DNA from: Liolophura sinensis
Taxonomy: Eukaryota > Mollusca > Polyplacophora > Chitonida > Chitonidae
Reading direction: 5' to 3'
Assembly (NCBI RefSeq): GCF_032854445.1
Contig: NC_088304.1
Location: 31,813,732 to 31,877,731 of the forward strand
Length of the DNA: 64,000 nucleotides
Shown: piece by piece, positions 1-64,000 of the stretch
How positions within the stretch are numbered: the first letter of the stretch is position 1
Layout of the letters: the number at the start of each line of letters is the position of its first letter
Position numbers and translations under genes: made by a program
Notes under the pieces: generated by a model
Databases searched by the model: none
Seen by the model: only the letters and a program-made list of their open reading frames with translations
Told to the model about the DNA's origin: nothing

Positions 1-1185
1 ACTTTCCCAGGGGATTATTCATTCGGAGAGATTATCTCCCGACCTCTTCTCTGTTAAGTTCAGATTTAAATTTATGAATGGAATGAAGTACTGTTGAAGT
101 ACTCTTTGATTCCTCTGGTTTGTGCTTTATTCACCGATAATTTAAAGAAGGGTTTTATGTGGAACTTGGGCCCACTGTGTAGGTTACGGGTGCATAATGC
201 GATATGTTTGGTTACAGGTAAAATCTGCAAACTTGGCGTGTTAATTTGTTGCATATGTACCCTACATCGATTCCTTAATGAATCACCGGTTTCGCCTATG
301 TAGAATTTATTACAATTAGAGCAGGTTAAGACATACAGTAAATGTTAGGAATTACAGTTCATATCAGCGTTAATGCGGAAGTGAAAATTGGTAGCATGAA
401 ACATTTGCATCGTGTGTTTCCACATTTAGAAGTTGCATAACTGGTTTCTATTAAGTTGGTAGTAAATCGAGCCTTATAATAATATAATTTGTATAATATA
501 GACTATTCCGTATTCCGTTTCTCTAACCTCTCAGTGCTGATTGTCAAGTGAAGCACCAACATTAAATATTATTTTTAAAGTCTTTGGTAAGGCCCGACAT
601 GGGTTTGATCCCGGTGTCTCCAGACATTCCAGGTGGACGCTCTAACTCATTAGGTCACCGAAGGAATTGTTAATGATTTTTATCAACAGAAAGGCAAGTA
701 CCATAACCGCAGCTTACTCCCTTAATGAACTGAAGTAAACTTATTGGAAACTTTTAAATTTGCAACTATATGTCCATGACAGACAAGTGTTTAGAAACAG
801 TTTCACCTTTTCTGACATATACTGTGTGGATTTGTTTAGTGTTTTTTTTGACACGGTTATGTTAACCTATTGTTAGATTTCGAAATATATTCTCTCTTGC
901 AGCTTACTAGCTTTATTTGCTATTTTTATATTATTTCTTACATATTCATTTTGGATATGGTGCTTTAAGTCGCTTTGGATATGAGTCCCTTAACAGTCTA
1001 CAGGCGACACACACATCTCAACGCTAAGATTTTTTCTCTTGTGTTAAAATCGGCTTAAAAGATTAATGGACAAGAAACAAAATAAAAATTAAGTAAGAAA
1101 GTCAAATGAAAACTGTAGCCAGACATGAGCGGTAATTTTACAAGATTTTTTTCTCATTTTACCAGATCGATTTATTTATTTGGGT
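1..1185. other. No gene recognised
   Basis: AT-rich sequence with only short random ORFs. I see no splice-consistent exon, no RNA gene and no clear repeat. Confidence 0.6.
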
Positions 1186-1500
1186 TCAAAGGTGGGAACG
1201 TTGGTGGAGCGCCCGCTTCGGGAGCGGTAAATCCAGGGTCAATCCTGAGTCATGTCACTCATTTGACCTTAAAAGAAGACGTTGTAACTTCGTCGTTTGG
1301 TGGTCAGCATGAAGGGGATAGTGCAATGACTGGTTGACCCGGGCGGGGCAGCTTACCTGCCTTCGGTAAGGCATCTCAGTGAAGCAGCACTAGATAAAAG
1401 AGCGGTGGAAATTCGTCCTGCAACAACGAGGCAACAATACATGCACTCTAAGGATTCCTTCATCGTAATTGTTAAGTATGACGTTAAACCCCAATCACTC
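1186..1500 (+). mobile_element. tRNA-derived SINE, family B
   Basis: The left end resembles a tRNA (cgcccgcttcgggagcgg, then a B-box-like ggtcaatcctgagtc), followed by a body with 'agtgaagcagcactagataa' and the tail 'atgacgttaaacccc'. The same head, body and tail occur in reverse at 40308-40668, where the head is better preserved. The short ORF in this stretch is part of the SINE and not a gene. Confidence 0.75.
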
Positions 1501-2114
1501 AAAGGCGCGTTTAATGGATCATATACAGCATAACGATTTTATCATATATTTCACAGAAGCACACAATACATTAATTTCATTCACGTCATTATACCAAATA
1601 TATCCCATAAAGCCCATTTTACATTCAGGAAATGTAACTGCACTTTAAGTAAACAAATCTTTAAATATCGGTAGATGTATTTTTAGCTTCACTTTTCCAC
1701 TATCGTTCTGATAATTTTTACTTCACTCTTTGTTCTCTCCTTCTGTGAAAACAAAACGCCAGTGATCGATGAAGAGGGTCAAAGCAGCTGCTGAGCAAAT
1801 ATATCAAATTTTCCATCGATATGGATTAAAAGGTAAATTGATTCCCTGAGACTGACAAAAGCATTTGACCTACATCCTTAGCTTTCTCTTCGCTCCTCTA
1901 TACGTTACTCTCGACAGGTTGTTCCTTTCAGCACGTACCACCGTCAATGCCTTCACCGAATCTATGGCAAGTAGCTTAACAATACCCTCTGACCTAAAAC
2001 CACTTGGCGGACGTAATACTCTAAGATCTTATTTATTTGCTTTGTAGTTTTACAAGAAACTGATTTTTATTTGTTTAAGCTATATCTGAATTTATGTTTT
2101 CATTTGATTGGTGT
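1501..2114. other. No gene recognised
   Basis: Unique-looking AT-rich sequence without a recognisable exon or repeat. Confidence 0.55.
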
Positions 2115-2120
2115 GTTTAA

Positions 2121-2521
2121 TACGGTGGCCCATATACGACATTTTCCTTTTTTCTTAACTTTTGTAACTTTTTCTTAGGTTTCTACCTTGGTGAAAACTC
2201 ACGTGATGCAAACAGCCTCGTTCTCGTTTCCGTGGGCAGCCGGACTTTAGGACGGGTTATTAACGGAAGATGAAATCATTTTGACTACTGATAAAATTTT
2301 GGGGACACTCTATATGGAGGTCATGTAGAATTCCATGTGACTTGTCTCATGCACGTCTTTCTCCGTCATGCTGAAGTTCTTACATGTTGTAGTTCATCAT
2401 CATTCTGCCCACGGAAACGAGCACGAGGCTCCTTGCATCACGTGAGTTTCCACCCGGGTGAAAACCTAAGAAAAAGTTACAAAAGTTAAGAAAAAAAGGA
2501 AAATTTATATCGGCCACGGTA
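2121..2521. mobile_element. Foldback/MITE element with about 110-bp inverted arms
   Basis: The left arm (2121 to about 2236) and the right arm (about 2405 to 2521) are near-perfect reverse complements. Both carry the 'cacgtgatgcaa' and 'cgtttccgtgggcag' blocks and an oligo-A/T stretch. The termini read TACGGTGGCC and GGCCACGGTA. The direct repeat GTTTAA flanks the element at 2115-2120 and 2522-2527 and is a likely target-site duplication. No transposase is encoded, so it is non-autonomous. Confidence 0.85.
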
Positions 2522-2529
2522 GTTTAACG

Positions 2530-3396
2530 CTGTACTTAACAACAGCAGCTAGTTTTAGAGAAATATTTAAATAGTCCCGGTATATGATAAGAAAAATATT
2601 TTGAAATCAGATCGACGACTTTATTCACTCAAGTCTCTAGGCAGCCATTATAACTCAAATGATGACGTCATGCCGTCCTTACATGACTCTTCTGACATAT
2701 ATCCCACAGTTATGTACCGACTGTATCTGTACACAGCCCTTCCGAGCATCTCTAAAAAGAGGTGCAATATGCACTTGATTAAACTACTAGAAAAAACACT
2801 TTGAAGAGTCCCGAAGAGATGTAGTTTAACCAATTTCCTGATATAACTGATTGATTCAATAGTTGATTGATTGATTGATTGATTTATTGATTCTATCAGT
2901 CCTGTACCTAGCGATTGGCAGCGGATTACTTCACCTATAAACTTCACCGTCGTCAGTTATTTCAAGTTAAAATATATGAATAAATGAAAGCTTTTTTTTT
3001 AACTTGAAGGATCCATTTAGATAATAGATACTGCATATAACAGATTTAACATGACATTTAAGGAGAGTACAGTTATGCGGATGAACATAGTAAACGAAAA
3101 ACCTCTAATGATGTAAACAAATAGATGACGAGAGCATAACATTATCGCTTGCTTTCTTGAACCCGCATCTAAAATATTTTAATATGTTGCTCTGTCTTTT
3201 CATGCATCCAACTTTGAGAATGCCCTCGGTCGATCTCCACGTTTCTCGATTCGAACCAACTTGAAAATACAAGAATTTGTGTTAGTAAGGTAAAAGCAAT
3301 CCGATACGGACTTCATCGTCAGGTGTTATACTTCAACACTTTCTTTTTTTGCGTATACCTCAGATTAATCTGAGTACTGTTATAGCACACAGTCAG
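2530..3396. other. No gene; short GATT repeat
   Basis: Contains an imperfect (GATT)n tract at about 2857-2890. The ORFs in this stretch are not supported by composition or splice sites. Confidence 0.5.
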
Positions 3397-3644
3397 TGTA
3401 CACTCAAAAAATTAATCTGTTAATATTAGCAGCAAGTCTGTTTGAGTGATGCTGGAATGTATTCTGTTATTGCAGCAGATTGTTCCGATAAATATAAACC
3501 ACATATTCTGTTAATTCAACATAAAGATTGTATTACAGTAACAGGATATTATGTTGAATATGGCAGAATATTGTGTTATTCATAACAGAATCACTCAGAC
3601 ATCAGTTTTTCTGTTATAATGAACAGATTAGTTTTTTTAGTGTA
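3397..3644. mobile_element. Palindromic MITE, 'CACTCAAAAA' family, copy 1
   Basis: Starts TACACTCAAAAAATTAATC and ends with the inverse, GATTAGTTTTTTTAGTGTA. The two halves are imperfect inverted repeats around repeated 'ttctgtta' and 'aacagaat' words. Related copies lie at about 13096, 27998, 31395 and 36873. TA at the ends suggests a TA target site, which is inference. Confidence 0.8.
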
Positions 3645-3989
3645 AGCGGATATTATCGTAGCATGTGATAACGGGAAGCGGTATCTAATCAATATTCCTG
3701 TGCTATAAGACATTCGCGTTCATTGTCAGCGATGCGTTCAAACAGCACTGCGCTTGCTGACAAACACTACCATGTTTGCTTAGTCACATGTAATTTCAAT
3801 CTTGTTGGAATGTCTTCACACGGAGGCTTAGAGCTGTTTGTTTATATAGCTTTGTTTATCGTTAAATACATCTTGCAGTCTATAGGAGTCGAAACAGACA
3901 TTTATGCAGCGGCCCCAACTATAATGGCCGTTCAGCGGCAACAGTCGGAAGATCAATTTCCCCAAAACAATGTTTAACACAAACCACCA

Positions 3990-4200
3990 CAGGGGCCGAT
4001 TCCACAAAGCCATTTCTGACAGAATATAAAATACGATTTTGCAGCTTAATTTTGGGTTATAGGGATTCAAACTTTGAGCAACTCCTGAATTTTATCTTAA
4101 GTCGAATGTGCCAAATTTTCAACTTTTAGTACCAGATATTACGCATTCTGTCGAGGCCTTAAACTTTGACTTAAGTCAGAAGTGACTCATTGTGTCATTC
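3990..4200. mobile_element. Foldback element, 'CACAAAGCCATTTCTGAC' family, copy 1
   Basis: The left end 'ggggccgattccacaaagcc' with 'atttctgac' is mirrored by an inner 'gacttaagtcagaagtgact' at the right. A more complete copy lies at 32308-32530 and a fragment at about 50040-50170. Confidence 0.55.
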
Positions 4201-4251
4201 AGTTAGTACAACGTCTTGACGGTGTCTTTCTATAAAACATTTTCTGTGCTT

Positions 4252-4374
4252 TTTTAATTTAATTGGTGTTTTACGCCATACTCAAGAATATTTCTCTTAT
4301 ACGACGGTGGCCAGCATAACAGTGAGAGAGAAACAGGTAGAGCACGGGGAAAGCCCACGACCATCCGCGGGTTT
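4252..4374 (-). mobile_element. SINE family A, truncated and diverged
   Basis: Reads in reverse from the tail: ggtgttttacgccatactca, then 'acgacggtggccagcat', ending near 'acccacgaccatccgcgg' lookalikes. The tRNA-like head is missing. The family is described at 28171-28409. Confidence 0.75.
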
Positions 4375-4660
4375 GCTCTTTTCTAACACAGGTCGTATTT
4401 TAATGACCATTTAAACAGGGTGAGACAACCGTTGCGGCTTTAGTGAGGAAGTTTGTCTGGGATACCGACATTTATGTCTCCTTCTCTTTTCTCCAAGGTA
4501 TCCTCTACCCTTTATATCCCTGAGAACAGTATGGTTATTTAGGTGCGAAATAACTAATTAACTAACTAACTAAATAAATAGCGTCGGACCACCAAATTGC
4601 CTCTTTGATATTTTGGTGATAAAGGCAGTTTTATACACAGCACAGCTGGCCGTGTTTGTT

Positions 4661-4993
4661 TTATACAAAGCTAACTGTTTGCACATTTAACACGAGAAAG
4701 ATATTACCGTGGAAAACGGAATTAAACGGCTTTTCTGAAGAAGCCCCGCAAAGAAGGCGTTCAGAAGTGTTGTCTGCGTAGATTGCACCCAACTTCGGGC
4801 TCCAGTTACGTAACATGTTGTTAAACTGACCCCGAGATTGCGGATTCTCCTGCTCGCACTCCTTGTAGTTCGTTTGGTGGCAATAATTGGTCGTATGGCC
4901 CTTGTCTGTGGAATAGTTCGTCATTAACTTGCCAATGTTTCGTGGTTTACCACGAGTACCCAGGTTTCCAGTACCCATGAAACTCACCGTCAT
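4661..4993 (-). CDS. Unassigned ORF, possible orphan exon
   Basis: An uninterrupted 110-codon frame that I do not recognise. It has a coding-like composition, with several Cys, Asn, Thr and charged residues, and is richer in GC than its flanks. A donor-like GTGAGT sits three codons after the first ATG (on the minus strand at about 4981), so the ATG itself need not be the start. It lies about 360 bases downstream of the lectin gene's stop, on the same strand. It could be an exon of another secreted protein, a decayed duplicate, or chance. I see no domain, signal peptide or partner exon. Confidence 0.25.
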   Translation of the reverse strand: MTVSFMGTGNLGTRGKPRNIGKLMTNYSTDKGHTTNYCHQTNYKECEQENPQSRGQFNNMLRNWSPKLGAIYADNTSERLLCGASSEKPFNSVFHGNIFLVLNVQTVSFV

Positions 4994-5348
4994 AAGTCAG
5001 AAATTCTAGAGGATGGTGATTAAGAACAGTTAGATAAATAAATAAATCAATAAATCAGTAAATATATATTTCCCCATTTAAGGTGCCCTCGTGAACAGCA
5101 CAATACGGAATTTGACTAATCATGCCTGTTCAACGTCATAAACACGGCTTATCGGCTGAAACATTGGCCTCAGTTCTACTTTATGTTTATACATTGTCAT
5201 CAATTCATCTCGCTCCAATGCATGGTTACACAAGGTTTGTAATGAATATCTGGCATACAAATCAAAGTTAAGTTAACTGTATAGGTTTAAATTGGAACTT
5301 AATATTTTTGAAAAAGAAAAACACACTAGGATTGTCTTCGAGCAACTC

Positions 5349-5354
5349 TTTATT
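5349..5354 (-). terminator. Poly(A) signal AATAAA overlapping the lectin stop codon
   Basis: On the minus strand the final codons read aag aaa taa ag, so the TAA stop lies inside an AATAAA hexamer. No stronger hexamer was found immediately downstream. If it is the one used, the 3' UTR would be only about 10-30 bases. Confidence 0.4.
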
Positions 5355-8300
5355 TCTTGTATTCACAAATGAATGTTCTAGGTGTTGTGAATGACTGTAT
5401 TCGCCAAGGGCAGCCTGGTTTGGACGTGTCCAAGTACACGGCAGTTCCAGTGGTTTGTGTGGGTGTGGCAGAGTCCAGCCAGTTTGTGTAGCCAACGTCT
5501 TGACCCGAAGATATCCAGTACGCCACTCCTTCATCGAAAGTTCCACCGGTCCAGATTTCTAGCGCTTCTAAAAATAGGCAGAACAGAGTGTCAAGGTTTC
5601 GGTCAAGCGCACTGGTGACATTGCGTAATGGTTAAAGATAACTATGTCAAGATTTTAATTCCAGTTTCATTCTATATTTTCAAATTAAACACCCCTTCAA
5701 ACGCTGATTTCGCAATTACCCTCTTTTAGCTTGGCTTAAAGAAGGGCATTACAGGGCTCTTATTGCTGTTTATTCTTGTTCTTAATCGAAAGAGATCTTT
5801 TGAAATAAACACCCTTGTCCTCAAAACTCGTCCTTAGACTGACATCTAAGTCTGCTGTGCCCGAGACGGATGTATTTATAGCATTTTTTGTTTGCATCAG
5901 CTGTAAAAGCTTAAAATATTGTTGAAGCTTTGGGAGAAATAAACAGACAATTAATACAACTAAAGGAAAGAAGAAAGATGGAAAGCAACTTAAACTTAGA
6001 TACTGAACACAAAAGTGAAAAAACTTATTTTTTCCTGAAAAGAAAGCAATATTTGTCTTTTAAGCATGAGCATGCCTGCTGGTTTTGAACTCTTGATGGA
6101 AAATTGTTTGTGACAGTGGACAAAATATTAGCATTGTGAGTATAGTTTTTGACTATTCTGTTAACACAGATCAGACGATCGTGAACATGTCCTTATAAGT
6201 GTTTCGATGTTTTTTTCCAGTTGTGAGTGTTTCATGTTATTTTTATGTTTTTTTATGTTAACTAGTTATGTATTTGAGTGGGGCATTAATTTTTTGGGAA
6301 CTAGTATGGAACTTATATGCATACAGAGTGGTGGGAACTGGATTTGAACTCTCTGAGGCAGGGAAAGTTGCCTTCTCATTCACTGTCATTCTTATAGCAT
6401 CTTTGTTGACATAACAAAGACTAGATGTATGGGGTGAAATATGTAAAAATGCGATACAGCACATTACATCACGGCGGAGGCAGTCGGGAGACTCGCAATC
6501 AAACCCCGGTCCGGGCTTAACAAAGAAGACCAGAGCCACAAATTAGACCAAGGAAACAAGACTGGTTGACCCGGTGTCAGTATAAAGTGACTGGGTGGGA
6601 TGTCATTTCTGGTGCCTTTGGCATGATACTACAATGCATGTTGGCAGCACTTTGGCGGCGTGGACTCGCCCTGCCACAAGAAGACACAATATATGAGCAC
6701 ACACCTAATGACTTCTCGTCGTCATCTGACTGAAAAATTGTACGACGTTAAACCCCAAGCATACCTGCATACTTCGGTACAATCGAAGACTTTAAACAAA
6801 GCTTAGTATTTCGGGCAAGAATTAAAGTTAAAAAGATTTAAATGGAATATATTTTGGAGTTAAATCACTGCTTTAGAACATAAACCCAGTTCTGACGTAT
6901 GTAGGAAGGCGAGCTATGCTTGTGACGAACTGCGCATTTAAAAAAAGCTTGGGGCTATTTGTGTCTTGGGTAAATTAAAGAATTCAATCAACTCTGGGGC
7001 TGTTTTTGAGCATAAAAGTAAATTAAAGAATATATAATAAACATTTGTGGCTATAAGAAGAAAATGATGAATCCAAGCCTTTTTCTATCCAGGATAAAGG
7101 GGATACATGTTTGCTGGTGCAATCGACGGGGAAAAAAACCCAGAATGAGATTAGCAGACTAGGATGTTAATTTTCGATGAGTTAATTCTATTGGGTTTTT
7201 TTTGTTGGAATTACAGCTTTTATATAATTTTCTAGAAATTTGGGGGATGAAATTGTGGCTGAACAGAGTTTCTAGCAATATACGTAAGATTGCCTGCCAT
7301 ATTTCAACATCTAAATGCCAACCAAAGTTAGACAAAAAATATTTATTTAATTGAAGTTTTTAAACGGCAAATACCAACATCTGACTACATACCCGGTTTG
7401 TGCGTGGATGGAACCAGGCAGGGCCCTGAAGGAAACAACATAAAGCCGCAGAGAAAACCGCAGCTTTCCTGATAAAAGGCATGCCCTCTTTAATGAGAGT
7501 TGCACTTAAGACCACATACGCAGACAACTATAAGATATAATTAAAGGCGTACAGAATAGAAGGCAAAAACCAGAGTAGGCTGAATAATTTTTAAATATAA
7601 TACAATACTTACGCCACAGAGAGTTAAACAGGAGCAAGCTGAGTAATTTTAAATATAATGAATATGTACGGAGTAGTGACCTCCCAGTGTGATGACTGGT
7701 TCAAGGCCACAGGTAGCTGAGGAAATAGGACTTCAATTTACGTCAGTTAGGGTTTTATTCTAACTCTTCATGACTCATATAAATGCTTAACAAGCAATAA
7801 ATTACAAGTCCCCATAGCACCACAGCTTAAGTAGAATTACAGGGAAAATGTTGCAGTGATGGTAGTCGCAAATCATTAGACGTCACTAGTCTATAATTAC
7901 TCGTAATATTGTGTTGTCATCACCTTTAACATACAATCACATTTAATAATGCAAAGGGACCAGGCCTCGGGGTGCTTAGTCCACCAACAGAATCAGAATT
8001 TTAAATGCTTTTTCATGTTCAGTTTTCATTCGTTATATATAGCGATGTAGGAATTTACTTGTATATTGATATTCTTCTATATCATTTCGTCACACCTTCG
8101 ACAAATCCACATAAGACATCCTGCTCCTTTTGACTGTCAACATCAACAAGATGGCCACCGTCTGTTTCACACCATGTGACCGCCGCAAACATGGAGATCT
8201 CGTCCCTGACGAGTTTGTAACAACTGTCACCGAATTCTCCCGCCATGTCCAGAGCACAGCCGTGCGGCTTCACGGATGTTGTGGGAAAAGCGCCCTCTGA

Positions 8301-9972
8301 GGACAAAGGGAATGGGTACAATTAACGACATTCCGTTGAAAAGTACGCGGCATTAAAATAGCTTGTGTTGTTAGGAGCATTTGCTCTAAAAGCGCATTTA
8401 CAAAGTGAAGAAAAATATTAAATATTGAAAAGTGCTTCCATAGATGCCAAGCGAGGTTATGAGATCAGAACACTTCGCATCATCGCTTCGTACACCAATA
8501 GTATCGCTTCGCATTTTTGCACCATCGCTTCATTATTCTTGCTTACCGTTATTTAGACTAACAAAAGTAAAGAAAAATAATAAGTCTCATAAAAAAACCC
8601 TAAAAAACAAAACCAAAAAAAAAATAAAAAAAATAAAAACTCCCAGAAAACCCCCCAAGGCCATGATTAGGTGATTACAAATTCATGACTTCAACAGTGA
8701 TATGTATTACATTTTAAATCCACCATATTATAGTTTATTTTTTAATTGGCGCTCAGCATAATTGTCATCAGTTTTTTTGCATGTTTGTTGAAGCACATTT
8801 AAGACCGTTTCCTCTTTGTCTGGCTAAATACTGTTCGGCCCGGGCCCAGTTGTTCAAAAGTGTATTAAAACTAAGCCCGGTATTAAATTTAGTCTGGACT
8901 TCAGTACCGTTAGCTTTGTATTAGACTAAAATTGGTATTAAGATTTAGGAATGGCTTAAATTTTTAATACACTCTTGAATAGGGTGCCCCAGTGTCAAAA
9001 TACTGATCCTGGTTTGGGTATTACAAGTGGTGCTGTCAGCATGGCGTTCCAGTGAGGCAGCACTAGGCGTATGTCAGAACTGAGAGCAGTATTCTACTAG
9101 CCGACAAAGTCGTGACATATCGCCGAAACAATGTTAAAGGCGACATTAAACCCTAAACAAGCCAAAAAAAAAAAGTACAGCTGAAAGAAATCCTCGTCAA
9201 ATCTGAATTTAACAACTTACCTTCCACAATCGGTGATAAAGTAGTATCCACCTGGAAAACAATCGTAAATTTCTTAGTAAGAACATGATCTATAATTTCA
9301 TAACATGGGTTTATGTTTGCTGGCTGAAAAGCACTTGCCAGCACCACATTTTGTTTTTGTGTTTTCAAAAAAAAAGAAAAAAAGAAAAAAAATTAGTTGC
9401 TGAGCTTCTTTGACTGCGCATACAAACTCTAGTTTATTTAAAAGTTTAAATGTGTACGGCCCTTTGTAAGTGCAAAGACATGCAAATATTCAAGAGAAGG
9501 TCATTCAAGAACGTTCAGCTTCAGCTTATGCATTTGTTTAAAATCAGAACAAAAGCAGGGTAACTTTTCAACCGGATAAACATCTGAATCGTATACATAC
9601 ATTTTGGACTTCCCTGATCTCGATACTTTTCCAGCGTTTTGAATTTCCTCCCGTGGGTTGGTCATGTATCGCTGTGACCCCGTCACTGTACATCAACTGA
9701 CAGATGCCATCCTGGTCCGAAAAATTCACCGCGAAACAAGTGTCGTCTGTGGCGCCACGAACTACGCAGGAAAGTAAACTTGCTGATGCTATTGAAAAGT
9801 TTTTGGAAGAGAAAAGCTGGACTGGTGAGGATTTGAAGACTGCATACGACGTCAGCTGAAAATCTGGAGAAGCAGACGACACATCAACTGAACTCAGTGC
9901 AACAATAGCCGGGGGAAAATATCCAGTGAGAATGATAAGAACGAATATAAGATGAGTATTTCTAAGCACCAT
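5350..9972 (-). CDS. Secreted C-type lectin-domain protein with PAN/apple-like N-terminus
   Basis: Four exons joined by hand: 9972-9601, 9251-9221, 8296-8096 and 5567-5350, with phases 0, 1, 1 and a total of 822 bases (273 aa plus stop). Residues 1-26 form a hydrophobic signal peptide. Residues 65-100 hold three Cys (69, 79, 91) in a PAN/apple-like pattern (CFAVNF, then GICQLMYSDG). Residues 148-269 form a C-type lectin domain: Cys148 and Cys160, the TWCETDGGHLV motif at Cys177, Cys197, the IWTGG/YTNWLD core, Cys254, and FICE at Cys269. The usual EPN or QPD sugar/calcium triad and the WND motif are not visible, so classical Ca-dependent sugar binding is doubtful. Such proteins in molluscs are usually secreted mucosal or haemolymph recognition factors (family knowledge). 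The donor after exon 3 (GTGTGA) is weak, but the join restores a continuous domain. Confidence 0.85.
5568..8095 (-). other. Intron 3 of the lectin gene
   Basis: About 2.5 kb between the two halves of the lectin domain. It contains a SINE family C copy at about 6440-6765. The remainder shows no coding signal. Confidence 0.75.
6440..6765 (+). mobile_element. SINE family C copy 1
   Basis: Body 'gactgggtgggatgtcat', 'tttggcggcgtggactc', 'cacacctaatgact', and tail 'acgacgttaaaccccaagca'. A second copy with the same blocks lies at 17295-17675. The head region near 6475 (ggcggaggcagtcgggagac, then tcaaaccccgg) looks tRNA-like but is weak. The minus-strand ORF here is not a gene. Confidence 0.65.
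8845..8992. mobile_element. Small foldback element ending in GGGCCC/GGGTGCCC
   Basis: The left end 'gggcccagttgttcaaaagt' with 'gtattaaaac' mirrors the right end 'tttttaatacactcttgaat' followed by 'agggtgccc'. It lies in lectin intron 2 and has no coding capacity. Confidence 0.5.
8993..9165 (+). mobile_element. Decayed tRNA-derived SINE fragment
   Basis: 'agtgaggcagcactaggcgt' matches the family B/C body and 'gcgacattaaaccc' matches the tail. The head is lost. Confidence 0.5.
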
Positions 9973-9999
9973 TTTGCAGAATTTGCAGAACTAATGAGG

Positions 10000-12320
10000 A
10001 AAACTTATCGGCATACGATGTTCTTAAGTCGTAAATAAAGAAGGCATGCTGCTTACTGGCAACTTAATAGTGGGTGTAGACAAATATTTGTGTAGTTCAG
10101 GACCTCGATACACATTAGGTGGTTGTTCGGTTTAACTTTGTATAAACATTCCTTTCGAGTTTGCAGTACCAAGAACAAACGTTTCGTACCAAGCTTTAAT
10201 TATGCAGTACATAAGCTGTTGGTTGTTTTCCTAAAGGCAATATTAATCTGGGTAACCTTGGAAATGGACGTAATGAAACCATTGTCACAGTTATGCTTAT
10301 TGACAGTTAACCCCGGGTCGGGGACTGTACATTCAGCGCATTGAAACACGACAACTGATGAACTAACAATTTACACGATTTGAATACTGACTTAATTCAT
10401 TCACAAAGGACATTCCATTCGTCTTTGGCTGCTACTCTTTTCATCAATTCGTTCAAGTTTCTAAACTGTGTCTGGTGGTATGTGTTGAACTTAGTTCTGG
10501 AAAATAATCAGTTATATGGGAAGCCAAATAAAGCAATATTCATCCAAAACAAAATCCATTAAATGTTTAAAAAATACATGCAACTAAACATCACCTTTAA
10601 TGTAGATAAAACAATTGAACGAAAATCGTAGCTTTTGTTCAAATATTTATATGAATCTATTTATATATACTTTTAAATGATTTTTCATTTTGGAACGTAA
10701 AAGAAAATTAAATAAAATGTGGAAGGTTTAATGCATCAGTGTATAAGTACGACACCTGGACTTTTGGTCAAACGTTCTGTAATCAGAAGACGTCTATCAT
10801 CTGCGTTTAGAGGACACGACATTCACGACAAACATGGCAGTCAGCCGGGATGACGGAATAGTCCCATTCTCTATTCTCACGCACCCGAAACACCGGCCGT
10901 TCCCCGATTTAAATATTTTGGTCAATCACGTAAAGGCTCGGGATGTTGTAAGTTCACATTCAAGCCTGTAAGTGCACTGGAGCATGCAGGCATTGGAATC
11001 TTTGTTGTAACTTAGCTGGACATTTAGTAAACCTGAAAACGTGGCAAGATAAAAAAAATATGTTTTCTAGTTACGATGGTCACTATCTCTGATATTTGAC
11101 TCAGACAGACAGTTATAATAAAATAGAAATTTGACATTATTGAATAAAATTGTCCCCATTCAATGTGAAAATATATTTATATATATTCCAAATTTTGCTT
11201 TCTTAAAAATATAAAAGATATATATTCAAAAATAGAATATTTTGTCTGTATTTGAATATATTATGTCTGTTTCGACCCCTAAACTCTATCTGTTCTCTGT
11301 CATGGAGTGTTACCTATTAAAACAAAACAACCCGTTCAGCAATCAACCAACCTGTCCAACACCAACCAGCCAGTACAAGCAAGCAACCAACCATTTTATC
11401 AATCAACCAGTCTAACAAGCAACCAACCATTTCCTCAATCGTTCAATTATTCCAACAATTGATCGCCAAATTCATCAATCAGTCAGTAGGTCAGTCCATG
11501 AATGAACTTATCACTTCCTCAACTCAGGATTTATTTCTCTAGTCTGCCAATGTATTCATGAATATGCTAATCATTTTTACAGACAGAGCATGAATGAATC
11601 GAAATACAAAAGAACTTGTCTGAAATTTGCTACGGTATCAGTTAAAGATGACTGGACAGGTATTAATTGTCTGTGTTTTTTTAGTAGGATTTGGACGATG
11701 AATTTCTTACGATCAACCTCCTGAAAGTCAAAGCTCATGGCTATGGGGGCGGTACAACAGCAGTACAAAGATACTCTCTGTTCGGTTCGTCCAAGACGTA
11801 GGAACTGCGAGAAAAGACTATGTTGCACAATTCTTGGTTTTTAGTATCGGAAGTTTGTCTTTTAGATTGTTGTGGTGGCCAAAATCTTAATTTATAGGGA
11901 CCCATTAAAAGGTCTAAATTAGTATTAAATTACGTAATTCAAAACTGGCTTTGTGTAACCGGCCCTTGCGCCTGGCATAACGTCCTTAACAACGCATAGT
12001 GCGACCGCTTTGTCAGATTTTTACTCTACATCGTTCAAAATGGTTGACATTTACACCAGGGATTATTTTCTCTTTCGGAGAATGCGTGGGAATGATTTTT
12101 CTCGGATTAAAATATTAAAAAAATGGTAAGGTCGGTATAACCTTAATCGTGTAGACGGATTAAGTAATATTTATACGGTGATCTACACGGGGATTAACAA
12201 CAGCGAGCGGATGAATCCAAACAGTGATGTCAGGAACTGTGCTCAGAACTCACGTCGGCATATTAGAGCGTTTGATTTACGAACTTAAGAGCCTCCGTTT
12301 TAAACAGATTGCTTCCTGTC
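10000..12320. other. Intergenic between divergent lectin and prodomain-like genes
   Basis: No exon found. Around 11325-11480 there is an imperfect simple repeat rich in 'caacca' and 'caatcaacca' words. Near 11880-11965 a fragment of a foldback family ('aaaactggctttgtgtaacc') is visible. Both 5' flanks should lie here. Confidence 0.6.
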
Positions 12321-12326
12321 TCCTAC

Positions 12327-12334
12327 ATATAAAG
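12327..12334 (+). promoter_or_regulatory. Putative TATA box
   Basis: ATATAAAG lies about 75 bases before the start ATG at 12404. That places a transcription start near 12360 and gives a 5' UTR of about 45 bases. Confidence 0.45.
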
Positions 12335-12403
12335 TTGGTCTGCTTGCAGAATGAGACTTAACAATCCTTGGCAAAGATCTCGGCATCACCACCAATTACC
12401 GAC

Positions 12404-15400
12404 ATGGCTTTATCATCGTTTTGTCGAGTCCTCCTCTGCGCTTCGGTCGTCCAGTTCTTGTTGGCGGCCAGTACCCTTGCCGGCGCTCACGACGTTAGGA
12501 CAGAAAACAACTGGTGTGGGCGATGCAAAATGACGCAGTCCGATGACCACATGCCGGGGATAAATGGTGAGAGATCTATTTGTATTGGATCATGTAATTA
12601 TTAATGTATAATGCCCATTATGTTTGACGGTTGGTATACAACTTCCGACACCTGCCTTATTATGGTTATTCTGTATTGTTACCTTTTTCTCAGACCCACA
12701 AATTGTATAAAAGTCATTATATTTTAAAGTCTATTTAATACTATATTTTCAAACCTTTTTTCGCATTATTTTGAAAGCGGGAAAATCTATATAAACTTAA
12801 CTGAATAAGATATTTTATCAGAGATGCTTTCACAAAAGATTAACTATTTCTTAAATACTACCTGAACGAATAAAGAATCTTTTTATAACGAAAGCGATGT
12901 GAACAAGACTTGATAGTGCCTATATCATCCGAATAGACAACCATATTTTATCCTATTTTAAATGGTTTTTATGATCAAGCAAAAAACGTATGAAGAAATC
13001 ACTAAAATTCGTGTACGGACAGTTTTGCCTGACGCTTCGAATGGCACTGGCTCCCTCTCCGTTGTCTATATTCACTCATTTGATAACTCGATAAAACACT
13101 AAAAAAATCATGTTAATTTTAGCGGAAAGTCTGCTGTCTAAGTGATGCTAGAATGTATTGTATTATTAATGCTAACGTAATAGTTCAATAGAATGGCTAA
13201 GTCAAATTTATAGAATATGTGTTATATTTAACAGAGCCATCTGCTGCAATAACAAAATGCATTATAGCATTACTCAGACAACAGACTTTCTGTTAAAACT
13301 AACGGATCTTAACTGGTCTTTGAAACATAAAAAGCTGTCACTTTTTGAGCGACGGTAATGTTCATGGGTGGAGGAAGGCGAGATGCCCGGATAAAACCAC
13401 GGACCTTCAATAGGTACCGGACAAACCATTTGACTTAAAGTCACAGACGGATAACCAAAAGCTGTTTTTTAGACCTTCAGGGGCCAAACTATTGTTCATA
13501 TGTATGACCTGGGCCCAGTTTCACAAAGCGACGTACGACATTTTTTTATCGTACATTTGTCGGATGATATTTTTTAAGTCACCACTACCATTTATGGACC
13601 ATTTTCCTGCATGTACGACATCTTTGTAAAGCTGGGACCAGGTGCATAGAGTAGACTGCTGCCGCTAGTTGCAAGTACCTGCAGTGCACTGCTCTGATTT
13701 TTCTCTCTAGATTTTACGTCTTAATGATATTGATATGTGACTGATGTACTTCCTCGGCATCGTAATTGGCGTATTGGTTTCTGCGATGGCTTTGCTCTAT
13801 TTTTTTGCCACTTACAACACAATATAGTCTACTCTACTTAGGTGTAATGTGTTTTTTGTTACACCGTAGTCGTTACTTCACTTTATGTATTTGTTTTTGG
13901 GTTATTGCCATGTGCAAGAGTTTGTCACTTGATATGACGGTGGTTAGTTTTATTGGAGGGTAAACCACTATACGCCGCGGCCAAGGTAGCGAAATGTGGA
14001 TTTGGAACAGGAACTCTTTCATCCCATGGTTCTCAACTATGGCCTGTTAGTTGCAGCGAACCAGCGCCCAGCTTCACAACGATGTCCTATATGTACGATT
14101 ATCGTACATTTGTGATTTGTGATGTACCAAATATCGTACGATAAAAGTACAATAAAAAATGTCGTACACCGCTTTGTGTGACTGGGTTCACATCTTTAAC
14201 CCTCTCGTTTGCTTGGGATTAACTTGTTTTTCCAAACGTTGAGTCTAAATTGTCACTGCATTGAAGTAACTTTTCGCGAACTTGTAACCTGTATAGTCAC
14301 ACTTTAGTCTCACTGACTTTGCTGTAGGCCTAAACATTGTGTCAAATTACAATCCTCTGTACTCCGAAGCATTTCGCCTACGTACTTTTGAGATAAATTT
14401 TTCTTTGTCAGATAGCTGTTTTAAATGGTTCATCAGTATGCATGCGAGTAACGTTCATACCAACGTGGGATAAACAAACACACATGTCCATGTATGCTAC
14501 AACATTTCACAAGGGTTTTCCAGTTTTCGACTTCAAAATGTACTCGAGCCCAGTTAAAGGAAAACAAAATACTAAAATGAAGTATTTGTCAGCTGAAAGA
14601 CCATTAAACACTGTCCGTGAAAATAATTTCATTTATTTTTTTAGAATGTTTCACACCGACAAAAATGTGTTTAAACCACAGGATTCTATGGTGGTCTGTT
14701 GGCACCCAAGTATCAGTGACGTCACAGCAATATTTTTGGCTTCAAATAGTTGGTTTCAAGGTCGATTTATTGAATGCAATTATAGCTCTAAATGAAGATG
14801 CATTTTGAATGATGAAATAAATCAGTCTATATGTGTGTCAAGAAACAGAAAGCTGAAGTGACACCACCGTTCCCAATACGGTCAGAAAAGGCAGTAGAAT
14901 ATAATGTTTCATAAATGAATCAAACTATTTTCCCAGAATATATTTAATGGTCCTTCATCTGACATGTACTTCATGCTAGCGATTTCATTGCTTTTAAAAT
15001 CTCGTCTGTCATAGACTCACACAAACTGCATGAAATTTCCTGAATTGAGTGTGAATTGTTTATTTTGCATATCACGTGGGTTTATCATACTCCCTAAAGC
15101 ACATGCGTCACTATATACTTTTCGCTTTACATCAGTGTAACCAGTAGCAAAGTTTGTACAGAAATCTTGAACAACGCAGAGGTCACTGCTGTAACGGTGA
15201 TGAGGCAGGAAGTGATGTCAGAAAACGTAAACAATCTGTCTCAACCTTCGTCTCTAATAATACTTGATACACTTGCCTTCTCTTTAGGCCTACCTAGAGA
15301 ATGTGCAACACGATTGTAACCAAAAATAATTGTATTGATGAATGCTGATTAAATAGTCCCGCGGGAGGACACAAGTGGTTAGGCTAATCCTAAACAAATC

Positions 15401-15753
15401 ACCGTGCGCCTCACATGCTCCAAAAGTCAGACTTGTCTAGTGGTGACAGTGATGTAAAGTGAAAGGCAGAGAGCGACGCATGCTCTGTAAGGAGGGCTTG
15501 AAACATCTGTCTAGCGCATAGCGCATTTGTCTCTCTCTTGGCTCACTTTACATCACTGCTAGAACTGAACAAGCTTGACCTTTGGAGCCTGTATGACGCA
15601 CTTGGGCTTCTTTAGGCTTAGTCTCATCACTTGTGTCCACCCGTGGAACTATTTAATCAGCATTCATCAATTAAATTGCTAGATTTATATTGGTTTGATG
15701 TAGATGATGTAGATACTTCAGATAAATAAAACGCATGTGTATAGGCCTAGTGC

Positions 15754-15784
<31 letters not shown>

Positions 15785-18276
15785 GACTGGTGTTTTACGC
15801 CGTACTCAAGAATATCTCACTTATACGACTGCGACCAGCATTATGGTGGGAGGAAACCGGGCAGAGCCCAAGGGAAACTCACGACCATCCTCAGGTTGTT
15901 GACACACCTTCCCACGAACGGCCAGAGAGGAAGCCAGAATGAGCTAGGCTTGAACTCACAGCGACCGAATTGGTGACAGAGTCCTGGGTCATTACGTTGC
16001 GCTAGCGCGATAACCAACTGAGCCTCGCAGGCCCCCGTGCATTATTAGAAACAGCACAGTTTGAGACAGAGCCTTTTGCGTTGTTTAATATGACTTTCTA
16101 CCGCATCACTGTGATTCTAGCGACCTCTACGTTGTTCAAGATTTCTATACAAAATGTCCTTGTGCAGCATGGTGTAAGTAATGTAAAGCGAATGTTAGAG
16201 AGCGGCACATGCGCTGTAAGGAATATCCTTATTTGACTCCCTTGGACATTAAAAAGTCCTGGATCAAGGGCGATAACCCAATTCAAATACTGTCTCATCT
16301 CATAACATTCTAGCATTTTGAATTGGATTGCATTTAGCTCGCCTTGGATATGCCTATGTTAAGTATTGTAAACAGTACCATTCTGTAGAACGTAAACACT
16401 GTGGATAGGTAATTATGTTGTTGAAAGTAAACATTGTTATTTTTTTTAACACTATTAAACACTGCTTCTTGTTCACTCCATCGTCCAAAGTGAAAACTGC
16501 TTCGTGTTAACTCCATCGTGCAAAGTGAACACTGCTTCGTGTTGACTTTTAACATTTCTTCTGTTGTATATTGTCAGAACTGTTCACTCTTTGTAGAAAA
16601 GGAAGACTGCTGTACAAAGATCCAGCTGGACATCGAAAGCACGTGGCGTCAAATCAACCATAACGAGTGTGCAGTTGAAGGCCCTAGAATCTGCAGTTCC
16701 AAACATTACATGAGAAAACCAGGTAGATATGCACTCAAACAAGTGTCATGTGGAATACATCAGATATAACGCCTCACCCAGTCGAAATTATCTGACACCT
16801 AGACTTGCAATATTTGATACTTTTCCATTGATTGATGTTGAATACAAGGAAAGAGAAATACCAAACTTACCAATTTTAAGAGTAAACCGGCAATTCCAGA
16901 CTTTTTTGGTGGTAGGAACTATCAAGCTCATGAACTCTTACAGATTTCTTTCCGTCTGTAGGCTAGAACTGTATAAACAGTTTATTTTGACATGGTATGT
17001 AAAGACGGAAGTCAACGATAACGCAAAAACATTAGAGCCACAATTTCACTTGATAAGATGTGCTTGCATTTGTATCTGATCAGTCAGAGACAGAACCCTG
17101 CGATGCAAAGTTTACATTACTGAGCAAGCGACTTGCTATATGACACGCTGAACGCTCAACGATCAGTCAGAGACAGAACCCTGCGATGCAAAGTTTACAT
17201 TACTGAGCAAGTGACATGCTATATGACACGCTGAACGCTCAATGACGAACGTTCATACCTGACCATACTCACCATTTCAAGAGACTTTCTTGATAGATTC
17301 CTTCGGTGGCCTAATGACTAGGCTCCCGCATCCAAGTAGGGAGACACAGGGATCAAACCTTTATTGGGTCATATCAAAGACTTCCAAAAAAAAAAACAAA
17401 AAACAAACAAATAAAAAAAAGAAACAAACTTGCTGCTGCCTCGCTTGGCGCTCAGAGGTTAGAACAAGGAAACACTGTGACTGGGTGGGATGTCATGTCT
17501 GGTGTCTCCGGTATAACACCTCAGTGGCGGCTGGACTTTGGTGGCATGGACTTTGGCGGCATGGACTCACTTAGCTACAAGGAGTACGCCTATATGTCAC
17601 ACACCTAATGAATCCTCGTCGTCATAGAGTCTGTGACTGAAAATTTGTTAGGTACAACGTTAAATCCCAAGCATACATATGGGCAATATAATGATAAATA
17701 AGGCATCAGTGTTTTTCAAATCTGAAGCTTTTGTTCGGGCACAAGAACATTTTGATATTCTAACAGAAAAGTTCCTACTGACTTTCAGAGCCATCGAATA
17801 CGGACAGGTGCAAATTCAAATTCCGGGTAAACGAGTCAGCGCTACAAGGACTCGACGTAGACGTCGCTTCCTTGCGATTTCAGTGGAGCAGTACGTCTAA
17901 TGTTCCGCAGAATGTCACTGTCAGGCTGTGGTTTGGAGAGCGAGGCTGTCGATCGGTGAGTGGGAATCACCTGCAACGTGTGTTACCCGTGAACCAAGGT
18001 TGTAACACGATATACATCGCTGATATTTTGAACATCCGGCATATGCCCACACAACTCTCCAACGACAACATGGTCAACTTCTGTGTTGTGTTTCGAACAG
18101 AGAACGAGCAGTGCCGCAGGGAAAGCGTAAAGCCTGTACTCGCTATCTCCCTTCTGGAGAGAGCCAGCAACAATTGTAGGCAGATTTCTCTGTCTGACTG
18201 GTCCTCTTGCTTGCAGCGTAGATTGAAAAATCCCAGGAGCGACTATTGCAACACTCTGCGCCTTGCTTCCATCTGA
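12404..18276 (+). CDS. Secreted Cys-rich protein resembling a TGF-beta latency prodomain, ligand domain absent
   Basis: Three exons joined by hand: 12404-12566, 16597-16722 and 17789-18276, with phases 1 and 1 and a total of 777 bases (258 aa plus stop). Residues 1-28 form a signal peptide. Residues 36-96 are Cys-rich (WCGRCK, then DCCTKI). From residue 104 the pattern CKFKFRV, DVASLRFQW, NVTVRLWF, IYIADIL, NFCVVF and KPVLAISLLERA (211-222) follows the beta-sandwich of TGF-beta family prodomains. The last block resembles the (N)RPFL..PLERA segment of vertebrate TGF-beta latency peptide. No furin site followed by a cystine-knot ligand is present; the protein stops 36 residues later. I may have missed symmetrical phase-1 exons in the 4-kb first intron. 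The gene is well supported by its splicing, but the family call is only a resemblance. Confidence 0.6.
13096..13330. mobile_element. Palindromic MITE, 'CACTCAAAAA' family, copy 2
   Basis: Diverged copy: 'aaaacactaaaaaaatcatg' at the left, then 'gctgtctaagtgatgctaga'. The inverse, 'cattactcagacaacagact', is at the right. Confidence 0.65.
13509..13635. mobile_element. Foldback element, 'TTTCACAAAGCGACGTACGAC' type
   Basis: The left end 'gggcccagtttcacaaagcg' with 'acgtacgac' is mirrored at the right by 'gtacgacatctttgtaaagc' and 'tgggacc'. A second element with the same ends lies at 14069-14190. Confidence 0.6.
14069..14190. mobile_element. Foldback element related to 13509-13635
   Basis: The left 'gcgcccagcttcacaacgat' and the right 'gtcgtacaccgctttgtgtg' with 'actgggttc' are inverse. 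The centre contains nested GTACGA/TCGTAC palindromes. Confidence 0.6.
15095..15260. repeat. Dispersed repeat, copy 1
   Basis: 'tttgtacagaaatcttgaac' followed by 'ggtgatgaggcaggaa' recurs in the same orientation at about 33270-33410. An inverted partial copy is at about 16090-16170 ('ttgttcaagatttctataca'). Confidence 0.6.
15334..15671. mobile_element. MITE with TIR of about 24 bp
   Basis: The left terminus ATTGATGAATGCTGATTAAA continues to TAGT, and the right terminus is its exact inverse ending CAGCATTCATCAAT. Inner arms around 'gtgatgtaaagtga' and 'tcactttacatcac' are also inverted. No ORF is present. Confidence 0.8.
15760..16036 (-). mobile_element. SINE family A, full length, with target-site duplication
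   Basis: Reverse-oriented complete copy with a (TTTA)n tail at the left, then the body, then the tRNA-like head 'cgataaccaactgagcctcg' with 'caggccc' at the right. The direct repeat GTGCATTATT at 15750-15759 and 16037-16046 marks the insertion. Confidence 0.9.
17078..17243. repeat. Two-copy tandem duplication, 83-bp unit
   Basis: The block beginning gatcagtcagagacagaacc occurs at 17078 and again at 17161 with only a few substitutions, so it is a recent duplication. It lies in intron 2 of the prodomain-like gene. Confidence 0.9.
17295..17675 (+). mobile_element. SINE family C copy 2
   Basis: The head 'cggtggcctaatgactaggc' with 'tcccgcatcc' resembles a tRNA A box. An A-rich tract lies at 17379-17420. 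The body 'gactgggtgggatgtcatgt' and tail 'acaacgttaaatcccaagca' match the copy at 6440. Confidence 0.7.
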
Positions 18277-18690
18277 AGAATGTGTGGAGAGATAGAATAA
18301 GAGAGAAAGATTGAGAAAGAAGGACAAGAGATTTACAAGACAGTCTTTTCATGTATTTACCTAAAATCTAAGCACCAATTTTGTCATTAGTGTTCTCTTG
18401 CTGGAAGAAAATATTTAACTTCTGTCACCCCCATCCCAGCCACCTCCACGAAAGCCTAAGATTTTTCTCTCTCGCCAGTACCTACGATTTTAGTGTATGG
18501 TTTATTGACATTTTTCTATTTACCATTTAAGTTTTGCTCCCCTTCCTTTCTCGAAAGATTGGACAATTTTTTCTCATTACAATATACGTCATTAAGTTTT
18601 GTCCCCTCTCACACTCCCTCAAAAGCCTTAAGACATTGTTCATGTGCATTATGTTTTAATGTATTACACAGAAAAAGTAAATAAGCTGAT

Positions 18691-18696
18691 AATAAA
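18691..18696 (+). terminator. Poly(A) signal AATAAA
   Basis: The first clear hexamer after the prodomain-like stop at 18276, implying a 3' UTR of about 430 bases. Confidence 0.5.
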
Positions 18697-19239
18697 AGGT
18701 TTAGTTTCCACAATATAGGCTAAATACATTGTAGTTTTGTTGTTAACATTTTACAATTAGCCACGACTTGAGATCAAGCAAAACGACGGCTTTTAATTAT
18801 GTTTCTTAGCAACAAGACCAATTATGTTTTCGATGAATACTAATCTAAATTGTAAAAACAAATGTTTACCCGTGTATTGGAATAAAGGAGGAGTTAAATG
18901 TTGTTTATATTTCAGAAGTCACTTCTACAGAGCTATCTACACAATTTCAGTTTTTTTGAAACGCGAGACAACGTCGTCTAGATAAAAAATTACGAAAAAT
19001 TGATTTTCAAAATTAAAAAACAAAACATCATGTGGTTGAATTTGTGAAGCACATTTTAAAATCATAATATATGTAAAGCACTGCCTGAGTCAAAAATAAA
19101 ACTATGAATTATTTTGAGGAAAACTGGCCTAGTTTAGCCCTTTAACTGGTCTTAAGCTGAAGTTTAATAGTTTAGAACACAACACTGCATTGTTTATTAG
19201 TGTCAACCCTAGCTTGTTTCCGACTAGCCACGAGGCAGT

Positions 19240-19590
19240 AGTTGACAACTGCTGTTCCACAATGTTCACTTTAATCTGTTCCCTTTAATTTCTTCCTGAC
19301 TCGACACCAGGCAGCTATTAGGTAACACACGTGTACTGTTAGGGAACATGCTCTTGTTCGATTATTCCAGATCTCGCCATTAGGTCGTAATTAGGTAACA
19401 CATGTGTACTGCTGTGAAACAATGCTCATGTTCGATTGTTCCCCATCTAACCATTAAGTCGCAATTAGGTAACACGCGTGTGCTGTTGGAGAACAATGCT
19501 CACTTTCGTTTGTTACTGAACTCGCCATTAGTCGTAATTAAAACATACGTAACATACCACTGGGGAATAATGCTCACCTTTGTATGAACG
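19240..19590. repeat. About 80-bp tandem repeat, four diverged units
   Basis: Each unit holds 'taattaggtaacac' followed by 'gtgtact', 'gaacaatgctca', 'ttcgattgttcc' and 'cgccattaggtcg'. The rest of 18700-20615 shows no gene. Confidence 0.75.
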
Positions 19591-19599
19591 TGACATATT

Positions 19600-20615
19600 A
19601 CGTGACAGATTTTTTTTTCAAACTGTTTTTATTTTGTATTGTCTTTTAACCCCGTAAACCCTCCTAATGATTGTCACAGGATATAAGGTCCCAGTTTCTT
19701 TGAGCGCACTCAGCATTAAGTAGTCCGTATCTAAGTGTACTTTATATCTCCGCAACATATGCTGTCATGGTAGTTAAGTGCTTACTTAGCTAAATTCGCT
19801 TCATGACAGGGACCCAACGTTGAACTTGGGCCACGCAATGACCTCACTGGACACAGTGGTGGCGACGTCATGACTTAGTGTTAATTTTTGAACAAACCTG
19901 TGAAGTTGTGGCACGAGGACACACAAGGTGACGTAATGGATTTCCACAGGGGGCCATAGAACAATACCGTAATGGCATATTGGTACATTGTTTTGGTTCA
20001 AATAAATCAATATGTAACGATATTCATTTTTATGCTTTTATGCCTTTGCCAATAGGTCAACGGCTATTGGGCGTTTGCTAATGTTCTTGCATACTTTTAC
20101 CTTCAGGACTACAGGATGTCTCTCAACTGGGTCTTAGCAATAGAATTACTAGGGTGTTTACTAATAGAACTTTGGCTATAGGATATTGGTGACTTTCTTT
20201 TTGCATCAAACCTGATTTGGAGGTTTTGGAACTAATTTATTGCTTGGAACTATTCATTTGGATGTAAGATGAGAATTTTGGGGTTATTTTCGCGTGAGAC
20301 AGACATAATATTCATTAAAGTTTTGATACTGATGGAATGTAGAAAATATAAACTCAGGAAAACATTGTGACCCAGCGATGGTATATAAAGTAAATGCACT
20401 ACATATTTTGCTGAAGGGACGTTAAGAAATAAAGCTATTTTAAACGTAAATAAGTAAAAAAAAATAAAACCAAAAGAAAACAGTTCAAAGATTTTGAAAC
20501 TGTTAGCTATTGGAACACTGCAGCTATTCAGATAACATATTTTGAAATCGTTACCATGCATGGCTGATTTTGATTGTAATGTTATTGTGGTAATATTTGT
20601 AATGTTTAAGGTTTT
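19600..20615. other. No gene recognised
   Basis: Intergenic AT-rich sequence. The ORFs at 19801 and 20250 have no supporting features. Confidence 0.5.
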
Positions 20616-20617
20616 AA

Positions 20618-21030
20618 ATGTTGAAAATACTTACGATGGATATGTTAGTGATGATCATTTTTGAAAATATTACGATGAATATGTTAGTGGTGGTCATTTT
20701 TGACAATGTTACGATCAGTATGTTAGTGGTGGTCATTTTTGACAATGTTACGATCAGTGTGTTAGTGGTGGTCATTTTTGACAATGTTACGATCAATATG
20801 TCAGTGGTGGTCATTTTTGACAATGTTACGATTAATATGTCAGTGGTGGTCATTTTCGACAATGTTACGATCAGTATGTTAGTGGTGGTCATTTTTGAAT
20901 ATGTTACGATCAATATGTCAGTGGGGGTCATTTTTGACAATGTTACGATCATTATGTCAGTGGTGGTCATTTTTGAGAATATTACGATCAATATGTTAGT
21001 GGTGGTCATTTTTGACAATGTTACGATATG
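20618..21030. repeat. 39-bp minisatellite, about 10 units
   Basis: The unit reads roughly gacaatgttacgatcagtat followed by gttagtggtggtcattttt. The 39-base period keeps long reading frames open on both strands (13-residue repeats). These are by-products of the array. Confidence 0.9.
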
Positions 21031-21224
21031 TGATAACGATAATAATGGGAATTAGAAATTATAAGAGGTAATGATGTTAAATGTATCTAATGGTATTATT
21101 ATTTCGGGTAAAAGCGTTAGTAGCGATGATTATCGTAAGTAATAATGGTAACGTTTGTTTGGACCAATCCTTGACTAATGATGACAATTTAATGGTTGCA
21201 ATATTAGCACTGGTGGCAAATTTT

Positions 21225-21390
21225 GTAACTGATGCTCTATCGGCCATAGTAATCCTTTGTAACTGGTAATCCTTTGTAACTAATGCTCTATCGACCATGG
21301 TAATCCTTTGTAACTGGTAATCCTTTGTAGCTGATGCTCTATCGACCATGGTAATCCTTTGTAACTGGTAATCCTTTGTTGAGATGTTCA
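21225..21390. repeat. About 51-bp tandem repeat, three units
   Basis: 'tgtaactggtaatcctttgt' followed by 'gctctatcgaccatggtaat' repeats with few changes. Confidence 0.85.
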
Positions 21391-22160
21391 CTGAAGCGCT
21401 CCAGAATTGCTAAAACAATGGACAGAATGGTGTTAAAGAGCCTTCAGCTCTAGGATTTCGTGCATGTGTTATACTTAAAAAGAGCATATTGTTTGTCGAA
21501 AACGGGGTCACACAATAAGAGTCAGAATCGGCTTTTGAAATGATAATGTATACAGGGTATGGCTATACAGATATACAATATAGCAATATGGATGAACACG
21601 TCACAGGTAATGTCTTACTGTTGGTCTGTAGTCTTGCCTCAGTTTTCAATCTTCCGGAAGATAGTTCAAGTCCTGTTTTCAGAGTTTCGGTCAAACTCAT
21701 TTGCTTTATCGGAAGCATTTAGAGCTAAAGTCCACTGACAAAATGGCTGCCCATAAAATTTCCAAAGTATAAAAAATAAGTATCGACTATATTGCTCGTG
21801 ATCTCCATTTGTTTTGAGTTGTAAACATCGTCATTATTTTAGTTACGTACATTTTCGATCTGTTGTCATTGTTTTCTTTTCCTCTAATTGGATGTTTCCA
21901 CTCAAGGCTATGGTGTATGAGGAATCTGTACCTTAATGCAAGGTTATCACAGAGGTAAAGAATGAGCAGAGTTTGTATTCGGTTTACTGACATGCGTGTA
22001 TTACCACCAGACCAAATGAACACGTTTCTCCTGGAAATGTCGAATGATGATCTCAATAAATAACAAAGAAAATAAATACGCTTACTTTGTTTTCATTGAG
22101 AGTGAGGAAGGAATCGGATGTTTATCCATCGTGCTAAATTAGCATGGAGTAGTGGTGTTT
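21391..22160. other. No gene recognised
   Basis: I see no exon or repeat with support here. Confidence 0.5.
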
Positions 22161-22164
22161 AAGA

Positions 22165-22735
22165 CTGTTAGGGTGTAGGGGTTTCAGGTTGGGCGTGTAG
22201 AGGATTTGGGGTGTAGGTGGTAGGGCGTGTAGAGGATTTGAAGTATAGGTGGTTGGGCGTCTAGAGGATTTGAAGTATAGGTGGTTGGGCGTGTAGAGGA
22301 TTTGGGGTGAAGGTGGTTGGGCGTGTAGAGGATTTGGGTGTAGGTGGTTGGGGTTGTAGGGGTTGAAGGTGCAGGTGTTGAAGGGGATGTAGGGGTTGAG
22401 GGTGTAGGGGATTGGAGGTGTAGGGGTTGGAGGTATAGGGGTTGTGAGAGTAGGGGATGGGGGCGTAGACGTCAGGGGTAAAGGAGGTGTAGGGGTTGAG
22501 GGTGTAGACGTTAGGGTAAAGTAGGTGTAGGGGTTGGGGGTGTAGACGTTAGGGGTAAAGGTGGTGTAGGGGTTGGGGGTGTAGACGTTAGGGGTAAAGG
22601 TGGTATAGGGGTTGGAGGTGTAGGCGTTAGGGGTAAAGGTGGTGTAGGGGTTGGGGGTGTAGACGTTAGGGGTAAAGGTGGTGTAGGGGTTGGGGGTGTA
22701 GACGTTAGGGGAAAAGGGGTGTATGGGTTGGGATT
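22165..22735. repeat. G-rich minisatellite, units about 33-39 bp
   Basis: The left part repeats 'gggcgtgtagaggatttggg'. The right part repeats a 39-bp unit of 'ggtgtagacgttaggggtaa' followed by 'aggtggtgtaggggttggg'. The plus strand is strongly G-rich with many GGGG and TTAGGGG runs, so G-quadruplex formation is plausible. The minus-strand Pro/Thr-rich ORF is an array artefact. Confidence 0.9.
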
Positions 22736-22749
22736 GATTATGGGATTAA

Positions 22750-23380
22750 ACAATGTTCGAAGAGAACTGGGGTCTTGCCTGGTTCAGTAGTCTTATGTGT
22801 CACTTTTATTTGCTTGTAAAATAGGCCTTTCAACAGTACGATATACACGTTCAAAACCGACCTGGGGCAGGGAATTTTATCATTTTCTCAATGTTCGGGA
22901 GGCCTTGGTGACAGACATTACGTGGTTGTGGATGCTCATGTGACCGTTAGCGTAGCCTAGAGTTCCCTGAAGACCAGTGTACATATCTGTTTGTAAGTTG
23001 TAAGAAAGTTCACAGAAGTGAAACATTCTTGAGTATGGCTTTAAATAACAATCGAATAAGCTTAAGAGCACGAATCTAGTCGTCGCTTTTAGGACATCAG
23101 CTTTCAGTATATTTGACTTGTAGCATAAAACTGAGTGCTTTCTTACCAGAGAAATAGACGTGTCTTGATATAGAATGACAATGACATTGCGCCGCTTCAC
23201 TGAAATATCATGCCGCAGGTACAAGACAAACCAATATTTCTCATCTGATACAGAGCGCCAAGCGAGAAAGGGCCAAGATAACCCCGGAGTCTATAAAATT
23301 ATGAATATGAACTCACTCAGGACTGGAAAGAACACGGGACAGCAGGGCTGCTGACAGGTATGAGGCACCTCAAGGACACA
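22750..23380. other. No gene recognised
   Basis: Contains a minus-strand open frame (22880-23224) without splice or domain support. Part of it near 23015-23045 is a decayed family A SINE tail ('cttgagtatggctttaaa'). Confidence 0.45.
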
Positions 23381-23384
23381 GTAC

Positions 23385-24545
23385 CAGTACACAGACACCC
23401 GACATGAGGCACAACATACACACAATATATGGACATCCGACATGATGTGCAACACAGGCCCAGTATACCGACACTAGACATAAAGGACCATACAGACACT
23501 GTATATCGACACCAGACATGACGCACCATACAGACACAGTGTACAGACACCAGACATGATGTGCAACACAGACCAAGTGTACAGACACGAGACATGACGC
23601 AACACAAAGACACAGTATACCGACATCAGAAATAACGAACCACACAGACACAGTATACCGGCATCTAATATGACCCGCCACAGATACAGTATACGGACAC
23701 CAGACATGACTCACCACACAGGCACAGTATACAGACACCAAACATGATGTACAATGCAGACCCAGGACATCGCCTCCAGACATGACGCAACACACAGGCA
23801 GAGTGTACAGACACCAGACATGATGCTCCACACAGAACCAGTGTACAGACACCAGATATGATGCATCACACAGACCCAGTATACTGACACCAATCATGAC
23901 TCACCACACAGTATACCGACACCAGACATCACGCACCACAAAGATACAGTATACCGACACCAGATACGACACCACATAGACCCAGTATACCGACAGCAGA
24001 CATGATGCAGCACACACAGTATTCCGACATCCGACATCTCGCCCCACATTGTTACTGTACTGGTTATTACTGGTAACCAGACATGACCCCGTCAATGTAT
24101 ACCAACAGCAGAATGACCAGGTCACGGAATACCAACACCAGATATGGCCCTGTTACAGAATACCAACACCAGACATGATCACAGTATACCAACAGCAGAC
24201 ATGAACCCGTCACAGTATATCAACACCAGATATGACTCTGCCACGGTTTACCCCCAGCGGACATGGTCCAGTCAGAGTATACCAACAGCAGACATGAACC
24301 CGTCACAGTATATCAACACCAGATATGACTCTGCCACGGTTTACCCCCAGCGGACATGGTCCAGTCAGAGTATACCAACAGCAGACATGAACCCGTCACA
24401 GTATATCAACACCAGATATGACTCTGCCTCGGTAAACCAATACAAGCATAACCTGGTCAAGGTATTCCAACACCAGACATGACCTTGTCACAGTTTACCG
24501 CCAACGGACATGATACCGTCAAAGTAAACTGACGGCCAAAAGAAA
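23385..24545. repeat. Minisatellite, 31-38 bp units, left block
   Basis: The unit is roughly cagtataccgacaccagaca followed by tgacgcaccacacaga. From about 24200 to 24430 it shows a 93-bp higher-order period made of three 31-bp units. The array resumes at about 25136 after a transposon relic. Confidence 0.9.
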
Positions 24546-24789
24546 CTTTACAAACAGTTCAAATCAATTTATATTGCCAAAGCAAAAAACAGGATGACTG
24601 AAGTTTAATATGTTCAAAAGACCAATGACTTTAGATACTGAAAGTCTTGAGTAAGAACGGACGAACCAGCCCTCAAATCATTTTACAAGTGAACAAACAG
24701 AGCAGGGGTAGAAAAATAGCCATTCCATCTTGGTTAACAATGGGCAGAGTATACAAAAAGCTGATTATTTTTAAAATCAGTCAATATCA

Positions 24790-25152
24790 AAATCAATCAA
24801 TATCGCGTGTGGCCACCCCTTGCTTCAATGCATGCGAAAACTCTCCGACGCATACAAAAAGGCAGTCGTCGGATGAGATGACGTAGGATTCGTTGCCATT
24901 CAACTTGGAGAGCGAACGCCAGTTCTTGTCGGTTGGCTGCAAGGTGTGGCCGTTGTATCGACGACCCATGATATCCCAAAGGTGTTCTTTAGGGGACATA
25001 TCTGGGCAACGTGTAGGCCACGGCAAGACGTCGACGTCGTTGGCGTCCATAAAGTTCTGCACAACTTGAGATGTATGGGGTTTGGCGTTGTCATGCTGGT
25101 AGAGAAAACGACGTGGCTGCTGTTGAAGGATGGCAGTGTACCGCCAGCACAC
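24790..25152 (-). pseudogene. Tc1/mariner transposase relic
   Basis: On the minus strand the frame contains QHDNAKPHTSQVVQNFMDAN, then VLPWPTRCPDMSPKEHLWD: the last two acidic sites and surrounding motifs of a Tc1-type DDE transposase. The C-terminal motif (RRLPFCMRRRVFACIEARGG, then HTRY and stop) is in another frame at 24797-24979, so a frameshift has occurred near 24960. The N-terminal half and a clear TIR pair are missing. It sits inside a minisatellite. Confidence 0.9.
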
Positions 25153-25485
25153 ATGACGGAGTCACAGAACAGAGACACCTGGCTTCAAGTCGTAGCAGTA
25201 TACAGGCACAAGCATGCCCGAGTTACAGTTTCCCGACAGCAGACATGACGTCACGGTATACTGACAGCAGCCATGACATCGTCACAATATACACCAGGCA
25301 TGATGGAGTCACAGTTTCCCGTCAGCAGACATGACCCAGTCACGGTATAACGACACCATGCAGGCATAACGCCCCACAGACATGACCCCGTCGCGGTATA
25401 ATGACACCATGCAGGCATAACGCCCCACAGACATGACCCCGTCACGGTATAAGGACAACATGCAGGTATAACGCCTCACAAACAA
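25136..25485. repeat. Minisatellite, right block after the Tc1 relic
   Basis: Same unit type as 23385-24545 ('cagcagacatgac', 'gtcacggtataa'), with a longer 59-bp variant repeated three times at 25335-25470 ('caccatgcaggcataacgcc'). Confidence 0.85.
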
Positions 25486-25819
25486 TACATTTAAATCAAT
25501 ATAGTTGAATTGTAAGTTTAAATTTAAATATTAAAATTTCTGTGGGTTTTTCTCTTGATACTTGCTTCTTTTCTTGTTTTGTTTCCTCCTCATTGTCGAA
25601 AGACAACGAGAGTTTAAAAATAAAAAACACATCTGACTAAATCAGTTACTGTTGCTACAGCTATATGGTCTTAATACCGGTACGAAAATATGAGACACTT
25701 GGTTATAATGAAAGAGATAAAATAAAAACACAACAAACAACTGCTTAACTAATGTAGTAACCTTTACTAAGAACTTTTTTGGACCATACACAGGGGAATT
25801 ACGATTCTGTTTTAAACTT

Positions 25820-28800
25820 TTAATGACAAGGAACAATGGAGAGAGATTTGTCTTTGCAGTGAGCTTTCTGAAAGAAACACCTGGAAGAAAGAAAATTATG
25901 AACGTCAAATTCAAGCATTCACACACCACCCGTCCATACTAATTACGCATTCACACACCACCCATCTACACCAGTCAATCATTCACGCAAAACCCGTCTT
26001 TAGCAGTTAAGCATTCACACACAAAACGTCTATGCCAATTAAGCATCCATAGAACACCCGTCTATACTTACCAAGCATCCGTACACCACCCGTCTATACC
26101 AGTCAAGCATCCATACACCACCCATCTGTACCAGTCAAGCATTCATACACCACCCATCTATACCAGTCAAGCATTCATACACCACCCGTCTATACCAGTT
26201 AAGCATCCATACACCACCCATCTATACCAGTCAAGCATTCATACACCACCCGTCTATACCAGTGAAGCATTCATACACCACCCGTCTATACCAGTTAAGC
26301 ATTCACAGACTACCCGTCTATACCAGTTAAACATCCATACACCACCCGTCTATACCAAGTACGATTTCTTACACCACCCGTCTATACCAATTATGCATTC
26401 ACACACCGCCCGTCAATACAAATATGGACGGGTGGTCTATGGATCCGTAAGTGGTATAGACGTGTGGTGTATGAATGGTTGATTCATATAGACGTGTGGA
26501 GTATGAATGCTAGATTCGTGTAGACGGATGGTGTGTGAATGCTTGACTATTATAGACGTGTGGTGTATGAATGCGTAATTAGTGTGGGGTAGGAATGCTT
26601 GACAGATATAAACGGGTATAAATAAAGATGGTTAAGGTATTGATGCTTGACTGGTATAGACGGGTGGTGTATGGATATTTAACTGGTATAGAGGGGTGGT
26701 GTATGAATGCTTCACTGGTATAAACGGGTGGTGTGTCAATGCATAATTGGTATAGACAGTGGTGTATGAATGCGTACTTGGTATAGACGTGTGGTGTATA
26801 GATGCCTGATCGATATACACGTGTGGTGTGTGAATGCTTAACTGGTATAGACAGGTGATGTATGAGTGCGTAATTGGTATTGACGGGTGGTGTATGGGTA
26901 TTTAACTGGTATAGACGGGTGGTGTATGAATGCTTGACTGGTATAGACGGGTGGTGTGTGAATGCGTAGTTGCTATAGACGGGTGGTGTGTGAATGCTTG
27001 ACTGGTATAGACGGGTGGTGTATGAATGTTTCACTGGTATAGACGGGTGGTGTATGAATGCTGACTGGTATCGACGGGCGGTGTATAAATGCGTAACTGG
27101 TATAGACGTGTGGTGTATGAATGCTTAGTTGGTATAGACGGGTGGTGTATGAATGCTTAACTGGTATTGACGGGTAATGTAGGGATGTGTAATTGGTGTG
27201 GGGTAGGAATGCTTGATTGATATAAACGGGTATAAATAAAGATGGGTGATGTATTGATGCTTGACTGGTATAGACGGGTGGTGTATGGATATTTAACTGG
27301 TATAGACGGGTGGTATATGAATGTTTCACTGGTATAGACGGGTGGTGTATGAATGCTTGACTGGTTATAGACGGGTGGTGTATGAATGCGTACTTGGTAT
27401 AGACGTGTGGTGTATAGATGTTTGATCGGTATACACGGGTGGTGTGTGAATGCTTAACTGGTATTGACAGGTGATGTATGAGTACGTAATTGGTATAGAT
27501 GGGTGGTGTGTGAATGCGTAATTGGTATAGATGTGTGGTGTATGAATGCTTGATTGGTATAGACGGTTGGTGTGTAAATGCTGACTGGCATCGACGGGCG
27601 GTGTATGAATGCGTAATTGGTATAGACGTGTGGTGTATGGATGCTTAGTTGGTATAGGCGGCTGGTGTATGAATGCTTAACTGGTATTTACGGGTAATGT
27701 AGGGATGTGTAATTGGTATAGACGGGTGGTGTATGGATGCTTAGTTGGTATAGACGAGTGGTGTATGAATGCTTAACTGGTATAGACGGTTGGTATATGG
27801 ATGTTTAACTGAAATAGACGGGTGGTGTATGGATGTTTAACTGGTATAGACGGGTGGTGTGTGAATGCTTAACTGGTATAGACATTTGGTGTATGAGTAC
27901 GTAATTGGTATAGACGGGTCGTGTATACTGGTCAAGGAACTGACAATCGTGGCGAGCGAGGGCTTTGACTGAGAGTAACAAGAGCCTATTTTTATTTGTA
28001 CACTCAAAACTAATCTGTTAATTTTAACAGAAATTCTGTGAGTGATTCTAGAATGTATTCTGTAATTATAACATAATACTTTGTTATATTCAACATAATA
28101 TACCGTTAGTTTAATAGAATTTTTATGTTGAATTAATAGAATATATGTATCATATTAAAACAATAATCTAGGGGGCCTCCGTGGCTCAGTCGGTTAGCGC
28201 GCTAGCGCAGCGTAATGGCCAAGGAGTCTCTCACCAATGCTGTCGCTGTGAGTTCAACTCACGCTGGCTTCCTCTCCGGCAGTACGTGGGAAGGTCTGTC
28301 AGCAACCTGCGGATGGTCGTGGGTCTTTCCTCCCACCATAATGCTGGCCGCCGTCGTATAAGAGAAATATTCTTGAGTACGGCGTAAAACACTAATCAAA
28401 TAAATAAATAAACAATAATCTATTACAATAGCAGAATACATTCTAACATTACCTAGACAACAAACTTTCCGTTAAAATTAACCGATTAATTTTGGAAATC
28501 TGTTGTTCTTTCCTGCGTTTACTGTGACGTTTTGTGGGTAAACAGGTGCATATCATACAAGTATTGTAAGGGAACAACGGCAAATCCAGATCGGACCCGT
28601 GTCGCTGTTGAAGTGAAAACGTGTTCCATCAAATGAGCTATTTTCAATGGTGAAATTTTTTCATGGCTTGGAACTTTTGAATGCGGCAAGAAATGTCTCA
28701 TGCTGTTGATGAAAGCAATTAGCAGCGGGTTATAAATATTATCTTTTAAATATTAAAAAAAAACAACCCATAAACACAGACGCGGGTGAATACTCACTGG

Positions 28801-31800
28801 CTGAGATAGCGAACGCCATCGGAGGCGCAAACCGGCTCGCCGTCAGCTGCACAACTAAGGCCGAGGATGGCCTTACAGTAGACATCTTGCACGATTTCGT
28901 GGGTAGCTTGAGTTGTACTAACTGGTGGGTGGATGGTGCCTCCCCCAGGGGTAGGGGGTTGGTTACATGATCCAGCGTGGAGGTAGTGGATATCAGGATC
29001 TTGACAATGAGCCTTGGCGAACACACACCTGTGTGCCAGAGATAAGACGTAGAGAAAAGAAACTCCAGTTTCAATGACAACACATCTTGGGCAATTCTAG
29101 ACCAGTAACATACTAACACACTGCATATTTTTTTGCCTAAATCTGCTTAAATTTGACACTGTTTAAGCATCTAATGAACAGTTAGAATAAAACTCTAACT
29201 GAGGTAAGTTGACAAGAGGCCGTGTTTCACCGTTTACGTGTAACCATTGGCCAGGTATCCCACTGTCGTGGCTGCTCTAGTTTAATCTCCATGATGCAGT
29301 CCTTTATTTCACTCATTGAAAAAGCGACCGCCACAGTCAATTCGTTCATCGACAAACACGATGTCACGTCACCTGTACCCTAGGCGCTTCAGCACACTGA
29401 ACTTAGCAGCGAATAATTAGTAGTATTAGTTATTAGTTCGAATAACTAATAACTTTCCAGCAGTGGGTTAGTTATTTCAATAACTAATAACTAACCTGCG
29501 GCGGGTTAGTTGTTCGAAATCAGTTATTTATTCCAATAACCAATAACTAACTAGCAGCGCCTCTTTACTGGGTTTGTTGTTATCTTCAAAATGAAACCCA
29601 AGGCAAAAAAAAAATACAGTTTTACGCCATGTCAAACTTAAGAGCCTTGCGGACTTTACTGATTAAATGTTATTAAGCCAGGTGTTTGACAAGAGCCAGA
29701 GGGCGGTCATTTTACCTGCTATAATTCTATAAACGTCCAAAGATTCCTAGTGTGATTATTCTAGGTAGGCCACAATTTGAAGAAGAAGAAGAACATAGAT
29801 GTGTATCTTTACAACAGCGATGTGTCTAACCTCTGTCATATTTAATGCTGTTCAACATCCAACAGGGCACAAAAACCCAGATTCCACCTGGGTTATTTAT
29901 TACAACAACCAACGCGCTAATAGTTACTTGCTGGGATAACTGAGTCGAGTAACTACCGTGAAGTTGGTGAGTTGTTAGATTCGCTGCTTATTATTTATTA
30001 CTTATTCGAATAACTACCGTGAAGTTGATGAGTTGTTAGATTCGCTGCTTATTATTTATTACTTATTTGAATAACTAACCCGCTGCTTGTTAGTTATTAG
30101 TTATTCGAATAACTAACCCGCAGTTGAGTTAGTTATAATTATTCTATTAACTTACCCACTTCTAGTTAGTTATTAGTTATTCGAATAACAACCCGCTGCA
30201 GAGTTAGTCATTAAAATATCTGATTTCAAATAACTAGCCCGCTGCGGGTTAGTTACTAGTTATTCGAATAACTATCCCGCTGCAAAGTTAGTTATTAGTT
30301 ATTCGAATAACTAATAAAAAACCCGCTGCTAACTTCAGTCTCTCATGCGCTTCAGTCTAAATGACGAAAAGACAAACAGGAATCACGTGAGGTAATATAC
30401 CGAAAACACGTGTGTTCTCGCGCCTGATTGTTTAAAACATGGCGGTGCTTTCGATTTTCTAACAAGTCAGCATGGGACGCCTACAAGAACTGACAATAGT
30501 GAGATTAGCGTATACTCCAGATCGATAGTCTATTTCTTTAAGAGAGTCGCCTATATTTAGCTGTGTGCAAAATCAATCATACTCGTTACCAAATGTTTTT
30601 AGCCAGTGTCACGTAACAACCCGAGTTCTACACATCGATAAGTTGGACGTCCATGTTATTACAAAGAAATTGCAGTAAGAATACTTTTTCTGATTGATAA
30701 TGTTAAACTCCATCAGCTCAGTTTCGACAGCAAGAACGCATTGCCTCAGGTGACGTCATAATTATTCAAAAAACAAGTTGCTTAGTCCACCAGTAGAAAT
30801 ACTTCATTCTCTGCTGTTACACTGCAGTGATTCAAGAAACTATGTACAGAAACAGTGACGTATTGTACAGAAACAGTGACGTATTGTACAGAAACAGTGA
30901 CGTATTTTGTTTGACAAATCTGTTTTATATGAGAAATATTCCAGCTTAAAACAGATCCTAAAGAACTCGGGTTCGCGAATGCGTTAAAACAATCGGCCTG
31001 AAATAAGAAATCGTTTCCTATCGTGTTGATGAAGGTGGTTGTTCTGTGAAACTCATGTCTCACCTGTTAGGATAAGTGATCCCGTTCGTTCCACATTTCA
31101 GGTGCGGCTCGAAGGTGTCACAATCCAACGTCTGTATCAGCTTGCAGGTGTCGAAGAATGTTGACTCCGCAGCGATAAGGGCTGAACAGAAATAAACAAA
31201 ATCTCATCTATGACAATTGCATAACATTCATCTTATCATTCCATATAAATTTAAAATTTACCTTATTGATAATAAAACTGCCGCTAGACACCCATAGCAG
31301 GAACATTATTTCTTAAACAAATGATTGAATGACAGTGAGACTGCAATAAAGTCCGGATGGGTTTGTTCTATCCCATGAGAATTAGTTGTTCGTATACACT
31401 CAAAAATTAATCAGTTAATTTCAACAGAAAGTCTGTTATCTGAGTGATGGTAGAATGTATTCTGTTATTGCAACAGATTATTCTGTTAAATATAACACTC
31501 ATAATCTATTAATTCTACCTAACGATTCCATTTGACTAACAGAATATTATGTTGAATATGACAGAATATTATGTTATAATAACAGAATACATTCTAGCAT
31601 CACTCAGACAACAGACTTTCTGTTAAAATTAACACATGAATTTTTTGAGTTTACATGGTTTGCACATGTGCATACCTAAAGAACATAACTACACAGACAG
31701 AAGTTTCTTGGTGTATGAATACTAACATCGCGTTTGTACATCCCTAACCCTGCGAAATATGGCCAATGATCAGAAGTCATACTTACTGCTGTACCCACAA

Positions 31801-31835
31801 ATTAAGACAACAAATACAAGGGCACTTTCGGACAT
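25820..31835 (-). CDS. Secreted two-domain Kazal serine protease inhibitor
   Basis: Four exons joined by hand: 31835-31787, 31181-31064, 29028-28798 and 25880-25820, with phases 1, 2, 2 and a total of 459 bases (152 aa plus stop). Residues 1-21 form a signal peptide. Kazal 1 uses Cys 29, 37, 46, 57, 64 and 77 with the hallmark CGTNGITYPN and the C-half CVFAKAHC to GSC. A Pro/Thr-rich linker (78-105) follows. Kazal 2 uses Cys 107, 115, 123, 134, 141 and 151 with PVCASDGVRYLSQC and ends one residue after the last Cys. Both domains are split by an intron just before the fourth Cys, at the same place, which points to domain duplication. At the position two residues after the second Cys (P1), I read Thr39 and Ala117, so it is not a classic trypsin inhibitor. 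Its likely role is extracellular protease control in mucus, shell or defence; that role is inferred. Confidence 0.9.
25925..26425. repeat. 32-bp minisatellite, left orientation block
   Basis: About 15 units of tataccagtcaagcattcat followed by acaccacccgtc. It lies in intron 3 of the Kazal gene and abuts the opposite-orientation block at 26425. Confidence 0.9.
26425..27935. repeat. 32-bp minisatellite, inverted block
   Basis: About 45 units of actggtatagacgggtggtg followed by tatgaatgctta, the reverse complement of the unit in 25925-26425. A larger repeat is visible inside (26590-26900 resembles 27190-27490), so segmental duplication also occurred. The ORFs on the minus strand are array artefacts. 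Confidence 0.9.
27998..28495. mobile_element. Palindromic MITE, 'CACTCAAAAA' family, copy 3, interrupted by a SINE
   Basis: The left half runs from 27998 (tgtacactcaaaactaatct) to 28170. The right half resumes at 28423 and ends near 28495 (attaaccgattaattttgg). A family A SINE occupies 28171-28409 between the halves. Confidence 0.85.
28171..28409 (+). mobile_element. SINE family A, full length, best copy
   Basis: Begins gggggcctccgtggctcagt and cggttagcgcgctagcgc (tRNA-like A box). It continues through a B-box-like 'tgagttcaactcacgc' and a conserved body (accataatgctggcc), and ends in (AAAT)n. The target-site duplication AAACAATAATCTA lies at 28158-28170 and about 28410-28422. It is a SINE and not a functional tRNA gene: the acceptor and anticodon arms do not pair. 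Confidence 0.92.
29405..29565. repeat. Palindromic TTAGTTATT repeat, small cluster
   Basis: Repeats of 'ttagttattcgaataacta' and 'cagcagtgggttagtt' variants that are themselves inverted. The main cluster is at 29925-30335. Confidence 0.8.
29925..30335. repeat. Palindromic satellite, 'TAGTTATTCGAATAACTA' core
   Basis: About 8 units of ttagttattagttattcgaa followed by taactaacccgctgcg. Each unit is an inverted repeat around TTCGAA, so the array can form serial hairpins. It lies in intron 2 of the Kazal gene. Confidence 0.85.
30843..30906. repeat. Three-copy 21-bp tandem repeat
   Basis: 'acagaaacagtgacgtattg' is repeated three times in intron 2 of the Kazal gene. Confidence 0.85.
31395..31653. 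mobile_element. Palindromic MITE, 'CACTCAAAAA' family, copy 4
   Basis: The best-preserved copy. The left 'tacactcaaaaattaatcag' and the right 'catgaattttttgagttta' are inverse. The halves carry 'agaatgtattctgttattgc' and its inverse 'ataacagaatacattctagc'. It lies in intron 1 of the Kazal gene. Confidence 0.85.
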
Positions 31836-32307
31836 GGTTTGCCTAATGCTCATAGCGCTATGACGATTACAGAATGTTATAGACACCGGATAACACTGGT
31901 TAAACACACGTCTGCTTCCCACGCGATAAGAACTACGATAAAATACATTTTATCGCCGAGACCGACTTTACTATGGTTGTAAGCCAGAGGGGTTGTCAGG
32001 TGGCTTACCTGGTCATAGCTGTATGTGGAGATATCAGTCCAGTTCGGGTTTGTTTCCTCCTTCCAACCAGCCTCAACGTGATTTAAGTACGGCGTTATGC
32101 ACACTGGGATCACTAAGCGACCTTAGACTTAGAGTCAAAATTTCAAATCACTACAGAATTGTTATTTGTGATGTAACCAGATCAAAATATTGCTTGCTGA
32201 CGTAATTTCTGGATAAGTTATGGTACAACAATATTTGAGCTAGAACAACGGAAAGGAATATACCAAAATTTATTGATAAAAATTTTGACTTAAATCTAAG
32301 ATCGCTT

Positions 32308-32530
32308 TGGGTCCGATTTCACCAAGACATTTCTGACTTAAGTTAAAATTTGAAATACGATCCAAAGATTATTTTTCGGTTTTATAAAGTAAAATTTTGT
32401 CCACTTCATCAGTGTTGTCTTAAGCCAAATGTAGCTAAATTTCAACTTTCAGCACCAAAACCTGACCGTTTTGGAAAGAATTTAAAATTTGACTTAAGTC
32501 GGAAATGGCTCTGTGGAATTGGTCCCAGTT
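32308..32530. mobile_element. Foldback element, 'TTTCTGACTTAAGT' family, copy 2
   Basis: The left 'ggtccgatttcaccaagaca' with 'tttctgacttaag' mirrors the right 'gacttaagtcggaaatggct' followed by 'ctgtggaattggtccc'. It is non-coding. Confidence 0.75.
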
Positions 32531-32726
32531 AGCTGATAAATGAATTTTAACCAAATGTTGAGGTTTAACCATTCCTAATTGCAAAGAGACAGAAAGCATT
32601 GTATTTTTGCAACCATTAACGTCACCAATAACGCCACCATTGCGGAAATGTACAGCAGCGATGATCCACTGTAAATGAGTCATTTATCGTACTGAGGTGG
32701 CCGAGGGTTACAGTGTTCGTCTTGAC

Positions 32727-32955
32727 ATTTATTTATTTATTTTATTTGTGTTTTACGCCGTACTCCAGAATATTTCACTCATACGATGGCGACCAGCATT
32801 ATGGTGGGAGGAAACTGGGCAAAACCCGGGAAACCCACGACTATCTGCAGGTTGCTGCCAGACGTTCGCACGTACCACCGGAGAGGAAGCCAACAAGAGC
32901 TGGACTTGAACTCACAGCGACCGCATTGGTGAGAGGATCCTGGGTCGTTGGACCG
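32727..32955 (-). mobile_element. SINE family A, head truncated
   Basis: (TTTA)n tail, then gtgttttacgccgtactcca, accagcattatggtgggagg, and on to 'cacagcgaccgcattggtga'. The tRNA-like head beyond 'cctgggtcgttgg' is missing. Confidence 0.85.
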
Positions 32956-33269
32956 CACTGTCCATCTTGATAGGAGGACGTCCGGATTTCATGTCAGTAA
33001 AAATGTCTGCTTTATAACAATGAAGTTTGGTGTTCGATCTCTTTAATCGATGAACATAGAAAAAAAATTCAGCTGTATCATGTGACCTGTCAAAAATGTT
33101 CACATTCGCCATAACAAGTGCATCTGTCATTTATCACAAGTCACATGACACAGAAGAACTGTTTTTACCTTTGATCACAAAAGAGTTTCAAATCGAAACC
33201 CCCCTGTTGTTGCTATAGTTGGCAGTAAACATATGCGTACTGCTGAATAAACTCATTGAAGTTAAATAT

Positions 33270-33410
33270 CTCTTTACATCACTGCCACCATTAGCAAATT
33301 TTGTACAGAAATCTTGAACAACACCCAGGTCAGTGGGGTACGGTGATGAGGCAGGAAATGACGTCAGAAAACACAAATGATACTTCTCAACCTTTGTCTC
33401 TAACAATGGA
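33270..33410. repeat. Dispersed repeat, copy 2
   Basis: Shares 'ttttgtacagaaatcttgaa' and 'ggtgatgaggcaggaaatga' with 15095-15260. Confidence 0.6.
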
Positions 33411-33529
33411 GCTAGGTGGCGTGTAGATTGCTACTATTTATGCATTTACATGAACAGTTAGAATAATACCCTGACTGAGTTAAAACCGACATTTTATTTC
33501 ACAGGTTAAGTGACATCTTTTGGAAGCTG

Positions 33530-34345
33530 TCACACAGTCATCGCTGCTCTGGTTTTACTCTCAGTGCTGTATGTCTATCACATAGTTGTCGCTGCTCTGG
33601 TTTTACTCCCTCTACTGTACGTCTATCACACAGTCATCGCTGCTCTGGTTTTACTCACTATGCTGTACGTCTATCACACAGTCGTCGCTGCTCTGGTTTT
33701 ACTCTCAGTGCTGTATGTCTATCACACAGTCGTCGCTGCTCTGGTTTTATTCCCTCTACTGTACGTCTATCACACAGTCATCGCTGCTCTGGTTTTACTC
33801 ACTATGCTGTATGTCTATCACACAGTCATCGCTGCTCTGTTTTTACTCACTATGCTGTATGTCTATCACACTGTCATCACTGCTCTGGTTTTACTCACTA
33901 TGCTGTATGTCTATCACACTGTCATCACTGCCCTGGTTTTACTCACTATTCTGTATGTCTATCACACAGTCATCGCTGCTCTGTTTTTACTCACTATGCT
34001 GTACGTCTATCACACTGTCGTCGCTGCTCTGGTTTTACTCACTATGCTGTATGTCTATCACACTGTCGTCGCTGCTCTGGTTTTACTCACTATGCTGTAC
34101 GTCTATCACAGTCATCGCTGCTCTGGTTTTACTCACTATGCCGTACGTCTATCACACAGTCGTCGCTGCTCTGGTTTTACTCACTATGCTGTACATCTAT
34201 CACACAGTCATCGCTGCTCTGGTTTTACTCACTATGCTGTATGTCTATCACACTGTCGTCGCTGCTCTGGTTTTACTCTCTATGCTGTACGTCAATCACA
34301 CTGTCGTCTCTGCTCTGGTTTTACTCTCTGTGCTGTAGGTCTTTT
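33530..34345. repeat. 48-bp minisatellite, 17 units, open reading frame across the array
   Basis: The unit is roughly gtctatcacacagtcatcgc followed by tgctctggttttactcacta and tgctgtac. Because 48 is 16 codons, a 301-codon frame (33510-34415) repeats a hydrophobic 16-residue unit (HTVIAALVLLTMLYVY). A second frame is open for 250 codons. There is no signal of purifying selection on one frame, since both stay open. I treat it as a tandem array, with a coding alternative discussed in the findings. Confidence 0.85.
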
Positions 34346-35385
34346 ATTAAATTGCATTCGTTTATTGCCGGATGCATCCCTCCTAGAAGTCAATGGCATA
34401 AAATTTCGTCCATGACCAAGTATTCCATTCTTTATGATTCTTCTGCGATTTATGTCTTCGAAAGATATGCTCAGATACGTTTGCATGATGGGATGATATC
34501 CCACATCGCACCAAAACCAATGGTTACGACATTTGTTTGCTTAAAAAATGCACTGGGCGAAATGTTAGGTTATTGGTCGAATTTGATGGTGCATGGAGTA
34601 TATACAATACGACACTCCAAACCACATGTGGCGTGTTGAAAGATTTCCTCACACTGATATGAACAACCTGGTGTAAAATATGAAAAGAATTAGCAGAAGT
34701 GGGAAAATTAACATATTTTATAACTTATTTCGTATGCATTGTATGATGAGACATGGCACGTCTCATGACCAGTCAACTTGTCTTGGCGGCCCCTTGACGT
34801 TTGCCTGTTTGACGGAGATGGTTGTCTCCCGCCTTCACTTTTCCTGCATCACAGATTCACTACAACAACCCCGAGCTTCTCCATCTATTGATATAGCTTT
34901 CCAAAAACACGTGCTTGTCTACAATCTTTTAGATTGGTGGGAGGAACCCGGACAGAGCCTAGGGGAAAATCAGGACTATTTGCAGGTTGCTGCCAGACAA
35001 AGGAATGACTCGTTAAAAAAAAAAAAAAAAAAAAAAAAATTAAAAAAAAATTGTACTGATAACCAGAGCCAAAGGGCTGTGAAATGGGTCTTTTAGTTTC
35101 TGAAAAATAACACGTCGTGGAGGGCGTAACGCACGTAAACTACTTTGGAGATCTACTTTCGAATTTGACAGGAGTGTTTGCTTTAAATCTCGCATGTACG
35201 CTATAGCTTTCAGGAATTTAGGCGTACACACCATGCGTATTCACTACGCTGTTTTAATTTTAGAAGCGTATCATCTAATTTTTAAGTGGCACGCCCCTTA
35301 TCTGTAGCAATGTGGTCAATGTCAGTTGGCATACCTGCCGTCTGATAACTTCCACATTCTTTATTTCTTCACCCTTTTCTCGCCA
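34346..35385. other. No gene; SINE fragment and poly(A) tract
   Basis: Contains a truncated family A SINE piece at 34937-35010 ('gattggtgggaggaacccgg') and an A-rich tract at 35016-35050. Nothing else is supported. Confidence 0.55.
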
Positions 35386-35447
35386 CGATATGGCTGAAAT
35401 ATTGCCGATGTGGCGTTAAGCCATATTCATTCATTCATTCATTCATT
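35385..35447 (+). mobile_element. SINE tail with (ATTC)n
   Basis: 'cacgatatggctgaaatatt' followed by 'gccgatgtggcgttaagcca' and (ATTC)n resembles the 3' tail of SINEs common in molluscan genomes. That match is from family knowledge and was not searched. Confidence 0.5.
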
Positions 35448-36310
35448 CTTTATTTCCACCATTTTGGTGACTAACAAAGCGCTTGATTGCCGTAAGGTAG
35501 GTCTAAATATTATTAGGAGCTGTTAATTACATGAACGTAGGCTACCTTACAGGGTGTAAGTCTTTCCGCTACATACGCTACCACAGGAAAGCAAGGTACC
35601 GACTGGTTTGTGACATTTGTCGTCACGATTCTCAAAATTGCGCAAGCGCATTCAATAGTCTTTCGTGACACGAAACTAAACGAATAATAAATGAAACGAC
35701 GACTCCAAATATTTTGATTTAATGCATAATCAAAACATAAAGGCTAAATCTCAACCAAACCAAGAAGAAACGATCACGAAAGGAAGTAAATATTTGACCA
35801 TAACAAACGGTTTACTTCGTTAAGTGCACTAACACGTCGTACTTAGGTGAAACTACTTCCGGCAATTTCGTCACAATTTTTCATGCCTCTATAATGGGCC
35901 TCTGGCGATTCTCACCAACAGACCCATAAAAAACGATTGTCCCCATTCTGGCAAAGATTGATGCCGAATGTACATTCATCTAATTAAATACGCTCTCAAT
36001 TTGTATTATCCTCTGAAACATAAAACAACAAAGAATGTGTAAAAACTATCAGACAAGATACATCAACAATTTTATTCCAATTTCATCAACAAACAAAATC
36101 AGAGATAAGAAATATTATAAACAGGACCAAGGTATGAATACAACGAGTATGTAAACTTCTCAGCTTCAGCCTGTTATAGCGAGGGTACTGGTCACATAAT
36201 AAATGTTTAAGTAAGAACACGTATTTGCCGTTCTAAAATCAAAGTTGCATCTCATTGGAATTAAAAATAATTTCGATACAGGAAACGTCCTCTTGCATTG
36301 ACAATCAGGA

Positions 36311-37373
36311 GTGCAAGGAAATGTTCCACATGTGAAGTACAGACTTGAACATTTTCTTGGTAAAAGAGATCAAGTAGTCGACATCGAACGTGACGACAGC
36401 GCAAATGTCCACTCCAGCGTCGTTGACTAATCGTGCCATCGATTCCTCAGGGCAGCGTGACAGCGGGGATATCTACAAATCCTGTCCCGTCCGGATTTAA
36501 CCCTGGCATTAAGTTGAAGGGCCATATCCCTGTCAGAGCAAATTCAACTGAAATGGTATACACTGTACATGTAATCTTTCATGAAGGTGTTATTATATAA
36601 AACGTTACTTCTAAATATCGCTGTTTTGTGTGGTACATCGGGATTCAACTTAATGGTAGTTTTAGGCGTATTTTTTCAAGTGTTTGAGCTTAATCTATGC
36701 TCGAGACATAAGATTCGTATCAGAGATATACAACTGTACGGCATTTGTTGAATTGCGTATGATTGCCGAGGGTTGCAATACTTAGCATTGCAATGGGTTT
36801 GTTTTTATAATCATTTGCACGTGGTACAGCTGTCTCTCAGCTAAAGACGCATTCATACAGCATACACCTGAATTACTCTCAAAAACTAATCTGTAAAATT
36901 TAAAGCAAAGTCTGTTGCCTGAGTGACGCTAGAATGTATTCTGTTATTGCAACACAGTATTATGTCCTATTCAACACAATATTTTGTTAATCTAATACGG
37001 TCTTTATGTTGAATTATTAGCATGTGTGTGTTTATTTGACAATCATCTGCTGCAATAGCATAATACAGTCTGTCATCACTCTGAAAGAGTTAAATTTAGC
37101 ACATTACTTTGTGACAAGGCGATTTGCCGTATCAACTCGATGAATTCAACGTTGATACAAATGCTACAATCACAGGAAATAGCGCACGTCCTATTTTCAC
37201 TAGACTAATGGTATCGTCTGAATGTAACCCATGATGTGAGTAGAGACCTATTATGTAACCGTCGGAATCCCAGAATGCTGCACCGGTGCTTTTCTTATGG
37301 GCTTACCAACTGTAACAAGGCTGACCGTTCGTTCTGGGGGACGTAGACTTGGTTGGGGACTTGGTTGGAGACA
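36311..37373 (-). CDS. Possible two-exon small gene, unassigned
   Basis: On the minus strand an ATG in good context at 37373 opens a Ser/Pro/Thr/Lys-rich start (MSPTKSPTKSTSPRTNGQ) that reaches a strong GTAAGC donor at about 37305. Acceptors near 36545 and 36525 precede a stretch open in more than one frame. One reading (phase matched) gives about 56 residues in total, ending HAALRNRWHD. Another gives GIWPFNLMPGLNPDGTGF and stops at VTLP, and a one-base shift then opens ARLVNDAGVDICAVVTFDV. The right frame cannot be decided by eye, and I do not recognise the protein. It may be a real 3' exon with a frameshift or a chance ORF. The CACTCAAAAA MITE copy 5 lies in the putative intron. Confidence 0.2.
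36873..37108. mobile_element. Palindromic MITE, 'CACTCAAAAA' family, copy 5
   Basis: 'attactctcaaaaactaatc' at the left and 'gctagaatgtattctgttat' inside, with a decayed right arm ('cagtctgtcatcactctgaa'). Confidence 0.65.
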
Positions 37374-38169
37374 TTTTGTTTCAGTTTGCTGAAGTTACTG
37401 ACTTTTTAAAATCCGTTTTCTACTTATGCATCTGAAATCTATGTAACCAATTATTAAATGTATCCATTACTATCGCGATTGTAACCAAAGATAGACCTAC
37501 CAATACAGTACTGTGTACAGGTCTACCTTTTCTTAAGAAGGATTACCTGGCATAACTTTAACTGTAATTGTTAAAGAATTATTAACAAAGCCATGGAGTT
37601 TGATTTTGATACCTTGAAGGTAAAATGCTGATTCAGCTTGGCAGATACACATTTCCGTCATACACCAACTTTGCATCCAGCCAATTTCCCCTATGAATAT
37701 TCATGTATTCATTGGATATAAATATTTATGAGCTGGTTATGACCAATGCCCAAGATTACCTGGTCGATGCTCAAATTCTCAAACTCAACAGTTGGTTCAG
37801 CAATATTACAACTGCCATGAATTTAAATGAATTAGAAATTATTATTTCAATACCACATGAATATAAAATCAGATATTATTACGTTCTCTTCGTATCATGT
37901 AGCCTTTTTCCAAGTATATACTGGCCTTCATCTACGTGGGGGTATAGACAGAGTACACTTGCACTGGGAAGATGGGAACATGCACAGAAATTATCTCATG
38001 ATTAAAAATTAAATGAAGTTAACTTCAATTTTTGATTTGCAAAATCTTTTCCTTTCGAAGAAATCACACACACAAAACAAACCACAACCATCAGAGTTTG
38101 TTTAACCATCACTCAGACCATGTACATTCGGTAAATACATATTTATAGTAAAAAATACATTATCTACAG

Positions 38170-39245
38170 TGAATGGGCATGTGCCCATTCATCAGCACAC
38201 CAGAGACACACATTCCATGTACATGTATGGTATCACTATTTCCATGTATAATGTGAACATTTCCTTGTATACTATGAGTATGTTCAGAATTAACATTTCC
38301 ATGTATGGACAGAACACTTCCATGTTTATGATTAGCATTTCCATGTTCAGATTTAACATATCTATGTTTATGATAAACATTTCCATGAATGGACAGAACG
38401 CTTCCATGTTTATGATCAACATTTCCATGTTCAGATTTAACATATCTATGTTTATGATAAACACTTCCATGTATGGACAGAACACTTCCATGTTTATGAT
38501 TAGCATTTCCATGTTCAGCATTAACATATCTATATTTATGATAAACACTTCCATGTTTATGATCAACATTTCCATGTTCAGATTTAATATATCTATGTTT
38601 ATGATAAACATTTCCATGTACGGAAAGAACACTTCCATGTTTATGATTAGCATTTTCATGTTCAGAATTAACATATCTATATTTATGATAAACACTTCCA
38701 TGTAAGGACAGAACACTTCTATGTTTATGATCAACATGTCCATGTTCAGATTTAACATATCTATGTTTATGATAAACATATCTATGTTTATGATAAACAT
38801 TTCCATGTGCGGACAGAACACTTCCATGTTTATGATCAACATGTCCATGTTCAGATTTAATATATCTATGTTTATGATAAACATTTCCATGTGTGGACAG
38901 AACACTTCCATGTTTATGATCAACATTTCCATGTTCAGATTTAATATATCTATGTTTATGATAAACATTTCCATGAATGGACAGAACGCTTCCATGTTTA
39001 TGATCAACATTTCCATGTTCAAAATCAACATTTCTATGTTTATGATAAACATTTCCATGTATGGACAGAACACTTCCATGTTTATGATTAGCATTTCCAT
39101 GTTCAGATTTAATATATCTATGTTTATGATAAACATTTCCATGTACGGAAAGAACACTTCCATGTTTATGATCAACATTTCCATGTTCAAATTTAACATA
39201 TCTATGTTTATGATAAACATTTCCATGTATGGAAAGAACTTCTCA
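38170..39245. repeat. 21-bp / 84-bp higher-order minisatellite
   Basis: The base unit of 21 bp (ttccatgtttatgataaaca plus t) is arranged in sets of four variants. This gives an 84-bp higher-order unit that includes 'tgtatggacagaacactt' and 'tgttcagatttaacata'. With 21 equal to 7 codons, frames stay open on both strands (361 codons on minus, 178 and 201 on plus) as heptad-like repeats. Confidence 0.9.
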
Positions 39246-39299
39246 TCTCTAAACATGGAATGCAGATTTCTGGACACACGGTATATCCCTACCCTAAAA

Positions 39300-40300
39300 C
39301 ACGTCCCATGCGCATGTACATCCTAACTTCCACATGGTCTCAGTTTTCTTTTACACAGTGCAGATGGATAACAGTGTGATCAAATCATACACATACGTGC
39401 TATGTTCATTTCAATATACAATGTACCATACTGACATTTACACAGATGTCTAATTCAACACAATGTGAAAAGACCATCACACAAGATTTACAAACGTTTA
39501 AGTATATCATGATCATTTGAGTGTCGCCTTCTGTATGTGGTACAATCTTGGGCTTTATCTTTATGATATATGTATATCGCAAAATCACTTACATATGTGC
39601 AGTGGAAAAAAAACACACATTTAATGTAAAACAGAATCATGTTTAGATGTCAATTATTTGCACACATTAATTATCAAATAATTATTTCCTTAGGTAATGG
39701 CTTGCACCATTGGCAGCTCCATTGCCTATACTATCCTTTCACAGTTGTAACCAGCAGCAGTACTAACAACTCACTGGTAGAAGTACAACATGTTTTATAA
39801 TGTAAATATGTTTGAATACACATGATCTGTACATGTATAGGAATCAATATATCACAGACTACTAACAGTTCTCAATAATATTATTACACGGCTAGAATTG
39901 ACATTTTTAGATTTTCTTTACAGGGTGGTTTTTAGTCTAACACAGACTGTCTGATGTAGGATTTGACTTCAGACTGAAACAGGACGAAATCTTGCGTTGT
40001 TGAACAGCTGGCCCACAGCCAAACCTGCTGAGAAAGAGCACAAGTCATTGTATTTACTTTCTGTTCCTTATCTGATCTGAGTTGTAATATATCACTCAAA
40101 AACTTTTCACTTATATGACCACATTAAGGATGGAGGCAAAAACGAGTGCCCTGAGTAAACCATCCACCTTCCCCAGGTTCGGGACAAACATTCAGACAAT
40201 GCCACAGGCAAAAACAGCCACGCTTGAATTCGAGCCAGTGACCTAATTGTTCATGGGCCTGACAGTCACAGTGAACAAGTGCAGCCCTCAGTAGTAATAC
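39300..40300. other. No gene; decayed SINE remnants
   Basis: 'aacttttcacttatatgacc' near 40100 looks like a decayed family A remnant. No exon is seen. Confidence 0.45.
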
Positions 40301-40307
40301 CGTTGAG

Positions 40308-40668
40308 TGAGTGAGTGATTGAGTGAGTCAGTGCTTGGGGTCTAACATCGTACTTAACAATTTTTCAGTCATAGGACGATGAAGGAATCCTTAGAGTGCA
40401 TGTAATGTGCTTCCTTGTTGCAGAACGGGTTTCCACCGCTCTTTTATCTAGTGCTGCTTCACTGAGACGCCTTACCAAAGGCAAGTAAGCCGTCACACCC
40501 AACCCATTATACTGATACAGGTCAACCACTATTACATGCACACTGAACGCCAAGCGAGGAAGTTACAACTTCCTCTTTTAAGGTCTTAGGTGTGACTCGA
40601 CCCAAGATTGACCTTGGATCTACCGCTCCCAAAGCGGACACTCTACCAACTGTGCTATCGGGGCATCA
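40308..40668 (-). mobile_element. SINE family B, full length
   Basis: Read on minus, it starts gatgccccgatagcacagtt and ggtagagtgtccgctttggg: a tRNA-like A box, followed by a B-box-like ggtcaatcttgggtcgag. The body 'cagtgaagcagcactagata' and tail 'aagtacgatgttagacccca' then end in a GAGT repeat. It is tRNA-derived but not a functional tRNA. Confidence 0.85.
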
Positions 40669-40839
40669 ACTATTAATTCTGTTCAAACTCCATGTTTTTA
40701 TGATTTTTTTTGCCTCTAAGCATTCTGATCATATCAACGTGTCTTCAACAAGAAAAAATGATAGGATAGTTCCCACTCTCCACAAATGTGATGATTTTCA
40801 ACTTCTACTTGTATACCCTCCTCTGACACTGGAGAAAGA

Positions 40840-40845
40840 TTTATT
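40840..40845 (-). terminator. Poly(A) signal AATAAA for AKAP10
   Basis: A hexamer on the minus strand about 200 bases after the AKAP10 stop at 41042. Confidence 0.5.
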
Positions 40846-41041
40846 CTGCACTTAAAACAACAAATAAATTAGTGTGGCCTACATGACAAAGCACTGTGGA
40901 GACGCTATTCTCATTAAATTTAAATTGCACAAAAGCACTGATTAAACTGCGTGCAAGTTCAGGGTTTGAACAAAGTATACTCCACAGCAAACAGCTTTAA
41001 CTTTGTCGCTGGCCTGGACGCTTTTTGATGACGTACCTTCA

Positions 41042-44000
41042 TCAAGACCCTTGCTGACCTTCCTTCATTGCACTGACCCCAGGAGCTCCGTCTCCTTGTG
41101 TGACTGACGTCACGCCACTGATGATTGTCTGCGCAATGCGCAACGCCATCTCTTCCTGCTCCTGTTTTGACCCAACAGTAACAACTCGCATCAGTGTATG
41201 GTACTGTTTGGCATTTAAAAAGGGAATTTTAAATTTATATGAATTGAAAATGCAATTCATGAATGAAAGGTACCTTGGTGAAAATGTTTGCATCAAAATT
41301 CATGCAATTTTTGCAATTTCAAATGTTAATGCTCATTGCTGTAAACAAAAACTTCATTGTTTATCAAAACACCTTAAAAAACCTTACAATCAAAAGAGAT
41401 ATGAGCAGAAAGCATACCTTGTCCTTTTCTCGCCTTTTCTTGAAAAACCCTGATGCTGAAATAAAGACATCATTATGACTGTGAAAATTAAAAAAATCAT
41501 GAGCTTTTATTATAAAGTAATTTGATGACCAGAACTCATCTGTTCCACACTTTACTGATCTGTAGTATACAGCAAGTTGAAAATTCACTGATTTGTTTGA
41601 ATCCAGACTGTGTTATTTTTGAGGGCAGATAAACATTGAAAGTACAGTTAATCTCAACACAATGCATTTACAACCAATTACCTCCCCTGTGCACAACTCT
41701 ATCCTATCAGCATTTAACACATACAAAGTATCAATGCAATGTGTAAGGTTGTAGCAGTTTAGAGTTGAAACCTTTCCCTTACATTTCTTTTTCTCGTGAT
41801 CTGGCTCTGGTTCAAACTCGGAGACAAACTGCCCTAACTTATCCACTTTGCCCAGGGTCATCCCACTGAAAACATGAACAGACCACGATTACAGTGTGTT
41901 CGGGGTTAAAGGCTAAGTTGCAGTGTCAATAGTCTGTCAATCATGTGTTCTCTTTGAAGCAGGCCAGTCCCACTTGTGATATACATGTGTTTCAATAGAG
42001 TGCTGCCTCACTTGAACCACATGTTAAAGACACCAGACACCCCATTTGACACAACCCAGGATTGAGCCTGGATTTTCCAAATCAGGGAGGCCCTTAAAAC
42101 ATATGCAGTGCCATCATCTATCTTCACTTATTCAGAATACTAATTAATATTAAAATCACCAATTGCACTTGTTTTTCAATCACTCAGATATATATAAGGT
42201 GTTTCTACACTGCTCTTGGTGATCTATCAAATAGAAAAAATGAAATCAACAAATGATCTTGGCCCTCCAGTCAAATGGGACAGTAAAATGTAAAAAGACA
42301 TGGCAAACTGTATCCAAGGGCAAAGTTAGGAGGTATTCGTGATAATATGCTGACATTATATACACTCTTACAGGATGCATGAAAAGGTACCATATTTATT
42401 CATTTATCTGAAAGGCCTTGTACGTTGTACTGAAGCTATTTCACTTCTACGACGGTGGCCATCATTATGAAAAGGTATTCCAAAACGAAGAGTATGGCTT
42501 TAAAGAAAATGAATAAAGATATAACAAAAAAACGAGAAAAAAAAAAAAATGTTTGAGGTACATTTCGCACTGTAGTTCTTAATAACTTCTCTTTTTACAT
42601 GCATATTTCCATCAGAGGTTGGAAATATTCGGAGATGACATCATCAATGAACGTGTTTTCACGGCTACTACTGTTGATGTCACTACAGCAGGCTAATTAA
42701 TTTGCTGACTAACTGCTGGTGCCTTTGGAAATCAGTAGTTTAAAGTCATTTTTATGCACCAAGAAGACAGCTGAGTAGTTTTTCTGTACTTTTATATCTC
42801 AGGCCACATCATACACTCAAGCGTTTTCATATATCCTTAGATATAAGTATTTCTCACCCAGAAGTGGAGCGTTTCCAGAGCGAGTCTGGGTTCAGCAGAA
42901 CCGGGTCAATCAGTAAATCATCTTCAAACTTGTGGAGGACTTTCTTCCAGTGCCGTGTGTCAGAGGCCAGTAGTGTGTTCTTCATACTGATAGACTCACT
43001 GCCAACGCTCTGACTCCCCCCACTGTGTTCTGATGACCCGTCACTCTCTACAGCAGAAAAGTCACAAAGCACAACTCAGGAGCTAAATCCACAACGTGAT
43101 TTTCCACTCACAGTATTTCGCTGGCAGCTTAGCTTCTGAGTGACACCTTTACTTTGATTCTGATTGATTCATCCACCTTATAGGGCCACTTAAAGAGTTT
43201 TATGTGAGGATCGATTAATTTCTTATCAGAAAAACAACTTTTACAGGCTTCAGAAAGTACATTTCTACAGGAAAAACTAGGTGAAATACAACATGTGATA
43301 ATGTTTACAACTATATACAAAAATACAAGGATCTAAAAACAAGCGTTCATAGTGAATATCCAAAAAAATGCCTTGATTCAAAACTGTCTTTATGGAAATT
43401 GGCCGCAGATCCAAGTATCTGCATACTGTCCTTTGTCTGAGTGCTTTTGAGGATACAATACAATGTCTGATGGGCTTGTTGTCATTGCAAGATGCTGCCT
43501 CATTAAATCATCATGTGAAATCACACCACACACAACATCTCCCTCAAGGACATTATGACACCATTCCACCTGTTACATGCCCTCCGTTACACTATTACAA
43601 ACAACACAACTAGTCCTGTCACCAAACAGAGAAGTATCTCAACAGTTTAGCCACAAAGTCAAAACTAACATTGTTGCTTAATTACAAAGAGCTTGGAACT
43701 ACACACTACGCTTACAAAGGTTGGATGTAAAACTCACCTGTTCGTTTCCGAGACCTCTGTGGGAAGTCTTGTGCCATTTGTATCGTGTTGACCAGCTCAG
43801 ATAAATATTTATAGTACAACTCACTCTGCAAAAACTGAGGGAAATAATTCTGAAAAATAACAAGAAGTAACATGCAAAACTACAGACATGGCAGCATCCA
43901 TACCACTTTATTTTGTCGGATTTTAATGTTTTTATAATTGCCTTGTTTTACAAGTGTTTCCAATCATTTTAATATGTTTTCAACATAGGAAAATTTGCTC

Positions 44001-47000
44001 ACCTAGCTCAGATAGCCCACATTTCCCAGAAATTTGATGACTTTTGATTTTAACTCTTTTACTTATGTAAACCCTTGTCACTGAAAAAAAGATTTGCTCT
44101 TCCCAAAAAACAAGAATTAAAAATGATGTGGTCTACCCCAGACTTAGCAGCTAAATGTAGCTAACATTCTCACACATCAATTGATAAATTCAATTTTAAT
44201 CGCTTTTGGGGTATAACTATTTCCAAGCAGAAATACATAACTGTGGTCTGTAAACATGCAATATATTATACTTGCATGCATTTTTTTTTTTTCGGTTTAT
44301 CTGGTTTTATTTATAAATTATTTTTAGTGTGACACATGGGCTGTATTTATACCACTGTTACGAAACAGATGGAGAGCAAGGTAAAAAGCAAGTCTTGAGA
44401 CAGTGATGCTATTCAGTATTTTTGTATTACATAGGTTACCTCCCTTGTAAAGGATTTACCTGCGCTGACATCAGGCATCCCTTCCACTACTAGTATGCTA
44501 TGCTGTTAGCATTTGCAAGTATCAGTGTGATGGAATTTAAGCAACCACAGTTATTGATCTACCTTTTTGCTTCTGTGCTTTGGGAAACTTACAAAATAAA
44601 CGACAATATTTTAAACAATCCCACATGCTGTAATACTGAAATAAAAGACAGACACAAGCAATCAAATTCTTTAAAAAGGGAAGTAACCTAGGTATTACGC
44701 CAATATGTAATAGCTTTCCTTGGGGTTTGGATATCAAAAGACTGAGAAATAAATGTCCAAACAACTAATGATGTAGCTGTACCTTTTCTATGGACTTAAG
44801 AACTATGTTTCTGGGGATAGCAAAGCAGTCAGGAAGAGGACCTTCTTCTCGGCAGATGTTGGACTCTACCTCGAACCGAATCTTGTCAGAAAACCCCAAT
44901 GGTGTTGTTGCTTGGAGTGAGAAGTACCTGTAACAGGACAACAATCCTGACCTCAAACACAATCATTTACCTTTGTTATAATGTTAAAGATGAGACAATC
45001 ATCTTGTTAAAAGTTGTACATAAATGAGAGTGACCTCACTCAAAAATTTATTTATTAACTTTATTTAACATTTAACTGACTGGCGTTTAATGCAATTCTC
45101 AAAAATAGTTCCCTTCCTGTGACATGTGATGTCAGGTTTAAGGGTGGAGGTGGTCAACTTGCACTGACAAAACATACATATATATAAAGAAAAAGCTAGT
45201 ACACAGTATTCTTAAAATTAAAAAAAAAATACAAGGCATTCATATATTTGCAAACTTAGATTTGGTAGCAAGGCTTCTCAAGCTCTCCTGGATGAGAATG
45301 CAAAACTTCAGCCCAATACATAAAGTACTGAAGTCGGAAATTTTGTAATTCACGGTATTTAATATGCACACAGCGAATCAACAGAGGGAACATCCCCCTC
45401 ATGTTATTGTGCTCTACATGTGTGCAAAACCTGAGCTCAATACATGCAGTACCTTTCAAGACACCACGCCTAACTTTTACTTTAACATTGCTTTCACTGT
45501 TAGATACCGATGCTCGAGGCACGACATAAGCTATGTCTGCACTATGCACAGGTGAGCTAAAAGGTCAAGAAACTAAGACAACCTGCGTTTGTTTGAAAAA
45601 AAAAGAGGAGAAAACATGTCAGCTCTGGCACAGACTCACTTGTCGTAGAGCACCATGGCATCGGACTGTGCCTGCACGCCATCGTATCCGCTCATAGCCT
45701 GCAGGTGCTGCTGGAAGTTGTCCGCAGCCATCACAAACTGCAGCAAATTAGAAGCTCCTTCTTGCTCTATGAACTAAACATAAAACACGAGATTGGATAT
45801 TGTATTTTGGTTAATTATAAACAAAGGAGTTCTGGCAATTCACCTACATGTAAAACACAGTTTCTATTTAACGTCCCAGCCCAAAATGTCACCACTTCAC
45901 CACACAGCAGAGCTACCTGCCTATCGTTTAATGCGGCAGTGTTTGGGATTAGATCAAACTATAGGCAGAATATCATTATTTCTGCAATACTGGGAACTCA
46001 AAGCCAGCCAAAAACATAATTTAGAAGATGATTAAAATCATTTTTAATTAGTTTTCTATATTCTATATCCATGAACCACTCCATGATAAAATTAGTAGCT
46101 GAATTCTGTATAGGAGTTGAACTTACCTCCATGGAATAAAACATGGCAACCCTTTGTTTTTAAGAATTCTTTATAGGAGTCTGACTTACCTCCATAAAAT
46201 AAAACATGGCTGCCTCGTTGTAGAGACAATCAGCCAAGTAAACCCTGCCACTGGTTAACACATCTATCTGATGCTTACAGTGGAACACACTTCTAATGAA
46301 ATCAGGGTAGTGCCTGGGAGGAGAGAAAAACAAAACACATGTTGACTGACTGATTGTTAGAACACCATAAAGTATAAATTTATGGACAAAATTCCTGCAT
46401 GTTAATTTCATTGTAAATACATTTACTGTTTGGGTCCACCAACGCACTATACATAGTATAAGCACTATAAACCAACTTTAGTCTTTCTGATATTTATTAT
46501 TTGATTGGTGTTTTACGCTGTACTCAAGGATGTTTCACTTATACAATGGCGGCCAGCATTATGGTGGGAGGAACCGGGCAAAGCCCCGGGGGAAACCCAC
46601 AACCATAACCAAAAGTAATTAATCAAACTTTACCCCAAAACTCTTGAGTGGTCCTATAATGTGGAAGAGTCAATCAAAAAAATGTGTGACACCCTTCTCA
46701 AAAAATTTTCGCTTGTACAACAACAGTTGGTTTAACAGTACTGTAGAAGAAACACTAGAGTGCCTGATAGTAAATCCACGACCTTTGGCAAGCTGACCAA
46801 CTTTTCTATAAGACATTAATCTGTACAGTAATCAATCTATTTACACATACATTACCAGCTTTCTCAATGTTGCCACTTACTCAGCTTCCATAATCGCTAC
46901 GACAAAATCCTGACACTCCGCAAAACACCTGGGGTCTACCTGCCCATCCTCACCACACATTTTACCTGCAAAACAGTCAAAGTTAATTTAACAGGTTAAA

Positions 47001-50000
47001 ATCTGTTAATTTTTTTTCAACCCAGTAAAAGTTTAGTGAAACTTAATCTTGACACATCACCAGCGTGTCTCCATTATCAACAGCAAAGGTGACGTCACAT
47101 TTACTCTAACACTCTAACATTGTAGTTATTTTCCATATTATAGTCAAGGCCGTAGCCCATGGCAGATAAAAGTTGCGGACTTCGGCGATGAAGGTCCTAG
47201 TGATAAATAGCTTTCTCGGAAATTGGACACACTGGAGAACGTTTCTTCCACTGCTTGAACTGTTGATACAGTAAGCCTGCTATATCATTTATAGTTTCAG
47301 TAGCCTGCAGATGCATGGCCGGGGTATTCCTGGTGCAAGCTGTAGCCTCTGTGTTGTTTGTGCTGGTGATTTTGACCCGTATCAAACATTTACAAAATCA
47401 CAATAGGACTGTCGTACAACTAAATTCACGCTCAATTCTGAAAGAAATGGAAATAAATCTAAGCACCACTGAGGCTGATCAAGGCATTCGACTATCACTG
47501 ACTTTTATGCTTCAGTTTTGTGGTGGTGGCTTCTAAGATAAGTGCTAAGTGCTGACCTAGTTATCACGGACGTCAGAGAAAGCACCTCGGCTTGAAAACG
47601 GCATATCAATAATTTTACTGTACTTTATAAAAGAAAAACAGAAAAAAATCATCCCTTGTATGCAACAAAGACAAAGAAGCAAAGTTTAAATACTTCAATT
47701 CTCATAATCTTAGAGAAAAAAAATTATACCATCACATTTAATTAATTTTAAGCATTGTCCGGTGAGATGTCATCTTCTCATTCCCATCAACCTTCCGCAT
47801 CCCTAATAAATTTTTCATGGACTCTGATATTTGTTATTTAGAAACTGCTGATTAATGGTAAAATGAACGATAAAAAATGTATTTGTATAATCTGAACAGT
47901 GTGTCCAAGTAGGCCTAAGGTCTTCTGGGAGAGATGAATGCGGTTTGGGCCTAGACAGTATGCTACTGGCTGACATAATGTGTGATACCGTTGTTCAATA
48001 ATACATGGCTTGTAAATCAACTAATTTTACCTCTGCTGTGGTCAGCAAATGATACAGACCTGTCCAACAACAGGGGGAAATGGTCTATTGGCTGTGCAGA
48101 ACAAATTTGTTATAAACCATCTCAAAACGATGCCTGATGCGGTAGTTCTGTGTTATCATGTCACTTCATGGAGTGAATGTGCAAAGGCCGTGTCACAGCT
48201 TAGGTCACACAATCTGACATCAATGTGTTTGATTGGATAAAATTATCAAGTCCTCTGCCTTGATTCACACCAGCCATTTGTGCGGCAATGACATTTTGTT
48301 CTACATGTTATTTGGTGAAATCTCATTAAAATAACAATGTATGATACTTTTTAGAAAGCTTAAGAATCCCGTTTTCAACCGAAATATGTTTAAGCCAGGT
48401 GCTGCCTTGTTCTTCAAGTTTTTTTAATATCTAACAAGCAAATTTTCTTTCCACATTTTGAAAAGTGGTCTATTGTGGCAGGTAAAATTTGTCACACCTG
48501 ACAGATTTAGGTCATAGCTATATGAGCAGGTAGACACATTGATTCATTTATTTGATTGGTGTTCTACACCATACTCATGAATATTTCACTTATACGACGG
48601 CAGCCAGCATTATGGTGGGAGGAAACCGGGCAGAGCCTGGCGGAAACCCACGACCATCTGCAGGTTGCTGGAAGACCTTCCCACATATGGCCGGAGAGGA
48701 AGCCAGCATGAGTTGGACTTGAACTCACCACAACCGCATTGGTGAGAGACTCCTGTATCATTATGCTGCGCTAGCGCTGCGCGCTAACCAACTGAGCCAG
48801 AGACACAATGAGATATGAGGATAAGTGGATCAGTGTTTAACAGTATTCATGTGCCTGATGATAGCCTGTCTTAAGTCTGGACTGAGTGTGTTTTTTAACC
48901 TTTTCCAAAAAAACCAAAAAAAACCCCACTAGTATTAAAACGCAAATTGCTCTAGAAAAGAAAATATTTCTGAAGTAAGGTTCATTTGATACATACACGT
49001 ACCACAAGTATTTTGGTGGGTAGGTAGGTATAAACATGTACAAGTAGGTAGGTTTATATGAAACAAACATACCTTTAAAGATGGTTTTAGACCTTTTTTT
49101 TTAGATCATTTCTGACAACTCTGAGGATTAAGTAAGTACTTAATTTCACTGATGGGTTAACATACTGATGTATATTAAAACGTTTTCGGGAGAAGGATTT
49201 ATAGATCTGATAAAAGCAACTGTTGACAAATGAAACTGCCCATCACGTAACATCTTTTACACTCTGAGTCCTTCATAATGAATCACGTGTATTTACTTAC
49301 TTAATGGAGTCTCATGCTGTCAAGAATATGTCACTTATATGACCGTGCCTAGCATTATGGTGGGCAGAAACAAGGCTAAAACCCCACTACTAACTGCAGG
49401 TTGCTGCAAGACCTTCCCACATACGACTGTAGAGGAAGCCAGCATGAGCTGGAATTGAACTCAAAACAATGGCATTGGTGAGAAACTCCTGTTGGGTCAC
49501 CGAGCTGCTCTAGCACACTAGGCCACACAGGCCTCATACACGTACATGTACATATTAAAAGCTCTTACACAGGATACCCTGGTTCTGCTCCAAGAAAAAA
49601 ATCCCATCCAAGGGAGACAACTAGGTCACAGACTTACTTATGGTAGCATTCCTAAGCTCTTCACTGATGCCGATGGGTTTTGTCGCATCCAATGATATGT
49701 ACTTGGAATAAATGTTGACAGCGTCACGTTCTATACCTGAAAAATAGGGTATAAAACATATAAATACAGGCTCAGTGCACTTGTTATACATATACTTGTC
49801 TACCTTCATGCACATTACCAAGAAAGCACAAACCACTGAGTCCCAAGCAGCAAGGAAGACTATCCTCGAGCTGTCTCAAATGGGTTCATCAGTTTGAAAA
49901 TGTAAAGCACATGTAAGACCAGTTCTGATTGGTCCTTCCTGTGAGCACATGTAAGACCAGTTCTGATTGGTCCTTCCTGTGAGTAGCCATACATAGTATG

Positions 50001-53000
50001 CTATATAAGGTAGATAAAGAGGCAAACAAGTCTTTTGCTGACAAGTCTTTTGTCTTAAGGTAACACTGATGTGGTGGACAAACTTTAAATTTATAAGGAC
50101 GAAAAAAAAAGCTTTAAGATCACGTTTAAATTCTGACATTAGTCAAAAATGGCTTTATGGAATTGGCCACTAGTGTCCATCAAAAGTTCATCAAAGTGCT
50201 ATATGTACTTGTTTAACGTGAGACTGTGTCGAGCTCTCAGCATGTCATGACCACCAACAATGCAGCATGATGACTTTAATATCAACCAACAATGCAGCAT
50301 GATGACTTTAATATCAAACAACAATGCAGTATGATGACTTTAATATCAAACTTTAAATTCTGGGAGTCAAAATGCTTGACACTGCCCTCGACAAAAATTG
50401 AGGTCACTGGATTCAGTTTGCTTTGAAGTGTGAAATGTATCGATTCCATGTATGATATTGTAAAAGAACATGGAAATGGAGACAATACAACAATCAATCA
50501 TTCATATGTCTGAAATTATGATGTGTTTGATGGCCTGGGCTCAAATTCAGGTCAGCGAATCAAAAACGATCCTTGAATTCTATGTGATGAGCTTTACATT
50601 AAATACACAACCATGCTAAATGGACTGTACACTTAGGCTTGAAAGTTTTCATTTTTTTTTTTTTGTAAACCGATTTCCCCAACATGAACATATTCAAGTC
50701 TATGGCATCCTCATCTACAAAACCCTTCCAGAGCGAAGAATTTTCGGGCTGGTCAACCACTAGATGTGCCTGGTAACGTGTAAATGTAGATCTATATGTT
50801 TCACAGTGAAAATAATTTTACACTGCTGTAACCGATATCAAACAATACACACAAGATACAACCAATCTCGTGATTACAGTGAATCTAGCGTGAAACAGGT
50901 GAAGTTTTAGAACTACCTTAAATGACCTAAAATTTACATTTTCCCAGTAGGATTTCATCCTGCCTTCCAAACACCTCTCAAAACACCTTTCTCAAATCAG
51001 TAGAACTCCCAGAATCTGGAAAAATGAGCAACTTAGTCATGGACGAAATGTTAGGTCATTTAGGGTAAATACACAGAATGGATGAGATCAGTTTTGATAA
51101 TGATACTGGACAAGGTCTGCATGTAAAAATGTATGTCAATCAAAAAGAACCGACAGCCCTCTTGTAAGTTTTGAAAATTTGCCAAGGCATTTAAAATGCT
51201 GACGTAAATTCACTTGCCACAGCAGTTACGACTGCAGGTTTTTGGGTTTCTTTCAGGCAATTTTACTTGCAATAAACTACTAATTGTGATGGCAATTTAA
51301 AGGTAAAGACCTCTGAAAACTGAAGTAGGCATCACTAAATAGACCATGTAAAACTACATGTATGCATAAATATATTTCCATTTATCTTTTTAGATTTGTG
51401 TGAAGAGAGTTAAAGGCATTCACACACACAAACTCTGTGGTGGGCTATACAGACCATACTATCAGAGATAAGAAACACTGACATCACAGGAAATTTTTCC
51501 AACTTCACAGAATGTTGGAATAACTCTTTTTACCCATGAGTAAAAGCTTACTGAAACAATCCTCCCAAAAATTCCTCCCTTCTGGTGAACATCAGGCCAA
51601 AAAAAAAAAGGTGATATGATGTCAGAGTTTCTATATACTGTCAGTATGGCTCATAAAGCCCACCATAGCATTCAAATATTTGAATGCCTTCCAACACTTA
51701 AAAAAAACAAAAAAAAAAAAACAAAACAGTATTTTCACGCATGGTTTTCAGTAATTCATATCATGAACCTTACTTCGTATTTCAGCTTTTAGTGGGTTAC
51801 GTTTGAAATGTAATTTTATTACAGAAAGGGTTCATTTATAGAACTGTATAATGGCACAGACGCAGTTAACATTGATTAGCCTGGGCCATCGTTTAAATAT
51901 GTTTGTTAAGGGTAAACACGACTGACCCTCCACAATCGGGACATACTCTGAACGTTTTATTGGGTTTTTGACAGAATTTCTTTCTTTGTTTTTCTTTCAA
52001 CATGTTTAGTGTTTATACTTTTATCTCTTTCATTAGTCAAAAGAAAAAAAATGTGTTGGGTATAACCAAACTAACTCACCAACTGAACTCTTAATGTTTT
52101 AATTGGGATTTAGATAGAATTTTTTTTTGTTGATTTTTTAATATTCCTATTTTGATTCATCAGTCATACTCTATCAGCCCACCATACTCATTCACAAGGT
52201 CGGGTCAGAATACACCCAACACCATAAACACAGAATTTTATCAGAATACACCCAACACCATAAACAGAGAATTTTATCAGAATACACCCAACACCATAAA
52301 CAGAGAATTTTATCAGAATACACCCAACACCATAAACAGAGAATTTTATCAGAATACACCCAACACCATAAACACAGAATTTTATCAGAATACACCCAAA
52401 CACCATAAACAGAGAATTTTATCAGAATACACCCAACACCATAAACAGAGAATTTTATCAGAATACACCCAACACCATAAACAGAGAATTTTATCAGAAT
52501 ACACCCAACACCATAAACACAGAATTTTATCAAGAATGGCTAGGTTATATTGTGAACAGAATGTTGTACGCTTACTTTTCTTGTATTTCTCCTCCTGAGA
52601 TCCACTTCTAGCCTTCATCGTCTGACTGGACGCCGAATTCATCAGCTGACTCAGCCTCTCCTCCACTTCACTCTGATTGATGGATTTACGGTTAGAAAAA
52701 TCACTGTCAGACTTCGCTGAATCGGTGGACTGAGATGTGGAAATTATAGACACAGGAGCATTGTCCGAGACCGTAACTTTGCCACTGCAAACAGTCTCAA
52801 CTGTTTCAGACTTTGCATTATCGTGCGAGGTGAAATGTTTTGAACGAGTGCGATCTTGTGAACTTTGTGACTGGACGTCTGCTGATGATGACGAACTGCT
52901 TTCTGAGACACCCTCCTCAAGTCTATCTGAGACAACTGGCTCAGTGGTCACTCCGAGACTTGCATTGGTATAAGCACTGTTGGCACAAGTAGTACTATTG

Positions 53001-56000
53001 GCACTATCACTATTTGGACCAGCATGACAGGTACTAGCACTACTGGGATGACTAATGTTTGAACTAATGACTAAGTTGTTGACATCAGCACCGGCTGCCA
53101 TGTTGGCACTACCATCAGTGGTGCCTGGATTGTTAAATGTCGCACCATCAGTCTTGCCTGTTACAGAAGTAGGGGACGCAGACTGATGTCCTTCACTAGG
53201 GCTAACGGCAGAGTTCTCTCCCTTACTAGAGCTCTCCTTCACAATGGTATCTTCACTATATTTGTGATGATCTGTTTCTGGTGACCGTGCAACAGAGCTC
53301 TTGCTAAGAGACTGCATCGACTGTGTACGGATGCGCGTCCATGTGGCCGCCTGAAAACTCTCTGCATCCAACCAAAATCGTATAAGATGATCAGCATCTT
53401 TGGATTCCATGTACTGGATAAAGTACGGGAGAGCATCTTTATCATGGAGAATCTCTTGGAATGTTTTTGACAGCCTTGAAGATGTGCGTAAAGGCGAGTC
53501 CAGCTGCAGGGATTTTCCTAAAACATGAGTATGTAACTGAACAGTTAAATAGTGAACACGTTTTAATACAAGTGCAGATAAGATCACAAAACATTCATTT
53601 TGATTTTTATTACAAAATAAAATGGAATAAAAATAAGACCAAAAATTCACCATGTTTTCAGGATTCTACTGATTGTGCTGGCTGCCTGATCATGTATTAA
53701 ACAGGAAAAAATGCCCTGGATCAGGCCCTGCTGATACTTATCAGTTCAAAAATAATGTAAAACATAACACATACATGTAGCCTAGATGACATACTAAATA
53801 ATGTTGAAAAAAATCCAAAGATTCTTGCTGAAGAGTCCACACTTTTAACCCTGTCTAATGGTTTATAAAGCTTAATATCCTGTTAAAAAATTTAACGGCA
53901 GAAATAAATTATAATGCTATAGCTGAAGGTTGTAAAAACATCCATTCAAATCAGTGTGGTCTAATGTTTATGAAGCTTCACGTGGCTCAGAGCACAGCTC
54001 AGTTTATGGATTAGCATAGTCTCAAGTGAGAATGTCTTACCCAGGTCGCCATCGTCTAGTGTCAGCAGTAGAGAACCCGGGGGTCTGGGTGCAGAACGGG
54101 ATGAAGCAGCCTGCAGCAGGGAGACTGGCAACCCTGAGAGTACAGAGAAAGTGTCACATTAACATTCAGTCCCAACACAACCCTGACCCCTCCTAACACA
54201 ACCCTGACCACCCCCCACCCCACCCCCCCAACAATCTCAAATATACACTGACTTTATATGTTAAAGATTATTATGAAATCAAAACAATTATAAAAATTAA
54301 GTACACCTAAGAAAAACTGTATTTTTACAATCAACTCTGAAAAACCTACATGCATATTCAAAATACAACAAATATAAGTATCAATTAGTAAGGTAGTTAC
54401 AAAGTACATCCTCGAATATGATTAGCTATATGAGTACTCAGTGATGGGATACGCAAATATATGGTGTCAGTAATTTGACGTCGTCTGCAGAAATCAAGAA
54501 TATGTCTGTACCCCACATGACTGTGGTTGTCCAATGTACAGCCGAGTATTTTGTCTGATGAGGGATAATATTCTAGAGTACGGTGTAAAACACCAATCAA
54601 ATAAATAAATCATCACAATCATATATTGTACAGACATGATTAATAACTCTAAGTTTACTCCAATAGGACTGCACTGAATTACCTCCCTTAAGCTCACATT
54701 CCCAATAAAAAGATGCACTTTCTGGAGTTGGCTGTGGTTAGGTGGCACCTCAGAGAATAGCTAATAACAAATTTTGAAGTTAAAGTGGCATAAGACATTT
54801 GAAAATGGAGCTTTAAGACAGATTTATATTTTGTAAACTTATTTGGAAAGCCAAGGATAAAGTATTTTTCAAATCCATTCTTTAGCCCTTTTTAAAATCT
54901 AGCTCTTGTTAAATACCATTAACAGCTTAGGTGAACTCTTAAGCTGAAAACCATTTACTTCCTTTAAGATCCCCCGATATTTCTATGACAATCAAAGGCT
55001 AATATAATGTTTTTTTACTTTCTTCTTGCTTAGAAAATATTTGCCATTGTCATGACATAACCTACATACTGCATGCATTAATAACACAAGGTCCGACTTC
55101 TCGTAATTTTGAGCCTCAAAAATTAATCTAGCACTATATTGTGTTTGCTGCTGTGTAACAAGGGAGGTAATTCAGAGCAGGCCTACTATGTCTTCAGGGT
55201 TTATCATCAAGCACTAGCCCCTTACACAAGAAAGTGCCATTTCTTTTTTTTTTTTTTGTTGAGAACAATTTTTCACGCATGTCCTTGCATTATGTCTTAT
55301 ATCACCAGGCAGTAATGTGGTGATTATGTAATTTATTTATTTCACTGGTGTTTGAAACCACACTAAAATATTTCACTTATACGACGGGGACCAACATTAT
55401 ACATGTTTATATAAGGGAAGAAAACCAGGCAGAGCCCAGGCAGAACAGAGGAAGTACAAGTACACCTGTATTTAGTAAGATATCTTAATGGTCAAGTATG
55501 GTATCTATGTGTGGATGTATGCTGTGGGGTTTTATGTAGTACCTGACAATATTTCAGTCCTTTGACATTAGCTGTATTGATATGTAAATGTGCTGTCTTC
55601 TTGTCATGTTTGTGGCAGGGAAAGTCTATGCTGCCAAAACACTGCTGCCACTGAAGTATCACGTATCTGTTTTTGGCATAACCCAACCTGGATTTGATTC
55701 CAGGTCTCCTGTTTTATGAGGTGGATGTTCTAACCATTAGGCCATCCAAGCTATCTGTCATACATGGTATGAAGTCACCTACCGATGTCACCATTTGGTA
55801 AATCATCTGAAATCTGGCTCCTGTTAGACGGTGTCCTTTTGATCAAACCCCCTCTGATGGATGGCACTGGCGAAGTGGGGGTGGTTGGGGTTTTGGGTTG
55901 TTTGTCTGTAAAAGAAAGACAATGGTATTATGGTTCATGCACTGTTTTCAGCATTTTTTTTTACCATTTCAATTTTTCATGCCTTTGTATAAGATCACTA

Positions 56001-58349
56001 CCAATGAGCTTAAGGTGAATATATTACAGCTGTGTAGATAAGCTTAGCTCAAGATGTATCTGTAGATGTATGTACTTGTTCCCAGGTTTTAAAGTAGCAA
56101 AGGCGTTCCCCTTATAATTTATAAATATGACGGTTGACAGATTGTTTCGGCTTTTTTCACACTGTATCTTATCCATAGCTTCACGGTCTTGATCAGTGAC
56201 AACATCTTCAACTACTGTACAAACAGAGAAAATCTTGATTTTATTAAATCTAATTCTATTTGATGTAAAATTGTGTGTTTACATTGACTTTTCATAACTG
56301 GCCTAGTGTCATAACCTGAATCCTCTAAAGCCTCATATTATAATAAACCTTGGGCTATCAACACTGCACGTGATCACAACTGTACATCTATATTAACAAT
56401 GCTGACAGACAAATTAAGGTGAAAAACTTTCATATCATGCTGATCCCAAAAAAATTAGAGAACTTGCTTCAGTTTAAAATTTTGGGTATTACGTTTAATG
56501 GCATGAACAAATTCGTATTGGGTGCAATGCAAACGGAGTGGGAAATATGGCACCTCATCAAATTATTAAATTAAATTATTTCTGTTTCGAGAGTAAACCA
56601 CTGCACTTTGGTGATTATCTCCTGATTTAATATCACTGTCACAGCTCGACCCAAGTCTGCAACTTCAATGGTTATTTAGCTGAATGAGCTAGCAATCAAA
56701 GGCCTCAACTTAAGAGTGCTGTGTAATATAAACTTACAGGTTCAGAGTATTTTCTCAAGAGACATGATATTTGCCACATCTTAATAACATACTAACTGAA
56801 TTTTTCTATGTTCCAGTCAGTCTTGCATCACTGTTATAACAGATATCTATTCATTTTATGTTTTGTATTTATTTATTTATTTGATTGGTGTTTTACGCTG
56901 TACTCAAGAATATTTCACTTATACGACGATGGACTGCATTATGGTGGGTGGAAGCCGGGCAGAGCCCGGGGGAAACCCACAACCACCCTCAGACTGCTGA
57001 CAGACCTTCCCACATATGGTGGGAGAGGAAACCAGCATGAGCTGGACTTGACCTCACAGCGTCCGCATTGGTGAGAGACTCCTGAGTTATTACACTGTGC
57101 TCGTGCGCTAACCAACTGAGCTACGGAGGCCCCTTATGTTTTGTAATACCAAAATCAAAACCATGGGTGAGCTGTAGTCGCACATGTCAAGCTCAACTGA
57201 TCTGACCATGTTCTGGCATACCAAGCAATACAAAGCCACACTGAAACCAGCCAGAACTCCGACGGACTAAGGAGCCCGTACTCGCAGTCACATGACTTCA
57301 TCATTCCTGCGAGATACATTATCAGCTCTCAGGCTATGAACAGGTAGGTGGCTTATGTAGTAGCTCACAAATGTTCAGGTAACCCAACAACACGGAACAT
57401 AAACTCTCACGTGGGAACGTTTTTATAGATAACTCAGACAAAATTTTGAATAACATAGGTGACGTGATGGCTTTTAGATACTAGATAAAGCGACTCCGTT
57501 ATCAATGTCCACAATACTTTACACTCTCACTCATTTGCGAACATCTCAACTGCTCAGTGAGTTCCGCATGCAAAATTGGGCTTCCCTGCATGTGAAGACC
57601 TGTGAGCACGTCATGTGACGTTACAGAAGATTGCGCGGTTATGCCAAATAGAAACAAGGCTTTCAATCACCGCCGAGAAGGAGACTCTAGCAGTAAAAAA
57701 TGCATGGATTTATTGTACATATTGACCTGAACATACAAAAAGGAAGACGCATAAAAGCACAGATATGTTTGATCTCGTCAGTGACATAAACTATACCACA
57801 TCTGTGCTTGTTACATTGCACTTCCAGTTTTTCTATTTCCAACACAGGTAATTTGATCCGTGGAGAGGACGAAGTTGACCTGCTCGGTATGGTAGTACAT
57901 TGTTAAATCAACAATCCCTAGTTTACCACTGTAGCTTTTATCTCTACCTCTAGTCCAATCTCGTCTCTCCACACATACTATATAACATATACAGTCATAC
58001 AGTGTGCTTGGAGAGACAAGATTGGACTTGAGGTAGAAAGAAGCCGGTGTAGTTTACATGTACAATCCATCATGGCAACAACAACAACGAAGTGGGCGTG
58101 AGCTCTGGTAAGTTGTTTACATTCAAACCCACAGTTATTCGCACACGGAAGAGGCCACAGTAGTTTCGGAATTTTTATCCGTACTATTATACTGAAAAAT
58201 TCGCCGGTCATCATGAACTTCCGCGGTACAATTCATTGAAGGTGAACCATCAGCAAAATCACGTCAAATAACGAAAGGTAGAAATCGCGGTGATGCAAAT
58301 GCATTGTCACATTTGAATATTTACCACTGTTTCTCTTGAAAAATGGCAT
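41042..58349 (-). CDS. AKAP10: A-kinase anchor protein 10 (D-AKAP2)
   Basis: Fourteen exons joined by hand: 58349-58325, 55905-55783, 54133-54041, 53517-52576, 49736-49638, 46965-46881, 46313-46190, 45773-45640, 44927-44783, 43849-43738, 43047-42858, 41865-41783, 41455-41418 and 41203-41042. All phases match; the total is 2355 bases (784 aa plus stop; human about 662). It tethers PKA regulatory subunits to mitochondria or endosomes. The N-terminus MPFFKRNS parallels human MSFFRRK. RGS domain 1 starts near residue 98 (LPYFIQYMESKDADHLIRFW). It is broken by a Ser/Thr/Asn-rich insert of about 230 residues and resumes with DAVNIYSKYIS. RGS domain 2 follows (LADCLYNEAAMFYF to LYYKYLSELVN). SLWKRSTSG and LGQFVSEFEPEPD then match the human linker. 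The amphipathic helix at about 745-762 (EEMALRIAQTIISGV) is the PKA-binding site. The last residues, GQQGS, lack the human PDZ-binding TKL end. Confidence 0.95.
42391..42480 (-). mobile_element. SINE family A, decayed fragment
   Basis: 'ttcacttctacgacggtggc' followed by 'catcattatg' after a TTTA-like tail, inside an AKAP10 intron. Confidence 0.5.
46101..46150 (-). repeat. Duplicated end of AKAP10 exon 7 with its splice donor
   Basis: About 50 bases here repeat 46164-46213, the last codons of the exon plus its donor. On minus both read ATGTTTTATTyyATGGAGGTAAGT. The copy lies in the intron and keeps a perfect donor. It has no acceptor of its own. Confidence 0.85.
46491..46610 (-). mobile_element. 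SINE family A, 3' part only
   Basis: 'ttgattggtgttttacgctg' through 'gcccgggggaaacccac'-like sequence (46575-46600), then truncated. In an AKAP10 intron. Confidence 0.85.
48543..48800 (-). mobile_element. SINE family A, full length
   Basis: From the TTTA tail to the tRNA-like head 'gcgctaaccaactgagccag'. The flanks AGACACATTGA (48532-48542) and AGACACAATGA (48801-48811) are a likely target-site duplication with one mismatch. In AKAP10 intron 5. Confidence 0.88.
49296..49537 (-). mobile_element. SINE family A, full length, older copy
   Basis: Many substitutions but the same order of blocks: 'cacttatatgaccgtgccta', 'gcattatggtggg', 'gaagccagcatgagctggaa' and 'cactaggccacacaggcctc'. In AKAP10 intron 5. 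Confidence 0.8.
49908..49984. repeat. Two-copy 38-bp tandem repeat
   Basis: 'gtaagaccagttctgattgg' followed by 'tccttcctgtgagcacat' occurs twice in a row in AKAP10 intron 4. Confidence 0.85.
50250..50350. repeat. Three-copy 33-bp tandem repeat
   Basis: 'accaacaatgcagcatgatg' followed by 'actttaatatcaa' occurs three times in AKAP10 intron 4. Confidence 0.85.
52205..52535. repeat. 36-bp minisatellite beside the AKAP10 exon 4 donor
   Basis: Nine units of cagaatacacccaacaccat followed by aaacagagaattttat. The array starts about 40 bases inside intron 4. One unit (near 52398) carries an extra A that shifts the frame. Confidence 0.9.
54538..54608 (+). mobile_element. SINE family A, 3' end fragment
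   Basis: 'tattctagagtacggtgtaa' followed by 'aacaccaatcaaataaata': the last part of the element in plus orientation, in AKAP10 intron 2. Confidence 0.75.
55327..55448 (-). mobile_element. SINE family A, truncated
   Basis: 'tttatttatttcactggtgt', 'cacttatacgacggggacca', then a 15-base inserted stretch and 'accaggcagagccca'. In AKAP10 intron 2. Confidence 0.75.
56868..57133 (-). mobile_element. SINE family A, full length, with target-site duplication
   Basis: Complete copy ending in 'accaactgagctacggaggc'. The direct repeat TTATGTTTTGTA lies at 56856-56867 and 57134-57145. In AKAP10 intron 1. Confidence 0.92.
57926..58054. mobile_element. Short foldback element
   Basis: 'ctctagtccaatctcgtctc' with 'tccacaca' is inverse to 'tgtgcttggagagacaagat' followed by 'tggacttgagg'. 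In AKAP10 intron 1, close to the promoter. Confidence 0.7.
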
Positions 58350-58502
58350 GTCCACTCAGTGGTAAGAGCACCCGCATACGCCTGCCTCATGTCACTATCA
58401 ATATGCATTGATTCTATTGGAAATGGAAGTTATAAAAAGAATTTGAGGAAACGAAACGGAAGAGCGGAGGATGCCGACATCTTATAATCCATCTTTCCCA
58501 AG

Positions 58503-58512
58503 TCTCGCGAGA
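58503..58512. promoter_or_regulatory. TCTCGCGAGA core-promoter palindrome
   Basis: An exact TCTCGCGAGA lies about 155 bases upstream of the AKAP10 ATG, with more CpG-rich sequence (gtcgcgcgag) next to it. In animals this palindrome marks TATA-less housekeeping and often bidirectional promoters. It probably drives AKAP10 and may also serve the glycosyltransferase on the plus strand. Confidence 0.65.
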
Positions 58513-58948
58513 TTTAAACTTAGTCGCGCGAGCTTGTCAAAAAATGCTGTCTGCTAAAATCGTAAGTTGGGGAAATTTCCAATAACCATTTTAATATATG
58601 TGGACAAATGGCCATGGCAACAAGCAAGTCAGTGGCTTAGACCTTTGGCGGGCTATAATTAGGGAAGTTTTCCTGAAAATAAGTTATCTTCCGTTGAAAG
58701 TGTCCAAAGATTTTTTGGTAACCCTAACGAAATATGAGCATCGTATCGTACTGTATCCTTTACATAAAGGAAGTTAATGTTAGCTCACCATATTTCTTTG
58801 TGAAGTTCCGTGTTTCTGGACACAATAAGTTCCATAGCAAAATTTTTTTCATTTCATCAGTAACTGATTTGTTATCTCTTAAGCTATTACAGCTTGTCAA
58901 GCTGACGCATTTCGAGTTTTGCACCATTTAAAGTTAACTTTGAGGTTA

Positions 58949-59343
58949 GCTCTGTAGGGATGTGATAACGTAAACTATCTCAGCCCCAGTCTTGTACCAT
59001 AAGCTTACCTTGAACACCTCTGTACTTTCCTTACTGCATGGTTTCAGTACACTACTGTTGAGCATCAAATAATTTGTCAATTCAAGGTAGGTACTCCCAT
59101 GCGTCATTCAAGTAAATCCACACAAGCAGGAAGCTTACAGTGGAAACTGGATAAATTCATGGGAAAACCTGCCTGGAAAACCTACCTGAAGCTGATACAA
59201 CTGTGACTGCGGATGGACAAGTTATTTGATGCCCAGCACTAGTGTACTGAAGCCAACAAAGGAAGTGCAGAGGTGTTCAAGGTAAGCTTATGGAACAAGA
59301 CAGGTCTGTGATAGTATACGTAATCACAGCCCTAGAGAACAGC
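58949..59343. mobile_element. Foldback/MITE element with about 110-bp arms
   Basis: The left arm (58949 to about 59070) and the right arm (about 59224 to 59343) are inverse. They share 'cataagcttaccttgaacac' followed by 'ctctg', and 'ttcagtacacta' with 'catcaaat'. The right arm carries a perfect splice donor (ttcaag|gtaagc at about 59279) on the plus strand, upstream of the glycosyltransferase. Confidence 0.8.
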
Positions 59344-59462
59344 TCAGCGCACAAAGGTGGATAACAATGCTGTTTTGAAAGCTTATTCTAAAGTACAAAT
59401 TACCAGATGCTTTTTAAAAAATCAGACTGACACTTTGACAGCAAGCTGATCGATCAAACCTG

Positions 59463-59635
59463 TCGGGGCTTCTGTGGCCGAGGGCTTCCTCCCTGGCTGT
59501 ACTTGGGAAGGTCTGCCAGCAACCTGTGGATGGTCGTGGGTTTCCCTGGGCTTTGTCCAGTTTCCTGTCACCATAATGCTGGCCTTTATCGTTAAAGTGA
59601 AGTATTCTTAAGTACGGCACAGAATGAGACAAAAA
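59463..59635 (+). mobile_element. SINE family A with internal deletion
   Basis: Starts 'ggggcttctgtggccgaggg', jumps to 'cttcctccctggctgtactt' and 'gggaaggtctgccagcaacc', then 'caccataatgctggcc' and 'aagtacggcaca'. The A-box to B-box part is deleted. Confidence 0.8.
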
Positions 59636-60117
59636 CAAAAGACAGCAAAGCCATCAGCAAATGTAATTAATGAGCTCATTTTTGCTGGTGGCACTTAAAT
59701 TTTGCTGGGCATTTTCGTTCTGTGAACTTACTCGTCAGAAGGGTGTATTAAGAATTCTTCGTTGTACTCACTCACACACAGACCCGCACTATGGTCTGTG
59801 GAAAAACACAAGGGTTTTCTTTTAGAATTTGAGAAGGTGGTCAGACTTCAAAAGTAGATGGCTGAATTGAAAGTAATTATGTCAAAATTACTATTGATTT
59901 AAATAGTAAGAATATTTAAAGCAGGTGGCTATGGGGCCCTTTTTGAACACCCTGCACACAAAGATTGTCACAAAGAAGACATAGAAAGATAAAAAGAGCT
60001 CAAATGGTGTTCAGCTAGACGCTCAGCTGAGTAATCTGTATTCATAGTTGAGTTCTAAAACAACACATGCCTGTCACTGTCATTTTGCTAAAATTATTTG
60101 TTTCATTTAATTGTTTC

Positions 60118-60119
60118 AG
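60118..60119 (+). promoter_or_regulatory. Putative splice acceptor of the 5' UTR exon
   Basis: 'ttcatttaattgtttcag' is a good pyrimidine-rich acceptor 54 bases before the ATG at 60173. It suggests that the glycosyltransferase mRNA has a non-coding first exon upstream. Confidence 0.5.
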
Positions 60120-60172
60120 AAATCAGCAAATTATACAGTAAAGTATCCATGCATGCCATGTAACTTTCAAAT

Positions 60173-61285
60173 ATGGCCTGTCAGAATCGACTAGTCTTCC
60201 GCAAAAATTGGTGCCTTTGGTTGGCATTCTCTGTGGTTGTTTGCTGTCTGATGCTGTACGGACTAGACCAGATGTTTGAAAACAGGGCTCAGCAGCGATG
60301 GGAACGTTATTCATACCAAGCGATGAACAGGCTGTTGGCAGAGGGCCAAGAAGTAGATGACAAGGTTGCTGCTTTGAAACAGCTGGAGTCCAAAGTTTTG
60401 AATTGCACTGCTGCATCTCCTTCCGCAGTGAGGGATCGTATTCAGCACGTGTCACTGGAGAGACAGTTGAACAGCACAAAGTGTCAAGGTTTTGAGGACT
60501 TTGAAGAAGTCCTCATACTTACTCCAGCAAGACAGATGGGCTCAGTTGTGAAAAGGTATTTCAGAAATCTGCTTAGTTTCCAGTATCCCCTCTGTCGGAT
60601 CCGAGTCGCCATCGGTGTCAATCAAGATGATGATTCAACTTTTAATCTGATTCAGACCTATGCGGCTTCCTTAGCCAGTAATTTCAGTAGAATTGACATT
60701 TATAGACTGAGCTTGAAAAATGACGACTTTGACATCGGTGGCATGGACCGCCACTTGAAACACATCCAATTACAACGTAGAAGCCACATAGCACAAGTTC
60801 GAAATGCTCTCCTGTTTGCAGCTTTACAGTCTGAAGGATGGGTTTTATGGATTGACAGTGATGTAAGAGAAATGCCTCCAGAAGTGTTAGATAAACTTGT
60901 AGGGAGTGGTAAAGAGATTGTTGTCCCCAGCTGCATGTATCGCAAATCTCCTAAGCAACTTGATGTCTATGACAAAAACACCTGGCGAGAAACTAATTCC
61001 TCTCGTCAATTGCAAAAGCTCTTGCGGGATAAAGATTTGCTTGTTGAAGGTTACAGCCAATCAAAACGGATATATCTGAATGACATCCAATCAGAAGGCC
61101 CGGTAGTGGAGTTGGATGGTGTCGGTGGCTGTTGTCTATTGGTCAGAGCAGATGTCCACAGAAAAGGTGTCATTTTCCCACCATACGTGTTCAGGAACCA
61201 CATTGATACTGAGGGGTTTGCACAAGCGGCCAAAGCTATGGGATATAAGCTGTACGGTATGCCATTTGTACAAGTTATTCACTGA
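60173..61285 (+). CDS. Golgi type II glycosyltransferase, Anp1/Mnn9 (GT62) family
   Basis: A single coding exon of 370 aa. Residues 13-31 form one transmembrane anchor after a short basic cytosolic tail, the layout of a Golgi type II transferase, with a charged stem (about 40-105). The catalytic domain runs from about 111 to 370: VLILTPAR; ARNELLF-like QVRNALLFAAL (208-218); the metal-binding DxD in VLWIDSDV (DSD at 228-230); IVVPSCMYR; YDKNTWRET; EGY (292-294); the family hallmark VELDGVGG (312-319); VRADVHRKGVIFPP; and DTEGFA (345-350). In yeast, Anp1, Van1 and Mnn9 add alpha-mannose to N-glycans in the cis Golgi. The donor and acceptor here are unknown. N-glycosylation sequons lie at 77, 100, 170 and 275. 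The coding part has no intron, unlike its neighbour AKAP10. It ends VQVIH, slightly short of the fungal C-terminus. Confidence 0.92.
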   Translation: MACQNRLVFRKNWCLWLAFSVVVCCLMLYGLDQMFENRAQQRWERYSYQAMNRLLAEGQEVDDKVAALKQLESKVLNCTAASPSAVRDRIQHVSLERQLNSTKCQGFEDFEEVLILTPARQMGSVVKRYFRNLLSFQYPLCRIRVAIGVNQDDDSTFNLIQTYAASLASNFSRIDIYRLSLKNDDFDIGGMDRHLKHIQLQRRSHIAQVRNALLFAALQSEGWVLWIDSDVREMPPEVLDKLVGSGKEIVVPSCMYRKSPKQLDVYDKNTWRETNSSRQLQKLLRDKDLLVEGYSQSKRIYLNDIQSEGPVVELDGVGGCCLLVRADVHRKGVIFPPYVFRNHIDTEGFAQAAKAMGYKLYGMPFVQVIH

Positions 61286-62400
61286 AAATATACATGACTG
61301 AAGTTGCCTGTTTGGTTTTTATCGAGAGATAAGAATACTTTCTATGTAGTAGAAATGTAAAATTTATATGAGAAGAGTTAGGGAATATTTTTACAATGAA
61401 AGCTGCCACAGGCATATGTCATAGCAGCAAGGAACTACTGTTAGACAACAGTTTTGCTGTTTTAACTTTGATGTTTTGAGAGTATCAGAAGTGCTAAATA
61501 TCAGAAATAACTAGAGGGAAATTAGAAAGTGACTTGCACAACATACTACAGTTTGTTTCAATCAACAAATTGCTGAGTATGGATAAGTAATATGATGTTA
61601 AGACACATCTCATCGCACTGTTTGTGTTTCAAGCATAATGCTTACCGAGAATGATTGCTTCCATTGAAAATGGTGTGTTTAGTGGAAGCTTGTCCATATA
61701 TATCATGTCATATAATGTTCATATGTGCTAACCTGTCCATTTGTTACACAATGTGGTTTTAGTATGTTCTTTATACTACATGTATCAGAGTGTGTTAAAT
61801 GGTTGGCCTAGATCTACATCTATCAAATTCCTAAGGAACATTTTCACATTTCTATGACAATTTTAATGGTAAATACATGGATGGTATTTTAATAAAAAGC
61901 ATGTCTTGCTGCATTATATTTTATTAATCTTTACACTGTTAAACATGTAGGAGTATGCCAGATTTTGGAATGTACAGATTTGCCTTTTAGTTGTTGTTAC
62001 AGTTAAAGAATAATTTCGTTGGTAGCTAAGAGGTACTAGTACATGTACTATTAATGTAGCGTATATTTATAGCTAGTTTTGGTTTCTTTACATATATTTA
62101 CGCTTATGTATGGGTTTAATTTTACAACAAGGAAGTACGTGTATTTTTTATGTACCTTTATAAATGGTTATTTTCATGATTGACTGTTACTGTTTATTTA
62201 GGACCGTGCCCACATTCTATTGTGATATGAAACATATCTTTTGTTTTTGTAACAAGTTTGTAATTTACAAAGACCAATGTGCTGTATATTAATAAATGTT
62301 ATATGTTTATAATCAGATTCATAGGCTGATGTTATCATATCCTAGTTTGTATTATCCTAGTCGGCTAGTGGGATGAATAAACTAAATCTCGCCACAGATA
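61286..62400 (+). other. Probable 3' UTR of the glycosyltransferase
   Basis: AT-rich and without coding signal. Candidate AATAAA hexamers lie at 61891, 62291 and 62376. Confidence 0.5.
61891..61896 (+). terminator. Poly(A) signal AATAAA
   Basis: The first canonical hexamer after the stop at 61285 (3' UTR about 620 bases). Alternatives are at 62291-62296 and 62376-62381. Confidence 0.45.
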
Positions 62401-63118
62401 TTATAAAGACTTGCTTTCAGGGGAAGTAACTCTAGATCAAGTTATGGAGGACGGCTTGAGTTCGAGTTGTCTACCTTCTCGCACATTTATCACAGGATGT
62501 GCACTGACAGCAGCTTCTCTTCCAAACCAAAACATAATCGTGCCGTTGGTGGTCCACTCTGACCTTGTTCGCAAGATATCTCCGGGCATTTTCAGCAATT
62601 TCTGATATATACCAGGCAGGTAAATATCAGAAATTGTTGATATCAACGTTTAATAGGATACCTGCAGTAGTACGAAGTGGGACGTGAAGCTGGACATTCC
62701 ACCTCAGCGTCAATAGCGCGACGTCAAAGTGGGTACACCAAATACTTCACAGATGAAACCGCAGCATGCGACATGTTTCGCGTCGCACAACGAGGCCGCA
62801 TGTTTGAACCCAGTTCTGACTGTTTGGACTGCGACTTTCAGTCAAGATGTTGGTCAGGTACCTGGCAAAGATTACTCCAATTTCCAATAAAGCTGACTGC
62901 CGTAATACAAGTGAAAAACCGTTAAGCACGGCGTTCAACTCCAATCAATCAGATCAACCAGCAAAATTTAACTTTGGAATTATGAACTTTGGGTTACATG
63001 TACATGTATGTCAGTTTATCTGTTTGTCCGTGTTTTCTCTTTGTAGCTGGCAATAATTTAGCTTGTCAATGTGATATCTCGAGAATTGAATCAAATTTTT
63101 GTTTGAAGCTTAATTAAA
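62400..63118. other. No gene with support
   Basis: A short plus-strand frame at 62411-62605 follows an acceptor-like 'ttgctttcag', but I find no partner exon or domain. The part around 62780-62900 looks like a decayed repeat. Confidence 0.4.
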
Positions 63119-63300
63119 GGCCGTTCACACGGGCAAAGCTAAGCTGGTTTAACTTGCGGAAGTGGCTTTGAGCCAGTTTGACGTGGCTCATGTGAACGCA
63201 AAGTAGGGGCATTTAATCCGGTTTATTTGCCCCAGCTGGCGACGTGGCTTTAAGCCAGTTTCAGTGCTGGAGCGGGTTTAACTGAACCGTGTGAACGGGC
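63119..63300. mobile_element. Foldback/MITE element with GGCCGTTCACACGG ends
   Basis: The left terminus GGCCGTTCACACGG and the right terminus CCGTGTGAACGGGC are inverse. Inner words 'gtggcttt(g/a)agccagttt' recur in both arms. It is non-coding. Confidence 0.8.
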
Positions 63301-63567
63301 AAATCCCTGAACTGGCTTAAAGCTCATTCATCTGCACGTCATTATGCCATTATAGTAGGAAACAGCCCTTTTCTTCCAGAATTCTTGCATGGGTGAAGTT
63401 TAAATCACATTGGGCTCAAAATTTGATTACCATGGCAAATGTGCTTTGAACAGCTTTGAAAACAGGTCCCCGGACGATGAGGCGAAATATTTTTGGGAAC
63501 TTTGGGTAACGCCTACCAAGAATACCGGCACATTTCAAGTTGACATTTCTTCCGCAGTCAAGTACCA

Positions 63568-63682
63568 CAATATTATTTATTTATTTATTTGATTGATTGA
63601 TGTTTCACGCCTTACTCTAGAATATTTTACTTATACGACATTATGGTTGGAGGAAACCGGGTTGAACCAGGGGGAAACCCAC
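63568..63682 (-). mobile_element. SINE family A, truncated
   Basis: (TTTA)n tail, 'ttgattgatgtttcacgcct', 'ttatggttggaggaaaccgg', then truncated at 'gggggaaacccacagg'. Confidence 0.82.
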
Positions 63683-63724
63683 AGGAGTTTCAATAATCTT
63701 CTGCAATGACGGAATAATTTGCTA

Positions 63725-63790
63725 CTGATGAAAACATTCCAAGACTAGCATCACTCAGACAAAGAGTTTGTTTAATTAAACAGAGGGTAT
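63725..63790. mobile_element. Fragment of the 'CACTCAAAAA' MITE
   Basis: 'agactagcatcactcagaca' matches the right half of the family. The rest is gone. Confidence 0.4.
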
Positions 63791-64000
63791 TTCGAGGGTG
63801 AAACAAAGACAACTTATCCAACTGAAACTGCATGAGCGGAGGAAACTGGAATGCCCAGTGTAGTAAACTTTTGTCAAGTACAAACCAACCCGACAAAAAT
63901 TCCCAAGTGTGTTGATATGCGCATTTACACGCTATATATTGGCAGAAAACAAATGATCTCTAACAAACATTTCACTGACCAAATGGCCTCAATCGTCCCT

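What the first reader, a model, noticed from the sequence alone, without database searches (positions are those of the whole stretch)
60173..61285. A fungal-type Anp1/Mnn9 (GT62) mannosyltransferase in an animal genome, without coding introns
Seen: VELDGVGG, VLWIDSDV with a DxD, EGY, and HRKGVIFPP followed by DTEGFA, in the GT62 order, behind a single TM anchor. Known: GT62 is characterised in yeast mannan synthesis, and animals are not known for mannan. Inference: either an ancient gene kept by some animals or one gained by transfer. It is embedded beside a normal animal gene (AKAP10) and animal SINEs, which argues against contamination. Its intronless coding region fits transfer or retroposition. 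Its glycan product in this animal is unknown.
Basis: partly seen in the sequence, partly recalled or inferred. Interest (0 to 1): 0.75.

Follow-up and report, generated by a model that had tools for sequence, protein, structure and literature searches.

The report
Yeast-type mannan enzyme in a chiton
A marine mollusc (a chiton) carries three intact genes for a sugar-adding enzyme family known from building the mannose coat of yeast cell walls, with the catalytic residues in place, which suggests that an animal may make a yeast-like mannose chain not yet described.

Summary
Window 60173-61285 (+) is an intact 370-codon gene, without coding intron, for a GT62 (Anp1/Mnn9, PF03452) glycosyltransferase: 194.6 bits against a cut-off of 28.8. 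Its one confident relative with a solved structure is yeast Mnn9, by sequence and predicted fold; the Mnn9 residues that mutation showed to be essential are kept. The host is a chiton: three contig lengths equal scaffolds of the Liolophura assembly (now L. sinensis). The gene is one of three uninterrupted GT62 genes on one chromosome, old (synonymous sites saturated), each with one membrane anchor, in gap-free, repeat-bearing host DNA. That argues strongly against contamination and against a lone recent retrocopy. Bacteria carry GT62 too, sparsely. In my trees the chiton proteins side with yeast against 15 bacterial ones; with two recalled yeast paralogues added they lie outside the yeast clade. 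I favour an old eukaryotic gene over recent transfer, but other animals and fungi could not be searched. The chiton has GT32 genes, one matching Och1, and one bacterium fuses GT32 with GT62; GT15, GT34 and GT71 were not detected. Best mechanism (inferred): Golgi GDP-mannose-dependent mannosyltransferases extending an Och1-type primed glycan into a short alpha-1,6-mannose chain.

The parts
60173..61285 (+). Coding sequence of GT62 (Anp1/Mnn9-like) glycosyltransferase, one of 3 copies found in the genome; 370 aa, no coding intron
60209..60265 (+). Predicted single transmembrane anchor (residues 13-31), N-terminus cytosolic (type II)
   Evidence: mean hydropathy 2.17; 3 basic, 0 acidic residues in the 15 before it
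60443..61186 (+). PF03452 Anp1 domain (residues 91-338)
60776..60781 (+). Arg202-Arg203, equivalents of Mnn9 R209 and R210
   Evidence: role of R209 from PMC3787745
60854..60862 (+). DxD motif Asp228-Ser229-Asp230 (Mnn9 D236, D238)
   Evidence: PMC3787745
60971..60973 (+). Asp267 = Mnn9 D280 (essential in yeast)
   Evidence: PMC3787745
61046..61054 (+). Glu292-Gly293-Tyr294 = Mnn9 E305 segment; glutamate present in 3 chiton copies and yeast, absent in 15 of 15 bacterial rows
61280..61282 (+). His370 = Mnn9 H389, the metal ligand; last residue of the protein
   Evidence: PMC3787745
60101..60119 (+). Acceptor-like site of a possible 5' UTR intron; copy 3 has one 67 bases before its ATG, copy 2 has none within 300 bases
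   Evidence: not verified by RNA
59466..59632 (+). Interspersed host repeat, 39 other scored genome copies at 83-88% identity
52388..53665 (-). Open frame with RGS domain, consistent with AKAP10 (name recalled)

Best explanation
This is a real, old chiton nuclear gene for a Golgi type II, metal-dependent, retaining GT62 mannosyltransferase, one of three kept paralogues. Shown: family, predicted fold, conserved catalytic residues, three intact copies, host context. Inferred: the enzyme uses GDP-mannose and Mn2+ to add alpha-mannose, most likely alpha-1,6, to a glycan in the Golgi. Two paralogues probably pair, as Mnn9 pairs with Van1, one priming and one elongating. A GT32 of the same genome that matches Och1 is the likely supplier of the first alpha-1,6-mannose. 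Because the yeast branching families GT15, GT34 and GT71 were not detected, the product is more likely a short linear alpha-mannose extension on secreted or surface glycoproteins than branched yeast mannan. Origin: most likely an old eukaryotic gene that this animal lineage kept, rather than a recent gain from a fungus or bacterium.
For: PF03452 194.6 bits. PDB sequence search: Mnn9 3zf8 E 4.1e-37; next, collagen galactosyltransferases at E 0.19 or worse. Foldseek top hit of the AlphaFold2 model (mean pLDDT 79.3, pTM 0.73) is 3zf8, E 9.8e-21, TM 0.57 by query and 0.72 by target. R209, R210, D236, D238, D280, E305, T365 and H389 equivalents in 3 of 3 chiton copies; E364 in 2 of 3, Asp in the window copy. 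R209, D236, D280 and H389 mutants of yeast Mnn9 are inactive (PMC3787745). Three uninterrupted frames; dN 0.38-0.59 with synonymous sites saturated. Tree: chiton plus yeast on one side of a branch from 15 bacterial rows, 90/99; 97/96 with the recalled rows. Chiton GT32 L041 matches Och1 9n3s at E 5.7e-10. A bacterial GT32-GT62 fusion links the two activities. C1, C7 and C8 lengths equal scaffolds 1, 3 and 4 of the Liolophura paper.
Against: No activity, expression or glycan data. Linkage and acceptor cannot be read from sequence. Only one database-derived fungal sequence was available; its branch is long (4.27) and its composition odd, and in that tree the window copy joins yeast (81/75) while chiton monophyly is neither shown nor rejected (p-AU 0.336). 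Chiton copies 2 and 3 are in raw identity mostly closer to bacteria (31-43%) than to yeast Mnn9 (31%). GT15, GT34 and GT71 searches rang in no control genome, so their absence is weak evidence. Rmsd to 3zf8 is 6.3 A over 292 columns, and model residues 292-295, in the EGY stretch, are below pLDDT 50. Guanine-site residue Q124 of Mnn9 is Arg or His in the chiton copies.
Confidence: 0.72

Rival explanations
1. Old horizontal transfer from a fungus (or fungus-like eukaryote) into an ancestor of chitons, followed by two duplications; the intronless coding regions are a trace of it.
For: PMC5225481 reports PF03452 only in fungi among 153 genomes, 34 of them animals (passages). Coding frames of 3 of 3 copies are uninterrupted. 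Chiton plus yeast are separated from bacteria.
Against: In the tree with recalled Anp1 and Van1 the three yeast rows form their own clade (100/98), the chiton rows group apart (88/84), and chiton with Mnn9 to the exclusion of Anp1 and Van1 is disfavoured, p-AU 0.018. PMC5225481 describes three GT62 clades across Saccharomyceta, so a donor from that group after the duplications should nest in one of them. Early fungi were not sampled, and two rows rest on recall.
Confidence: 0.2
2. Transfer from bacteria.
For: Bacterial relatives exist in several phyla and are up to 43% identical to a chiton copy. Bacterial genes have no introns.
Against: 15 of 15 bacterial rows fall on the other side of a long branch. 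All 15 lack the E305 glutamate; 12 lack the whole segment and carry another insert before ETEG. Chiton plus Azospirillum is not favoured, though not firmly rejected (p-AU 0.094). Bacterial frames were not tested for an anchor.
Confidence: 0.06
3. Ordinary, widespread invertebrate gene, perhaps already named automatically in sequence databases, not discussed in print. This agrees with the best explanation about the protein and is not exclusive with it; it differs in how surprising the finding is.
For: Three diverged copies imply age. The 2017 survey used 34 animals with chromosome-level genomes, and the terms mollus, Nematostella, Branchiostoma and Lottia occur nowhere in its main text.
Against: None of nine paper searches showed a report of an animal GT62; these cover open-licence PMC text only, and most hits were seen as listings.
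Confidence: 0.5
4. Contamination or misassembly: a foreign gene in the assembly.
For: A fungal-type gene without introns, as first seen.
Against: Three copies, two 8.5 kb apart and the third 5.7 Mb away, on one 36.6 Mb contig; no N in the window or in L008-L010; host repeat 541 bases upstream; GC 0.447 near the 0.421 of the neighbouring RGS frame and CpG depletion (0.53); 31-32% identity to yeast Mnn9.
Confidence: 0.01
5. A GT-A enzyme of another animal family (for example collagen galactosyltransferase, GT25) that merely resembles GT62.
For: Foldseek ranks 2-9 are collagen galactosyltransferase 1 entries, E 6e-12 to 8e-11 (names of 9u7h and 9u7i).
Against: The best COLGALT1 sequence match is 13.9 bits against 131 for Mnn9; Pfam lists only PF03452 for the window protein.
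Confidence: 0.02

Closest known systems
Saccharomyces cerevisiae Mnn9 (GT62, M-Pol I and II subunit, PDB 3zf8)
   Same: Family, predicted GT-A fold, type II layout, DxD, R209, R210, D280, E305 and H389 equivalents, EGY segment
   Different: 31-32% identity; shorter hairpin before the D280 equivalent; window copy ends at the metal-ligand histidine; E364 is Asp in the window copy; residue 124 is Arg or His instead of Gln; host without fungal wall
Yeast Van1 and Anp1 (GT62)
   Same: Same family (Anp1 typed from recall scores 360 bits; Van1 was not scanned)
   Different: In the tree with recalled rows the chiton copies lie outside the yeast clade
Bacterial GT62 relatives (Azospirillum, Devosia, Parvibaculum and others; L011-L021, L024, L028, L029, L040)
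   Same: Same catalytic residues except E305 in 15 of 15 rows; 8 of 8 genomes rescored are over the Pfam cut-off
   Different: No EGY glutamate; 12 of 15 lack that segment and have another insert; L011, L024, L029 and L040 are parts of multi-domain glycosyltransferases
Yeast-type Och1 (GT32, PDB 9n3s)
   Same: Chiton L041 protein matches it at E 5.7e-10; proposed upstream partner
   Different: Not the gene in the window; GT32 also holds MIPC synthases (PMC5225481), so Och1 function is inferred

Membership tests
GT62 (Anp1/Mnn9/Van1) | Match to PF03452 above curated cut-off | tested here: met
   194.6 bits, cut-off 28.8; copies 2 and 3: 192.3 and 185.9, with weaker PF00535 matches of 30.3 and 28.6 bits beside it
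GT62 (Anp1/Mnn9/Van1) | GT-A fold closest to Mnn9 | tested here: met
   Foldseek rank 1 is 3zf8, E 9.8e-21; model of middling confidence; only the window copy was modelled
GT62 (Anp1/Mnn9/Van1) | Catalytic residues R209, D236, D238, D280, H389 of Mnn9 | tested here: met
   3 of 3 chiton copies
GT62 (Anp1/Mnn9/Van1) | Type II membrane anchor | tested here: met
   Hydropathy in 3 of 3 copies; localisation itself not tested
GT62 (Anp1/Mnn9/Van1) | GDP-Man: alpha-1,6-mannosyltransferase activity | not testable with these tools
   Needs an enzyme assay
Mannan polymerase complex (M-Pol I/II) | Hetero-oligomer of GT62 paralogues | not testable with these tools
   Three paralogues exist; interaction unknown
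Yeast mannan pathway | Och1-type GT32 initiator in the genome | tested here: inconclusive
   3 PF04488 places; L041 matches Och1 in the PDB; L042 and L043 were not compared with the PDB; other GT32 functions are not excluded
Yeast mannan pathway | GT34, GT71 and GT15 partners | tested here: inconclusive
   No match in G000, but no control genome rang
Recent horizontal transfer from fungi | Nested within a fungal clade, high identity | tested here: inconclusive
   31-32% to Mnn9; outside the yeast clade in a tree with two recalled rows; no other fungi available
Recent retrocopy of one host gene | Intron-bearing parent gene and young age | tested here: not met
   The 3 copies found are all uninterrupted; synonymous sites saturated. 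An old retroposition of their ancestor is not excluded

The most novel reading that the evidence does not exclude
Chitons, and perhaps other spiralian animals, run a Golgi outer-chain pathway made of an Och1-class GT32 primer and a GT62 pair, which builds linear alpha-1,6-mannose chains on secreted glycoproteins. Mannan-type outer chains would then be an old eukaryotic trait kept by some animals, not a fungal invention.
Probability: 0.3. Interest if true: 0.78.

Novelty: new member of a known kind. Interest (0 to 1): 0.5.

Why it matters
A published survey states that genes with PF03452 were found only in fungi (PMC5225481, passages read), and Mnn9 is discussed as a possible antifungal target (PMC3787745, abstract). 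Three intact GT62 genes with the catalytic set in a mollusc contradict the strict fungal view. They point to an undescribed mannose structure in an animal and make it directly testable by enzyme assay and glycomics. It also bears on how far alpha-1,6-mannan can be treated as a fungus-only marker.

Tried and rejected
Viral relatives: three scans of viral contigs, with the window protein (no pattern match), with A1 (50 pattern stretches, none confirmed) and with A2 (8, none confirmed); these start from exact short patterns and can miss distant relatives. Phage tblastn found nothing at E 0.01. Bacterial source: relatives found, but they fall apart from the chiton rows. NCBIfam gave nothing for the window protein. 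The VIA-align library was not available. Broad eukaryote phylogeny: no collection of animal, protist or fungal genomes is offered, so it was not done. Nine paper searches on GT62, PF03452, mannan polymerase, Anp1/Mnn9 or Och1 showed no report of an animal GT62; two searches returned no paper, one search was too loose to inform, and apart from PMC5225481 and PMC5872309 (passages) the hits were seen as listings only. The tenth search was for the genome paper.

Rows left out: of the 12 loci, L022 (partial) was left out of the trees, and L015 and L022 out of the AlphaFold2 alignment (10 of 12 used). Of the loci, L024, L028 and L029 went into the trees; L025, L030 and L035-L038 (weak) did not, L023, L027 and L034 repeat genes already held, and L026, L031-L033 and L039 are second pieces of such genes.

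Full report
What is there. Window 60173-61285 (+) holds one open frame of 370 codons from ATG to TGA, with an in-frame stop at 60161. Pfam finds a single family at E 0.1 or better, PF03452 Anp1, with 194.6 bits against a cut-off of 28.8. In the PDB the only confident relative is yeast Mnn9 (3zf8, E 4.1e-37, 131 bits); collagen galactosyltransferases follow at E 0.19 or worse. Chance is excluded for practical purposes.

Host. G000 has 609,464,459 bases in 632 contigs. The Liolophura japonica assembly has 609,495,693 bp in 632 scaffolds (PMC11068029, passages and section 11 read). C1, C7 and C8 have lengths 96,433,062, 60,359,117 and 58,388,612, exactly scaffolds 1, 3 and 4 of that paper. The window's contig C10 (36,632,598 bp) is 5.4 kb shorter than scaffold_6 (36,638,032), and the whole is 31 kb shorter, so the versions differ slightly. 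A published correction renames the species L. sinensis (PMC12441733, whole text). The mitochondrial gene order read is of the kind I recall for chitons. The animal claim is sound.

Not contamination. The window and L008-L010 have no N. A repeat ending 541 bases upstream recurs across the genome: 39 other copies scored out of 3,167 candidates, on more than ten contigs. An RGS-bearing frame lies 6.5 kb away on the other strand; that it is AKAP10 is recall. GC is 0.447 for the coding region, 0.421 for the RGS frame and 0.389 for the window; CpG o/e is 0.53 for the coding region and 0.68 for the window.

Three genes, not one. PF03452 matches three places in the genome, all on C10, without stops: the window copy, C10:26169556-26170293 (+) and C10:26160347-26161036 (-). 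The last two are divergently arranged, about 8 kb start to start, and 5.7 Mb from the window copy. Copies 2 and 3 are 51% identical, and the window copy is 37-39% identical to them. Over the catalytic domain dN is 0.38-0.59 and synonymous differences (0.79-0.88 per site) are saturated. Intact frames at that divergence imply long purifying selection. Each has one strong hydrophobic segment near the N-terminus with basic residues before it. An acceptor-like site ends 53 bases before the window ATG and another 67 bases before the ATG of copy 3; copy 2 has none in 300 bases. The background is 171 such sites on the two strands of the window. This hints at a 5' UTR intron, no more. Copies 2 and 3 also match PF00535 (30.3 and 28.6 bits, cut-off 23.3), and copy 3 the cryptococcal mannosyltransferase family PF11735 below its cut-off (20.3 against 28.8); both are much weaker than PF03452.

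Catalytic anatomy. PMC3787745 (abstract and parts 1-3 of 6 of its text) reports Mnn9 R209, D236, D280 and H389 mutants as inactive, and places R210, E305 and T365 in the pocket. Numbering the 3zf8 chain by its D236N mutation puts Q124, R209, R210, D280, E305, E364, T365 and H389 where the paper names them. In 3 of 3 chiton copies R209, R210, D236, D238, D280, E305, T365 and H389 are kept. E364 is Glu in two copies and Asp in the window copy, and Q124 is replaced by Arg or His. In the window copy the metal-ligand histidine is the very last residue.

Fold. An AlphaFold2 model from 11 sequences (window and 10 bacterial) has mean pLDDT 79.3 and pTM 0.73. Foldseek against the PDB ranks Mnn9 first (E 9.8e-21, TM 0.57 by query and 0.72 by target, rmsd 6.3 A over 292 columns), then collagen galactosyltransferase 1 (6e-12 to 8e-11). 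Residues 292-295, in the EGY stretch, are modelled with low confidence.

Relatives elsewhere. A pattern-based scan of the prokaryotic species genomes found 12 bacterial relatives at 28-36% identity in 44 pattern stretches; 8 of the genomes were rescored, and 8 of 8 are over the Pfam cut-off. In samples around three of them GT62 is rare: at E 0.001 or better 3 of 385, 4 of 396 and 5 of 395 genomes (2, 3 and 2 over cut-off), the seed genome counted each time. The bacterial rows have two shapes: 12 of 15 lack the segment that holds E305 and carry another insert before ETEG; three (L011, L024, L040) keep a segment there without the glutamate. Several belong to multi-domain glycosyltransferases. 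One, L040, from the same genome as a Mesorhizobium MAG locus (L019), is a GT32-GT62 fusion of 529 codons.

Trees. With 3 chiton, 1 yeast and 15 bacterial rows, chiton plus yeast form one side of a branch (90/99, not starred by the tool). The window copy then pairs with the long yeast row (81/75), and chiton monophyly is neither shown nor rejected (p-AU 0.336); chiton with Azospirillum has p-AU 0.094. When yeast Anp1 and Van1, typed from recall, are added, the yeast rows form a clade (100/98), the chiton rows a group (88/84, not starred), the six together stand against bacteria (97/96), and chiton with Mnn9 alone is disfavoured (p-AU 0.018). The recalled Anp1 scores 360 bits for PF03452, but its letters are not verified. 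I read this as an old eukaryotic gene; a transfer from an unsampled early fungus is not excluded.

Pathway context. GT15, GT34 and GT71 gave no match in G000, though no control genome rang for them. GT32 gave three places. Two of them, L041 and L042, are uninterrupted frames of 335 and 347 codons with a hydrophobic stretch near the N-terminus by eye; L041 matches Och1 (9n3s) at E 5.7e-10, and L042 was tested only against Pfam. With the bacterial GT32-GT62 fusion this makes a GT32-then-GT62 order plausible in the chiton.

Mechanism. Shown: family, residues, fold prediction, copies. Inferred: GDP-mannose donor, Mn2+, retention, alpha-1,6 linkage, Golgi site, pairing of paralogues and N-glycan acceptor. 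The likeliest product is a short unbranched alpha-mannose extension. Confidence in the enzyme class is high; in the linkage, moderate; in a true polymer, low.

Novelty. [quoted passage not shown] My searches showed no paper that reports GT62 in an animal. That covers open-licence text only; sequence databases may already hold automatically named mollusc members, which I could not check. I file it as a new member of a known family in an unexpected host.

Noticed in passing
L040:713-2299 (-), genome G007 (that of L019, a Mesorhizobium MAG): A single 529-codon frame with GT32 (PF04488) and GT62 (PF03452) domains: an Och1-class and a Mnn9-class enzyme fused in a bacterium.
   Followed up: partly
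L011:1-3768 (+), Azospirillum picis: Very long frame with TPR, GT-D-like, GT4 and GT62 domains; L024 and L029 join GT4-type and GT62 domains.
   Followed up: partly
L041:464-1468 (-) and L042:465-1505 (-), G000 C1 and C8: Two uninterrupted GT32 frames in the chiton genome, one of them matching Och1.
   Followed up: partly
G000:C99 (108,685 bp): Contig looks like a head-to-tail concatemer of mitochondrial DNA, with 7 COX1 matches about 15.5 kb apart; one more on C632.
   Followed up: partly
window 38106-39323, also 22137-27644 and 33479-34636: Long regions with overlapping repetitive open frames, apparently tandem repeats.
   Followed up: no
window 24796-25161 (-): Fragment resembling a DDE_3 transposase, just under the Pfam cut-off (27.5 bits, cut-off 28.6).
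   Followed up: no
window 9571-9990 (-): Frame with weak PAN-like domain resemblance (16.7 bits, cut-off 21.1).
   Followed up: no
Assembly record of the host: The genome published as Liolophura japonica was corrected to L. sinensis (PMC12441733).
   Followed up: yes
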